This document shows positions 1-64,000 of a stretch of 64,000 nucleotides of DNA, in pieces. The stretch's first letter is position 1. Every line of letters starts with the position of its first letter. The DNA is taken from contig CAJNDT010000136.1 in assembly GCA_905221615.1 (NCBI GenBank), positions 953,001 through 1,017,000 of the forward strand, in the 5' to 3' direction. The stretch is from Symbiodinium sp. CCMP2592 (taxonomy: Eukaryota > Sar > Dinophyceae > Suessiales > Symbiodiniaceae). Position numbers and translations under genes: made by a program. The notes beneath the pieces were generated by a model, which saw nothing but the letters and a program-made list of their open reading frames with translations, was not told the origin of the DNA and did no database searches.

Positions 1-268
1 TTAGTTACTCATATAAATATTATATATACACATATATCTGTCTGTGTGTATTAATATGTATATATCACATACTATAACGGAACAAATATAGGAACTTAGT
101 CCCGTGATCCCCCCCCTCCGCTCTCCCCCCTCTGGGTCCTTACGAAAGTCCTTTGATCCTTTCGGCAAAGATCATGAACTCCCGCCAGGCCTCCGCGGCA
201 TCAACAACATCTACGTGCCTAGTGGCCGGCTGGGGGGGGTGAGCCGCGAAGCCCTGGAACGTAAATGC

Positions 269-381
269 TACTTGGAGGTTCATGGGTAGTTATAGGTGGG
301 GTTATAAGTACGGTAACCATTGTTATAAGCCCTATTTGGGGATTATAACCCTACTTTTAACTAGCCATGAACCTCCAAGTA
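269..381. mobile_element. palindromic MITE-like element, family A copy 1
   Basis: About 113 bp with inverted ends: TACTTGGAGGTTCATGG on the left and its near-exact reverse complement ending CCTCCAAGTA on the right. The interior is AT-rich, with GTTATAAG-type motifs that are also roughly symmetrical. It has no coding capacity. The same ends recur at 3142-3260, 15933-16051 and 25482-25591, so this is a dispersed family. Size and inverted ends fit a non-autonomous DNA transposon or foldback element; target-site duplications are not obvious. Confidence 0.7.
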
Positions 382-1692
382 TACGAAGACCCTGTAGTAG
401 GTTCAGGATGTAGGCACTCGAGGATCCACATACACTACTCTAAAGCAACTAGGTCCCTAAAACCAGTATTGGGGGGGGTCTTTTGGGGCCCAATTCCATA
501 ATGGTAGTACACGTGGACCGTTTGGATATGTCTCAGAAATGTGGACAAGGTAGATTCTGCTAGAAGAGGAGCTCCTTTCATCCTTGGCCCGGAACCTGCG
601 CAGCCCTAAACCACTCTGAGACCGACAACAATAAAGGTCCAGGATTCAAGACTCTGCGGAACTAATAATATAACAGTGAGCACTTCAAGATGTTGTCCCG
701 GGGTTGCAAGGCCTAGTAACTCTTTGAATCACGAAGTGAAGCCTGAATAACAGACCACGCAATGTCTTGGAGGCACCGGCCGAGACAGCATCATCACCAG
801 GACCAGCAGCGGAGTCAAGCCACAGTTTTCAGATGTCTCGGAGTTTTGCCAACATGTGATGACGAAATGACGGCTGTCATGTTTTCGCATTTTCACACGC
901 TTGCTACTGCTCTCGCTTCCCCGCATCCCTACTGTGAACACTCTGTCTCCTCCATCATGTTTGCTGTTGCATGTGTACACGGCTGTGGGCTCAGACGAGC
1001 TTCGGACGGAGTTTTGGGCAACATCAGCAGAACAAATGATTGCGCAGCCTCGCTTCAGCATTGTGCCCTTGCCATGCTTGAAGGTGTGCTGGTGCAGTTC
1101 ATGTCTGTGACCGCTTGCTTTTTCTGTGTGTGTGTGTGTGTTTCGGTATTCGGGTTACATTTCCGCTCAAGACATGGTCATGGCGGTGTCTCATGTCTTT
1201 AAACACGTCTTGAACCGTGCCCCGTCCTTCAGGATCGCTCAATCGAAGGCTGAACCGGATTTTACCGAAACAACTTCCCTGCACACTGCATGTGGCATGC
1301 GCCCGAAGGCTGCAAGATTAAAGACATCGACATGTTTGAAGGTCTTACATCCCATACAGACTGAGCCCACATCACTATAGTTTGCATCAGTGTGTCATGC
1401 CGTGACCCCCGGTAGTCGAGACCACAGCCGCCAAAAGCTTCCTGGTCCCCGCCTGCACCAGGAGCCCGGACTTCCAAAACGGCAAGGTCGGTAGGGGAGT
1501 CATTGGGGAAATCGTGCGATGATCAAGGGCCCAAGCAAGCAACTGAGAGCATGTCTTTAAGGCTCGAGGGTGTTTGAAGCTGGGTGGTTGAGTTCTGGGT
1601 TTGTGTGCGTGTGTGTGTGCATTTGCTTGTTTTGTGTGTCTGTGTGTGTCGTGTCCTCGTCCAGGGCTACCCAGGCAGGTCAAGGCTTGGTG

Positions 1693-1793
1693 GAGAGCCC
1701 AATACCCCTTAGTTAAGGAATATGGCTTAAATTGTCATATGAAGCCCTACATGATCTAAGATATATTCCTCAATTAAGGGGTATTGGGCTCTC
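1693..1793. mobile_element. palindromic MITE-like element, family D
   Basis: About 101 bp bounded by perfect inverted ends: GAGAGCCCAATACCCCTTA on the left and its exact reverse complement on the right. The symmetry continues inward, with AGGAATAT opposite ATATTCCT. A broken half-copy (AATACCCCTTAATTCAGG...) lies at about 6555-6590. Non-coding. The perfect ends suggest a recent insertion compared with the other families. Confidence 0.7.
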
Positions 1794-2243
1794 TGGGTAC
1801 AGTCTGAAGTCAGGATCCGGGTGAAGCGAGGACACTGCCCTGGTGCACTTCCGGCAAGATGTCGTGCTTTAGCCCGAAGCTACACATCCAAGTACATCCT
1901 GCAAAGTGCAAAGCCCTTGGTGATTCAGTCGGTGTTTCACTACTACCGACTACTGTAAGGCCCAAGGAGGTCCTTGAGATGGTGATCTGGTTTGTGCACG
2001 GCATCTCAGCCCCAACCCGGAAAGGGAAGCAGCTTGTTCCTGCAGAGCGTGGTTTTTTCACGTAACCCACCTGATTCCAAGATGCCAAACCTGCATTCCG
2101 GTCAGCATCAAAACTCACAATTCTTTTGGCTCAGCCCATCTAATGCTTTGAGGCCCATGAAGCCCTATGTGCGTATGTAATTCTGTCTGTATGTATGTCT
2201 GTACGTATGTAATGTAATTATGTGTGTACAAATATAGGTATCA

Positions 2244-2250
2244 TACATAT

Positions 2251-2281
<31 letters not shown>

Positions 2282-2294
2282 CATATACATATAA
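2244..2294. repeat. AT/ATACAT microsatellite
   Basis: A (TA)n run grading into (ATACAT)n. Simple repeat only. Confidence 0.9.
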
Positions 2295-2486
2295 ACACTG
2301 CACTGCCGGTGAAGCCCTTGCCAGGTCTACGCGCCCTCGGTGAACAAGTCCTCCATGGCCGCAGCGGGTCTCCCCTGCCACCCGCCGCCTGGGGGCTCAA
2401 AGTTGGCGAAGTGGCAGTTTCCGAAAATCGGGTTCGTTTAAAAGGTTACTATAAGGGTACGACTTAAAAGGCTCTATAAGGGTTTA

Positions 2487-2583
2487 GAGTTTCCGAAAAT
2501 TTAGGGTACCTTCTTTTGGGGTCTGGAAAATGAGGAGCCTACTATTTAGGCTACTATATTAGGGTCCCTATTTTCGGAAACTC
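2487..2583. mobile_element. palindromic MITE-like element, family C copy 1
   Basis: About 97 bp starting GAGTTTCCGAAAAT and ending with the inverse ATTTTCGGAAACTC. The interior carries GGAGCCTACTAT-type sequence shared with copies at 7358-7474 and 21977-22085. An isolated end lies at about 2414-2427 (AGTTTCCGAAAATCGGG) and another near 22157-22177. Non-coding, dispersed, probably a non-autonomous transposon family. Confidence 0.65.
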
Positions 2584-3024
2584 CCAAGTCTAAGGGCAGA
2601 GTAACAACAGGGTTTAGGATAGTTGACGGCTTGGGGTTTGGGGGTTTAGGCTTCCGGCGCTCGGGGATAGTTCCTACGGATCGCCATGTCAGTCAGATTG
2701 AGAAGCTCAGCCCTAAACCCCTCTGCCAGGGGTACTAAGCTACTCCCCGTGCCCCGCGAACTGACATTTCGAGCCGATGCGAGAACCCGCCCTAAACTTG
2801 AGCATACTTCTTCGGAGCAAGCCTCGACGGATCTTTGTCGCAGACACACTTTGGCTTCAAGCACAGACAGCCTCTAATCCCTAAACGCTGACCGAAATCC
2901 TGAAGCCCCGTGCCTAGACCATAAACCCCAAGAGCTCCCTGGAGCTCAGGGCAGGAGGCCGAGGGATCGTAAAGCCCGCTCACAATCACCAAATGAAGGG
3001 CAAGGCACTGGAGCTGAACCCCTG

Positions 3025-3133
3025 TAATATGGGGGCCTAAACAATTACCAATATTATTTTGAGGGGTCCCTTATTATAAATGTAGTATAATATACCCCCA
3101 AACCCTATTCCAATTATTAAGGCCCCTATATTA
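3025..3133. mobile_element. palindromic MITE-like element, family B copy 1
   Basis: About 109 bp with inverted ends of the type TAATATAGGGGCCT...AGGCCCCTATATTA. The interior has a shared core, GGGGTCCCTTATTATAA followed by TAGTATAATATACCCC and AAACCCTATTC. Family B is the most abundant small element in the window, with six recognisable copies. This copy sits only 8 bp from a family A element, so the two mark a common insertion hotspot or a nested pair. Confidence 0.7.
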
Positions 3134-3141
3134 CACCCCCC

Positions 3142-3260
3142 TACTTGGAGGTTGATGGACGGATATAAGTGGGGATAACAATTAGGGCAACCATAGTTAT
3201 ATAACCCCAAATTAGGGGGATCTACGACCCCACTTGTAACTACCCATGGTCCTCCAAGTA
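3142..3260. mobile_element. palindromic MITE-like element, family A copy 2
   Basis: About 119 bp, starting TACTTGGAGGTTGATGG and ending CCATGGTCCTCCAAGTA. The arms have a few mismatches relative to copy 1. Adjacent to the family B copy at 3025-3133. Confidence 0.7.
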
Positions 3261-5378
3261 ACTGCGGCTTAGGATTGCTCTTATTCTTATTACTTAGGAC
3301 TACTACTATTACTGTTATTACTTAGGATTACTATTATCATGATCTGAATATCGTGTACAGACCTCATAAACCCAATAGCCCAAAGCAAGGGCCCAGAAGA
3401 CGTCCAGGCCTCGGAGGAATGGGCCCCGGCCACCAAGCCCGGTCGGGGAACTCAGTCTTTGATCGGGCGTTATCGGATTTTGCGTGGTTTCACAGGGCCT
3501 GACATGGTTTGAGAAGGGAGCAATATGGGCTACTATACGTGTCGGGTTTGGGGTATAGTGCTGACTCCAGAGACCAGGAGCTTCTTGCATTCTTTTCTCA
3601 GCTGTAAAGAGTGCTGCTGGCTAGAGTCGACCCTAAAACCACAAAGTCTAAACATGCTTACGAGGGATCGGAGGACCCGGGCGATGCAACGGTTTAACTG
3701 ATCCCGTTGCAGCCTGTCGGGCACAGCTCAACTATGAGATTGACGGCTTGCAGTCCTTTGCGGCATCGTGTTCAAGTTTTGGGAGCCGCAGGCGGCGTTT
3801 TCAGGCGCAGGCTCATGAGTGAGTTCAGTCAGAGGCAATTGGTGCACTGTATAGTCTATAGTCCATAAGCCCTCAACCCTCGCAATATCATGCCAGTAGT
3901 CAGTACAACACGACAGAGTTAGGAATAAGAGGCACGTTTTCAATCACGGAACCGGCAGTCCTGAAACCCACAGCGGCAGCCGTCTGACGGGATGAAATAG
4001 AAAACAGGTGCACGACAAATGTGGGTGTTTGCATACTTGGTCCTGCTCGATATGTTGTGCATTAGCATTGCAGTAAACAAACCTCAAATCCTCCAGGCCG
4101 CAATGCCGTAGAGAACCCTAGAAACAGTATTCTGCTTACTAAGGCCACTATATCCCCGGTTCATAGTCGAAGGCCACAAAAAGCCATAACAAAACGATTA
4201 TAGAGCCGTTATAGAACCGTAAGCCCAGCTCTGACTCTTTTATCGTCAAACCACGATAGAACCCCCAACCACGAAGGCCCATAGAGATCAGGATGACCCT
4301 TGAGCCTAAGGCTCGCCTGGTGCATCTCTCCACGGGTGGCAAGGCACCCCCGCGAGGCATATCCGTCGGGGAGCTCAGGAAGGCAGTGCGGGTTTGGGGT
4401 TATGGGTTGTGGGCTTAAGGCTTAGAGTCAGAACCCTATGCTCTTGTAGTTCCGAAAAGGAGTGTAGTGTAATGTGCCAAGAGAAGCCTTATAATCCTTA
4501 ATTTGGGCCTCTGGGGGGTTTGGGCTGCAGGTTGGAGAGTGTAAGAGCTTAAGCCAAAGGACTCCCAGCTCTCGGGGCTGAGTCAGCACGAAAGCAGGAC
4601 TCCCCTGTCAGGATGCCCAAAGCCGAAGCAGTAAAACTAGTGCTTCCGATCCGCCGTACCTGAACCCTGAACGGTATAAAGTATATCGTACATCTGACGC
4701 CCCAACCGGGATGAGCCCAACACGACCGACCCATTTAAGGCTGGATCTCGGGCGACGTCTCTGTGTAACCTGGCGAAGCGATGGGGCGAGGCAGGATTCT
4801 GCGGAAAGGGTGCTATCGGTATATACCTAATTTAGCTGCGCTTTCGCACAAGTCTCACTGTATAGAGGGAGAAGAGCGTCGCATGAGTTTCAGCGACTTC
4901 CTAGGCCCAGGGCATAGCCGTGCGTACATTCCACCAAGCCCCAAACCCTAAAACCCTAAACCCTAAACCCTTGGTCCGCATAACAGGCTCTACCTACTAG
5001 GTATTCCGACTGTAGCAGGGAGGGAAAGGGCCCTCAAAAACAAAAACCCTAAAACCCTCTTTTGGGACTCCCCCCCACAACTAAGGTTGCGCTCCTAACC
5101 CAGGCCCCACTGCCCAAGATCTCCAGGCATGTTTGTCATATGTACATACATACAGAGATACAAACATACATACATACATGCATACATAATCATACATGTG
5201 TAAACTACATATTATGTATATGCATGTATGTGTATATGTATATATGTGTGGCGTATAGTATAACACATATAGATGCTGTTTGGAGCCTTAAGCTTTGCCC
5301 TGAAGACTCAGCGACTCGCAAGGCTCCAGGAGCATTTGCCTTCGCGCGGGCACCCGGCGGAGGGTTCTGCATTGTTTA

Positions 5379-5545
5379 GGGCCTTTAGAGGGATCCTTAA
5401 GGGCTCCTTTAAGGGATCTATAGGGTTCAAGGTTTAGGTCCTTTAAAGGGATCCTTACAAGGGCTCCTTTAAGGGATCTATAGGGTTTAGGTTTGATTAA
5501 GGCCCCTGGTTTAGGGCCTTGACAGGGATCCTGAAGGGCGGTTTA
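5379..5545. repeat. degenerate tandem repeat of ~70 bp
   Basis: Two good copies and one partial copy of a unit of the form GGGATCCTTA..AGGGCTCCTTTAAGGGATCTATAGGGTTTAGG. The same vocabulary (AAGGGATCTATA, CCTTTAAGGG) recurs near 11770-11810, 47695-47800, 50720-50790 and 53590-53640, so it is a dispersed low-complexity family of this genome. Confidence 0.6.
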
Positions 5546-5650
5546 GGGTTTAGGACAGGCCAAGGCCCCCTCTGTTTGGGCCTTCCTCATCGTTCGAGAG
5601 GTTTCTTGGGTGAAGAAACGCTGCTTCGTAGCTGTGTAAGTTTGCATATA

Positions 5651-5712
5651 GTAGTGGTGGTGGTGGTGGTGGTGGTGGTGGTGGTGGTGGTGGTGGTGGT
5701 CGTGGTAGTGGC
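5651..5712. repeat. GTG trinucleotide microsatellite
   Basis: About 17 GTG triplets, then interrupted GTAGTG/GTCGTC triplets. The poly-Val and poly-Pro frames across it are products of the repeat, not evidence of a protein. Confidence 0.95.
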
Positions 5713-7124
5713 AGTAGTAGTCGTCGTAGCAGCAGTGGTTCTCTGAATAAGTGTCCCTTTTCAGGCCCCGACACTAGAACGACATCCGTATAAAAAGACC
5801 CTAAAAGGGACCTAGTTTAGAGAATTATGCACATGGTTCTTGATTGGAGATAGTTAGGGCGTACAGACTCCTGTCAAACCCTGGTCCAACTACTGGTGCG
5901 TTTGACTTTGCTTGAGTGTTTACACTGGGAGGTCGGTGATATATCTGCCTCTGTGTTAGACGGGTAGATAGGTCAGCAAAGAGAATGGTGTTTGAATTAC
6001 AGTCCGTGTATACCACTTGCTAGTCGTGATGAGTGGTGGTAGCACAGCAGCAGCAGTGCTGGTGATATTGGTTCTACTCATTGTGATGAACAGCCACAAT
6101 ATCAATGTTGTATCTCTATGGAATGGCAGCACTTTCCCACAAGTAATCGTATCTGTTAAGAGCAACAAAACCGCAATTCCGAGGTCAGCCCTTCCAAGCA
6201 GCAGCAGCGCTCCGGCGTCGAGCTGGGCTCCTGGCGCAGTTCCTTAATATTGTCGTCGGTTGTCGAGCGTTGCGAGAGATTCTGTGAAATAGAATATAGT
6301 ATGCTATTTTGACATTTTACTTGTTATACCCTAAACCCTAAACCCCCAGTGCCCTAAACCCCTAAACTCCTAAGTTATCCCAATGCCCCTAAACCCTAAA
6401 CCCTAAAACCCTAAACCCTAAAATGAGGCCTCTCGAAGGCTGGGCGTCGGCAGCTTCCTGGACCCCACAGGCGATCCGCTTTGGATTGAGGGTTTGGGAG
6501 TCTAAGGGTTTAGGGAGTTAGGGTTTAGGCGAGGGAGAGTAGGGTTTAGGAACACAATACCCCTTAATTCAGGAATATACCTTAAAGTACAGGGGCCTCG
6601 TTTAAGGGCGTTAAAGTGATTTTGTTCGTGTTTTGGGGTATGGGGTTTTGAGGGCCTGAGGGGTATAGGGCTTGGGATTTCGTGGTTTTATGGGGGGTTC
6701 AGGGGTTCAGGGTTTGGTGAGACCTTGCCAATTGGAGGAGTTTAGGGTTCAGTGAGGTCTTGCCGTCTTAGGAACGTTCAGGCCGGAATAGCTACCAACA
6801 CGATGCACTGTGCTTCTGGAAGAGTTCACAGTCGAGGGCATCCCAAGAGGGTTGGGGGCTTGGTGATTCCAGAAGGGGCTTGGGGTCAAAGGTTTGAGGC
6901 TTCAGGGGGTCTAAACTTTTGTATAATGGGCCCCAGAATCAGAACCCTATTCTCATTATTAAGGCTCCTATATTAGGGGCTTCGGCCGCTTCGAGAGGTG
7001 TGACTGGAGCCACGGTTTAGGGTTTAGGGTTTAGGGTTTAGTCTGACTGGGGTCTGATTTAGAAGCCAGAACAATTGCAAAGACTATGCCACTATGGTCA
7101 AGGATTCCCAGTGAAACTGTAATA

Positions 7125-7235
7125 CTAGGATGCCCAGTAGTACCCTTATTCCCTTTTTGTAGTCCTAGGTTCCTTACAAAGTTACCCAATACCAAAAAGA
7201 GAGGCCTTTTATTCTTAGGTTACTGGGTATCCTAG
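7125..7235. mobile_element. palindromic MITE-like element, family E
   Basis: About 111 bp starting CTAGGATGCCCAGTA and ending TACTGGGTATCCTAG. The arms are imperfect inverted repeats around an interior with CTTTTTGTAG...CCAAAAAGAG symmetry. A single similar arm (AGTATCCTAGGGTAAC) occurs near 17622-17637. Only one full copy here, so the family assignment is tentative. Confidence 0.5.
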
Positions 7236-7357
7236 AATAGATCACACCCCTCTGCGATCTTAGGGTATGTATAGGGTTTGGGGGTTGAGGCTTCAGAGGC
7301 CTGGAGTTCAGGGGACTTAAACCTAAAGCGAGATCCACACTGTTAAGGTCCAAACTT

Positions 7358-7474
7358 GTGGGAGTTTCCGAAAATGGGGGGGGGGTACATTATTTTGGGG
7401 GGTCCTTACAATGAGGATCCTACTATATTAAGGTACTCCTTTAAGGGTCCCCTGTTTTCGGAAGAGTTTCCCCG
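7358..7474. mobile_element. palindromic MITE-like element, family C copy 2
   Basis: Starts GTGGGAGTTTCCGAAAAT and ends with TTTTCGGAAGAGTTTCCCC. The interior shares TTGGGGGGTCCTTA and GAGGATCCTACTAT with the copy at 21977-22085. Contains a G10 run near 7376-7385. Confidence 0.6.
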
Positions 7475-7692
7475 GCACTCTCCGCGAAACGCTACACCTT
7501 GCCCCCTCGAAGCCGACGCCCAACAAGTTGAAATCCAAGGGGAGGGACCCTACAAAAAAGTAGGTTTTGGTAGGTCAATGTAGGGGCCTTGATGAGTCGA
7601 ACAGGGCTTGGGGGCACAAGTATATCTTAGCGCGATTCTTAGCAACTCTAAGGAACAGTCTTGGTAATGTTCGGACCTTAATAATATCCTGT

Positions 7693-7883
7693 CATATTCT
7701 ATGTATCCATACACATGTGTACGGCACATACGTGTGCATGCATGTATGCATGCTTTGATGTATGTATGTATGTATGTAAGTTGTGCATGTATGTATGTAT
7801 GTATGGATGGATGGATGGATGGATGTATTTGTGTATGTATATGTACTAGTGTTTGCTGTACATACACACATATGTACATGTGT

Positions 7884-7937
<54 letters not shown>

Positions 7938-8030
7938 AGCGAGATGTGTGTGTGTATGTATGTGTATATATGTATGTATGTATGTGTGTGTTTATATCAA
8001 TATATATATATATATATATACACGCATGGC
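7693..8030. repeat. long compound TGTATG/TG/TA microsatellite
   Basis: A run of TGTATG, ATGG, TA and TG repeats of about 330 bp. It produces open but meaningless Tyr/Val/Cys/Met-rich frames on both strands. Confidence 0.9.
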
Positions 8031-8160
8031 TCTCGCTGTCTCTGGTTCGTGAGGCGAAGTTCGGGATTTCTCAGAAGCCCCTGTCCACCTCAGGGGTTTG
8101 GGTTTTTGTGGGTTCTGCAAGAGCGTTGTGGCCCTAGATTGGGTGTTGGAGTTGCCAACC

Positions 8161-8274
8161 TAATATAGGAGCCTTTCTAACTACCGCTACTATTTGGGCG
8201 GTTCCTTATTCTAAGCATAGTATATGGGGCCCCAAAACCGTATTTTAATTATTAAGACCCAGACCCATACATTA
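8161..8274. mobile_element. palindromic MITE-like element, family B copy 2
   Basis: Starts TAATATAGGAGCCTT and ends CCCATACATTA. The core GGTTCCTTATTCTAAGC..ATGGGGCCCCAAAACC matches the other family B copies. About 114 bp. Confidence 0.6.
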
Positions 8275-8945
8275 AATTGCCCCGAGGGCCTCAAGGGCAA
8301 GCTCCCGAATTCCGGGGGCCGCCGTCCGCTGAGTTCTCCCGCAAAGGCTTCAGTTTCGGGTATAGAAGTGTAGTTAGAGTTGTTCGGCTTGGAGCTTGGG
8401 CATGTAGTCGAGGCCATATTAGTCCCATATTGTTGGAAAGCCAGGAGGAAAGCCCAAAATACCCCTAGAAAGCCTCCTATCAGACCCCGATGACAGCCTG
8501 TTCAAAGCTTTACAGAAGGAGGACACAACCCCCACGAGCAGGCAGCCAAGGGCGCGCTGACGCCGCTTACGCTGCAGCTGCAAGGGTGGCTTTGTAGCTT
8601 GGGGTTTGGAACCCTAAACCTCGCAACAAAAGGCGTCGGTGTGTGAACGTCCTTATACATGGCCTGAGAAAGTTTCACGGGATTTAGAGAGGGTTACAGA
8701 AACCCTTACACCCCCACACCTGCCCGAAGCTCGAAATGTTAAAGTTATTGAAGCTTCAGTTCTAAAAGAAATGTCCGTGCCCGAAACCGCAGTTACCGAA
8801 CCCAGAAATCCGAGCCCTGACCCTGGGCCCGCGTTCCGGCCTTGTGCCATGGGCTCATGTCACCAGTATTCAATATTACTCCTTAGGGTTTAAGGGTTCC
8901 TGATTACTGTTGATATACCTACATCTGTATCTATGTCTACATATT

Positions 8946-8980
<35 letters not shown>

Positions 8981-9080
8981 TCATGCTCCTTAGGACTATA
9001 TGAGCCTTTGTCCCATTACGGATGAGATCCATCGAATCACCCAAGAGAGGCCTCAAAAGATCGCCGAACCCAAACCCCAG

Positions 9081-9190
9081 TAGTAGAGTAGGAAACCTTC
9101 GACCTTTTTTGGGTGGTCTGGTCCCTTTTTAATCGCTATATACCCAAAAAGGTTAACCTTTAGTTCCCATGACACCCGACAAGTAGGAAA
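9081..9190. repeat. dispersed repeat G, copy 1
   Basis: About 110 bp beginning TAGTAGAGTAGGAAACC and ending ACCCGACAAGTAGGAAA. It shares its full length with 12607-12718, with scattered substitutions (shared core AAAGGTTAAC.TTTAGTTCCC). Unlike the other families it is not clearly palindromic. Probably another non-autonomous mobile sequence. Confidence 0.6.
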
Positions 9191-10316
9191 CCCTCGCTCC
9201 GTGGCCCAGGGTGCTTATGACGGTGTCGAAATCTGGCCTCTGAAGGAGGCGCGGCGGCACTTTCGATTCCGGTGAACTGGGCTCTTGTTTCCGGATTTAC
9301 TTTACGCTACCATAATCAGGAAGCCATCATGTACTATAGATCCCGATTATGGTCACTTAGCTTAAATCCCTTAAGAAGAACCCAGCTTGGGTTCACCGAC
9401 TTGCGTTTCGCGCATGCATGTGTCTGTGTCTGTGTGTATGTATTCAACTGTACTTAGGCATGCATACAAGCATCCACGCACCTCTATATAACATATATAC
9501 ACATGTATATATATATATACATATATATATATACACACACGTATGTGCATATGCGAGAGTGTATATGTATGTATGTAGGTATGTATATGTGCATGAGATG
9601 TTTACATTGTCTAACTTCTGATGCTGTATGAGCTGCTGTTTTGGCCTTCTCCCTCTGCTCAAACTAAACCCACTCAGCGCTGCCGACAGAGGAGCCTCAC
9701 AGTCACATAGTGGCCTGCAAGCATTGGGTTTAACGGCTTTTCCTGTGGATGTTATGAAATACAGGGGTACTGATTGAAATGATTCAGACTCCTGTAGTAA
9801 TGACTTTACATTCGTATAGGGATATACTATAAAGGTATTCTACCTATATATACTGTCTCAGACTCCTTTCGTACCAACTGAACCTAAACCCTTAACCCTC
9901 AACCATCGCTTTGATTCGTAAACCAAAACCCTCCGTCTGAGCTCTTACGGCTGATGATCTAAATCCTGCATTATCCATAATCAGGAATATGCCATTTTTC
10001 CCCACAGTTTCGGGTCATTAAGGTAATGCAGGGTTTATACCGTCAACCGTAGTTCGCCTCCAAGGCCAGCCCAAACAAGAAGCCCTGAGCGCTCTAGGGT
10101 TCAGGGCCTGCTTAGGGTTATGTTTTAGAGCTTAGGAGTTGTTTTTCGCTTTACTATAATAACAAACCTGAGGATTAATCAGAATTTGATTTTAATTCCG
10201 GTTCAAAGGGCCTTATGGGAAGCCCGAGCCTGACATTCTGAGACCCAAACCCTAAACCTTGAGACTCCAAGACCTGAGGACGTCGTGGGAAGGTAAGCGT
10301 CCGCTTTGCGTCCCAG

Positions 10317-10413
10317 TAATCATTACCGATACTATTGTGGGGGGCTCCTTATCCAAATTATAGTATACTATACCCCAAAACCCTATTCTAACTAGCTATT
10401 GAGGCCCCTATAT
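10317..10413. mobile_element. family B element copy 3, left end degenerate
   Basis: The core (GGGGGGCTCCTTAT...TATAGTATACTATACCCC...AAACCCTATTC) and right arm (GAGGCCCCTATAT) are present. The left arm TAATATAGGGGCCT has been lost or rearranged. Confidence 0.5.
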
Positions 10414-10820
10414 GAAGAGGCTTCACTGGAGCGATGATCTGCGTAAGTTGAGCACTCTCAGGTTTAGAGCTTTTGGTACAAGTTCTGGAGTTCAAGCCTC
10501 AGGCTTTAGGCACTTGTGTTCGAAAGATTGGTCTCCTTACAGTAGAAGCCAAAAAGTTGGAAACCCAATAGCCTCAATCCTTAAGAGTAATGAATATAGG
10601 GAATCCGAGCACTATTTGGCCTGAATCCGGTTTCCAACTTTATGGGGTTTGCTGTTTGGGTCCCTAGACCTTAGGGCATAACTACTCCTCATATTCCTTA
10701 TCATTGAAGATACGAGAGCCAGCCCACAATGTAGAATAGCAGTAGTACCACCAGGCTCGCATAGCAGAGTAAACTACGGCAGCTTTTCGTTGGGCATGCT
10801 GTAGTACGCCATCATATCAT

Positions 10821-11480
10821 ATCATATCCATTTCTGTCGCGGTTAGCCTTGCGAGCGGCAAGACTGCTTCAGTGGTTGACGATGAACCGGTAGCGTCCTT
10901 GAAAAGGAAGGCTCAGCACCAACTGGAGAAGAACGGCAAGTCTCGTCTCCTGCGCGCACATGACATTCTGGACGGGCAGAGGACTGTGCAGGAAGCCAAT
11001 GTGAGGAACGGGGACGAGTTGACTTTGCTCGTAGGCAGCCTACCCGTATGCCGGAGCACTGCATCTTCTTTTGCTGCTATCCTGGACGGTGCATCCGTTG
11101 TGACATGGGGCAGAGATAAACACGGGGGCAACACCCAAAATGTGCGACAGCAGCTGCAGCAATCGCAGCAGGTTCACGGCATTCAATCCAGTCAATCAGC
11201 GTTTGCGGCAATCGTGGGCGATGGCTTCACCTCTCACCGGACGACTGTAGTCTGCTTCTCGGAGTGGATCATCGGGCAATCCGAACGCTTTTCGAGACCT
11301 TCAACCAGCACTTTGTGCCCATCATCGACCAGCTAAATGATGCCATCGTGGTTGGAGGGTGCAGCGCAGGCCTCTGAGGCTGCTTTTGCGGCGATCCTGG
11401 CTGACGGATTTGTTGTGACGTGGGGCGATGATGACCATCGTGGCGATAGCCGCGCGGTACAACATCACCTGTCGACGTAG
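10821..11480 (+). pseudogene. ubiquitin-like/RCC1-like (HERC2-like) gene remnant
   Basis: From about 10830 the plus strand reads as a ubiquitin-like fold: 'VSLASGKT', then 'LKRKAQ', 'LLRAHDILDG', 'TVQEANVRNGDELTLLV'. It is followed by 'SFAAILDGASVVTWG' (about 11064-11109), a second 'SAFAAI' at about 11193-11214, then 'EAAFAAILADGFVVTWGDD' at 11376-11431. Such AFAAILADG.VVTWG units are RCC1/HERC2-like repeats that I associate with Symbiodiniaceae predicted proteins; that family knowledge supports the organism call. The first segment ends at a stop at 11334-11336 and the last at 11478-11480. The stretch between them reads out of register, and no in-frame ATG precedes the ubiquitin-like part. 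Some losses could be hidden introns, but the short, broken repeats favour a pseudogene or partial gene copy. Biochemical role is unknown. Confidence 0.65.
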
Positions 11481-12606
11481 CGGAAAGTCTGCATCAGCAT
11501 TCTGGGGTGCGTTTCGTCTTCAAGTCTTATGCAAAGCACAATGTCACGGCAGTCAAGAAAATCGGCCTTCGTTTTCGTGGTTTGGGCACACGAGTTTTTG
11601 GTTTCGGGTCGGGGAGTTGGTATTCTAGAACCAAGTACCTACCTTGAACCCTAAACCGGCATTCAGCTTCATCCAGCTTTCGAGTTCACAGCACCATCGC
11701 AGTCCTTCACCGATAGCCTCAACACGAGAGCCGCCTTAAAGCCCTGAAGTCGAAACCCTTGTAGGAGCCCTTGTAAACCCCTTTAAAAAGAGCCCTTAAG
11801 GGAACCCTATATTATAACTATTTGAGGGAGCTTTTGACTGAACCCTATGAAAACTTTTCAAGGCTCCCATATTTAAGCTCTCAAGTGGTGGAATCTTCAA
11901 GCCGCAGCGTTGCATCAGAAGCAGAGACAGACGGCGACACGACAAGGGCCTAAACACGTACCCGTATTCTTCGTATATGGCTCCGTATGGTATATGCCAT
12001 TTAGGCTCACATGACATATCATCAATATAGGGTTTACGATAAGGGTTTGACAGTGTTTAACCATATTTAGGACTTAGGGTATGGAGATTCAGATACTTAC
12101 CCCTATTTTGGTTTTTTTGGGGGGTCTACTTATGGTATACTACACCCCCTTTCTATTTCTTCAGTGACAGTACCCCGCAAATTTTAAACCCCGATTGAAT
12201 CGAAGATTTCAAGCTCCGGTGCAGGCTGAGTTGTGACGGGCCGGATACCCACGGCCTCGAGCTGGGTGCAGTGCAGAGTGGGTTTAGGGGTGTATATTAT
12301 CGTATGCGTGTGTATGTTAAACGTGCAGATATTCGGGTCCAGGTTTAGGGTTGAAGAGTAAGGGTCTGGGCTTAAGATTCGGGACACAGGCTTCGGAGTG
12401 CAGGCTTGCGGGTTGCGCGTAGGGTTTTAAGGATTCAGTGCTCAGGGCTACGGGATTTAAGCCTTGGGGTTTAGGGTTTAGGGCTCGAGAAGCCAGGGTA
12501 TCCCAACTAGGTTTTACGGTTCATGGAACTTCGACCGACTCAATCTGTCAGGTTCGGTTACTCGCTTGATTCCTGGTATCCCGTGTTTCAGACTGCGGTT
12601 ATTCCT

Positions 12607-12718
12607 AGTAGTAGAGTAGGTAACCTTTAACTTTTTGGGGGTAGTATAGTCCCTATATAATCCCTATATAACCACAAAGGTTAACATTTAGTTCCCCATG
12701 AGACCCGACAAGTAGGTA
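12607..12718. repeat. dispersed repeat G, copy 2
   Basis: Matches 9081-9190 along its length: TAGTAGAGTAGGTAACC at the start, AGACCCGACAAGTAGG at the end. A short tandem 'CCCTATATAA' is present only in this copy. Confidence 0.6.
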
Positions 12719-14368
12719 TTGCTGGGGCTTGGTTTCATGTCCAGGGCCACTTCCATTCGCCTGGATGCGTTTCACTCCTGTAGCTTGGCGCGTGACGACC
12801 GACAAAATCCCTTGCGCAGAGGGCTAAACGTAACACTAAGGCCCACCCCAAACCACCTTCCCTGCAGGTCGACCTTTTCCGCCATTTTGATCTTAGCAAC
12901 CTCAGTAAGTACTTGCCCAGCCTCAGTCCTACTATCCTCGGACCCTAGATGCCAACCTGAGACACGATGCGTTTTCGATGCGATGCAGCAGGCTTGAAGC
13001 CTTGCCCTTCAGATTGCAGGCGCACACCAAGTTTGGGTTAGCCAGAGCATATGGAACAGGCAGGTCAATATTCAGAGTTTGCAGCCTCGTGTTGGCTCTT
13101 GACCCTGACACTACACGTGAACATTAAGCTCTGAATCCGAAACAAGATCGGTCATGTGCCTGCCCGTGCTCGCAAAGAGACTCGGCGTGTCAAAAGATGC
13201 GCCGCGAAACCCTAGAAACTTATGCTTTCGGCTTCGGTGCTTAAGAGACGCAGGGCTTTGAGGCCAGGTTAATGGGAGACTTGGTTTGCTCGTTTGTGGT
13301 TCCGATTCTCGGCTACATGAGGTGTCATACTATCGAATGCAGTGGATGCTACCTGTTTCTGTGCAAGATACGGCTTTTGCGTCAAGAATTCCAGCAAACG
13401 TTGAGTTTAACGTGTTTCGTGGATCAGGCTCCATGTAAAGTTGAACCAAACTGGGAGTCTTGGACACGCACCTAAGCTGAAAGCCCGGGAACTCCACTAG
13501 TCAAAAGGCTTGAGTGAGCTTTGAGCGAGAAGCACCCCTCAACTGTAAAGCCAACGGCCACAACCCTCAGACCTCCGATCCGAAGTACTCCGATGAGCAC
13601 GGGAAAAGATGCCAAGAGACCCCAGCAAAAACAAAATTGCATTGAAGATGCCCCTCTACCCGGCCTCGACCCGGCAACCACAAGCTCAAGAGTCTAATGT
13701 TCTTACAAACCTGGATCCCCGTCGCTGTCCATGAATCCACGCCTGAGGCTTTAGGGCTCCACGTTGCTTCTGGTCCACTGGCGGCTGGGCTCAAGCTTTT
13801 GGTTTAGACTGAGGGTTTAACTTAGGATATCGACTTCTGTAGGTTTTGGAGAGCGGGAGGTGTGCAAGATAGATCCAATTGTGGTGAATCCAGATAGGAG
13901 CTGTCTTATTTCAGACGTCCAAAGTCCAGACACGTCATATGCAGTGATCCGAACCCGACTGCGGTGCCAACGAGATGTAGGTCCGGTTCTACATTGCAGT
14001 TTCAGGGATGCCCTGCGAGCGACGCCCTTCAAGCCTGAAAGACCTTGAGCCACCTATCTTATCAATTCAAGACCGACGCGGCAACATCGAACAACTTGGA
14101 CTCCGGATGCTGTGGCTGGTACTAGAGATTGAACAAGAAGCAGAATCATCCCTGTCATGATTTCAGTCACTGTGTTGCGCTCAACATCAACACAGTCATC
14201 CTCGTCGCTGTGTGTGCTCTCATGTCTTGTTTCCTAGCATGGACGTCGTAAGACAGTATTGCTGCAACTAGGCGTCAAGTCACCGAAAAAAGGATGGATT
14301 GGACATCGATCGCTTGTTGTTCGTGTTTCGTGCGATGTGTGTAGGCCAAGAGCGACAAGGCTATGTTT

Positions 14369-14452
14369 CGATCTTTGGCCTTGTTTTTATGGAGAAGCCA
14401 GACCTCTTGACGATCTTTGGCCTTGTTTTTATGGAGAAGCCAGACCTCTTGA
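14369..14452. repeat. perfect 2 x 42-bp tandem duplication
   Basis: The unit beginning CGATCTTTGGCCTTG is repeated exactly once, head to tail. Because 42 is a multiple of three, frames on both strands stay open across it, which creates apparent 14-residue protein repeats. Its near-perfect identity suggests a recent event. Confidence 0.85.
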
Positions 14453-14937
14453 TCCCGAATGACAGCAAGAAAGACCGGAGGCGAGTCGAAGCATTTCGCA
14501 GTCAGAGCTGACGATGTCAGACATTGCAACAGATTCTCTCGGCATCAGCATCGGGATCGACACGGCTGGGAAGTTGACCCTTTATTCTTGTAGTAACTTT
14601 GGCCACTGTTCCTTAACCCGTCAGTAACCTTCATAGAACCCTTCCAAGTCTGGATAAAACCGTCGACTCTCGTTGGCAGGTTCCGGTCCAGGATTTTCAC
14701 TGTTTTTGCGCTTGGCCTCTGCGCATACACCCTAAACTGCTAACGTGCAGACCTGCGGAAGTGATGTAGTGGGGCTCGTCTGCAGATAGCCAATGAAACT
14801 ACGAAGTGCTACACAACCGGTGCCGGTTACATTAGCATTCGCTCCTTTGGCTGTGGGCCCTCCGTAAGCTGAGCTGAGGTGCGATCGTCCTACCGGGCCG
14901 GAGAGTTCTTCAAGAGCATCTACAAGGCGGGATAGAG

Positions 14938-15033
14938 AGAGAGATGTATGTATGTGTATGTATATATACATATCTGTATATATATATATATACATATGTG
15001 TGTATATATATATATATACGATGTGTATAGGTT
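14938..15033. repeat. TGTATG/TA microsatellite
   Basis: GAGAGATGTATG followed by TATATA and TGTG runs. Simple repeat. Confidence 0.9.
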
Positions 15034-15932
15034 TATATAGAGAGACACAAGGTGGGATTTCGGCAAGGCCCAGAGCAGCTGTCTCATTCAGGAGTTCAAG
15101 ATTTCGCTGGGTTCTACATGGGTTTGAGAGGGTTTTGGGTGTAATACACGGGCTTGATGCGGCAAGGCGGCAGACCAGTGTTTTGGAAGCCCATGGGCAA
15201 TGGGCGGGCAACTGGATGGCCGATCGTACGAGCTTTTCAGAACGACCGTAAACCTTTTACGTTTATGCAGGCCAGGAACCCTCTACCCGAGCAGGAGCGG
15301 AGCCCATGAAGGCCATGCCTAAATGCATCTACAGCTTAGGGTGCTACCAGGACTCAGCTAAACTTTCCAATCTCCGCAGTGGACGATCCATCCAAAAAAG
15401 AAGTCTCGAGCTTGGAGGGAATAGGGCCTAGGGGTCTGAACCGAATCCAAGCCCTAAGACTGGCACAGCGGATGTATACAAGCGGCTAAGTCAAGCAAAG
15501 ACGGACCTGCAACATCCCAGTGAAATTTTGTCGAGAAAGCTTGACAAGACCTCGTAACACCCCATGAAACATTTTTTACCTGCAGTTGAAGCTGGGTAAG
15601 AGTTCTTGGTTCCTTTCGGGAAGTCATCGACCGCATAACGAGCCTAGACTGGAACACAAAGGACCTTGCATCGAAAGCATGGGAAGCCAGAAAAGGAGCG
15701 CAAAACAAACCTTGCAATTCTTTCCCGAAGAAGAAAATCGTAGTCTTTGGAAGTTTTACTTCGCCTTATGGGCCCTTATAATGGAACCCTGAAAGGAACC
15801 CTGAACCCCTTAAAAAGAACCGCCCAAACCACCCTTTATGGGACGTGATGTCGGAAGCCTTCAGCCCTGCGCAGGGTCGACTTGCCAAAGGTGCGCGGAG
15901 CTTTGCTTGTGCATCCGAGTATTGACTGGCTC

Positions 15933-16051
15933 TACTTGGAGGATCATGGGACTTAGTAAGTAAGGTTATAAGTACCATAATTGGGGTTATAAGTATAGTT
16001 ACCCTAATTATAATATAACCCTAGTTACTAAGTCCCATGATCCTTTAAGTA
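15933..16051. mobile_element. palindromic MITE-like element, family A copy 3
   Basis: Starts TACTTGGAGGATCATGGGAC and ends with the inverse, GTCCCATGATCCTTTAAGTA. The arms pair further inward (CTTAGTAAGTAAGG opposite CTAGTTACTAAG), so the arms are longer than in copies 1 and 2. About 119 bp. Confidence 0.7.
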
Positions 16052-16874
16052 CTTGCAGGTTTATGGGAAGATCAATATGGATTCTATAATTAAGAGTATA
16101 GGCTCGGTATAGGGTTTACTTAATTAGGGCCTACAGGGATTTAGCGGTCAGCTTTTTGGGATTCGGCTTTGGTGGCTGGGTCTAAGATGAAAAGGGTTAA
16201 GGACTTGAGGTTTTAGGTGTTGGGGTTACGGGTTTTGTGTGGGTCCTGCACGGTCCTCGAAAACCAGGGAGCAAGAGTGTAGCGAGTCTGGTCGTTCGTT
16301 GTTCGTTCACGCAACTGATCCTTTTAGCCCCGACCCGAATCCGCATTTGCAGCTCTTTCGAAGGCACTGCACTGCCCGAAACATTGAATCCCTAAGCCCG
16401 GAAGCACCAAGCCCTGTAAGTCCGACGAAGCGAAAGAGACCGCAGGGGTGACAAAGCCGCTGGAGCTCCGCCGGGAGCCCATGACATCGTCAGCACGGTT
16501 TGGCAGCATGATGGTGTGGTTTTGGGCCTGTTGTTCGAGAATGTGTGGGCTTTTTGGTTGGGCATTGTTTGGGGCTTTGACCACCCAGCACAGAGCGTCT
16601 ACAGACACGATTGCAGCCAAAGCCTCAGATGCGACAACCAGTGGAATATGATGAAGACGAAACCCACAACATCCCTGGCCTGCTGCTTCAGTGGCCATCT
16701 CCCTTGTCCCCTAAAGCCGGAGTCCCTAAAATCACTTTCGGAGCTGAGGATCCTACAGCAATCAGAGAATGCACAAGGGAATCTTTCTAAGGCGAAACCG
16801 TAGACCCTGCCCTGAAGACGAGGCTTGGCCCCCAGTCCTACGCTCGAAACCCGTTAACCGCAAGCCATGAACCC

Positions 16875-16985
16875 TAATATAGGGGCTTAAAGAATTAATT
16901 ACGTATATTATTGTAGGGGTTCCTTATTATAACTATAGCGTAATGGGCCCCAAAGCCCTCTTTTACTTATTACGGCCCCTTTCTT
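16875..16985. mobile_element. palindromic MITE-like element, family B copy 4
   Basis: Starts TAATATAGGGGCTTAA. The core GGGGTTCCTTATTATAACTA and TAATGGGCCCCAAAGCCC are conserved; the right end has drifted (TTATTACGGCCCCTTTC). Confidence 0.6.
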
Positions 16986-19900
16986 CATTCTTAAAGTCAC
17001 AATGCTAACTTCCCTGCTGCCCCAGGTCCCGGCGAATCACTCGTAGGTCGACAAGCGACCCTGTGAGCCAGGAGCATCCAAGAATGGCCCTTTACAGGGT
17101 CAAACCAGCAGAGTAGCTAAGCCCGATCAGGGACCCAAAGAGGACATAAGCATAAGCTTTGTCTGGGGATATCCCGACCTTATCAGGGCTTCTGTGTAAA
17201 GGGGTTTATATGGGGTTTCCCTATCCCTACTTGTTGCTTCTGTGCTTTCTGGGGCCCAACTTTAGCCTTTCTGGGGTACCATCTGGAAAACACATCCCCA
17301 GACGAAAGAGTAAGTCCAAGTCCCTAGTTGACTTCACACGAAGTTGGCGACCTGTATTGGTATTGGTGCAGCTACCACTGACATTATGGTCTGAGCTTCC
17401 TTGGTGCATGGATAATCCGTATGGTAATTCTTGAGGCCCCTATCTTCAAGGCCTCTATCAACCCATCTAAGAGCCTTTCAAAGACCATCGTTCTTGCTGC
17501 ATGTATGCTCCCTGTTCTCATCGTTCAGGCCCCTGCACTGCTAGTGTGGGTTTACAGGGCTTGTGGCTAGCCGCGCGGTAGTGTGAAAAGGTCTTAACTT
17601 ATAAGGGCCTCGTACTTGTCCAGTATCCTAGGGTAACGAAAGGTTGACCATTGGGAGTACATAGAGGTGGGCCTGATTCTAAGCGTTTGCTATAGGATGT
17701 GTGACTGTTACTGCTGAAATGCTTCGACAGTGAAGCACCCAAAGCAGCTGGGCCGCTCTTTTGCTGCCCACAATCCTAGTTAGTTGTGCAAGTGAAAGGA
17801 CGTGCCCGTACAGCAACAGTCCTTACTGTTAAGGACAAGTGATTTTGGTGTCACGTTGCTTAGATGGAATGCCACTGACATGAAGCGTGCCTCGTGACAC
17901 TTAAGACGTACAAGTGTCGCGAACCGAACTCGAGGACTCTGCTGCGCACTCTCTCCTGTGCAATCCAGAAGAGCTCACGAGAGTTGTCGACTACCTGCTC
18001 TGGTAGAACGGTATCGGAGCAAATACGGACATCGGGTTGTCGACAAGATCCGTGTGAAGTTCTGTGGCCAAAGCAGTCTCCCGCCAGCGCACGTGACAGC
18101 TGCTGCATCAATGCACTCATCAAACCCGACACCTCTGCATTGCAAACTCCGATGAATGTTTTTCCAGGTAGCATTAGGGCGACTCCTCAAAGGGGGCCCT
18201 TCTTAACCCTGCCTCTGGTTCTCTCATAAACGACCTTGTTGAGAAGGTTTTTTCACCAAGGGTTCCCCTGATCCTGGGAAAGAACCAAAGGTTCCGGATG
18301 TTATCTCCTATTTTTATTACCTTTGTGATTAGAGGGTGTGTCGGCAGGGCCTCGGTTTGATGGTGGCCCTCACATCCAATGGTCCAAGAGAGCGAGCGCA
18401 TCTAGCTGAATCTAGCTTTTGCGTCTTCATGACGAGCGTCCCTGCCGGCAAGACAGAGCCTCGGACCCTAGACTAGTCCTAGACTGAAGCATTCAGGATC
18501 ATACAGAGCCGAATCGGAGTTTAGTTACAGCGTAGCTTGCCTTACATAGGGCGGCCTTGAAAGAGCCCATGACTCTTGAGCAGCCACTGTCGATCATGAC
18601 GCTGTCCGGGCCTTACACCAAATCAGGACCAGCACTGAATCCCTGTGAAGCAGGCATTCGCCCTTCGCAAGCTGGACGTAGATTTGTGGGGCTGGTTCGT
18701 CCGACCTGCCCGCAGCCGTGTGAAAACAGCCATCAGAGGCTGTAACTGCTTGTCTTGGGGTTTTAACAGTGTTACGAGGCTCTCGAAGCTTGAAGGCTGT
18801 AAAGGGGTGCCCCTAAACTCTAAACCCTAGTCCCTAAACCCTAAATCGTAATCTCTAAACTCACACCTGAAGATGAAACGGAGTGGCTCCGGGCCTTCCG
18901 AGCCTCAGGACGGTCTTGGGACGCGGAGGTCTTAGTCGTTTAACGGCAACATTAGGGTTGAAGCTTGACAGTTTCTATAGTCACGAGAGAGTCTCAAAAT
19001 CTTGAGAGGACTCCGGGTTTTGGGTTTTGACGAGGTTAGGATCGTAGAGCTTTGCGTGAATAGTTGTCTGTGGGGTATCGTAGCGCGACAAACACTAAAC
19101 CCTGATTCTCAAAGCCCCTCGAAGTTTTCAGCCTCAAATCACATCCTTGCAGCAGGCGGCCGCACACGTGACCTCCTCCTTCGGCCGCAAGGATGCCAAC
19201 TGGCCTGGACCTCAGCACGAATTGAGCCCCAGAGCCCCTCATCTTGAGTGAGGCCGAGTCAGATTTGTATTAGCAACACTGTTCCCTCGTAGGTCTTCTA
19301 GACAGCTATGGTCTAACATACCGCAGAACCCACCATTCTAACTGCACACGAATTGCTTCAGGCCCCGTCCGTAAGAGTCGTACAAACCACAATGTCCCAG
19401 ATCTCGGCACCGCGACTCCCGGACCATCCCAAGACTTAAGACTAAACCGCCCTGAAGCAGGGATCTGGTTTTTGTTTGAGCTTTTTGCGCCTTGGTTTTT
19501 CTGCGTGCGTACAAACTCCAGCATTATTGGTCTTGAGCGCGCTTGTGTGCTTTCAGCAGCTCGGCAGGACCTCTAAGAGCTCCGAAGCTACCAGCAGAGG
19601 GACCCCAATTTAGAAACCTCCACTTTCAGGCTCCCCGGCAACTCCCTCTTAGCTTACCACATGCCAAGCAAGTTGAAGCTTTTCAGCACCGAGTCTGCAT
19701 GCGAACCTGTCTCCGATTCAGAGCATAACATGGGAGTTGGGAGTTGGCGTGCAGCATGGTTAGGTCAAGCCTGAAAGCTCCGTAAGAAATGGTCTTGGCC
19801 AGTGTCTCGGCCCCTATACTTGTCCACGCCACTCAGAGACTCGGTTCTTCAACCTGGGACATTGTTTGCTGATTGTTTTGAACGTTGCAGCTGTACGGTG

Positions 19901-21523
19901 GAAACACAGTAGCCTGAAAGAGTCAGTCCAGAGATCGTGAACTGCCTTCCATACAGTAAGCTCAACTGCAAAATGCTGCACAAAACATCTTACGCCGACA
20001 GCCAGAACAGTCTGCGTTCCCTAGCCTCGACTCCCAGTATGCCTCAGTAGCCATACGACACATCAAGACCTAGGATGCACGGGCTCTGTTCACAGAGTCC
20101 ATGCATCTTTGGCCCTGCTCATCAGAAGGCGTCGGTGCGCTCATCAGTTTCGCCTTGGGTAGTCCGCAAATCACTCCCAGAGATGGAAATATAGTTGAAA
20201 TGTAGTAGAACAACATACAGCGCAATAACACATAATAACATACAGTACACCTGAATTCAAAACCCTAAGCCCTAAGCAGAAGTTCGAGGTCTTGATACAA
20301 GGTTGCACAGCTCCAGGTCCTTCGAAACAACGAGCCTCTCTCCCGAACGCCCGTTGTTACCCGAACATGCCCAAGGTACCCTAAGGACGAAGCAGTTAAA
20401 CCCTAATGCCACAAATACCTTAGGTACCCTAAATCCCGAAGAAGCATCGTGGCTCTGAGGCCCTGCTGTCCCTTCTGCAACGGCCATGCGCGCCCAAGAG
20501 TCTTGATGTCGGGGCCTGAGCTACTCCAACAGGAGACTGTAAGCGTAAACCAGGGGCACAACAAGGGTACTTGTAGGGATACGACAAGGCCTGTCATACG
20601 TGCAAGTATTGGGGGATACTGGCACCACGAGGCTCCAAAGATAGATCGTGGTTGTTCGAAATCGGTGTGCCCTGAAGCAAGCAGAGCTGGAGCCCAACAG
20701 TGTCGTGTGCGTTTTGTTTGCAGGCCATACCGCAGTTCCAAGTAGCAAAGGCGGGGCAACACCGACTCGAGCCGTAGCCGACAGAATCAGGATTAGGATG
20801 TTTGGGCATTTGCTTTGGCCATTTTTTGGTTTCTTTGATCTCCCCCAAACTACCGAAGGAGGAGTTCCCAATCGCAGCAGGTTTGCTTCGGTTTGGAGAA
20901 AGCCAAACCGGCCGGCAGGCGCTGTGGAGTCTTTTTGGCACCCCAGTTCCTCAGATCGTAAACCTGGGACCCCCGACGTGAAACTCCAGACTACCGCAGA
21001 GGTTCAGGTTATAATGAGAACGTCCCCTTAAAGTCCGGATGGGTAAGTGTCCGTTCTATAGACTGTTTTGGGTACATGGATTCTACCTTCGGCCCGTAAG
21101 GTTAACACCCGGAGATTCGACCGCTGACCTATTGTTTGGGGGGGGATGGGTCCTGATTATCTGTATAGTATAATATACACCCAAAACCTTATAGTCTGAG
21201 TACCAAGGCCCCTATATATTGCATCCTTATCATAACCCTTATAGAAGCCCTCAAGGCCCCTGTTTTACGCCTTTTTTCAGGTCCCCTATATTAAACCCTA
21301 AACCCTGAAGCCTGAACTGAGCGAAGCGCCCTGAACGGCGCGAGGTTCAATGACTCACACTGGGTGAGCGACTTCGAGCAGGAGATCTTCCAGTTTTTTA
21401 CGGGGTTTAGGGGGTTTAGGGGTGTTGAGTTTTGGGGATGTAGGGGTTTAGGGGTTTTAGGGTTTTAGGGGATGAGGGTTCAAGGGTTTTTGGGTTGAGG
21501 GGTTTAGTTCACAGAAGTGAAGC

Positions 21524-21670
21524 TACTTGGAGGTTCATGGGTAGTTATAAGGGTTCCTTTAAGAGTCTCTGTAACTGGATCTATAGGAGTTCTATACGGG
21601 TATAGGGCGTAGCGCCTACTTGGAGGTTCATGTGTAATTATAGGTGGAGTTGTAAGTAGGGTAACTTTAA
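21524..21670. repeat. two direct half-copies of family A
   Basis: TACTTGGAGGTTCATGG at 21524 and again, as TACTTGGAGGTTCATGTG, at 21617, both followed by TAGTTATA/TAATTATA-type sequence. No right-hand inverted arm is present for either, so these are truncated elements in direct orientation. Confidence 0.55.
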
Positions 21671-21976
21671 GGGTTCTATACGATTTAGGGTTTGTCCGGG
21701 TTCACGGAGACCTCGGCTCTGAAATTGACTAGTTCAAGGGTACGGCTGTACCAGGAATTAGACACCTCACACTGAGATGCAATCCCGAAAAAAAACGTGA
21801 AAGACTTGTCAAAGGGCGGAAATGACGGCCATGACAGGCACTGGGCCCAGCTGAAGTTACCGAATGACTTGCAACCCCACGTTCGAAGACCCCAGATCCT
21901 GTGCAACTATACAAAACAGCCTAGGTATCCTTTGGTGGATTTGCAAGCTAAGAGAAAGCTATGCCATGGCGCCAAA

Positions 21977-22085
21977 TGGGGGTTTCCAGAATTAGGAGCA
22001 CAGTACCCTATTTGGGGGTCCTTATGATGAGGATCCTACTATTTAGGGTTCTTCTGTCGGGTCCTGTATTTTCGGAAACTCCCAC
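21977..22085. mobile_element. palindromic MITE-like element, family C copy 3
   Basis: The left arm GGGGGTTTCCAGAATTAGG is degenerate; the right arm TATTTTCGGAAACTCCCAC is intact. The core TTTGGGGGTCCTTA.GATGAGGATCCTACTAT matches 7358-7474. Confidence 0.55.
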
Positions 22086-22378
22086 ATTCCTAAACCCCAA
22101 ACCTTTGTTATAGAACCCTTATAGATCCCTCAAAAGGAACCCTCAAAGGGTCCCCTGTTTTCGGATAACTCCCACGTCTAGCAGGAGAGCCGTTTTCAGC
22201 TCTGGAGGGAGGTGCTGGTGGACGTCGGAAGGCCTTCACCTCAGGGGCCAAGCCGCCCCAAGGCGATTGGCTGAAACTTCAGCACTTCGTTCGTATTATA
22301 GGGGCCCACATAATTAGAATAATATTGGGGCTATATTGAACTAGAGTTACACTAAGGCATTACTTTTGTATTCCTTCG

Positions 22379-22487
22379 TAATATAAGGGCCTACACAACT
22401 ACCTATACTTGTTTGGGGGGTTCGTTTGTATAACCATGGCTTAATGGGCCCCAAAACCCTATTGAAATTGTTAAAGTCCCCATAGTA
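22379..22487. mobile_element. palindromic MITE-like element, family B copy 5
   Basis: Starts TAATATAAGGGCCTAC. The core TTTGGGGGGTTCGTTTGTATAA and TTAATGGGCCCCAAAACCC are conserved; the right arm is weak (GTCCCCATAGTA). A further arm-like fragment (TATTATAGGGGCCCAC) lies just upstream at about 22295. Confidence 0.55.
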
Positions 22488-22931
22488 CTTTTGCAGCGCT
22501 GTAGGGATCTGTCGAAGGGTGTAGAGGGGAGATGTGCTGCATCTGTTTGCAACCTACTCAAACCCTAAACCGCTAAACCATGAAGGACCAGAAAACCAAG
22601 CTTGAACTTTTCTTGGTGCTTCCGGGGGCATTATGGCTTGTGTTCTCTGGTTGAAATATAGAAGACTGAGTGACTAAATACATCTTTTCGGCCCCTTGTC
22701 ATATTAAAGTATAGCATACACAAAAACCCTATTCTAGATCTTCCCCAAAACACTACAGTGTGCCCCCCAACCCTAAACCCCCAAAATCCTGTTCAAACCG
22801 TTCATGCCCAGAAGAAGCACGCAGGCTTCCTATGAGGGTTGGCAGTGTTCGGCACCTCGAAAGACTACGCGTCCCAAACTCATGCTACTATTCTGAGGTT
22901 CCTTTTTATATCTATGGTATAGTATACCCAA

Positions 22932-23340
22932 TCGGAAGGGTAAGGAAACTGTCACGGCGAATTCTGTCTGTTCTTGTTGCGCCCTCCAAGCAAGTTAAGG
23001 GTAAGGAAACTGTCACGGCGCATTTTGTCTGATTCTTGTTGCACCCTCCAAGCAGTCGGAAGGGTAAGGAAACTGTCACGGCAAATGTTGTCTGTTCTCA
23101 AGCAAGCGGAACAGTAAGGAAACTGTCACGGATAATTTTGTCTGATTCTTGTTGCACCCTCCCAGCAATCGGAAGGGTAAGGAGACTGTCACGGCGAATT
23201 CGGTCTGTTCTTGTTGCACCTCCAAGCAATCGGAAGGGTAAGGAAACTGTCGCGGCGAATTCGGTCTGTTCTTGTTGCACTTCCAAGCAATCGGAAGGGT
23301 AAGGAAACTGTCACGGCGCATTTTGTCTGATTCTTGTTAA
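22932..23340. repeat. minisatellite, 7 copies of a ~61-bp unit
   Basis: Seven copies of a unit containing GGAAGGGTAAGGAAACTGTC, then ACGGCGAATT, TCTGTTCTTGTTGCACC and CTCCAAGCAATC. The core AAGGAAACTGTC starts at 22942, 23003, 23066, 23116, 23179, 23240 and 23301, so spacing is 61, 63, 50, 63, 61 and 61 bp. The short 50-bp interval is a deletion in one unit. Frames run open on both strands because of the repeat, but no protein is supported. Flanks are unrelated non-coding DNA. Confidence 0.9.
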
Positions 23341-24060
23341 TGTGCTTGCGGGCTTGTGGCCAGAACGCTAGGCGTCAGGCCCTGCATGGCTGCCGATGCC
23401 GACGGGTTGTACGCATATCAGGCTGATTCAGGCTGATGTTTGATAGTAGCGCCGCCGCCCTCAAGGATTTGCTTCCTTTTGGATGGGCTCGAGAATTCAG
23501 CAAAATAAAATCGTGCATTCCTGTAATGTCCCAAAGCAAGGTTCAATGGATCCTCAAGTTTGTGTTTTGATGCTATTGAGAGCGCCCGCATATACGAATG
23601 TTTGATTGCAGGCCGATCGATTTTGGTGAAAAGCCAGACTTGGCCGTTGACGGCTGAAGTAAGAAAGTTATCTTGTAGAGGGGTTGGGGCTTATTATGGC
23701 TAATTTGCTCGAAACTTGCTGTGGCATGTGCCATTGCTGAGTTTGTGGTGGATTGCCTGTTGCAAATTCTGCGACGACACGCCGTCAAGGTTGAAGAGCA
23801 TCTGGCGGTTTCCATGGATGGATTGCACCCAGCTTTATTCAATAGGCATGCATGCCAGGGCTTGCCGGCAGCTCAACATCTCCACAACACTCCACAATCG
23901 TGTTTAAGAAGGTCGTGAAGTCAAACCTTCGTAGACTCCGTAGGCTCGTAGACGTAGACATGATCATGATCTGCTTGTCATGGCTTTTCATTATCAACTT
24001 TTCTTTTGATAGTGACTGGGTTTATTCGTCTGGTAGTGTTTGTTCCAATGTAGGTTTGCA
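23341..24060. other. non-coding or unrecognised stretch
   Basis: Between the minisatellite and the C-rich tract. A short frame at about 23716-23918 gives no recognisable domain. Nothing else was identified. Confidence 0.5.
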
Positions 24061-24182
24061 AGACCACCCCACTCACCTCCCCCACCCTTACCCCCACCAC
24101 CCATCACCCAACCACCCCCCTCCCCTCCCCCTCCCCTCCCCCTCCCCTCCCCCTCCCCCCCGCCCTCCCCCTCCCCCTCCCT
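24061..24182. repeat. C-rich tract (CCCCTCCC)n
   Basis: About 120 bp of nearly pure C with T/A interruptions, regular CCCCTCCC towards the right. The minus strand therefore reads GGGGAGGG repeats, which fit the G-run rule for G-quadruplex formation. Pro-rich and Gly/Glu-rich frames across it are artefacts of the repeat. Confidence 0.85.
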
Positions 24183-24280
24183 TAGGGTTTCGCCCTCCAT
24201 GGCGGTTAGGGTTTCGCTCTCCGTGGCGGTTAGGCGCCCTCCGCGGCGGTTAGGTGCCCTCCGTGGCGGTTAGGGGTTTG
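24183..24280. repeat. short minisatellite with heptamer-like core
   Basis: Four units of the form CCCTCCRTGGCGGTTAGG, spaced by GTTTCG or CGC/TGC and with variable bases, directly follow the C-rich tract. The GGTTAGGGTTTCG part resembles a degenerate telomeric heptamer. Confidence 0.75.
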
Positions 24281-24461
24281 CCTCAGGGTGTTGAGTGGTC
24301 GGGTTTCGGGCTGGAAATAGCCTGAATTACGCCCCGCCCCCCCGCCGCCCACCCCCCCACCCCCACTCCCCGACAACCGAGGACATGCATTTACAACTGG
24401 TTCAACCCTCCCCAAGACCAGGTCACTGCCAATTGCGTTACGGAGAACAGTCGAGTTTTTA

Positions 24462-24911
24462 TTGCCAAGAACACCAGCGTATTATGAACTGAAAGCTTCG
24501 TTGGCAGTCTGCCGATTCACTGGGACACAATGCTCGGATGAGCAATTCGAAATCATTCAACAGCGCTTGGTGCGTCAATTTGAGGTTGAAGCCGCTGCAG
24601 CCCGGGAACAAGCAGCTTCAAGCACTGCAGTTTCTGAGCCTGTTTGCATTGAGGTTGACAGCGATGATGCAGGGAATGCCGTGGGTGGAGACAGCCGCCA
24701 CAGTTCCGGCTCGAATTTGTGTCTCGCGCTTGCACCGCATTCACCCAATTCGAAGCAGAATCGCAAGAAACGTTTGAGGACCTTTTATCAGGTCTGCAAA
24801 CCGTTGCCACAGGTTGAATTGGAGCATGTCGTTCAAGACTCAAAGCTGGCATCATCTGCCCTTCAACTCCGTGATGAATTCATTCATCTTCTCAGCGTTG
24901 GTTCCCAGTAA
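24462..24911 (+). CDS. coding-like frame, unknown product, partial
   Basis: A 149-codon frame with the composition of a real protein: mixed helical segments ('EQFEIIQQRLVRQFEVEAAAAREQA' region, residues about 27-50), an acidic patch 'EVDSDDAG', a Ser-rich linker, a basic 'QNRKKRLR' segment at about residue 98 that could be a nuclear localisation signal, and a C-terminal helix ending 'LLSVGSQ'. The listed start is a TTG and the frame is open further upstream, so the true start or exon edge is unknown. I do not recognise the family. It may be the last exon of a larger gene or a remnant of a mobile element. No neighbour supports a function. Confidence 0.4.
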   Translation: MPRTPAYYELKASLAVCRFTGTQCSDEQFEIIQQRLVRQFEVEAAAAREQAASSTAVSEPVCIEVDSDDAGNAVGGDSRHSSGSNLCLALAPHSPNSKQNRKKRLRTFYQVCKPLPQVELEHVVQDSKLASSALQLRDEFIHLLSVGSQ

Positions 24912-24914
24912 AGT

Positions 24915-27900
24915 ATGTAAAAGCACCCTAATCTAGAGAACTACCCATAAAGGACTTTTGTAGAAACCGATCAGCACTCCTAATGGTCAGTCCGAGGTCT
25001 CTGAATGTCTCCCACGGGCGGATGATGAGACTCCTTATCCTGGAGATCGGATGTGGAGGCTTTTGTATACTGTCATAGAGGTATTTGTAACAAAAATGTT
25101 ATCCTAAGAGAGTTTAAGGTTTAGGGTTTAGGGGAGGTATTTGTAACAGAAAAGTAGTGCCACATATTTTGGATTTCCGCTTTACATAATCGAATAATGA
25201 AAAGTGTCTTAACAGAGTAATTATCATAGACCGTGAATCTCTGTTTTAGTCATTAGTCCTTCAGCACCTATATTCGTCGGAAGTCATGGTCCCATGGTGG
25301 GCTTACAGCACTACCGCAATAACCTTACTGCTCTTAGGAATCACTGTTCACTCTTACTATAGAATGAATGTAAGGGGATCAGAATCATTCAATAAGACTA
25401 TGGCTTTTGTTTTGGTTCTAAGGGCGGCTAGGATAATGCTTCTTAAGCCCGAGGCCTGAAGCCCGTTAGCTCTCGAGTTACTACTTGGAGCTTCAGGAGT
25501 AGTCATAAATGGCGTTCTAAGTCCCCTAAGGGGTTGTACGCATTTTCCCTACTTATAACCACACTTTTAACTACGCATGCACCTCCAAGTACTACCCATC
25601 CTGACATCTTTCCTTGCAGGTACGGTGCCCACCGTTCGCAGCACCGTCGAATCGACGGCACTTCAGCTGAAGAGCGCTGCAGACGTCACAGGCAAGTAAT
25701 ATCATGATTTGACGGGGTCGTAAACAGGTGTTGTGTTTATTGCTGTTACAATGGCTGTTCAATTGAGAAGCGAGCAGCCCTGGTCAGAAGATGGCTCCAG
25801 GCTGGAGGTCCTGAAGGGTAAAGCCCTGCCCTGCATGATTGTGGTAAATTAATATCATAACATTGTAGCGTATGTTTGGTAAATTGTGGTGTAATATCAT
25901 AACATTGTAGAGTATATTGTACCATAATGCACCCCTCCAGACCTCATGCTTCTTTTTTAAACATCGGCCCTCGCAGTCGCGCGGATCAACCCGGACTTCC
26001 CTTTGCCTGATCGGCTGTATCCTCCTTCGATGTACTTGCCACGGGCTCAGGGGGGGGGAAGTAATTAGTAATCGTACCCCCTTATGTTATGAGGGACCCC
26101 CAAACCCTATTCTAGTGATTTTGGGCCCCCAGTAGTAGTCATCATGATCATCATCTTTCAAGTCCAGCTCCGCGCTCTGATTTTTTTGGATCAGCTTGAT
26201 GACACAAGGTTTAGGGTTTCGGGCTTAGGGTTCGGGGCTTAAGGAACTATCCAGGCAGCGATGCAATTGAGACTTTAGCCTAGGCTTCAATCATCAGGAG
26301 TATCTTGCGAGTTGCGTGTATGCGCTAGCCTGGATATCATGCCTTCCAAACCCACAGAAATACCTGTTGTGGGTAGTCTTCAAAAGTATACGACTTGGGA
26401 TACAGCCTAATTACTCCCGCAACATACCCAGAAACTCCTGCAATGGCACTCCCCCGGTCACACTAAGCTTGAGCCAAAAAGTCAAAAAGCCTAAGCCGGT
26501 ACAGAGAGAGCCTTTGCGGACTCAGGCGCTACCTCGCCCTGCCCATGGGTGCTCTTCAGGCGAGGCCGCGACTCAAAGGTGTCGGGTGTAAGGTTCTTGA
26601 GGTCTGTATACGGGTTAGTGTGACACATTCAAGCACGAAGTAGCCTTACCGTCCGCATGATTTGTCAGTTCGGGCATACAGATCATACAGCTCTGCACCC
26701 CAAACCCTGTCGCTGACGTCTCTAAATGCCAAACCCTACAAGCGTAAGCCCCAAAAGCATCCGAGAAGCGATCATGCCTGAGCACTGGGAGTTTGTTGAG
26801 GACAGCAAGGGTTTAGGGCTCTAGGCCTAGAACTTGATTCGAAGAAGCCCCAGCCCAGCTCCCTGGGCCAGGGGCTCAAGAAAGTCAACGAGCACTACAT
26901 GCAGATGACGACGCGGGGAAGGCAACGTGGGCTTTCGGAAGTTATATAGGAGTTTGGTAGGCTCCCGAAGGACGACAGAAATCCAGCAATCCCATGTCTG
27001 GGGTAGAAGGCTCCTATGGCAGGGCTACAGCGCATAACGATTGCAGATTCCTTCTTTGCGCACGGTGTCTCGGTCCATAGCGGAGGACCCTTGCTAGCCA
27101 TAAGCAGCCAGTAATAAGAATGTGCACGTGCAACCTTTATCCGTGTTGTGACCTACGTACAACGACCATGGCAGCTCTTTGAAAGCTGCTCTCGATTCGT
27201 TTCGGTTGCAGGGTTTCAGGGTTGAGTTCTTAGGGTCTCAGGGGTGTGGGGCGTAGGGCCTGAACAGCTCTGAGCCTTTGGACCCGCAGCAAGCTCAGAA
27301 CCTCTGCCGAATGCCACGGACATCTAGGGCTTGGGGCATGAACTGCCACTAAATTGCATTACATTGTCGTATATGATGTCATATTATACTATGTTACTGT
27401 GTGTTTGACTATGTTATACCGTACTTATTATATGATCTTATCATATACGATACAACATCTTCACAAACTTTACAGCCATAAGAACAGCAACAGGCCCTCC
27501 GGCTTTTCCTGGCAGGCATGAAGCTGGGCATAAAACCGCCCAAAAGGCCCGGCGTCAGAGTGGAAAAGGCTTTGGCGTCCAGGTTACAGTGCTTGTGATT
27601 TAGGGCAATACATGCTTAAAGAGTCTAGAGAACCCCCTGGCCAGGGCTACTGCTGGAATAGATCTGTCGTTTACGAAAGTTTAGAACCCAACCCGCAGAG
27701 AAGTAAAGCAGCCAGTAGGTTTATTATAACTACACTAAGGAACCCTTAAAAAAGTATAGGTTATTATTGAGGCTTCTAGATTCTTCTGAGCGAAGGCCCC
27801 AAAAGCTCCAAAAGCTCCAGCGCCGGCAGCCAAAACTGTCGCTCGGAGTGGGCCTCCCAATGCTTCGGATGCAGTGCTTAGTGGCTCAGTAAGTAACCTG

Positions 27901-30900
27901 TTGTACTATAAAGGTATTGTCAGGAGAATACTTTCCCCTTTCCTGGTTTAACCCTGCCAGAATTGAGAAGGTTAAGCTCTTCTGGGCTAGGGTAGCCAGC
28001 CCCACAGAGTAAGACTTCGAGAAGTTCCTGAACAGCTGAGTTGGCAACCCTTAACCGCCACATGGGGTGTAGCAGAATTTACAAGGGAACTTCCAGGGTT
28101 AAGACTTTCTCCTTAGTTTGTGGAGATAGGTACTCAGGGCCACTTAGAAACCGTGTTTAATTTTGGGTTACTAGAACCCCTAAGAAACAGCCATAGGTGT
28201 AATTTTGCTAGGGATCGAAGCTGAGTACAGGGCAGTTTTACGTGACGTGCCACAGGAGGGTCAAGAGTTTCGAGCTTTGCTATCATCGGAACCCACGAAC
28301 TCAGTGTTTCAACCGTTGTTGCAAAGGGGCCCACACCCCGATAACACCCAAGAACTCCATAAAGCCTGAACTACTCGAGCCTGCCGCGCTGTGGGGATAT
28401 GACGAAGCCCAAATCTTATAGCCCCCACTGCCAGTCTCAGCACGGACTGCCTGAGGGATCTTCAAGAAACAGAGCCCTCGGGCCCGTTGGACACACAATA
28501 TAATATGCTCCGCTGACACCATATCATGGCATGAGATTCCTAAACCCCCTGCATGCTGCCCGTACCACATAGCACCCGAAACCCCAAAGCTCAAAGCCTG
28601 AGCCCAATATTGCCAGGTCTGAAAAAGCCCTGCTGCTCCTTTCGCCCCTTACAGGATCTACAAAACAGAGGCATGAATCCTTTAACCTCTAATGTCAGAG
28701 CCCCATGCTTAACAAACCTAGGCAAGCCTTTTGCATAAGTTGCATGTATATGTACATGCATGATACTGTGTTTTTTCAGAGGATTCTGAAAAGTCTTTCA
28801 GATGTACAGCCCTTTTGGAACCAGACCCATACAACCCATGCAGAACGCCGTTAGAACCCTGTAAAATCCTGACGGAACATAGAACCCCACGTACTATAGA
28901 CTATGTAGGATCCGATGACGACGGTATATAGAACCCTGTATAGGGAGTACACAAGCCTACACTGAGGCCGGAGCCCGAAGCGTAGCAAGGAGGAGAAGGC
29001 CGAGAAGAAGGAGCCACCAAAGGAGGAGGCGGGATTTAGAAGTGCTACGTGTTCTGTGTTGCATGTTGTAGTACAGGTTTTGTTTCGTGAGGGGGAACCG
29101 CTGGGGGTTGCGGCTGCCAGTCTGGATCTTTCTAGGGCCCTGTCAAGGCGGTCAAATCATTTGAGAAACGGAAAGGGCTAGACAAGAAGCGAGGCATGAT
29201 GAGCGATTAGTTTATGGGGGCATGTCTTGGTAATGTAGAAGCTTCACTAGAGTTCCAACGCTTCAGGCTCCGATGTTAGCCTTGAGCAACTGCTCAGGTT
29301 TCCTTTTGGAGTCGATTTTGCATCCAGGATTGCAGGCATACGAAACACCCTTTCGGGTGTAGGATCAAGAAGATAGGCCTTCCCAAGACTTGCAGGAGTC
29401 CCGCTCCTGTGACTGGTGCATGGGATGTCTGGGTTGCACAGTGAGTTTATGGTTTTATAGGGAGGACAAGTTTGCGGTTTCTACAGTATGATTCTCTATG
29501 TCCCTCCTCGATGCCTGACAAGGTGAAAAAGGAGGAAGAGAAGAAGGAGGGTTTAAAAGAGGAAGCGAAGGAGGCATTCGGGGGGCTTCCCTTTGCTCCG
29601 CACGTTCTTCAGACAAACTTGAAGACTCAGCGCAGCTCTTTCAAAATCTTGTGAATTTCGGGCCATCTACTAGTTACTACTGAATTGCATGCGCGCGGAA
29701 AGGTTTCAGCCCCAACCGGGCACCCATCGTGCGGAGTAGCAGCGACAGCACCCATGTCATCAGATCATCTATCCGGCCGAACCTTGAGCGGAGCAGGCTT
29801 GAGATTGAAGTCCTTTGGGGCTATGCCAACCCTGACACACCGAACTGCAGGACATTGCGACTGAACTGTAGCTCCCCACACCAACAACCCTCAAAGCTCT
29901 TCAACACCAATTACAACATCCGGTAGAAACCCTACAGAACCCTGCAGCAGCCAGTGAACGCCTCATCAAGCCGTTGTAAACACATCACAGAAACACCTAC
30001 GCCCCCGGTTGCCGAACCCATCTTCCACAAGGAAGAGTCTTCCGCAGAGCCGGCCAGGCGGATTGACAAAAGCTCTTATGGTTGAGGGACTGAAGCTTAT
30101 CAACGCTACTGTTGTATGAGGGCTTAGGATGTCCTTATGTTTGCGCAGCGTGTCAGTTTGATGATGCTTTCCTCACGGTGAGGCTATGCGTTCGACAGGG
30201 TGTGGGGTTGCGCGGTTTGAGGGTTTGGGCCCGGGCTGCGGATGCACACATCAGTTTTTGGGCACCATGGCCTCCGCTTCGGGCCTCACCAGACGGCAGC
30301 GCTGACAGCAACTGACGAGCTGCTTCTCGTGGCATCGTTGCGAGTGGGCTCTGTTGGCCGACCTCCCAGGCAAAAGACACAACTCACAAGGACCCTCCCC
30401 CACAGTCAACGAGCCGGTTTCATCTCCTTTTTTTCTGGCGGGCCGCTGCTGCTGTCGCCGGAGTCGCTGTCACAGCTCATCTCCTGAAGTGGGGTGTGGA
30501 ACAAAGAGCCCCCCAACTTTAGGATGTCGCAGATTCAGCGTTTTATCGGATGGATGTTGTAAGAAACGTAGAGACGGGGCGGTGTTCAAGCCTTCGGGAT
30601 GACGCAGTGCTGACATCTGTTGAAACACACGCCCCATGTCAACAAGTGTAGAAGCCGAAACATTCGTCGAGAAACATGCGGGAAACGCTTGGCATCAATG
30701 GTCAGCACATGAGGGGGACTCTCTCGAGTGCTTTCTTTTTTCGCAACTCAGTCTTAGCACCGATGCCGACAGTCTGATCTCATTCTTTCTGGCTGCTTGC
30801 ACTTGTGACTTTGTATCGGTAGGAGTTCTGACATAGGAGTCCTTTAGAAGGATTTGGACATGTTCTGTTTGATGGTCCTGATACGATTCAGACTCGGTTG

Positions 30901-31152
30901 TCGGATACGACTCGGAGACACCAGGCATGATGTAACTAACACAACAAGGACGATTAGGATAGGACTTTGGATGCGGTTTGCTGAAGCTTGGGCGCGCTTG
31001 CTTCGTCAGCTCAGCAAGATAGCCCCTACATCAAGCAGTTTTGCCAAGACCACTACTGACGTGGTGGAATCTACTGCTGGAATGTGCTGGAACACGTGGG
31101 AAGCTAGGAATCCGTGCTAAATCAAAACAGTTTGTGTTGCGGCAATCGTCAG
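24915..31152. other. long non-coding block
   Basis: About 6 kb without a supportable gene. It has heptamers near 25118-25135, a family A element at 25482-25591, a direct repeat AATATCATAACATTGTAG at 25851 and 25893, an AT-rich imperfect palindrome near 27375-27460 (CGTATATGAT..ATCATATACG) and 'GAACCCTGTA'-type repeats near 28850-28950. From 29000 to 31150 the base composition is more balanced and short coding-like fragments may exist (for example around 30630-30830 and 30960-31120), but none shows a recognisable domain. Confidence 0.5.
25482..25591. mobile_element. palindromic MITE-like element, family A copy 4
   Basis: Starts TACTTGGAGCTTCAGGAG and ends GCATGCACCTCCAAGTA. The right half (CCCTACTTATAACCAC...CTTTTAACTA) closely matches copy 1. 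About 110 bp. Confidence 0.65.
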
Positions 31153-31292
31153 CATGGCTTGCAGATCCCCCCCCTTTATCTATAGGAAAACTGGGGGGGG
31201 TCACCCTTAGAATTTCCTATTTCCTATGTGTTTTTCCTATTGTTTTGGGCTGGGGGGCGGGGAAGAGGAAATAGGAAATTCAGCAGACATGG
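31153..31292. mobile_element. palindromic element, family H copy 1
   Basis: About 140 bp starting CATGGCTTGCAGATCCCCCC and ending TTCAGCAGACATGG. Inside is a perfect 14-bp inverted repeat, AATTTCCTATTTCC (31211-31224) against GGAAATAGGAAATT (31267-31280), separated by 42 bp, plus opposed C and G runs. A related sequence in the opposite orientation lies at 46558-46654. It marks the left edge of the GC-richer, coding-like region. Confidence 0.5.
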
Positions 31293-31362
31293 AATAGGAA
31301 AAAAATGTCGCATCCATATGTCGTATGTCGTTTGAATCATACCTTGGCTTTTGTTTCAACGA

Positions 31363-31440
31363 CAGAAGAGAGAGAGACAGGGAGAGAGATAGAGAGACAG
31401 AGGAGGTCGCCAGGGAAGAAAGCGAGAGAGAGAGAGAGAG

Positions 31441-31477
<37 letters not shown>
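31363..31477. repeat. GA microsatellite
   Basis: An interrupted (GA)n run of about 115 bp. The Arg/Glu and Leu/Ser frames across it are artefacts. Confidence 0.95.
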
Positions 31478-31481
<4 letters not shown>

Positions 31482-31579
31482 AAATCCCTAAACCGTGCCC
31501 TCCTCGCCGCGGCACTGGCTTCGGGGAGCTCTCCGGAGACTTAGGGATAGGGCTAAGGTTGGATAGTGGATAGGGTTGA

Positions 31580-31735
31580 GGGTTCGCCAAGGGTCGGCGT
31601 TAGGTAGGTTAAGGTTCGGGGCTCGCCAAGGGCACGGCGTTAGGTAGTTTAGGGGTGAGGGCTCGCCAAAAAAAGGCGTTAGGTAGGCTAGGGGTCGCGG
31701 GTGAGGGTATTATAGGTAGGCTAGGGGTGATTGCT
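31580..31735. repeat. GGCGTTAGGTAGG minisatellite, left array
   Basis: Three to four copies, about 40 bp apart, of GGCTCGCCAA followed a few bases later by GGCGTTAGGTAGG (starts at about 31596, 31636 and 31675, with a partial near 31713). The same unit forms a second array at 39340-39513. No coding content. Confidence 0.8.
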
Positions 31736-32067
31736 CGCATCCCCCACCCCTTATAATTGTAAAACAGAGGGGGGGGGCGCATAATTGTAAACCAATATTG
31801 TTTTACAATAACGGTTTTTTTTACAATTATTGGGGTGTGGGGCATGGCTGGCTTTCTTTATCTGTGGTCCTGTAAACCAAAAAATAAATAAAGGGCCTCC
31901 CTAAATAGATAATACAGGCTAGGGGAGTGAGTGGTGGGCGCTGGGAGAATGGGAGTAGCCGTCGTCGCCGTCGTCCTCGTCGAAATAGTAGTAGTTTATA
32001 TTCGTTGTCGGGTTGTGTTTTGAGGTGGTGCTGTTACTGAGGGTTGATGTGGGGTGGGTTTTGAGGG

Positions 32068-32189
32068 ACCGGGTGCGAAAGCCCCGGTGTGTCGGGAGCG
32101 AAAGCCTCGGCACAGGGTTTCAGCTGAGCGCGAAAGCCTCAGCATGCTGGGAGCGAAAGCCCCAGCAGCCGGGTGCGAAAGCCCCGGCT
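32068..32189. repeat. array of five GCGAAAGC-capped hairpins
   Basis: Five consecutive short stem-loops lie at 32068-32088, 32089-32113, 32123-32143, 32145-32167 and 32167-32189. Each has the same architecture: a lower stem of 6-8 bp, one unpaired base on the 5' side, then GC-GAAA-GC. The lower stems differ in sequence but stay paired: ACCGGG/CCCGGT, GTGTCGGG/CTCGGCAC (two G-T pairs), GCTGAG/CTCAGC, TGCTGGG/CCCAGCA and AGCCGGG/CCCGGCT. The unpaired base is T, A, C, A and T. GCGAAAGC is known to form an exceptionally stable mini-hairpin in DNA, and GAAA is a GNRA tetraloop in RNA. A frame also runs through (Lys-Ala-rich repeats), so a coding repeat is the alternative. Function unknown. Confidence 0.8.
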
Positions 32190-32311
32190 ACTGCTACTGC
32201 TACTGCTGCTGCTACTGCTACTGCTCCTGCTGCTGCTCCTGCTCCTGCTCCTGCTGCTGCTCCTGCTCCTGCTCCTGCTCCTGCTACTGCTACTGCTACT
32301 GCTACTGCTGC
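32188..32311. repeat. CTGCTA/CTGCTC compound microsatellite
   Basis: Triplet-phased CTG with alternating CTA and CTC, giving Ala/Thr/Pro, Cys/Tyr/Ser or Leu-type low-complexity frames. It abuts the last hairpin of the array directly. Confidence 0.95.
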
Positions 32312-33007
32312 CAGGCCCGGTCGCGATCCATGCAGTGGCTTCGTGGTGACGGTGAAGGACCGACTGATTGAATGCTTTTGCAGTGGGTTTTCTCTAATCG
32401 CAGGTCGGGTTGCCGGGGGTTGTCCATTAAAGGTTTCGGGTTTGGTTTGATTCGGGGCACCCTCATGCTGCATCATGCCTTTGATTTGAAGATTCGCCGG
32501 GCACATCAGTCAAGTCTTGTGTGCCTGCATGCCAATCAAACTCTCAAGTCCGTGTCAACCCCACAGCCCCCCCCTCATGCCTTCAGGGCAATTCAAGGGT
32601 AACTTGGAGGTTCAATTCAATGTTTTAGCTTATGGGAGTTTAGTACGGATTAGGGTTCCCGTAGTAGGGTTCATAATAAGGAATCCTTACCCCCAGAATC
32701 TTAAACTCCCCTTTGGCTTCCCACCAATAACTCAAGCCCCACCTCACGACCCGACCTGCGATTGCAAACCCTACTTAAGTCGGACACACAAATCGAGAAG
32801 TGTACCAACTCCGTCGTCTCACCGCATGGTCCTCTTTCTGCGCTTTTTCTTGAATCCATGAGCGGCTGGAGCTGGAGGGATGTGAACTGGGGCGGCCGCC
32901 GCGGTGGCCGCCAGGCGAGAGGGGAGGCCAGGTGGAGCTTAAATGTCTATTGTTTCCTTGCCGTAGCCACTGGGGTGTAAACTAAGGTCTTTTCATCTCT
33001 AAGTAAT

Positions 33008-33047
33008 TATATATATCTATATGTATATATATATATATATATATATC
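33008..33047. repeat. TA microsatellite
   Basis: TATATATC followed by (TA)n just upstream of the disrupted reading frame at 33182. Confidence 0.9.
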
Positions 33048-33181
33048 CCTTTTCTTGTGCAAGGTGAACTGGGGTCCTCAGCAAGTTCCTTGGGTTGCTG
33101 TTTATCTTCCTTTCGATTGGTTTTTAAGGTTGTAGGATCTGACTGGGCTTTGGGTTTGGGGATCCTTCTCGTTGCCCCAAG

Positions 33182-33970
33182 GTGATGGTCCGCCCTGGTT
33201 TTGAAGAGCCACCTGTGGCGCCTCTGCCGAAGAGCATTGCTGCTAGGCCACAGGCTGTGTTGTTGGCGTCGGGTCCTGGAGTGATTCCGCCTCGACCCAT
33301 GGGGGCTGCTCCTCGGTCGTACAGTATACAAGACTTGGCAAGGATCAATCTTTTATTTGGGGAGAATAAGATTGCAAATCACGTTTTGGAAGCTTCTTTC
33401 AGAGTTCAGGCGCCAGTGGTGGTGGAGGAGGCGGCGGAGGCGGCTGCCGTGGTGGCACCGCAGTGGTGGTGGAGGAGGCGGCGGAGGCGGCTGCCGTGGC
33501 GCCAGTGGTGGTGGAGGAGGTGGCAGAGCCGGCTGCAGCTGCGGAGGAGGCGGAGATCCTGGGGGTGGAGATTCCTCTTGATGCTGGTGAGGCAGCTGAG
33601 GTTCCCAGTGGTGAGCCTGAGACTTGGACTCCTTTCGGAATTCCTTTTGATTTTCTCCTGCTGGTTCATTTGGATTTTTTTGCTGCAGCAGCTGTTCAAA
33701 GCTGAGGCCATGATGGGGATGGAGCGGCTTGCAGCTGTGACCTCCATAATCAGTCTGAAGAATTGCTGGCAGCTCCACACATTGGCCGACGGCCGGGATT
33801 ACGATGTGAATCCGACTGGACGCTGCACTACCTTTCAGAGGCCGTCTCAGTTTTTGGAAATGCCCAACAGGGAGTATGCTCCAATAGATGGAGAAGATGC
33901 CATGCCTGGGTGGACTCTCTGGGAGCGGTACATGACTAGGGGCGACGACCGGTATTTCTGGTATAAATAA
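33182..33970 (+). pseudogene. frame-disrupted Pro/Ala/Val/Glu-rich reading frame
   Basis: The plus strand starts at ATG 33182 as a Pro/Ala-rich segment ('MVRPGFEEPPVAPLPKSIAA', then 'SIQDLARINLLFGENKIANHVLEASFRVQAPVV' region). It enters a tandem GTGGTGGAGGAGGCGGCGG repeat at 33414. The first repeat interval is 47 bp (33414 to 33461), not a multiple of three, so the natural Val-Glu-Ala frame ('VVEEAAEAAAVAP') moves to another register, where it stays open to 33705 ('LGVEIPLDAGEAAEVPSGEPE'). The original register then regains coding character from about 33710 to the stop at 33970, ending 'GDDRYFWYK'. This pattern suggests a gene broken by repeat slippage, or exons joined by unseen splicing. No family recognised. 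Confidence 0.4.
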
Positions 33971-34274
33971 TAATGCTGAGCAGTCTGTCACGGCTCCGTT
34001 CACCGCCTTCGAGCCTTGGCCATTCCATTCATTGTCTTTGTTTGGGTGTAGGGTTTGGGGTTTAAGTGTATTCCATCATCCGTTTTAATGCCTCCTTGCA
34101 CCCTCAGGCAGCAGAGTTTTCGGCCAGGGAGCAGGAGGTCCAGGAGAGCCGAAAAGGGCTCAGAAGCGCTGGAGGGGCGGTTGAATAATGCTTAATTAAC
34201 TTAAAGATAATAGCCGAGTAGGTGTTGCGAATCTCCTCCGGCGTGTTGCTCAGGACCCCCTGGGAACGCCGGCT

Positions 34275-35441
34275 ATGAAAAATAAAGGGGGTTTGTTTGG
34301 GTTTGGGGTTCGGGCGGGGTTGAGGTTCGGGCTTTGGGCTTCTGTGGTTTCGGGCGGGGTTGGGATTCAGGGTGATAGGTGTTATCTTTCCGTTCCTGGT
34401 TTCACTTGCCTAGGGTTTGGGCTTCCGTGTTTGGTTTGGGCTGTGGAGTTTGAGCTTTGGGGATCGGAGTGTGGCCTAAACCCGAAACCCCAAAGCCCGC
34501 ACCCTGAACCCTACAACCCCAAACACCAAACCCCGAATCCCAGCCCCGCCCGAAACCACAGAAGCCCCAAGCCCAAACTCCGACCCCGCCCCAACCCCGA
34601 ATCCAAACCCCAAACCCTGAACACCCCAAGCTCAGCCCTTGGTCAGGAGCCTCGGCACAGACTACTTCGTCTTCGGCCTGGACCTTGGACCTCCATGCAC
34701 GGCTGCACTCGTTTGGGCTTGTTGCCGCATGTGCCTGATCCTTTGCTCAGGTTCCTGCACGTGCTTCGACAACGATTGCCTGGCTCTTGGTTCGCGGCTT
34801 CCTCGCACTCTTGGAGGGTCTGCACTAGAGGTGCCAGCCTCCGAACATCAGGACGGTGCCGGGATCTCGCAACCCGTCATGGCCAGTGTGGGCGGCCTTG
34901 TTCCTTTGCTGCCAGGTCCCGGATGCTGGACAAGATGACGCCTCCATGGCCGGATGCCCAAACCGTGCCTTCGTCGTCTGCCTTTGATCGCTTGCTTGCA
35001 TCCTAAGGTCCCGGGGCCTCGACTTTGTGATCCTCTGGATGTTGGGGCTGGGGTCTCGGACACGTTGATGCTGGGCAACTTTACTGGGTTGACTGGACTC
35101 AACTCGCATGCGGAGGTCTGTGCTGGCTCTGTGGTAATTGCTGCCTGGACCTTGGACTTCAGCTTCCTTCGCTGCAACTCAGCTACTCGTGCGTGTCCTG
35201 CAGCCTTTCCATTGACTCAGGTCGAAGACCCGTCGTGATCTGGTGCCGAGCTGGCTTCGGCTGCGAGGGTCTCGGAAAGCCGGGACCAGGCGGGGCTGAA
35301 ACCCTCGATTGATCTCGATTGCATCCTCTTACCTTGAGTGTGCTGCTTGTGCCCCCAGCTGATTGCATGTGATCTGTTCGAGCTCCTTTGTGCTCGAAGC
35401 TTCCCGTGACTTGCTGTGTCATTGCCTGGACGGCCTTCACG
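34275..35441. other. low-complexity, doubtful coding stretch
   Basis: Frames here are long but mostly produced by biased sequence (GGGTTTGGG-type and CCCAAACCC-type runs at 34290-34620). From 34630 to 35400 the sequence is GC-richer, with several overlapping frames on both strands, none recognisable. I see no domain and no clear start. Confidence 0.4.
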
Positions 35442-35837
35442 ATGTCGGCTGATCATGCTGAGGCATTGACACCGCCCCGAAGCGGTGTCATGAGACCGAC
35501 ATGGTCTCCTGACTGGCCAGGGATGCCTGCAATAACTCCGCCGGCGCCACGATTGAAGCGACGTCGTGTTACCCAGCCGAAGCAGCCCGCAGTGTCACCG
35601 CCTGGGAAGCCCGGAGCCCTCAAACCCGACTGGTCTGCGATGTCTCCAAGCATGTTCTCTTCACCCGGCAGTTGCTCTTCAAAGGCGGGCTCGCCGAGCA
35701 TCAAGCAGGCACTGGAGACTTCCTCGAAGACGGATGCTAGCTCGGGGGCATCAACGGCGGGGTCAACGAGCACCACGGCGACTCTGGAGACTTCCTCGAA
35801 GGAGCACGGTCTTGGAGATGTTGGCCCAGAGCTTTAG
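35442..35837 (+). CDS. Ser/Pro-rich protein with nuclear-localisation-like motif
   Basis: ATG at 35442 opens a 131-codon frame ('MSADHAEALTPPRSG'). It has a basic cluster 'RLKRRRVTQPK' (about residues 39-49) like a classical nuclear localisation signal. Repeated proline/serine phrases ('WSPDW', 'PDWSAMSPSM') follow, and two copies of 'LETSSK' near the C-terminus before the stop at 35835-35837. An earlier in-frame non-ATG start is possible, but the ATG gives the cleanest start. Composition is that of a disordered nuclear protein. Two perfect hairpins (35467-35508) overlap codons 9-22. It is on the same strand as the protease/transposase-like chain from 39 kb, so it could be an exon of the same unit; that is not demonstrable here. 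Confidence 0.4.
   Translation: MSADHAEALTPPRSGVMRPTWSPDWPGMPAITPPAPRLKRRRVTQPKQPAVSPPGKPGALKPDWSAMSPSMFSSPGSCSSKAGSPSIKQALETSSKTDASSGASTAGSTSTTATLETSSKEHGLGDVGPEL
35467..35508. repeat. two adjacent perfect hairpins
   Basis: TGACACCGC (35467-35475) pairs with GCGGTGTCA (35482-35490) over a 6-base loop. Directly after, GAGACC (35492-35497) pairs with GGTCTC (35503-35508) over a 5-base loop. A double-hairpin arrangement; significance unknown. Confidence 0.7.
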
Positions 35838-35987
35838 TCGTGCTAGGTTTTGACTGAGAGATCAGCCGAGTGCGGGGAACAAGACAGCAGTGATGCCTTG
35901 TTGGCGGTCTCGTGGTGTCCTTCTTAAGCGGTAGGGTCGTGGATCCGGCTGGCATGACTCACAGCCTTTGTCGCGAGGCGGATGAGG

Positions 35988-36023
35988 AAGCAAAGCTGTC
36001 TGTGCCTCAAGACAGCTTTGCTT
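35988..36023. repeat. perfect 14-bp stem hairpin
   Basis: AAGCAAAGCTGTCT (35988-36001) and its exact reverse complement AGACAGCTTTGCTT (36010-36023) enclose an 8-base loop. No T-run follows, so it is not a bacterial-type terminator. Confidence 0.8.
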
Positions 36024-36359
36024 AGTCGCAGTCGGTTGGGGCTGCCTCTTTCCTAGTCGCTTCAGCTTGAACTTGTTCACATGTCCATAGCAGGGTATGC
36101 GGGCTCACTTCGACACTGTGCATTATCCGAGGCTGGGTACCGCACAAGCAGACGGCGGAAGAGAACAACCGCTGGGCACCCAGCCGGCTTCACGTTCCTT
36201 TGAGCTTTCGCTCTCTTGGCTGCTGCTGCAATGGACCCGCATTGTCTGTTTGTCTCAAGCAAAACAGGGGAATGGTGCAGAAGTCCGATTGTAGCTGCTC
36301 AGGCAATTCAGGAACCGTGGCAGAACTCGTAGGAGGAGCCTAGTCCTTGGAGCTTCGCC

Positions 36360-36680
36360 ATGTGGACGGTGACTTACCGGAACTATGGCAAGTCCAACCG
36401 ACACGACTGTGCCTTGGCCGCAGTAATCTTCCTTTGACGTGGGCATGTGACTCCCATCAGACGAACCCATACGATTCCCCGCCGAGTCGGCTACATCTTC
36501 GAGAACCACAAAGACTTGGAGATTTACTTCTGCGACTCAGGCGGGCTCCGTGCAAGGTTTGTTGTGCTAGATGTGCTAGTGACTGCTTGGTTTCTGCTTC
36601 AGGCCAATGCATTTGCTCTCAAGATGGACGTGGCACAGGTTGGACTGTGTGGGAAAGGCTCGCTTGCATTAGCTGTCTGA
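36360..36680 (+). pseudogene. broken coding-like frame, unknown product
   Basis: ATG at 36360 starts 'MWTVTYRNYGKSNRHDCALA', which ends at TGA 36435-36437. The same frame resumes as 'RRVGYIFENHKDLEIYFCD', then 'SGGLRARFVVLDVLVTAW', and stays open to 36680. The two parts read like one globular protein interrupted by a single stop. A GT...AG pair at 36423-36460 could remove the stop, but it would be only 38 bases and would change frame. No family recognised. Confidence 0.3.
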
Positions 36681-37025
36681 TCTGCATTGCGCTCTGCAAG
36701 GTGCCGGAAGCACTACGGACTGACGCCAGAAGTCAGGGCGACGGCGGCCGTGCATCATGTGCGTCCCAGGCTGTCATTGCGACGGTGGTCGTACTATGAT
36801 GTTTGCATTCGAGTGCTGCACTGCAGGAGCCAGCTCCGAAGCGAGCCAAGGTAGCTGAGGCCTAGCCCTTGTTGAATCGGACCATTGTGTATAGTTTGCC
36901 ATCTCCTGGTACAGGACATAGGGCCTGCAGATGCTCCTGCTCCAGACCCTGCTCTTCAGGATCCTCCGACTGCTCGGCACCCATAATGATTAGACGTCTG
37001 CAAAAGAAATTGCAACCTTAGACTT

Positions 37026-37500
37026 CTGCTGAGGCCAGCGATCCCACTGCCGAGAACCTCGACAGGCTTCGTCTTTTGGCTGCTGTTGCTGAAGAGCACA
37101 TCAAGGACCGATCGCGATGCATTGCTGGAATACAGCCTTCGACGTAGCCATCCTCTGCCGCAGGAGCCGCAGCCTTCAGGTGCCCCTGCTGCTTGGCACT
37201 TACAAGGCTTCGGCGATGTCGGCATCTGCTTCCTAGCTCGGACTCCTGCTAGGGCTAGCAATCCCATGGCCGAGCAGAAGGGAGAGGCTCTGGAGGAGCC
37301 AGCAGCTCCGGCTGCTGCTGCCGACACCGATCGCGATGCGAGCCGGAATGGTTGCGGGATATAGCCTCCGACGTAGCCATCCTCTGCCGCAGGAGCCACA
37401 GCCTTCAGGTGCCCCTGCTGCTTGGCACTCGTCATGCTTCAGCGATTTCGGTACCTGCTCGATCTGCTGACTCGGACTCCTGCTGAGGCTAGCGATCCCA
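37026..37500. repeat. ~229-bp tandem duplication
   Basis: GCTGAGGCCAGCGATCCCAC..., CCGATCGCGATGC, GACGTAGCCATCCTCTGCCG and CAGGTGCCCCTGCTGCTTGG each recur in the same order about 229 bp later (the GACGTAGCC anchor is at 37141 and 37370), with a third partial start near 37485. The copies have diverged by several indels. Coding potential is unclear; plus-strand Pro/Ala/Glu-rich phrases occur. Confidence 0.75.
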
Positions 37501-37639
37501 GTGCCGAGGACAAGTCCAACAACACCCAGGACATCCAGGACCGATCCCGATGCGAGTCTGAAGAGCCCTAATTGGTTGTGGGAAATCTGTTGGACTTGTC
37601 GTGTTTGGGAGGGATTTAGCTGGACTTTAAGGCTGACAT

Positions 37640-39072
37640 GTGTAACTTACATAGCATGCAGTATAGAGCCGATATGGTAAAAAAACATGACGGGGTAGGT
37701 GGCCTACGTACTGTGTGGGCCAGAGCCGGAGGTGGGTCCCCCCTCCTTTTTTTCCTAAATCCGGTATCCCGGCGACTGGAGCAGCGGGTAAGGCCGCATG
37801 GTACGAGTGTTTAGGGAATCCCAGTATTGCTCGGGTGTTATGCAGAGTACCCATATAGCCTGCACTACATAGAGTATGTACCGTACAGGCCAGATATTGT
37901 AAAAACAGCAGGGGGGTAGATGGCCTACGTACTGCGTGGGCCAGAGCAGGAGGTGGGTTACCCCTGCCTTTTTTCCTAATTCCAGGGGTCCTGGCGACTG
38001 GAGCAGTGGGTAAGGCCGCATGGTACGAGTGTTTAGGGAATCCCAGTATTGCTCGGGTGTTATGTAGAGTACCCATATAGTGTACACTACATAGAGTATG
38101 TACTGTACAGGCCAGATATTGTAAAAACCGTAGGGGGGTAGGTGGCCTACGTACTGCGTGGGCCAGAGCAGGAGGTGGGTTACCCCTGCCTTTTTTCCTA
38201 ATTTCAGGGGTCCTGGCCACTGGGGCACGTGGTACGACTGCTACTCTTAGTCTAGGGAATCCCAGTATTGCACGGGTGTTATGTAGAGTACCCATATAGT
38301 GTACACTACATAGAGTATGTACTGTACAGGCCAGATATTGTAAAAACCGTAGGCCTACGTACTGCGTGGGCCAGAGCAGGAGGTGGGTTACCCCTGCCTT
38401 TTTTCCTAAGTCCAGGGGTCCTGGCCACTGGGGCACGTGGTACGACTGCTACTCTTAGTCTAGGGAATCCCAGTATTGCTCGGGTGTTATGTGAGTACCC
38501 ATATAGCCTGCACTACATAGAGTATGTACCGTACAGGCCAGATATTGTAAAAACAGCAGGGGGGTAGGTGGCCTACGTACTGCGTGGGCCAGAGCAGGAG
38601 GTGGGTTACCCCTGCCTTTTTTCCTAATTCCAGGGGTCCTGGCGACTGGAGCAGTGGGTAAGGCCGCATGGTACGAGTGTTTAGGGAATCCCAGTATTGC
38701 TCGGGTGTTATGTAGAGTACCCATATAGTGTACACTACATAGAGTATGTACTGTACAGGCCAGATATTGTAAAAACCGTAGGGGGGTAGGTGGCCTACGT
38801 ACTGCGTGGGCCAGAGCAGGAGGTGGGTTACCCCTGCCTTTTTTCCTAATTCCAGGGGTCCTGGCGACTGGGGCACGTGGTACGACTGCTACTCTTAGTC
38901 TAGGGAATCCCAGTATTGCTCGGGTGTTATGTAGAGTACCCATATAGTGTACACTACATAGAGTATGTACTGTACAGGCCAGAAAATGTAAAAACCGTAG
39001 GGGGGTAGGTGGCCTACGTACTGCGTGGGCCAGAGCAGGAGGTGGGTTACCCCTGCCTTTTTTCCTAAATCG
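37640..39072. repeat. ~220-bp satellite with higher-order structure
   Basis: Six complete units plus a partial one. The anchor GGCCTACGTACTG begins at 37701, 37922, 38144, 38352, 38570, 38792 and 39011, so units are 221, 222, 208, 218, 222 and 219 bp. Two spacer types alternate (one with GGTAAGGCCGCATGG, one with GACTGCTACTCTTAGTC), and two variants of the TATAG(CC)TGCACTACATAG / TATAGTGTACACTACATAG segment. Their order makes units 1-3 and 4-6 parallel, a repeat of repeats of about 650 bp. Minus-strand frames stay open for up to 269 codons because 222 is divisible by three; I do not call these genes. The right edge is followed by CCTTTTAG and coding-like sequence, so the array may sit in an intron. 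Confidence 0.9.
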
Positions 39073-39082
39073 GGTACCCTTT

Positions 39083-39325
39083 TAGTCTTCTGAAACGCAG
39101 GAGTCTCAGTTGGAGGACGAGCAGGATGAGCTAGTGGGCATCCTGCAGCAGTGTGGGGTGCGGCGGCCTCATCTGGTTCTGAGGGACAAGATCCAGGAAA
39201 GGTGCGAGTCTGGGGGCCGGACGAGTCTGCGACGGGCTGTGCCGCTTGGCAAGTTTGAGAGCTCTCTTCCACGAGACCTGATTCAAGAGTCTCCCTCTCG
39301 ATCCCTTCAAACCTTCCACGGATGA
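39083..39325 (+). CDS. coding-like exon, unknown
   Basis: Directly after CCCTTTTAG, which resembles a 3' splice site, the plus strand reads 'SSETQESQLEDEQDELVGIL', then 'QQCGVRRPHLVLRDKIQERC' and on to 'RDLIQESPSRSLQTFHG', stopping at 39325. Composition is that of a charged helical protein. It lies in the same frame as the coding-like segment at 39596-39811. Sequence around its end (CGATCCCT...GGATGAAGGCTGGGGCCGA, about 39298-39337) recurs at 39572-39612, so the two exon-like pieces appear separated by a duplication and a minisatellite. Probable N-terminal part of the chain that follows. Confidence 0.4.
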
Positions 39326-39339
39326 AGGCTGGGGCCGAG

Positions 39340-39513
39340 GGCTCGCCGGGAAGGCGTTAGGTAGGCTGGGGGTGGTAGGGCGAGGGCTTGCCAGCAAAGG
39401 CGTTAGGTAGGCAAAGCGGAAGGGGTGAGGGCTCGCTTGTTAAGGCGTTAGGTAGGCTAGGGGTGGCAGGGATCAGGGCTCGCCAGTAAAGGTGTTAGCT
39501 AGGTAGGGGTCTC
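39340..39513. repeat. GGCGTTAGGTAGG minisatellite, right array
   Basis: Four units of about 45 bp containing AGGGCTCGCCA and GGCGTTAGGTAGGCTAGGGG (core starts at 39352, 39399, 39443 and 39490). Same unit as the array at 31580-31735, in the same orientation, about 7.8 kb away. Confidence 0.8.
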
Positions 39514-39595
39514 GCGGATTGGGGTGTGTACGGGCACTGACAGCAGGTAGGGGTCTAAAAAGCAGGCCCTCTCGATCCCTGCATGCCAGCCAAGG

Positions 39596-39811
39596 ATGAA
39601 GGCTGGGGCCGATGTCTGGGCAAGCTTGTTGCCACTCCTGGATGAGCCTACTCGCGAAGACCTTCAAGGTGCCTGCATGGATGAGGCAGCTGCCGTTATC
39701 AGCTTCCTGGAGATCCACAATGTGCAGGAGTGGGAAGCACTGCCCAACGAGAGGAGGCAGCTCTACGTGCCCACGAACGTGGCTGGGCTCCGGCTGGCGC
39801 CGAGCTGTTAG
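39596..39811 (+). CDS. N-terminal coding-like segment of the protease/transposase chain
   Basis: ATG 39596 starts 'MKAGADVWASLLPLLDEP', then 'TREDLQGACMDEAAAVISFL', 'EIHNVQEWEALPNERRQLYV', ending at 39811. After about 39800 a neighbouring frame takes over with similarly protein-like sequence ('LLAGIVDDCDAAKHVESLEP', to about 39950), and then the frame of the protease-like segment. The pattern fits one protein interrupted by small frameshifts. No domain recognised; the predicted amphipathic helices could be an interaction or dimerisation module. Confidence 0.4.
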   Translation: MKAGADVWASLLPLLDEPTREDLQGACMDEAAAVISFLEIHNVQEWEALPNERRQLYVPTNVAGLRLAPSC

Positions 39812-39949
39812 CTGCTGGCTCCTCGCTGGTATTGTAGATGATTGTGATGCTGCCAAGCACGTGGAAAGCCTAGAGCCTGCTGCGAAGATGCTATGGTACA
39901 GGCTCCGCACTGACTTGAAGCCCTTCCCAAGTGGGGCGGCTCGGGCCTC

Positions 39950-41341
39950 TTGCCAGTGGCCGTCAAACAGGACCCCTGCACTCCCGAGCGACCTGCTGCC
40001 AGTTGGCGGATGGACAGCATCGACGGCCCCGGCCTAAGTCCTGAGCGACCGCTGGCCAAGACGAGGAGAGTGAATGGTGCGGCAGCCTTGGGCAGCTCAT
40101 CGGCGAGTTCGGCGGCAACTTCGCTGCAGGGAGGGGTGAAGAGCGAAGTCGCCTCACCGAGAATCAAGATCAAGAAGGAGCCTGCCTCGTCCGCATCACC
40201 GCCCAGGGCTACAACCTTGCCACAGCAGAAGGTCAAGGGGGAGCTTGGCTCTCCTGTTCTTGGCTCATCTGTGTCATCTGCAGCGAAGGTCTCAGGATCC
40301 GCGGCTACAACGTTGCCACAGCAAAAGGTGAAGGAAGAGCTTGGCTCTCCTATTCTTGCCTCATCTGCAGCGAAGGCCTCAAGATCCACGGCTCCCTCGG
40401 GATCTGTTGGGAAGCCAGTCAAGCAGGAACGTAGTCCGGCATCATCTTCGGCATCGCATAGCACGGCAGTCATCGAGAAGCACCTCCTGCAAGGGACAAC
40501 TCCTGAGAAATTGCAGCCCCAGCAGCCCATGAACTATGGGCAGGCGCTGCGATGTTTGATCTTCATCGCCAACCTCAACCTCGGACCAGATTGGCTTAGC
40601 AAAGTGGGAGTGCTGCTAGCTTCCGCCGAGCAATCCAAACATTGCCTGAAGCTGCAGATGGCAGCACCACACTTAGCAGCTGTGCTGCAGTCGAGGGGGC
40701 ATTGGGCTTTGTTGATGGTCCGCAAGCAGGATCCCTCCGCGGCTGCGCTGTACGACGGCAAAAACGACAGTCACTGCCGAGACATGGCAGTCGCTCTGAT
40801 GGAGCACCTTGTGGAGGCCACGTACCTCGAGAAGCAGGTGCCCGTTGAAGCAGCCAAGGTCCCACGTCAGGTGGACACGTGGTCGTGTGGCCATCGGTCC
40901 GCACTGGCCTTTGAGCGGTGCCTGGCAGACGTGTCGCTCGGCGAGCCATTGCCCCGGGTGCTAGCCTCGGGCGACCTTAACGACTTCCGAGTGAGAGGTT
41001 TGGAGGCTCTCTACAACGCCGATCAGGGAAAGTCGTCTCCGAGCCGCCACATGGGAGACCTGTCGCCTCCAAAAAGGGCTGAAGACATGGACCTCAAACT
41101 TGGCGCCGGGATTGTCTATGCGGGCACCAAGAGGAAGGTCAAGGAAGGGCCAAGTGCATCCTCAGCATCCAAGGCTGCAGCAAAGACTAAGCCTGCTGCC
41201 AAGGCCAAGACACCAAAGAAGTTGCAGCTGGAAGGCCGTGAGCTGATGCATGGCCCACGGCGAATTCCAAGCACGACATCGGCTGGAGCAGGGCAATGCA
41301 ACGCTGGCAGAGAAGGGAGGACACTGGCAGTCTTTCTGTGA
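39950..41341 (+). CDS. Ulp1/SENP-like (C48) cysteine protease segment with SUMO-site-rich tail
   Basis: A 463-codon open segment (the frame opens with TTG; the first ATG is at 40010). Residues 1-165 are disordered and contain six SUMO-acceptor-like motifs: VKQD (K6), VKSE (K64), IKKE (K75), VKGE (K96), VKEE (K128) and VKQE (K158); two lie in a 32-residue tandem repeat (LPQQKVK.ELGSP). From 'NYGQALRCLIF' (about residue 190) a globular domain follows with 'GHWALL' (His251), 'LYDGKND' (Asp269) and 'RQVDTWSCGH' (Gln307, Cys313). Order and spacing (18, 38, 6) match the His-Asp-Gln-Cys set of Ulp1-type SUMO proteases (17, 43, 6 in yeast Ulp1). Activity on SUMO is inferred. The tail after residue 360 is basic, Lys/Ala-rich. 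The next frame overlaps from 41250, implying a +1 shift. Confidence 0.65.
   Translation: MPVAVKQDPCTPERPAASWRMDSIDGPGLSPERPLAKTRRVNGAAALGSSSASSAATSLQGGVKSEVASPRIKIKKEPASSASPPRATTLPQQKVKGELGSPVLGSSVSSAAKVSGSAATTLPQQKVKEELGSPILASSAAKASRSTAPSGSVGKPVKQERSPASSSASHSTAVIEKHLLQGTTPEKLQPQQPMNYGQALRCLIFIANLNLGPDWLSKVGVLLASAEQSKHCLKLQMAAPHLAAVLQSRGHWALLMVRKQDPSAAALYDGKNDSHCRDMAVALMEHLVEATYLEKQVPVEAAKVPRQVDTWSCGHRSALAFERCLADVSLGEPLPRVLASGDLNDFRVRGLEALYNADQGKSSPSRHMGDLSPPKRAEDMDLKLGAGIVYAGTKRKVKEGPSASSASKAAAKTKPAAKAKTPKKLQLEGRELMHGPRRIPSTTSAGAGQCNAGREGRTLAVFL
40211..40402 (+). repeat. 96-bp coding tandem repeat (2 copies)
   Basis: ACAACCTTGCCACAGCAGAA and ACAACGTTGCCACAGCAAAA start two 96-bp units encoding 32-residue repeats, each with one SUMO-acceptor-like motif. 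Substitutions between the copies are largely at codon third positions, which suggests constraint on the protein. Confidence 0.75.
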
Positions 41342-42335
41342 GGCTGTCTCAGCACCAGAGAGGATGCTCGGCTGCACGGTGTGCGTCTCTCTTCGTCAGG
41401 AGCTGCGAGAAGCTCTTGCCTCCGCTGCAGAGGAATCGAGTCGGCAGTCATTGGCACCCTTGCAGCAGGTGGTGCAGCTGCCAGAGCACCAGGACCACGG
41501 GCGCATCGTCGTAGGCGACAGGGTCCATACTCCTGGCCGCCGACCCCGCAAAGAAGCTGCCGAGAGCCGCTTCGACTTGCATAGCTTCGTACAGAAGGAA
41601 CGGGGGGATGTATACCGTCTCACGGATTTCAGCTACCTGAAAGGCAAGATCACCTACCACTGCCTGGCATGCCAGAAATCAGTGAACTTTTTCGTCTCCA
41701 CCAACGACAGCAAGCTTGCGGTCCACGAGACAGGCCACAAACACATCGAGGGATTGGCCCGGCTTCAGAAGCAGAAGCAAGATGCGGAGGAGAAGGCAAT
41801 CCCGCTGCAGGAGGTGAGCGGCGGGCGGCTGCCGCAGCAGCCTCAAGCATCTGGGGCGAATGAGGCTCCGGCTCAGGTGGTGGAGGCTGTGAGCGGCGGG
41901 CGGCTGCTGCAGCAGCCTGAAGCATCTGGGGCGAATGAGGCTCCGGCTCAGGTGGTGGAGGCGGACAGATGCCCCTGTGACGGGCTGGGCCTCGAGGAGA
42001 GAAGTCCGCTCCACTCGGTGCGAGCCGGCATCACGGCCTTCTTCCAAGCTGGATGCCCCAGAACTGTCTTCCAGCGGGGCGAGACGGACCCCCTGAAAGA
42101 GGTGATCCTTGCTCAGACTGCAGATGGCATCAAGCTCAGGGCGACCCATTGCCAAGGCCGCATCGACGGGCACAATGCCCGGATGAAGGTGGCATGCGCC
42201 ATCTGCATGAAACATTGCAGCACCAAAACCGTGATGAAGCACATCTTGAAGAAGGCTTACCTGCTGGACCTGGCATCGTGGGCATGGCAGCTGTTCTATG
42301 GCAGCAGAGGCAGCAAACCGCATCAAGGAGGCTGA
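41250..42335 (+). CDS. zinc-finger segment of the protease/transposase chain
   Basis: ATG 41250 overlaps the previous frame by 92 bases, and the sequence reads on naturally across a one-base shift ('GRELMAHGEFQARH'), so it is best seen as the continuation of one protein. Residues 138-165 hold C-x2-C...H-x3-H-x-H ('YHCLACQ', 'VHETGHKH'), a C2H2/U1-like zinc finger with C138, C141, H159, H163/H165. Next comes a 25-residue tandem repeat ('SGGRL.QQP.ASGANEAPAQ', residues about 189-238). A second Cys/His cluster follows near the end ('CAICMKHC'), then 'LLDLASWAWQLF'. Zinc fingers here would fit DNA binding by a transposase. The frame ends at 42335, where the next overlaps. Confidence 0.5.
   Translation: MAHGEFQARHRLEQGNATLAEKGGHWQSFCEAVSAPERMLGCTVCVSLRQELREALASAAEESSRQSLAPLQQVVQLPEHQDHGRIVVGDRVHTPGRRPRKEAAESRFDLHSFVQKERGDVYRLTDFSYLKGKITYHCLACQKSVNFFVSTNDSKLAVHETGHKHIEGLARLQKQKQDAEEKAIPLQEVSGGRLPQQPQASGANEAPAQVVEAVSGGRLLQQPEASGANEAPAQVVEADRCPCDGLGLEERSPLHSVRAGITAFFQAGCPRTVFQRGETDPLKEVILAQTADGIKLRATHCQGRIDGHNARMKVACAICMKHCSTKTVMKHILKKAYLLDLASWAWQLFYGSRGSKPHQGG
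41814..41963 (+). repeat. 75-bp coding tandem repeat (2 copies)
   Basis: GTGAGCGGCGGGCGGCTG starts at 41814 and 41889. The two 75-bp units differ at only a few positions. In frame with the surrounding coding segment. Confidence 0.9.
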
Positions 42336-43032
42336 CTATCGCAGGCAGGGCCATGCGGGCCTGGACTTCGAGGAGCTGTGCGGCCTATCCTGCAAACTGC
42401 AGATTGCACGAAGTGTCTGGAACAAGTTCGAGAACATCCCGAAGATCCGCCGCTCGACCGAGCTGCAGGACTTCATCGACCGCTATGTGGTGAAGCCCCA
42501 GCTGTTCCACTCGGGAGACAACGAAGCTCGTGCACACTCCTCACTCGTAGCTGCCTTCGCCAATCAGGTGGGAGCCGGGAACGTCCAGTCCACAGACTTG
42601 GTCCTCGCTGCCAAGGTTGCAGCGGGTGAGCTGCGGCAGGACTCCCTCATCTCAGGGTTGGTCACGACCTTCCTCATGCAGTATCGGCGGAGCCTTGGGT
42701 GCAAGAGGAAGACGAGCTCAGCTTTTTCCGACCCAGAGGCGCTGGCGGAGGTTTTGGGGATGTTGGGTGTTCGGAGCGAAGCGGAGGCTCTCGTACAGCG
42801 GTTCCATGTGAACCCTCAGTCGCTGCCGCGGTTGGTTCTGCACTCCGCCACCCTGCCGAATGCCTTCTGCAGTCTCCGAAGCCAGGCTGATGTGGACATG
42901 GCAGCTCAGACAGCGATCAGCCTGCTTCGCCTTCATAGGGAGGACGGGGCCATTTGCTGGTGGGTGAAACAGTGTGGGCACCCTGCTACGAACAAGTCTC
43001 AGGTCTGCGAGCGGAGAAACCGGGTGAGATGA
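42298..43032 (+). CDS. central helical segment of the protease/transposase chain
   Basis: ATG 42298 overlaps the previous frame by 38 bases, again with protein-like sequence on both sides of a one-base shift. The segment is mainly helical ('FEELCGLSCKLQIARSVWNK', 'STELQDFIDRYVVKPQLF', 'AEALVQRFHVNPQSLPRLVL', 'SQADVDMAAQTAISLLRLHR') and ends with 'EDGAIC' before the next shift at about 42957. It would lie just before the first acidic residue of a transposase core, where DDE transposases commonly have a helical linker. Nothing in it is diagnostic alone. The last ~25 codons of this frame lie past the shift and probably do not belong to the protein. Confidence 0.45.
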   Translation: MAAEAANRIKEADYRRQGHAGLDFEELCGLSCKLQIARSVWNKFENIPKIRRSTELQDFIDRYVVKPQLFHSGDNEARAHSSLVAAFANQVGAGNVQSTDLVLAAKVAAGELRQDSLISGLVTTFLMQYRRSLGCKRKTSSAFSDPEALAEVLGMLGVRSEAEALVQRFHVNPQSLPRLVLHSATLPNAFCSLRSQADVDMAAQTAISLLRLHREDGAICWWVKQCGHPATNKSQVCERRNRVR

Positions 43033-43715
43033 AGGAGATCGGGATTGTAGGGGGCGAGTTCAGCGATGATCCCGCCGAGGACTTCTCATGCATCAAGGCG
43101 AGCGACCGCCAGATCTCGGACCTGCCGCCCGAAAGGCTGGCACGGCTGACTCTCCACCTCGCCCTTCACAGGGCGGACAACTCTGCCCACGTCTTCGACT
43201 TAGCAGTGCTACCAAGACCCCAAGGACAAGCTGACTCGCAGACGCTCCTCCGCTTCGTCGCCAGTGCTCTTGACAGCTGTGCCCGAGTCAACAACGGAGT
43301 GCCGGTCATCGGCGCCAGCCACGACGGTGCCAGTGTGAACGGCATGCTGAACAGATGCCAGTCAGGGTTGGAGTCCGAGGATGTGCTGCGGAACTTCCCC
43401 TTCTTCCGCGACTGTGTCGTGGAGCCGATGGCCCCTCAGCTGCCTTGCTTTCCATACAAGCAGCTCCGCTACAAGCAGCAACATCTGCTAGTAGGCTGCA
43501 CCGATGGCTGGCACTGCCAGAAGAGATACGGCCTCCAGCACAGCAGTGGGGCTCGCTACATCACCTACGGCCGCATGACAGTGTGCCTGACGCCAGAAGT
43601 CCGTGCAAACATCGGGCACCAGATCCACTGCCTCTTCGACACGATGAGCGACAAGCACGCCGCAGCTCGCATGTCACATGTGTTCATGCCGCTCTCCTTC
43701 GAAGCTCGGCCGTAG
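42954..43715 (+). CDS. transposase-core-like segment
   Basis: The frame opens with TTG at 42954 and overlaps the previous by 79 bases. It contains 'VFDLAVLPRPQGQADSQTLL', typical of a strand-helix pair in RNase H-fold transposases, then 'VIGASHDGASVN' (Asp124) and 'TDGWHCQK' (Asp184, His187, Lys190). The latter has the D-x2-H-x2-K spacing seen in P-element-type transposases (DPPHLLK). By position these could be catalytic or core residues, but assignment by eye is uncertain and KDZ-type transposases are an alternative. The frame stops at TAG 43713-43715; homologous-looking sequence resumes at about 43788, so an intron or further decay lies between. Confidence 0.45.
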   Translation: MLVGETVWAPCYEQVSGLRAEKPGEMKEIGIVGGEFSDDPAEDFSCIKASDRQISDLPPERLARLTLHLALHRADNSAHVFDLAVLPRPQGQADSQTLLRFVASALDSCARVNNGVPVIGASHDGASVNGMLNRCQSGLESEDVLRNFPFFRDCVVEPMAPQLPCFPYKQLRYKQQHLLVGCTDGWHCQKRYGLQHSSGARYITYGRMTVCLTPEVRANIGHQIHCLFDTMSDKHAAARMSHVFMPLSFEARP

Positions 43716-43787
43716 CCACCAGGTTTTCCATATGGGTCTGTCTTTTTTTTGGGGGGTTGAATACTGCTACTGCCCTACACAGCTTAG
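43716..43787 (+). other. intron-like gap within the chain
   Basis: It contains CACCAGGTTTTCC (a good AG|GT donor at 43722/43723), T8 and G6 runs, and CCCTACACAG and CTTAG as acceptor candidates. Removing 43723-43787 joins exons but leaves the TAG at 43713, so no single splice by eye gives a clean frame. It may be an intron plus a small mutation. Confidence 0.3.
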
Positions 43788-43814
43788 GATGCACTCGGGG
43801 CACACGCGCACGGC

Positions 43815-44717
43815 GTGTATGGTGCATTGCTCGCCAGCTTCACTACGGCGAGTCATGCCTTCAGCAAGCATGAACACGCCGTCAACGCTTTTTCCCTCTA
43901 CTACGGCTTGCTCCTTCATATGATGACCAACCGGGCTCGCTTCGGCGACGAGGCCGGCCTGTACAGCATCTCGACCATCACACTGCGAAACCTTTGCTCG
44001 TTGTGTGCCCACGGCATACAATCCACCAGGATTCCGGGACTGGAGCCGAGACTGGTACAGGAGCTGCCCATTGAACATCATTTTGGGCGACTCAAGAGCC
44101 ACTTCCAAGGGCAAGGCTCGATTCGAGATGCTGTGCATGCCCTGAGCCTGGAAGCTGGAAAGCAGGCCCGCTGCTTGGAGCATGTGGCTGACCCTTCAGA
44201 GCTCGATGCCCGGACCAGTGCCGAGTCCAGGGAAGCCCTGGGTGCAGATGAGATCCTGGAGTGTGCCAAGGAGGGCTTGGCAGCTGCTTTGCAGTTCCAG
44301 GCTTTCTTGATGCCGGACGACAGGCCCGAGGATCTGTATGAGCACCTGCGGAAATGGTACCCCGCGATTGGTCACAAGCTGCTTACGCAGCGAGAACTCC
44401 CAGAGGAGGAGATGGAGGACTTCCTGGGCCTCTCCGCCCAGGAGCTGACATTGGACGAGATGAAGGAGCTCACGGCCGGGAAGGAGGGACCCGAGAATCC
44501 GCAGAAGCAGGCATCGGGTCCAGAGGACAAGCAGCTTCTGCAGTCCATAGAGGATCGAGCTTTGCTGCGAGCAAAGCTGCGAGGAGAAATCGAGGCCACG
44601 GCGACAGACGACCTCGACGATTCCGTGTGCGAGGATGGAGGCTTTGTCCAGCCGGATCCCGATGACACCGAGGGAGTGATGCCTCTGCCTGAGGAGTCTT
44701 TTGGGGTTCAGGGATAG
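43815..44717 (+). CDS. C-terminal transposase-like segment with Glu motif
   Basis: The frame is open from about 43788 ('DALGAHAHGVYGALLASF'); the first start codon is GTG 43815. 'TTASHAFSKHEHAVNAFSL' and 'ISTITLRNLCSLCAHGIQ' are helical. 'LPIEHHFGRLKSHF' (Glu87) is the kind of Glu-containing helix that completes a DDE triad in many eukaryotic transposases. The rest is acidic and helical ('LPEEEMEDFLGLSAQELTLD', 'DDLDDSVCEDGG'), ending 'EESFGVQG' before TAG. A heptamer-like insertion (44731-44792) follows. Likely the continuation of the same protein. Confidence 0.45.
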   Translation: MYGALLASFTTASHAFSKHEHAVNAFSLYYGLLLHMMTNRARFGDEAGLYSISTITLRNLCSLCAHGIQSTRIPGLEPRLVQELPIEHHFGRLKSHFQGQGSIRDAVHALSLEAGKQARCLEHVADPSELDARTSAESREALGADEILECAKEGLAAALQFQAFLMPDDRPEDLYEHLRKWYPAIGHKLLTQRELPEEEMEDFLGLSAQELTLDEMKELTAGKEGPENPQKQASGPEDKQLLQSIEDRALLRAKLRGEIEATATDDLDDSVCEDGGFVQPDPDDTEGVMPLPEESFGVQG

Positions 44718-44730
44718 GGGTTTCTGGTGG

Positions 44731-44792
44731 AGGGTTGAGGGTTAAGGTTTTAAGGGTTTAAGGGTTTAAGGGTCAAGGGTTCCGGGTTTAGA
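44731..44792 (+). repeat. telomere-like heptamer run between coding segments
   Basis: GGGTTTAAGGGTTTAAGGG and related TTTAAGGG octamers. It sits between two coding-like segments and is followed by CCTAG|CTGCCAGG, which resembles a 3' splice site, so it may be in an intron. Confidence 0.7.
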
Positions 44793-45664
44793 GTCCTAGC
44801 TGCCAGGAGCCATCTCTCGAGGAGGGCCAGAAGCAGCCCAAGACCTTGAGAGATGTCATGCGGATTGCAGTGTCGCAGAAGCTGTCTTGCTTCGACATGG
44901 GCGAGCCGAGTGCGACAGGCGAGCTGGCGATCGTCCGACGAGTTTCGGCTATGCTGCCAGGCATGCGAAGCTTCATGAGCTACACTCGAGGGGCTGAGGG
45001 GCTGCTCTCCTGGGCATGGCTGGACACGCAGAGTCAGGCCAAGGACAATGCTTGGAATGTCGGCCAGCATCAGCTTGCGAAAGCTCGTTTGGCCCAGGGC
45101 TTGTGCAAGATGCGAATGGCACGAAGCACTGCATGGCAGCAGAGTCAGGCCAAAGCCATCCGCGATGTCACCAAGAAGGTGGCCGAAAGTGGCATTGCCA
45201 AAGCTGGCCAAGGCGTCATCGAGCCAGCGAGCTTCAGCCCTTTATTCCAGGAGGATGGCACTTACCAGATTCTCGCGATCAAGGGCAAGGCATGCTATGC
45301 TTCTGCACCGAGGGTCGTCCTGGGCTGTGTTCAAGCCGTGTTTCGCGGCAGTGTCGTGAGACGTGGCACCGCGACCTACAAGTGCGGAGGGCCTTGCAGC
45401 ATCGCACTGCCATCGTCCTCCACTCGGGTCTTGCATTGCACGGAGTTCTCAGAGAAGGAGGGCGGCTGGTTCGAGACGTCTTGTGCCTCTCAGCCATTGG
45501 TGATCGAGGCGGAAGATGTGCTGGGGGAGCTCGCAATTTCGAGGCAGGCGATCAGTGCAAGCAGGCTACGCATCCTTTTGACCCCGGCATCCCTGGCAGC
45601 ATTGCAGTACATGAGGACTTCGGCTTTCAAGCTTCCCAAGGTATCCGAGAGCAAGGCATCCTGA
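44792..45664 (+). CDS. coding-like C-terminal segment, unknown
   Basis: Open from 44792 to 45664 (first start-like codon TTG 44846, first ATG 44858). It reads as a well-composed protein: 'MRIAVSQKLSCFDMGEPSA', 'GELAIVRRVSAMLPGMRSFM', helical Gln/Ala/Lys-rich middle ('QAKDNAWNVGQHQLAKARLA'), then beta-like segments ('TYQILAIKGKACYASAPRVV', 'TATYKCGGPCSIALPSSSTR'), ending 'KLPKVSESKAS'. I do not recognise the family. It may be the last part of the transposon protein or an independent gene captured beside it. It is on the same strand with the same base usage as the segments before it. The other plus-strand frame at 45016-45885 is judged a shadow. Confidence 0.45.
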   Translation, partial: SPSCQEPSLEEGQKQPKTLRDVMRIAVSQKLSCFDMGEPSATGELAIVRRVSAMLPGMRSFMSYTRGAEGLLSWAWLDTQSQAKDNAWNVGQHQLAKARLAQGLCKMRMARSTAWQQSQAKAIRDVTKKVAESGIAKAGQGVIEPASFSPLFQEDGTYQILAIKGKACYASAPRVVLGCVQAVFRGSVVRRGTATYKCGGPCSIALPSSSTRVLHCTEFSEKEGGWFETSCASQPLVIEAEDVLGELAISRQAISASRLRILLTPASLAALQYMRTSAFKLPKVSESKAS

Positions 45665-46220
45665 AGTACCCTGTGAAAAAAACCACGGGTGACGATTCAG
45701 AGCTTTCGTGGTCGTTCATGGAGCGGAATCGTCGCTGGGGTTCAGTGGCTTTTCGTGATTGGAGCAAAGCTCCGATCGGGGATTTGGGGCGACGCGACAC
45801 CGGGTGCCAACACTGCTTGAAGACGGCCAAGTTTCCAGCCACATATGTTGACCTGTCCTGGTGTCGCTTGTGCCCTCCTGGCTAGAGTTGCGAATCACGC
45901 ACTCGGACGAGGGGCACAAAAAAGTCGCATATGCAGTGCTTGCAGTGCTCTGTTTCCTGCTCTTGATTTGCTCATGCCGGCATGTTCCATGCCCCGAGGT
46001 TTCATCCGGAAGGGTATGGCTTGACCACGGTGGCGGGGTGCTCATTACTCTTGCTGCTCTTGACTTTTTCCTGTCGGCAAGTCACTTTCCGTGCCCCGAG
46101 GTTTCATGGATGTGACTTTACCATGGTGCTAGCCCCGGAGTGACACGTCTCTTGCACCAAGAAGCTGATGTCTGGTTCTGTCGAGGTTGGGGTCTACTCG
46201 ACTCGGACATGCACATCCCA
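45665..46220. other. unrecognised stretch with ~100-bp imperfect duplication
   Basis: TTCCATGCCCCGAGGTTTCAT at about 45985 and TTCCGTGCCCCGAGGTTTCAT at about 46088 mark two copies of an imperfect repeat that also shares CTGCTCTTGA upstream. No gene supported. Confidence 0.5.
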
Positions 46221-46238
46221 GCGAGAGGGAGACAGCGA

Positions 46239-46299
<61 letters not shown>

Positions 46300-46306
46300 C
46301 GAGAGG

Positions 46307-46337
<31 letters not shown>

Positions 46338-46409
46338 CGAGAGCGAGAGCGAGAGCGGGAGCGGGAGCGGGAACGGGAACGGGAACGGGAACGGGAACGG
46401 GAACGGGAC
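46221..46409. repeat. graded purine microsatellite GA to GAGAGC to GGGAAC
   Basis: About 190 bp, almost all purine on the plus strand apart from C at hexamer spacing. (GA)n on the left changes to (GAGAGC)n, then (GAGCGG)/(GGGAGC) and finally (GGGAAC)n. Arg/Glu and Leu/Ser frames across it are artefacts. Confidence 0.95.
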
Positions 46410-46557
46410 GGGTGCGACAGGGACAGGAAGAAGGAGAGAGGGAGATTTCGCGACATCTCTGAGCACACTTGTCCAAGCTGTCCATCCCCATCAACGTCGC
46501 TGCCGATTTTCAGCCGCTCTTAGACACAGGGTCCCTAACCCCCCAACACACACCCCC

Positions 46558-46654
46558 CATGCCAGGAAAAAAACGCGGTCAGGAAAATTTGCTTTTCCCG
46601 ACCCCCCCCCCCCACCCCCCCCCGAGATAAACAGGGGGGATCTTGCAGACATGG
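46558..46654. mobile_element. element related to family H, opposite orientation
   Basis: CATGCCAGGAAAA at the left; then a hairpin with GGTCAGGAAAA against TTTTCCCGACC (one mismatch), long C runs, GAGATAAACAGGGGGGATC and TTGCAGACATGG at the right. Read on the minus strand its end (CCATGTCTGCAAGATCCCCC) resembles the left end of 31153-31292. It marks the right edge of the coding-like region. Confidence 0.4.
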
Positions 46655-47048
46655 AAGGACGCTGCTGAAGTTGTTGTGTCTTCCTTGCAGTGGTGTCCTT
46701 ATTGATTAGTTGTGTCTGCTGTGTCTGCTGACTGGATGTTGCATGGCAACTCAAATTCGCTTGGCCCCTATATGCAGAACTTGCAACCCACACCCTGAAC
46801 CTTGTAGATGCTTGGACTAGATCAGCCCAATCTGAAAATGACTCACCCTTGAAAAGCAAGGCCACCATGACTTCGTTACACTCACGCTTTGACTCCAAAT
46901 AATGGCTTCTTCTTTCCAGCCAGGCGCAGCGCGGCAAAGGCGAAGGCGAAAGCCAGAGCTTGATACCCGGACCTAGCAAGTTGCGTTCTCAATACGCGGA
47001 ACTCATAGCAAGAAGCCGTACACCGTGGAAGGTATGTCTCTACAATCT

Positions 47049-47154
47049 CTATTATTTGCTTAAGAACCCCCAAAAAATCAAAAATATATTCCTTATAGGG
47101 ATAATATAGGGATTATTATTTTTATTTTTTGGTGGGTTCTTAAGCAAATAGTAG
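47049..47154. mobile_element. near-perfect palindrome, family F
   Basis: About 106 bp. CTATTATTTGCTTAAGAACC at the left pairs with GGTTCTTAAGCAAATAGTAG at the right, and AAAAAATCAAAAATA pairs roughly with TATTTTTATTTTTT further in. Only one copy in the window. A young foldback or MITE-like element is likely. Confidence 0.7.
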
Positions 47155-47398
47155 ATCCTCGGAAGGCTTCGGTGTTACCAGGGCCCGGAACGAGGCGCAC
47201 CCAGAGCCTCAAATGTTTCCTCAGACATCACGAACAGCCGTCATGAAGCCACGCACCTACGATCTTTGGGGTGCAGATGCCTGGGATGAAATGTGATGGC
47301 ATAGAAATGCTGCAGGTTGGGACATTGGACATTGCAAGTTCCCGGAGAGCCCGGTATGCCATAGTGAAGCGGTTCAACTGACATCATATTGACCATCC

Positions 47399-47506
47399 TA
47401 ATATAGGGGCCTTAATAATTACCTATACTATCTTGGAAGTTCCTGTTTATAACTATAGTATAAGGGGCTCTAAAGCCCTAGTCCAAGTATTAAGGCCCCT
47501 ATATTA
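47399..47506. mobile_element. palindromic MITE-like element, family B copy 6
   Basis: The best-preserved copy: TAATATAGGGGCCTTAATAA at the left and TATTAAGGCCCCTATATTA at the right. The core is TTCCTGTTTATAACTATAGT. About 108 bp. Confidence 0.75.
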
Positions 47507-48869
47507 CTATATCATACAACCCTCATAGTCACCCTTATTGTTCCCTTTCAAGGGAACCCTGTTCTACTTATTAAGGCCCCTATATCCTTGGTATAAGGGC
47601 TCTTCCTTTTTTCAGGGCCGGGCCACAGTTGCTCCCGATTTCTCCGAGGCCAAGAGGAAAACAAACAGCAGCAGGCGCCGCTCGGGAAATGGACTTTAAA
47701 GGGATTAATGTTCCTTTAAAGGGATCTATAAGGGCTCTATATGGCTTCCTTTACGGGGATATATAAGGGTTCTATCAGGGTTCCTTCCAAGGGATCTACA
47801 GGGGGGTTAGCATTTAAGGTTTAGGCTCAGGGGTGAGAGTCTATTGAGGTAGACCCCTGATGAGTCAGCCCCTGTCCGTAAACAAGGGCTTTTGTACGGA
47901 TCCGAATATAGAGGCCCTTCAAGAAGCAGTGTTTAGTTTTCAGGAGTCTGTTTCAATGCAGTTCGGTCCGCTTCAGAAGCTGAAAATACAGCTCAAGAAC
48001 TCAGGAGTAAAACTTCATAGCATTGCTTACGCACATTCCTGAAAAAGGGGGAATTGGACTGTTCACCAAGGCCTTGTTCGAACCAGTAGGACCCCTAGCT
48101 CCGTACCGAGGCCTGGGAGAATGCGTAAAGGAGCCTTTCAATTAAATTCAAAGGAAACCCTATTCTATCAGGGCCGGGCGGCTCTCTCCGAACCGCGACA
48201 AGCAGCCGGAACGCCGAGACCTCGTGGTTCCGAGCTCTTGCAAAGCTCAAGAAAAAGCGCAGTAGCAAGAGGTTTAGGGTTTATAGGGGATAACGGAACT
48301 TCAGGATCACAGTTTAGAGTTTTAGGGTTTAGGGCTCAGCTCAGGGTCGCCTTTTGGAGGTCAGAGGCTTTAGGGATGTTTAGGGTTTAGGGTTTCTTCA
48401 ACATGGGGACCCAGACTAGGATCCGGTTAGGGAAGAATGAAAATTACATAGGAATCTCATCACGGCTTTAGTCAAGGCACCATGTCAGGCTGTTGAGTTT
48501 TAGTTGTGATCTTGACAGTAGCTCACAGAAGCATAGGCACTGTATGCTTGGCGTACAACAGCGTTTGCAAAGGGGTGTATGTCTTCCAAAATTGCTGGGT
48601 GGTAGGGGATTCTCGTGGCACTATACCCTCTCTTTTTAGTCTCCACATCAAGTCTGAACAGCTTTCGCCAGAAAATACGTACTGTTGGTACTAATAAGAC
48701 GGCTGAACGACCCAACAGCAGGGATTTGGGGCTGAAGGGTTCGTTTTGGGGTCTCCAACAACTGGAGGTTTGAGCTCATGGTAAGCAAGCACCTACAATG
48801 CAGCTCCTATACGCTCCAGATTTCGGATATAGCATGAGAACATGGAACATCGAGGTTATGGCTCTGGTA

Positions 48870-49550
48870 TAATACAAGGGCCCTAACAACTAGAATGGGG
48901 TTGTAGAGTACAGTGTAAGTATATTCAGGAACCCTAAGGGATAGCATTGAAAGCGCTGGGATTTTGTGATCATATATGTCATGTCAGCACCAGAGTATGG
49001 CTTCATTTTGTTATGAACACATCTCTCCAAGCACTAGCCCCCATTTACACTTTGCTTCGCACATAATAATTAGCGGTCCTTCAAGCTTAAAAACTGCAAT
49101 TGCATCTTGTTGCCAAAAGGTATGGAAATCGATCTACTGACGCGAAAGGCAAGTTACACCTTGAAAGGCTTAAGTCTTTGAGCTGAATACACTGGGCCAG
49201 TGCTCTCAAGTTTCATGAAGTACACATCTAGTACCCGGTAATCATTTCGGCCTCTACATGAGTTTAGTTTAATCTCAGAACCCTGAACCATAAACCCTCC
49301 ACCCGACACCATGTTTGGATTCATGAACCTAGGTTCTGGTATAGCGTCAGAGGCCTATGTGTAATGATCTACAGGGGCCCCGAGAAATGGTTGTCGTAGT
49401 TATTCCGACTTTTTTACATTATGAAAACTGTAGTTTAAGGGACCTCAGGCACGCCCCCGGCGCCTCGGAGCGCCTCTCGTGCTCAAACGAAGTACGAGCC
49501 TCAGAGGGACCGGGAGGGCTAAGGTTTCTTCAGGCTTCAGGATAGGTTAT
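48870..49550. repeat. dispersed duplicated block I, copy 1
   Basis: It shares, in the same order, several segments with 63360-63745: GTAAGTATATTCAGGA, CCTGAACCATAAACCCTCCA, GGTTCTGGTATAG, TTTAAGGGACCTCAGGCACG and CTCGTGCTCAAACGAAGTAC. This copy is longer by about 300 bp. Non-coding. Confidence 0.75.
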
Positions 49551-52500
49551 GATAGTTTTGTTTCGGGGTTGTAGGCGCCACGTTTGGATTTGGAGTTGGC
49601 CATTGGGGTTTCGGGCTCTAGATAGCTTGAGTAGGTTAAGGCTTGAGGCCGAGGGATTTCTGGTTTAGGGTCTAGAAGGTTAGCCTCATTGGTTTAGGGG
49701 TGGGGTGCAGTGGGCGTTGGAGCTCATGCATTTTGCCTCAGGACCTTCGGCGGCTTGTGGTGAAGGGTTTCAGGCTTCCATGGCCTTTGCAGTACGGCAT
49801 GAATCATTGAATCCTATGATTACTACGACTGTTATCTGTTATCATCAGGGTTGCTATTAGTATTCTGATTATTTCTTTGGTTAGTACTCTATTCATGTTA
49901 TTATGATAGTATCATGATTATGATTCATCGAATCCTCTTGTTTGACCTGAAGGCGGCGATGCTTCTGGCACGAAAAGGACCTGCGAAGCTATCCCTGGTA
50001 GTCACAGGGGCTCGGGGCTCCTTCTTACTAGTATTGTTATGAACTACTTGTCTTTCTGTTACACATATCATGATAAGTTCATACCCCCTGAACCCTAAAC
50101 CCTCTTATAGTGCTACGCTCCTCCCTCTAAGTGGCCACGTCGCATCCAAGCAAGGAAAGCCCCGAAAGCCGCCCCGAAAGCCGCCCCGGAGCCGAGCCCG
50201 GGACCTGGCGGCGCCATGCGGATTTGATGGTTTCCCTTTAAGGATAGGGGGGTTTTCTGGAACACCATGTGTTGGGGGTTGCAGGTAGGCTCCGGGTCAT
50301 TCAAAGGTTATCAGAGGGTTTCCGGTAAAGGCCATGGCCATCATAGTGGTCTCGATCGGTTTAGTATTCCTTTTAAGGTGCTACTATAAGGGCTGCCATA
50401 GGTATCCCACCGATGCGCTTCAAGAAGGGTGTCACGAAAGGGTCTACCTTGGTGTTGTGGCATCAGAGTCCTGACTGTCAGCCTGAGCTCCAACTCTCCG
50501 AACCTCGAAACTTGGATCAAGACCCTAAACCCCCAAACTCCTAAACCACAATAATAGATCCCCCACGGACCCTTATTATAGATCCCCTTTAAAGGGAGCC
50601 CTAAACTACTCCAAAGACCCTCAACTAGGCTTAATCCAGGCCCGAAGCACGCCATACTTAGCTCCAACCCGAGAGCCTGCAGTTTGCTTGAGGGGTAACA
50701 ACCATGTATACAAAGAATGGGATCCCTTTAGGGGTTCGTGACAGGGATCTACAAGGGCTTCTAAAGGGTCTCTGAATTAGGGTATAACAAGCACCCTAAA
50801 AGGGACCCTAATTGCGAGAACTACAGTGGTGGATTCGAGTTCGTGTCGCTAAACCTTGCAGAGTGGTCCCTTGAACCTTCTCTGGCTGGACGCTCAGGGG
50901 GAAGGGGGTATTTGTGCCGTTAGACCGTTGGCTTTGAGGGCCAGGTTTGGACAAGTCCTACTTGAAGAATGAGGGGATGCTTGTAAGACAGACGGTTTTA
51001 CGAAGTCCTTTGCTCCTTCAAGCAGTGGCTCAGAGTTCGAAGCATCTGTGTTGAAGGGTCTGGCGCGTATCCCGCGATTCAGGGTACAATAGTTTACAGG
51101 GTGTTGGGACGACGGAACACCTTTGTCCGAACCCCGGACACCACGTTTCCGTGGGAAGCATGTAAATTAACGTGAATTCTACGCTCTACAGACACCCACA
51201 ACAAGTCGCGACCCGAACCCTTAAAAGCTCCCAACCAGAAAACCCGACAGCTCTGCACGCTCCACCCTGAACCCCTAAACCATCTTGAATGCATCATCCG
51301 AGGCGCCACTAGCACGCCTGCGGTGCGAACCCTCGACTGAGCTGCAGCTGCTGCACCAGTGCCATTGTTTCCTCAATTCCCAAGAAGCAAGGGTTTGCAA
51401 ACAACCCGACCCTTGCGCCGTGTGGGGTGTGGGCGTTTGTGAGCATCATCACTGCTCTTGTTCTCGATTGCAATCTTACTACAAGAAACCAGCTCCCCTC
51501 TACGGCACGACCAAGCCCCCCCAAGCTCTAAACTTTTCGATAAAAGCCTGAAGCCCGGATTGGGGCCCCGGGATGTGCGAGCTTCGTGGGTGAGATAGCT
51601 CCCGAACATCGGTTGAGCTTCTCCCTCTTGGACGCCAGTGGCCGAAGATGAAAGAGGATCCTTCTGGCTCTTGCGCTTGGGCCCAGACCCGAAATTCTGA
51701 ATTAGGCTTTGTAAGCACGCAAGACCACAAGTGGAGGAATGTTTCTTCTGTCCCCGTCCTGGCCATGCCAGTGCCAAGAGGTTTCGAATTGGTCACAGCA
51801 CCCGATCTGTGAGCCTGCCCCATGGTGGTGCGTGGTGAATAGGGCACACGAGGGCCCCGCGCTGCTGCCAAAACGACCGTAATTCACGAATGCTTCTCAG
51901 ACTCTAGTCGTTTCCTGCACGAGGGCGCCGGGCGTTCATCTAGGGTTTTGAGCTCCGGATTATTGGAAATGTCTGACAAGGGAAGCCCTCGTTGCTTGGC
52001 ATTTGCTGCAGGTCCAAAAGATCGTGGGCACTTTCCGCAGCGTTCAATATTCAAGCAGCAGAACATGGATCCGAGATCCCCGTGGTGTCAAACTCCCAGG
52101 TTACCACGATGCAGCAATGCAACATGTGCAGTACGTAGTGTCCATGTGACTACTTCTTCTCACTACTACACTACAATTATCCAGCGGTTGCAGTACTCGC
52201 GACAGTCATGGCATCATACTTCTTCTCAGTGGTATCCCCCGGAGACTTTACGACTTTAAGTGCTTAAGTCTTTCTCGAGCTTTCCCTGGCGGCCCCCCAG
52301 TGTTCCGCGGCTCAAGGTTGAAGGGTTCCTTTAGAATTTGCATTAAACGTTCCGTTGAGAAGTCGCTTTGCCAGGTTCTATAAGGGTTCCATAAGGGCTT
52401 CAGGTTCGATTTAGGATACGGATGAAGTAAATGATCGGAGTAGATATAAGCGCAGCATCGACAATAGCCATCATTGTAGCCTTATTCAGGTGGTACCAAC

Positions 52501-53233
52501 ACCAGTGATCTGCTTGATCATCCGAGGTATGTAATAGCATCGCGAAACTCAAGACGAATCGCAATGTACCAGATCGGTCAACAGCATAGCTGTCATCATA
52601 CTGACGCTTGGTACCTTTCCGGAGTGGGCAGTTGACGGTTTGGCATGACTTGCATCTTCATTGCAATTATGGTTGTGAATCACAGCCATTGTCTTTGTTC
52701 TGCTGTGTGCTGAGGCCGTTGCCACCGTTTCTCACAAATCGCCATCTTACTGTCGCTGAAACCACCACCAGCACTAGCATTGCCATTGCCGGCAAACAAC
52801 GAGAAAGACGACGGAACACCAGCACGACGACCTCTCAGACCATAGCTGCTGATGCTGCTACTACGACGACGCAGCTACTTTATGTAGGCCACTTGCATGG
52901 TTGATTTGCCCTCAGTGGATGTAGCAGGGCATTATTTATTTACGAAGATGCTGGAGAGGGCTTTGGGTGCCTAGCTGTTTCTTTCAGCCTTGCGGCAGAG
53001 GTTGAAGCAGGCAAGCAAATCACCGACAAGAAACAGAGAGAGGTCAACAGAAAACGCTTTCATCCCTTAAGATTCATACAAACTCGGCCCGAAACCCGAA
53101 ACCGCAAAGTCTAAACCTTAAACGCTAGATTAGTTTACATCAATGCAGGGCCTCGGTTGTTTCTGAGCCAAAGCCGAAAGTGGCGCTCCTACAGTTCCTT
53201 TAAGGAGTTCTAGGGTCTCTATATACAATCAAT

Positions 53234-53238
53234 CAATA

Positions 53239-53291
<53 letters not shown>

Positions 53292-53292
53292 A
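53234..53292. repeat. TA/TG microsatellite
   Basis: ATATATAT, CATATATA and TGTGTGTG runs. Confidence 0.9.
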
Positions 53293-54426
53293 TTTGGGTC
53301 CAGCCTGGTCCAAACGTCCCACAGCTTCAAGCTTCCAACTCCTCGGTGGCACAGCCCCTAAAACCCACAACCCCCAAACCCTAACCCTAAAACTCCGAAC
53401 CCTCAAAACCCTAAACCCCTAAACTCTAAACTCCTACCCCTTACTAAAATAGCCCTAAACAAAGCCCCAAGACCCCAATCTCAGGCCTGAAGGCCTGATC
53501 TTCTTCTGCTCGCGCTGGAGTCCGAGACGGCCTAAGTGAGCTGGGGATTCCGGGATGAAGCTTCAGAGGTTTACTGGGTCTGGGTTCCTTTGAAGGGTAG
53601 TATAGGAGTTCCTTCAAGGGATCCATAGGGTTTGGGGTTTAGGGTTTAGTGTTTAGGGTCCAGGGTTTAGGGTTAAGATTGGGAGTTTTGGGGCTCCTGT
53701 AAGTTCCCAGACCAAGAGTCGTAGCACTCTTCACGGTGTGGGCCCATGGTCGTAACATTTTCTAAAACTACACGAGAAACGACTTGGTCTGCCCCTCCCC
53801 TTCCTATTAGTGCCAACACAATCCTCGCTTGGTTCCAATCCTGAATCCTAAGCCGGTTTAGGGTGAAGGCTCAAGCCTGGTGCAGTTGAGGCTCAGTATC
53901 TAAGCGCCGCGCTCCGTGTGACGTCGTTGGAGCCACAGTACACGCTCAACCTTGCCGTAAACCTCAGAAGCAACGCAATGCCAAAGAGCCTTCAGAGCCT
54001 AAAACCCAAATCCAAGATTCCACATATTCCTTCAGAGTCCTAAACTCCAACACCCTTAGTTTCCTCATAACATATCAGCTCTTTGTGGGCTGCTTCTTGT
54101 CCAGTTCGAACCACATCCCCACGCCCGAAACCCTTAAACGCGGCATGAACACGTCTTACCCCGAAATCTGAAGCCCACGTCCTTGTCTGAACCCGAGCCC
54201 AAGCCCCTAAACGCCACGAGCCCCCAATCCCCACCCGTAGGATCTGACACATCATCAGAGGGTCATACGGTATGAGCTTCAAAATAGTCATGTACCGATC
54301 CACCGGTAAGCAGTACCCATTCCCGCTTGACTTGTATCCAGGCAAATGGCAGCTCCTTTGCAGCATCTGCTGTCTGGTGTTTTGTATACATAGCACAGGT
54401 ACTTCAATAAGGATTGCAGGACGGTG

Positions 54427-54615
54427 ATGCATGAGTGTGGCGATGTGGTGTTCATATAAATGGCGGTGACGAGGTGAAGTGGACGTCATCAGGCTGATGC
54501 ATGAAGGTGACGGTGGCGCTCATGCCGATGGTGGCGAAGTGGAGGGCATCAGTGTGATACATGCAGCTGGCGATGCCCTGGTCATATTGATGGCTGCTAG
54601 TTACTGCTAGTTGGA
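54427..54615. repeat. degenerate ~60-70-bp minisatellite
   Basis: GATGCATGAG, GATGCATGAA and GATACATGCA head three units at about 54427, 54497 and 54557, each with GGCGATG/GGTGACG and TGGACGTCATCA / TGGAGGGCATCA segments. Low-complexity; the frames across it are not convincing. Confidence 0.6.
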
Positions 54616-54935
54616 CGTCATCATCGTCCCTGTTGACCCTTCTCCTACACATATGCTGACAAAGTGCACGGAAAATTTCCCGCCTGCTAAATCTTGAAAC
54701 CACAGCCTTTTGCCGCGTCAGTTGAAGTTCGAAGGCAGAATCCGAAAATCTCTGCAGCCTCAAGCCTTAAACTACAACGCCTAAAACGTCGGTTTAAACC
54801 TGAATTCCGCTACCTTCAGCGCTGAACCATCAGCCGCGACACTCTGACATCATCAACTGTGCTGCCACGTCTGGTATTACTCTACGGTCTAGATCTTGGC
54901 AGGCCCGCTTGACTCTTCCGGCTAGTTCTGGTGCC

Positions 54936-54947
54936 AGTAGCAGTAGC

Positions 54948-54993
<46 letters not shown>

Positions 54994-55160
54994 ATAGTAG
55001 TAGTAGTAGTAGTAGTCGTCGTCGTCCTCGTCGTCGTAGTACTGCTGTTGCTACTACGACAACTACTACTATTACTACTGGATAATAGTACTAGTACTCG
55101 TAATCTACTACTGCCACTGCTACTACTACCACTACTCCTACCTCCTACCACGACGCCTAC
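54936..55160. repeat. AGT-to-ACT triplet repeat palindrome
   Basis: (AGT)n, about 25 triplets, passes through CGTCGT into (ACT)n/(CTA)n. Because AGT and ACT are reverse complements, the tract can fold back on itself. Poly-Val and poly-Thr/Ser frames across it are artefacts. Confidence 0.85.
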
Positions 55161-56458
55161 TCTTCCAGCTCCTGTATTACTGGTACTAGTGCCCGCCATG
55201 CGACGGGGATTGAATGGTCGGTTGTGTTAAGATTTCTGGGCTTGGGTCTTGCTGCCCACTGGACGAAAACATCCGAATTATCGCAAAAGCCTGAAACAGT
55301 GAACATGGGAGGATTCAAACAATTGTACTCCCTCCCTGGCGTTTTCGGGGCACCTGCATACTTACAAACCGTCGTTTTAGGGGCCTTTTTTCACAATCAG
55401 AAGAGGGTTCGCACCCTCAGATTTTACTTGTCCCTGCACTAGCCCTATCTATCCTTCCGTTTTATTCTGTCATCGAACCAAGACCAAGACTGCGGCGCTC
55501 GTCACGCGCTGCGATCCTTGGCCTGGGTTTAAGGTTGCACACCTCGGCACTGGAGGGCCTGCTGCACTCGGGATTGGAGGGTTTGGGTTGTAGGGAGTAA
55601 TAGCGGGAGCAGTACAGCGGAAACTTTGATTGACAAGGCTTTAGGTCAGGTGAGGCATGCTGAGATGGGTGTTGAGGATGCCAGCAACGCTACACTTCTG
55701 CCGACGTCGACGCTTAGGGCCTAAGGGCCTAGGACCTACGACTCAACTTGCAGTTTGTTGAAACTGGGGGCATCTTGGGCTCATCGGAGACCTGCGCCAT
55801 GGATTCAAGCATTGCCACTTATTGAATGCGACATCATTGAATCGTGAACCGTACCCACAAGTTGAGATGTCACCGTGTCCTGATGTAATGAATACATTGC
55901 TGTTCATGGGAAATGTGATCATGGGCTCCCGAACTACCATCGAATCAACCCGCCCTAAGCGCCCGAGTTTGTGTTCGCCGAGGAAGCATTGCTGCGCGAG
56001 GCGAAGCGCCGCCTCACCGGCTCCAGCGACGAGGAGATGAGGTTAAAAGCACAGCAGTTATCTGCCGAGGGCTCAGACAACGGGGCTTGGACTTGGTGAA
56101 CAGCTATTTCTTGGCACGCGTTTTCGGTGTCCCTAAAATACCCCTTGCCAGAGCTCACCATGTTACAGGCCCGCACCCTGTTGGCCCAGCCTAGAAGGGG
56201 GGTGAGCTTTAGTTCTTGTCGTTTAATGGGCTTTTGAGACGCCCAGGCGGATTACAAAAGGGTTCAGAGGCACCGCATGCTGCACAAATTAGTGCTTCCG
56301 CCTTCATTGCTTCTTTTTTACGTGGTTGACGAATACGTGTCATGGATTCGGGGATTTGGGCATTTTCCGTATGCACCAAAGCAGCCTTTTGCTACGGTTC
56401 ATTTGTTTCACCCTTTGCAGACATGGTTTGCAGTACGTGTCAGACTCAGACATTCAAT

Positions 56459-56581
56459 GCGTGTGACGCACTGAAGTTACTGGTACGTTACATCATTCGA
56501 ACTTAATCCCGATCCCATTTGCCTCCTTGTTGGTCGCCCTGGGCACTTGCAGATGCAAGGCTTCATCAGTGGCCAAGATAT
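56459..56581. repeat. dispersed duplicated block II, copy 1
   Basis: GCGTGTGACGCACTGAAGTT, TACGTTACATCATTC, GCCTCCTTGTTGGTC, GATGCAAG and CATCAGTGGCCAAGATAT recur in the same order at 61063-61197. Confidence 0.75.
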
Positions 56582-57856
56582 GGCACCTAGATGGTCCTGT
56601 TGTCCCTAGTCTTCCCTATTGTGTGTTTGTCACGGGTATACGACCGTCTTGTGCACAGTGGTGGGGCTTGAGGGGACCCTTCATTGAGGGTTTGTGTGCC
56701 AAGTTCTCGGTCCCAACCTCGCAGCCTTTTGTAGCTGCAGTCCTTATTCTTTGCAAATCAGATATTGTAACCCGCTCTAAGATTATGTTGTGGCATGGTG
56801 CAAACGGCGCGAAGATTAAGTTCGATTTGGAAGCTAGGCCATTCAAACCTTTGAAGACATGATCCTTTGCCCCTTCTTAAGTTGCACCTCACCCCTGAAA
56901 CCAGAGACAATGTTTTACAAACATATTGTCGATTCGCCTTCGCTCTCTCGCAACCAGGGCAAGCTGGCGATGCTCAAGGTGGGGTGTTGAAATGTGCAAC
57001 GAGGATGCGGTTTTGGGGTCTTATGACACGGATTCCGGTGCAGAGTTTGTGGAGATAGGAAAAGAGGCACGCTCGGCAATCATATTCCGAGCAGAGGGAA
57101 GACTGGGTTCCGCCAGTAGTACCCCTTTGCCCTTTTCTTTTTAGGGTTCCCTTGTTGAGAGTTGATGCCATGATAGAGGGAACCTGATGATTAAGGGAAC
57201 ACTGAGGAACCTAGAAGATGATGGTCCTTCAGCCCTGGTTAAAGTAACTTCGACGCCTCTGCCGCAAGGCTTAAATTAGGCTTTGGGTGGTTGAAGGGTT
57301 AAGGGTGGAGGGCTTGAATGCACGTGCAACATATGCATATCCGTGTTCAGTATTTTGCCCCGACTTCCTCTGTCAAAGGATGTGACACGCCAGTCTTTGT
57401 GGATAGCACGCACGTGTTTTTGGCCATGCAGCTGCTTGGGTATCAGAGCTTAGGTGCTAGGGAGGGTCGGTTTTAAGGATTTGTTGAGGCTCGGGGTTTG
57501 CAGCGGGAGTAGGGTGTGCTTCGAGGTTTACGGGTGCGCCATATTGCATTGCTCAGGGTCGACGCTCTGGCATTCCAGGGCTTCTGCTTGAGGTTTTCAG
57601 GTTTAGCGGGTTGAGGCAAGTTTAGGGTTTAGGGCCAGTTGAGGATTGGGGCTTAGGGTATTTTGTTAGTCTATCCTGTTTCATAGCGGTGCTTTTATTT
57701 AGCCTCAACCACTGCCCCAAGCCCAGAAGCCACAAACCATCAAAGCGCATCAAACCAAAGCTACAAGAGACGATATGTGTAATCGGTTTGCAAGAGAATG
57801 TCAACAACGCCCGAACGCCCTACATCGCTCTATGTAGCTGGCCGGGATTATTTTGA

Positions 57857-57960
57857 ACCTAAAACCCACACCTCTGCAATCTCCATGTCCTCCCGTATCT
57901 GCCGATTAAAGGCTTTATGTCGGGTTTGATTTAGGATTAGCCCTCCAAACATACCAACAG
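57857..57960. repeat. dispersed duplicated block III, copy 1
   Basis: TCTGCAATCTCCATG, CTCCCGTATCTGCC and TTAGCCCTCCAAACATACCA recur in the same order at 60861-60960. Confidence 0.7.
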
Positions 57961-60860
57961 ACCCCAAAGTGATCCACATCAGATCTTCAATCAGCACGGA
58001 CGTCCTACGGTTGTGGGTCTCGGGTCCGGGATGCCGCTCTTCGAAAACATCACTAGATAACCTTAGCCTCAACATCTGTTGAGCCTGAATTCTTGTAAAC
58101 CCTAAACCCCAATTGCATCCTTCAGAACCTTTCTGCAAAGTCAACCCCGGCCTTTGGGAATTCCACGCCAACTTCCTTAAAGCTCCAAACCCTGAACAGT
58201 CTTCAACCCAAGGCCGGAAAATCAGATGACGCTCAGCTCTATGCCGCTTATATCTAAGAGCCCTCGACCCAGCAGTGCTTCCAGGAGCCTTCGATCCTTA
58301 ATCGTTGGAGTCAAGACCCCTGGAAACCTATTAATATGTCCCTGTACACCCAATAGAAATCTTGTTGAACCCGTCAAAGGCCCCTGCACAAAACCCTGCA
58401 AAGCCTTATTGAATCCGTATTGAAACCCTGTAGAACCCCACGAAAGCCCGATTCCTGCCATCTACACCCCCTCTCCCTAAACGCTATAATAGAACCACCC
58501 GAAAACCCGATTCATGCCAAAATATAAACCCTCACCCTAAACTTTAAACCCGAGTGGGGAAAACCTTAAACCTTAAAGCCTGAACCCTGAAAACCCCGCA
58601 GGCTCGGCTGCAGAAGGAGGCTGAGGATGTGCCCACGTTTCTGGCCTGCGAAGAGTCGCAGGTTGTAGCGTTTTAGCGCTCAAGGGCTTTCTGATTTAGG
58701 ATTTTGAGTCGAGGGCTGAGGGGTATGGGTTTGTTAGGGCTGTAAGGTGCTAATATCCTTTGTGGTTTCGGATTTAAGGGTTTTATGGTTTGGGGTTTAA
58801 GGGGTTGTAAGGTTTTAGCTTAATGGTGTTGTGGTTTTCGGCTTTAGGGCTTTTAGTGTTCAGGGCCTAAGCGGTTGGGATTAAAGCAAGCACATGGGCT
58901 ACTTATTAGTTTGTTGGTGTTGTGTTTGAGGTTGTTGTCTGTGTCTTCTAGGGGATATTATGGGAGCTTTATTACTTTCAGCAGGGTTTGAGAGTATGGC
59001 TTGGGTTTCTGTGTTTCACATGGGAGATAAGGAGATGAAATACTAGTTTAGACGGGCTCTGTAGCGACTTTTGAGCGGGGATGGTGGTGCCATACACCAG
59101 ACGAGGAATACACCATGGGCTTTAAATTGATTTTTAGACGGCGTAATGGCGTGTTTCAAGAGTTCTAACATGGTTTAGGGCCTAAGTGCCCTGGTATCGA
59201 ATGATCTTATACTCGCCCAAAGATGCATAATCGTCCCCGGCTTCCAACTTCAGCCAACCTGTTGGTTGCAACGTCGGTGCCCAAACAATAGAAGGACGCT
59301 TAGGGCCTTGGGAGTTTGCACCCTACAGCTGTCCTAAACCCCAAAACCCTAAACCCTGAGCCCCGGACCCCCGAAACCCAAACAAAACAGCTAAACATTC
59401 AGAACGAACCCCCCAAACCCCGAAAACCCTGAAACCCTAATATCCCAAACCTTGAACTGCTGAGCCCCGCTAAACCAAATCAATTCCTAAACCAAGGAAA
59501 CCTGAACTGTAGTAGCGAACATCCTGCCGCTCATAGAAAGGAGTATTGGTACATGTAGAAGGAGGTCACCAATTATCAGTAGGCTTTAGCTTCGGGGCCT
59601 CAAAGGTTTGTGGTGGTTTTATCGTGGCTCTGTGGGGGTATTCTACCATGTTGAGGGTTTCATACACCGCTTCAATGACCACAAAAACCCTAAAACCCAC
59701 ATACACAATTAGGTTGGAATAAGCTTGCGGCTTCGGGGGTTCTGGTGGCTAAATGACCCTATAGAGTCTAACTAGACTGTCTGAACTTTTCAGGAAGTCC
59801 AACATAGAGTTCAGGCCCACGCCTCAGGGAGTCAAGGAAGCCCAAACGGCCTCAGCCCGGCAGCCCATGCCGACAAGACCAAAAGCTGTAAAAAGCTGTA
59901 AGCCCGGAACTCATGAACTCCATACTCCTCGACCAGAGCAAAAACAAACCATGCGTATTAGGATTTAGCGTTTAACGGGCTGAGGGTCTAGGTTTGACGG
60001 TCTCGGATGGTTGATGGGTTGTATGGAGAACTCAGGGGTGGTAGGGCTTCAGGCTTGCATGGTGTTGGGTTCCCTGGTACCCGGTTCCTAGAGACATGTT
60101 TAGGGATATACTCGAAACTTCCATCAAACCGTAGGAAATCGATGTAAAACTCGAAAAGACCCCAGAAACCTTTTTTGAACGCCGTATGTTTACCCTCAGC
60201 CCTAGAACTCGGTACGTTCTGAGTTGCCCTCCGTCCACCGTGCCCTCTGCGGAGTTGCCCAGTATCGGCTCCGAGGGCCACGCCTGCGGCGCCCCGTTGG
60301 AGCCAATGCCGTGCGAGCCCCGACATGAGCTCTATGTTCCTCGCTAGGGTTTGAGGTTTCAAGACTTGTATTTCTGTCATGACCCTCCGCTTCGAACTCA
60401 AAACCCGCAAATCCCATAATGGTTTTGTGTAGAGTGCTTCCGGCGGTTGGAGTTGAGGGATTGCACCGGGCTTTCGCCACAGCTTTCGCAGAAAACCCAC
60501 GGGAGCAGTTTGGGTCTAGAGCTTCGAGGCAAAATGTAGTGGGGTTGGCTCGCATGCAGTCCTGTTTGAAAGGTACCTTGAGCGATCTAGCTCCAGATTC
60601 TTAAACGCGCTAAAACGCCGTTCAGCTGTCCAAAAGGGTTCGAGGTATCTGCGTTCGTGGCCTATGCGCATGCTACACAGGTTAGGATTTAGGATGTTGC
60701 GCATTACGGCATCACGGTAACATGGACTTAAGACACTCGCTTAACAGTTTAGGGTTTAGATACTTAATCATAGTTAGGGTTTTGGGTTTAGGGCATGTAG
60801 GGGTTAGGGTATTGAGGGTTTTTAGGGGTTAGTCTTAGTGAATTTAGAGTGCTTGGAGCT

Positions 60861-60960
60861 TAAAACCCCACACATCTGCAACCTCCATGCGCTCCCGTAT
60901 CTGCCTATTAGCGGCATTATTTCGGGTGTGGTTTAGGTTTAGCCCTCCAAACACACCAAC
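60861..60960. repeat. dispersed duplicated block III, copy 2
   Basis: Matches 57857-57960 with about one change in six bases. Located about 100 bp upstream of block II copy 2, whereas in the other pair block II comes first. Confidence 0.7.
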
Positions 60961-61062
60961 ATACAATAAGGAGGAGGATAGTACGGAGTCCTACAATATG
61001 ATGAAAGTGGCCGCGTTTGGGCTGGTGTCGAGTTTATCTGCTGGCCCGGAACAAGGATCCAT

Positions 61063-61197
61063 GCGTGTGATGCGCGGAAGTTACGTTACATCATTCTAAC
61101 TTAATCCGGGCAACACCGTCTGCTGATCTGATCTGCCTCCTTGTTGGTCACCTTGCACACGTTTAAAGATGCAAGATTTCATCAGTGGCCAAGATAT
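61063..61197. repeat. dispersed duplicated block II, copy 2
   Basis: Matches 56459-56581 and carries a ~15-bp insertion with CTGATCTGATCTG. Confidence 0.75.
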
Positions 61198-63359
61198 CAA
61201 ATTTCAATCTCTCAGTTTCGAGCTCCTAGCCTAAACATTCACAAGCTTTGAATTGCGGAAGTTCAGCTAGACCCTTTAACCACACGACTTCACCCCGAAC
61301 TTCGGCTGCCCTAGAGTAATAAAGCACTTGCATACATGACAGGTCGTGCTTGCTTCTGGAGCATGATCCGACGTATGCCAGTGCCACATGGTTAGAAAAC
61401 GAAACCATGACCTGCCTGGAGTTTGGCTGTTGCGCTTCTCCGTTTACGTTTTTTCTGGGTTGCTTTACGGTTTTGGGGTTGTGGGTTCAGGCATTAGGGT
61501 TTGCTGTAGCATGTCCAGGCATGATGGTCCGACAGGTCGAGGGACAGCATACGTACGTGCATTTGTTTTTGTGTTGTGTGCGGCTCCTCGGTGCATGTGT
61601 AGTGTAGATCAGTTGTTTACACCTGCTTTGTGATGCTGATTGCACGTACCCTTTACGGGCATGGCTTATTGTCTGAAAGCGTCCCTGAACTTGTTAGGAT
61701 AATCAGCGGCTGCTCCACGAAGCCTTGCCTGGAGAATCCTGGAGCTTTAGTTGGTGATCATGTATGTGCGCATTACAGCCGTCTTCTCTGCACTTCGACA
61801 TATATATTTGTTTTTCTTAGGGAGCGTGAAGCAACTCCCCATGTCGGACATTGTGGGGTGGCTGAAACTCTACCTCTAATCCAAGGCAAGAGTCCCAATC
61901 AGAGTGCCTTTTTTTGGGGTGCAGAAATTAACATAGGGCCTCGGCCTCAGGATGTGTTCGTTGGTTTGTCCTTGACCATCAAAGTCAAGGTCGCTGCGCT
62001 GACTATGTCCCACAAACATCCTCACATTGTTAGACCAATAAGTTGGTATGGCAGTACGGCGAGCGTAAGCTTTTCTCAAGTTGTGCAGCCAGAAGCACCA
62101 ACCAACAGAAAGGCCGATCCTTGCTGGCAGAACCACTCGTTCAGGTGCAGCCGTGCAGACTTCGGTTCAAGGGGCCACGACAATGGAACCGAAACCCCTA
62201 AAATCTAAGCCTGGTAAACCGTACAACATGGATTCACCCACCCAGAGGCCATAAACCAAAACTACCCCGTTAACTTCCCAGACCGTGAAGCCCTGAACCG
62301 CAAGATGTCATACCCTCCATCCTGAAATCGGGTCGTATCTCCACGCCTTTGAGACGGTTCTCCCCAACAGGAGGCCAACACTTTAAGCCCAAAAACCAAG
62401 ACTCGAAACGCCAGAGCCTAAGCCATACCCTGTACCGTGCCCTAAAGCCTGAACCGACATTGACCTCACACAAAAGTCGAGCGGTAGCCTGATGACACTC
62501 CAGCCTTGGCATGCCCCGCGAGCACTTCCAGAAGAGCAGGCGTTCAGTTGCATTCCTATTCCGTAGGGTTCAGGTTTCAGGGGCTCCTTCTCATCATAAC
62601 ATACCCCAAAACTCGATGCTACCTATGGCCCCTATACGAGGTAGGTGTTTCCGTGGTATCCTGTTTTACCTCTTTGTTTCTGGGTTCGTGGTAATGTCCT
62701 ACTATAACGTAAGCATACCTAAACGTTTCTGGTTTTTATAAAAGCAGCTCTTTTTCCCGCTGGTTAACTCACCAAGCTAGATTCCGGGCTTGGAGACTTT
62801 GGGGCTGCGGGCCTTAAGGTTTAAAGTTCTGGGGTTCAGAGTGTCAGGGCTTTGGCGAGGGTTTGGGGCTTTTGGGTTTCAGGGTGTCTTAAACAGCTTT
62901 ACAGCTTAGACACCCGATAAAACCTTCAAATCCTTCATTAACCTACAACTGAAATCAAATTTCTCTAGCTTTGGAGAAATCTTCAACTTCGCATAGACTG
63001 TCCTACACCTGAAAGTAAATCATCATATCCCCAACTTTCGAGAAATCCACTGGAATTATGAGTAGGGTAACTATAGTTATAGTGATAATTAACTCCTATT
63101 AGGGATTTATAACCCCACATATAACTACCCTTAAGCCCTATACCTTATAGATCCCAAAGGAACCCTTAAAGGAACCCCTATAATCCCACCAAAAACTGGC
63201 CATGAATCTCCAAGCAAGGCTCCATGGCGTCTTAGTCATCACCCTAAACCCCTAAACCCCCAACCCTACACCCCAAACATCCAAAGCTTCATGACGTTTT
63301 TCCCAATGGTAAGAATCAGAAAATAGAAAATCAAGGTTCTGGCTATGGTTTTTCTGTAA

Positions 63360-63745
63360 GGAACTTAACAACCAGAATAGGGTTTTAGGGTAGAGTATAG
63401 TGTAAGATTGTGTAAGTATATTCAGGACCCCTAAGGAAGAGCATTGGTAATCATGTCAGCCTCTACAAAAGCTTATGAGAATCTCAGAACCCTGAACCAT
63501 AAACCCTCCACCCGACACTATTTTGGGATTCCTAAATCTAGGTTCTGGTATAGTTTCAGGGGCCTACAGCGTAACTATATAAAGGAACCTTGAGGAATAG
63601 CTTTCGGAATTATTTGGGCCTTACTTATGGAAACGGTATTTTAAGGGACCTCAGGCACGCCCCCGGCACCTCGCAGTGCCTCTCGTGCTCAAACGAAGTA
63701 CGAGCCCCAGAGGAACGGGGAGGCTAAGGGAATCTTCGGAGAGTG
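63360..63745. repeat. dispersed duplicated block I, copy 2
   Basis: Shorter copy of 48870-49550, same orientation. The CTCGTGCTCAAACGAAGTAC segment is identical in both; other parts carry substitutions and indels. Confidence 0.75.
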
Positions 63746-64000
63746 CATTATCAATTGGAATGTGGTTCCTGGTTCCTTTTACTTCTGTAGTACAGTCATA
63801 GCCTGCTCATCGTATGTAAGGTTTGTTAGAAGGCCTCTATGATATAGGGGCCTTACTAAGTAGAACAGTGCTCCAGAGAAGGAAAGGCCGCGATGGTTGC
63901 CCGGGTTTAGACGGGGCTTTTGCGCAAAGCTTAAAGTTTGAGGTCGGGGATTTGGTTGCAAGGGTTTGGGGTGTGTTTCTTTACGGATTCCAGGCTCACT

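Follow-up and report, generated by a model that had tools for sequence, protein, structure and literature searches.

The question raised by positions 32068..32189 of the window (the whole 64-kb stretch of DNA analysed, C136:953001-1017000) is what maintains a row of hairpins with a common top and differing stems in a dinoflagellate genome. The initial annotation had claimed five tandem hairpins there, and all five were located, on the + strand, with one layout throughout: a lower stem, one unpaired base on the 5' side, the cap GC-GAAA-GC, and the returning arm of the stem. Hairpin 1 (32068..32088) pairs ACCGGG with CCCGGT, hairpin 2 (32089..32113) pairs GTGTCGGG with CTCGGCAC, hairpin 3 (32123..32143) pairs GCTGAG with CTCAGC, hairpin 4 (32145..32167) pairs TGCTGGG with CCCAGCA, and hairpin 5 (32167..32189) pairs AGCCGGG with CCCGGCT, the unpaired base being, in order, T, A, C, A and T. 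The stems differ and pair as they had been drawn, with the qualification that the stem of hairpin 2 includes two G-U pairs. Base 32167 is common to hairpins 4 and 5, so that the seventh pair is possible in only one of them at a time.

Folding with RNA and with DNA parameters, which had been proposed as a check, placed the array far below its shuffles in both cases. The RNA fold forms all five hairpins at -76.9 kcal/mol (z -5.5; equalled by 0 of 200 shuffles), and the DNA-parameter fold of the same strand forms four (z -4.1; 0 of 200 shuffles), hairpin 2 being missing from the minimum-energy fold. Units of this topology (at least six lower pairs, one bulge, two base pairs and a GNRA loop) were counted on both strands of the window; there are eight, of which the array supplies five, against a mean of 1.85 in 20 dinucleotide shuffles of the window, which never placed two on one strand less than 130 nt apart. 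The window array of five hairpins is beyond chance.

The genome (1.098 Gb in 5,383 contigs) was examined for further copies by a DNA similarity search that passes over common words and scores no more than its best candidates, so that diverged arrays may be missed. With window positions 32030-32189 as query, the matches were the window itself and contigs C4982, C335 and C4734. Contig C4734 contains a second array of five units, approximately 70% identical to the window array, with loops GCAA, GTAA, GGAA, GAAA and GAAA and bulges T, T, A, T and T in order; as a query, it matched itself and the window only. The C4982 copy is a deleted remnant that retains the head (from 32038) and hairpin 3, the latter with cap GT-GAAA-GC and bulge T, lacks 32068-32103 and hairpins 4 and 5, and runs into CTC/CTG repeats; the C335 copy is nearly identical to it (99.6% over 3 kb). 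The many further copies by which the initial annotation would have judged its proposal thus came down to one other array and one remnant with its duplicate, in a search that may miss diverged arrays.

Pattern searches gave a similar picture. A strict unit pattern occurs at 12 places in the whole genome, versus 13 in a reversed control, and seven of the 12 are within the two arrays. The five places outside the arrays show no excess over the reversed control, and a genome-wide hairpin family was rejected; the place on C3334, with no second unit in its 3-kb locus, reaches 28.3 bits (29.9 for the lowest-scoring array unit), three others score 19-20 bits and one 11.5, and all five were taken as chance. 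A relaxed pattern of units 3 and 4 was found at 19 places, versus seven in the control, with four exact places (two in the window, one each in C335 and C4982) and 15 with one mismatch. A tandem cap pattern was found at seven places (four in the window, one in C4734, two of other shape), versus none in the control. Two looser cap patterns gave 1,010 places versus 796 in the control and 228 versus 49, which among the places listed are, by eye, simple repeats and likely Ala-Lys repeats, except for the window array. The sequence that we take to be the dinoflagellate spliced leader is present in the assembly as 429 exact copies (none in the reversed control), which identifies the genome as that of a dinoflagellate, and no spliced-leader relic matched within 5 kb of the array at the thresholds used.

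Beyond this genome, a prokaryote collection yielded 10 loci, each with two unit-like words by construction, which are GC-rich, mostly have other folds and were taken as chance; one of them (L101), the only one with genes listed, is a longer GC-rich tandem repeat. A viral collection yielded 13 loci for one pattern, none of which is by eye an array of this form, and none for a stricter pattern. Four viral contigs (L004, L005, L009 and L011) contain adjacent GC-rich inverted repeats capped by GCGAAAGC, in which the bulge is absent by eye and which are possibly terminators. As far as it was searched for, the hairpin array is rare in its genome.

The available units were compared in an alignment of 11 units (five from the window, five from C4734 and one from C4982) by 21 positions, with eight pairs per unit and hence 88 pair cells. 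Of these cells, 87 (98.9%) still pair, and both sides have changed in seven, across three of the eight pairs; none of 500 shuffles reached either value or the covariation score of the alignment. Two of the five measures were unremarkable, the number of pairs with a double change being reached by 48 of 500 shuffles and the number of further pair types by 44. When neutral change was modelled along the minimum spanning tree that joins the 10 array units, a null that requires no matching of units between arrays, a mean of 64.5 paired cells out of 80 was expected, versus 79 found (P ~4e-5); six of the changes on this tree yield a wobble and none yields A-C. Under the same null, the finding that all loops are GNRA has P 0.07, which is weak alone.

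When the units of the two arrays were matched by position, 12 pairs differed, of which 11 still pair, five through a double change; the corresponding null breaks a mean of 5.5 (P 0.0004; P 0.005 for the double changes), with unit correspondence assumed. Position matching, with 81 identical letters, does not maximise identity, 48 of the 120 possible assignments being higher (up to 85), so that the value of 0.0004 depends on the assumed correspondence; there are four to seven compensated double changes between the arrays under all 120 assignments. The single failure is one outer pair broken in the C4734 array. The bulge is one 5' base, two base pairs from the loop, in all 11 units (T in seven, A in three, C in one, never G), and all 11 loops fit GNRA, the three loop changes all being at its N. 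The shared GC-GAAA-GC cap holds for every window unit, and GAAA itself is not fixed, being replaced by GCAA, GTAA or GGAA in some units of C4734. The view of the initial annotation that structure rather than sequence is kept is strengthened by the C4734 array, which holds the fold with paired changes: a diverged second set of five keeps the same shape, and the shape therefore seems to be preserved.

The shape also has a strand polarity. The non-Watson-Crick cells among the 88 are 10 G-U and one G-G, with no A-C, and when the reverse strand is folded, six of the 10 array units lose or change the shape and are 3-9 kcal/mol weaker, the other four retaining it. The presence of G-U without A-C and the weakened reverse-strand shape point to a + sense RNA, so that the choice between RNA and DNA, at first left undecided, falls in favour of RNA. 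One rule for stable loops in DNA is C(GNNA)G, and GNAA loops are stable in DNA too; since the array loops also fit this rule, the loop alone cannot separate RNA from DNA.

The reading that we prefer, tentatively, takes the array to encode, on the + strand, a structured RNA module which would present several copies of one binding shape in a transcript. The recognition surface of each unit would be the GNRA tetraloop, the two base pairs beneath it and the unpaired 5' base just below, and the lower stem would merely support this surface, so that its letters could drift while pairing is retained. The putative transcript may be an untranslated region or a non-coding RNA, on which five surfaces in a row could accommodate a single RNA-binding protein in several copies, with the outcome that the transcript is regulated or the protein is soaked up. 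The top is constant and the lower stem variable, as a protein or RNA reading the top would leave them, and from this we infer a multivalent array; counted against it are the existence of two arrays only and a + strand frame that is open across each.

The stems could also have been maintained by mutation rather than selection, if imperfect palindromes are repaired by template switching when DNA is replicated and a single hairpin was multiplied by tandem duplication. According to PMC8794818, stems can arise through template switching, which is also proposed to fix them by compensatory changes while the loop is kept; a tandem array with a common cap fits duplication. Copying repair should, however, yield Watson-Crick arms, yet G-U accounts for 10 of the 88 cells, and both G-U and A-C would be expected from a process blind to strand, yet there is no A-C; moreover, the bulge is retained in 11 of 11 units, and the authors of PMC8794818 themselves describe as circumstantial the evidence that short stems are maintained in this way. 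Template switching accounts for the compensatory changes and not for the kept bulge and wobbles, and as what keeps the stems we consider it rather unlikely.

The surroundings of the array bear on a second alternative, in which the module is mobile. Window positions 31739-32310 are a mosaic of dispersed repeats. A MITE-like imperfect palindrome of about 104 bp (31739-31842) has full copies on C5313 (98%) and C5103 (92%) and partial copies elsewhere, a piece at 31839-32010 recurs on C5129, C113 and C69 (82-83%) and partly on C1724 and C339, and a 41-nt piece at 31998-32038 is 98% identical to C5119 and C5229. The homology of the 41-nt piece stops at 32038, where the homology to C4982 starts. At C5119 and C5229, which are 99.7% alike over 375 bases, this piece precedes TTGGTCC repeats and what seems to be the 3' end of 18S rRNA with ITS1. 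The array itself is preceded by a 28-nt head, GAGGGTTGATGTGGGGTGGGTTTTGAGG (32039..32066, + strand), which with up to three mismatches occurs at three places only (the window, C4982 and C335; none in the reversed control) and of which the left limit coincides with the end of the other repeat at 32038. Directly after hairpin 5 there is a CTG/CTA/CTC microsatellite (32187..32309, + strand); a similar tract follows the C4982 remnant and not the C4734 array, and CTG microsatellites are very common in this genome.

A paralogous locus on C1369 matches both sides of the mosaic (31.57-31.74 kb, and pieces from 32311 on, with 90% identity over 1.5 kb from 32621) and lacks the mosaic that holds the array; thus the module, or the block holding it, was gained or lost there. 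With the segment missing from this paralogue and the C4982 copy broken, there are loci at which the module is not essential. A perfect 15-nt inverted repeat is present at 32396-32410 and 32749-32763, 338 nt apart, and between its arms the parts 32380-32505 and 32534-32572 are inverted in the C1369 paralogue. A dispersed repeat of about 105 bp (32622-32726) occurs at more than 30 places with 86-91% identity among the matches listed. Tandem repeats at 31571-31695 and 39336-39510 have, by eye, a constant CGCC/GGCG stem and a varying loop, the reverse of the hairpin array. Farther along the window are a 222-bp tandem repeat (37692-39068; 6.3 copies, 90% matches) and a run of long overlapping + strand open frames (39914-45885), six of which had no Pfam match at E 0.01. 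Among the neighbouring genes, no Pfam family scored above its cut-off in the 10 frames tested, and no tRNA was found in the window.

Outside the arrays, the window and C4734 have in common only a 25-base telomere-like repeat match (10 kb of C4734 compared), and the upstream similarity of the two arrays is not above that of shuffles (48 of 300 as good). Apart from weak matches in low-complexity sequence or in the arrays themselves, no protein is common to the window and the surrounding 10 kb of either other locus. The word ACTCGTCCGTTAGGACGGG occurs twice near the C4734 array, at about 4850 and 6370 of the retrieved locus.

The module might accordingly be the 3' end of a rare retroposon, in which the head would be followed by hairpins that a LINE reverse transcriptase recognises and then by a microsatellite tail, comparable to eel UnaL2/UnaSINE1. 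The head, beginning at approximately 32038/32039, is common to the window and C4982/C335, both of which enter CTG-type repeats and share no further non-repeat flank over the 10 kb compared, and the upstream piece of the window departs from its C5119 and C5229 relatives at the very point where the head starts. UnaL2 requires a bulged stem-loop and a short-repeat tail, according to PMC5135761, and this succession, a trait of LINE/SINE 3' tails of the stringent type, is found in two of the three locus types here, the window and C4982, and not in C4734. Against a retroposon, there are only these three locus types (C335 being counted with C4982) instead of many dispersed copies, although diverged ones could be missed; the C4734 array has neither head nor tail; CTG microsatellites are commonplace here; and word matching around the window copy revealed no convincing target-site duplication, its boundaries being in repeats. 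The bulge is also two base pairs from the loop in all 11 units, versus four to six in the LINE hairpins described in PMC5135761, where UnaL2/UnaSINE1 has a single hairpin with a GGAUA loop and its bulge further down. Recognition by reverse transcriptase, putative for the module, is established for UnaL2/UnaSINE1 according to the same source. A retroposon accounts for the head, the tail and the copying, and not for the C4734 array or the low copy number, and is rather unlikely.

Action as single-stranded DNA, in which the array would serve replication or transposition through the highly stable mini-hairpin GCGAAAGC (which we take to be the letters of the mini-hairpin DNA already described), is very improbable: four of the five hairpins are present in the DNA fold, but hairpin 2 is absent from it, G-T pairs are less favourable in DNA, and the copies are too few for a transposon end. 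Mini-hairpin DNA that adds strong stability is nonetheless known, as described in PMC4686876. Finally, a protein repeat, with GCGAAAGC readable as Ala-Lys-Ala, is extremely unlikely, for although an open + frame spans the window array (31995-32450) and another covers the 180 bases around the C4734 array, and although many tandem GCGAAAGC pairs among the genome matches listed resemble Ala-Lys repeats by eye, the unit spacings (23, 32, 23 and 22 in the window; 29, 31, 26 and 25 in C4734) are in none of eight cases a multiple of three, so that the reading frame shifts between neighbouring units, the peptides are unlike between units and between arrays, and the Pfam match is weak and to a low-complexity part (17.5 bits versus a cut-off of 27).

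The preferred reading, a multivalent RNA-binding module, would be of interest in this lineage, as few cis-acting RNA signals have, to our knowledge, been described in dinoflagellate nuclear genes. Dinoflagellates rely mainly on post-transcriptional and translational control, according to PMC12787238. The broader proposal of a new class of eukaryotic multivalent RNA elements, in which arrays of five surfaces with covariation at two loci would serve a putative dinoflagellate RNA-binding protein as a module copyable to new places, is doubtful. A covarying array with a fixed recognition surface would serve as bait for such a protein, and would provide a clean test case for selection versus template-switch repair behind compensatory changes.

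The window and loci L077 (C4734) and L078 contain no match to Rfam 15 at curated thresholds; relaxed searches gave six matches below threshold in the vicinity of the window array, and the C4734 array had none nearby. No description of such an element in dinoflagellates was found among the titles and abstract openings of the open-licence literature. Mitochondrial double-hairpin elements resemble the array, by description, in being short GC-rich hairpins with variable stems, and are set apart, again by description, in that the array is on a nuclear contig and in fives. In the coat-protein operator of MS2-type leviviruses, a single 5' base is left unpaired two pairs beneath a tetraloop, and this base has to be A and the loop ANYA; all 11 units have this geometry, but their identities differ, the bulge being A in three of 11 and the loops GAAA, GCAA, GTAA and GGAA. 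The CsrB/RsmZ sponges, each of which takes up multiple copies of a single RNA-binding protein, the Xist A-repeats and roX are tandem-hairpin regulatory RNAs, and like them the array has hairpins in a row with a common loop or box and variable stems; they differ in having GGA or AUCG loops or a paired box where each unit of the array has a GNRA loop with a bulge two base pairs below.
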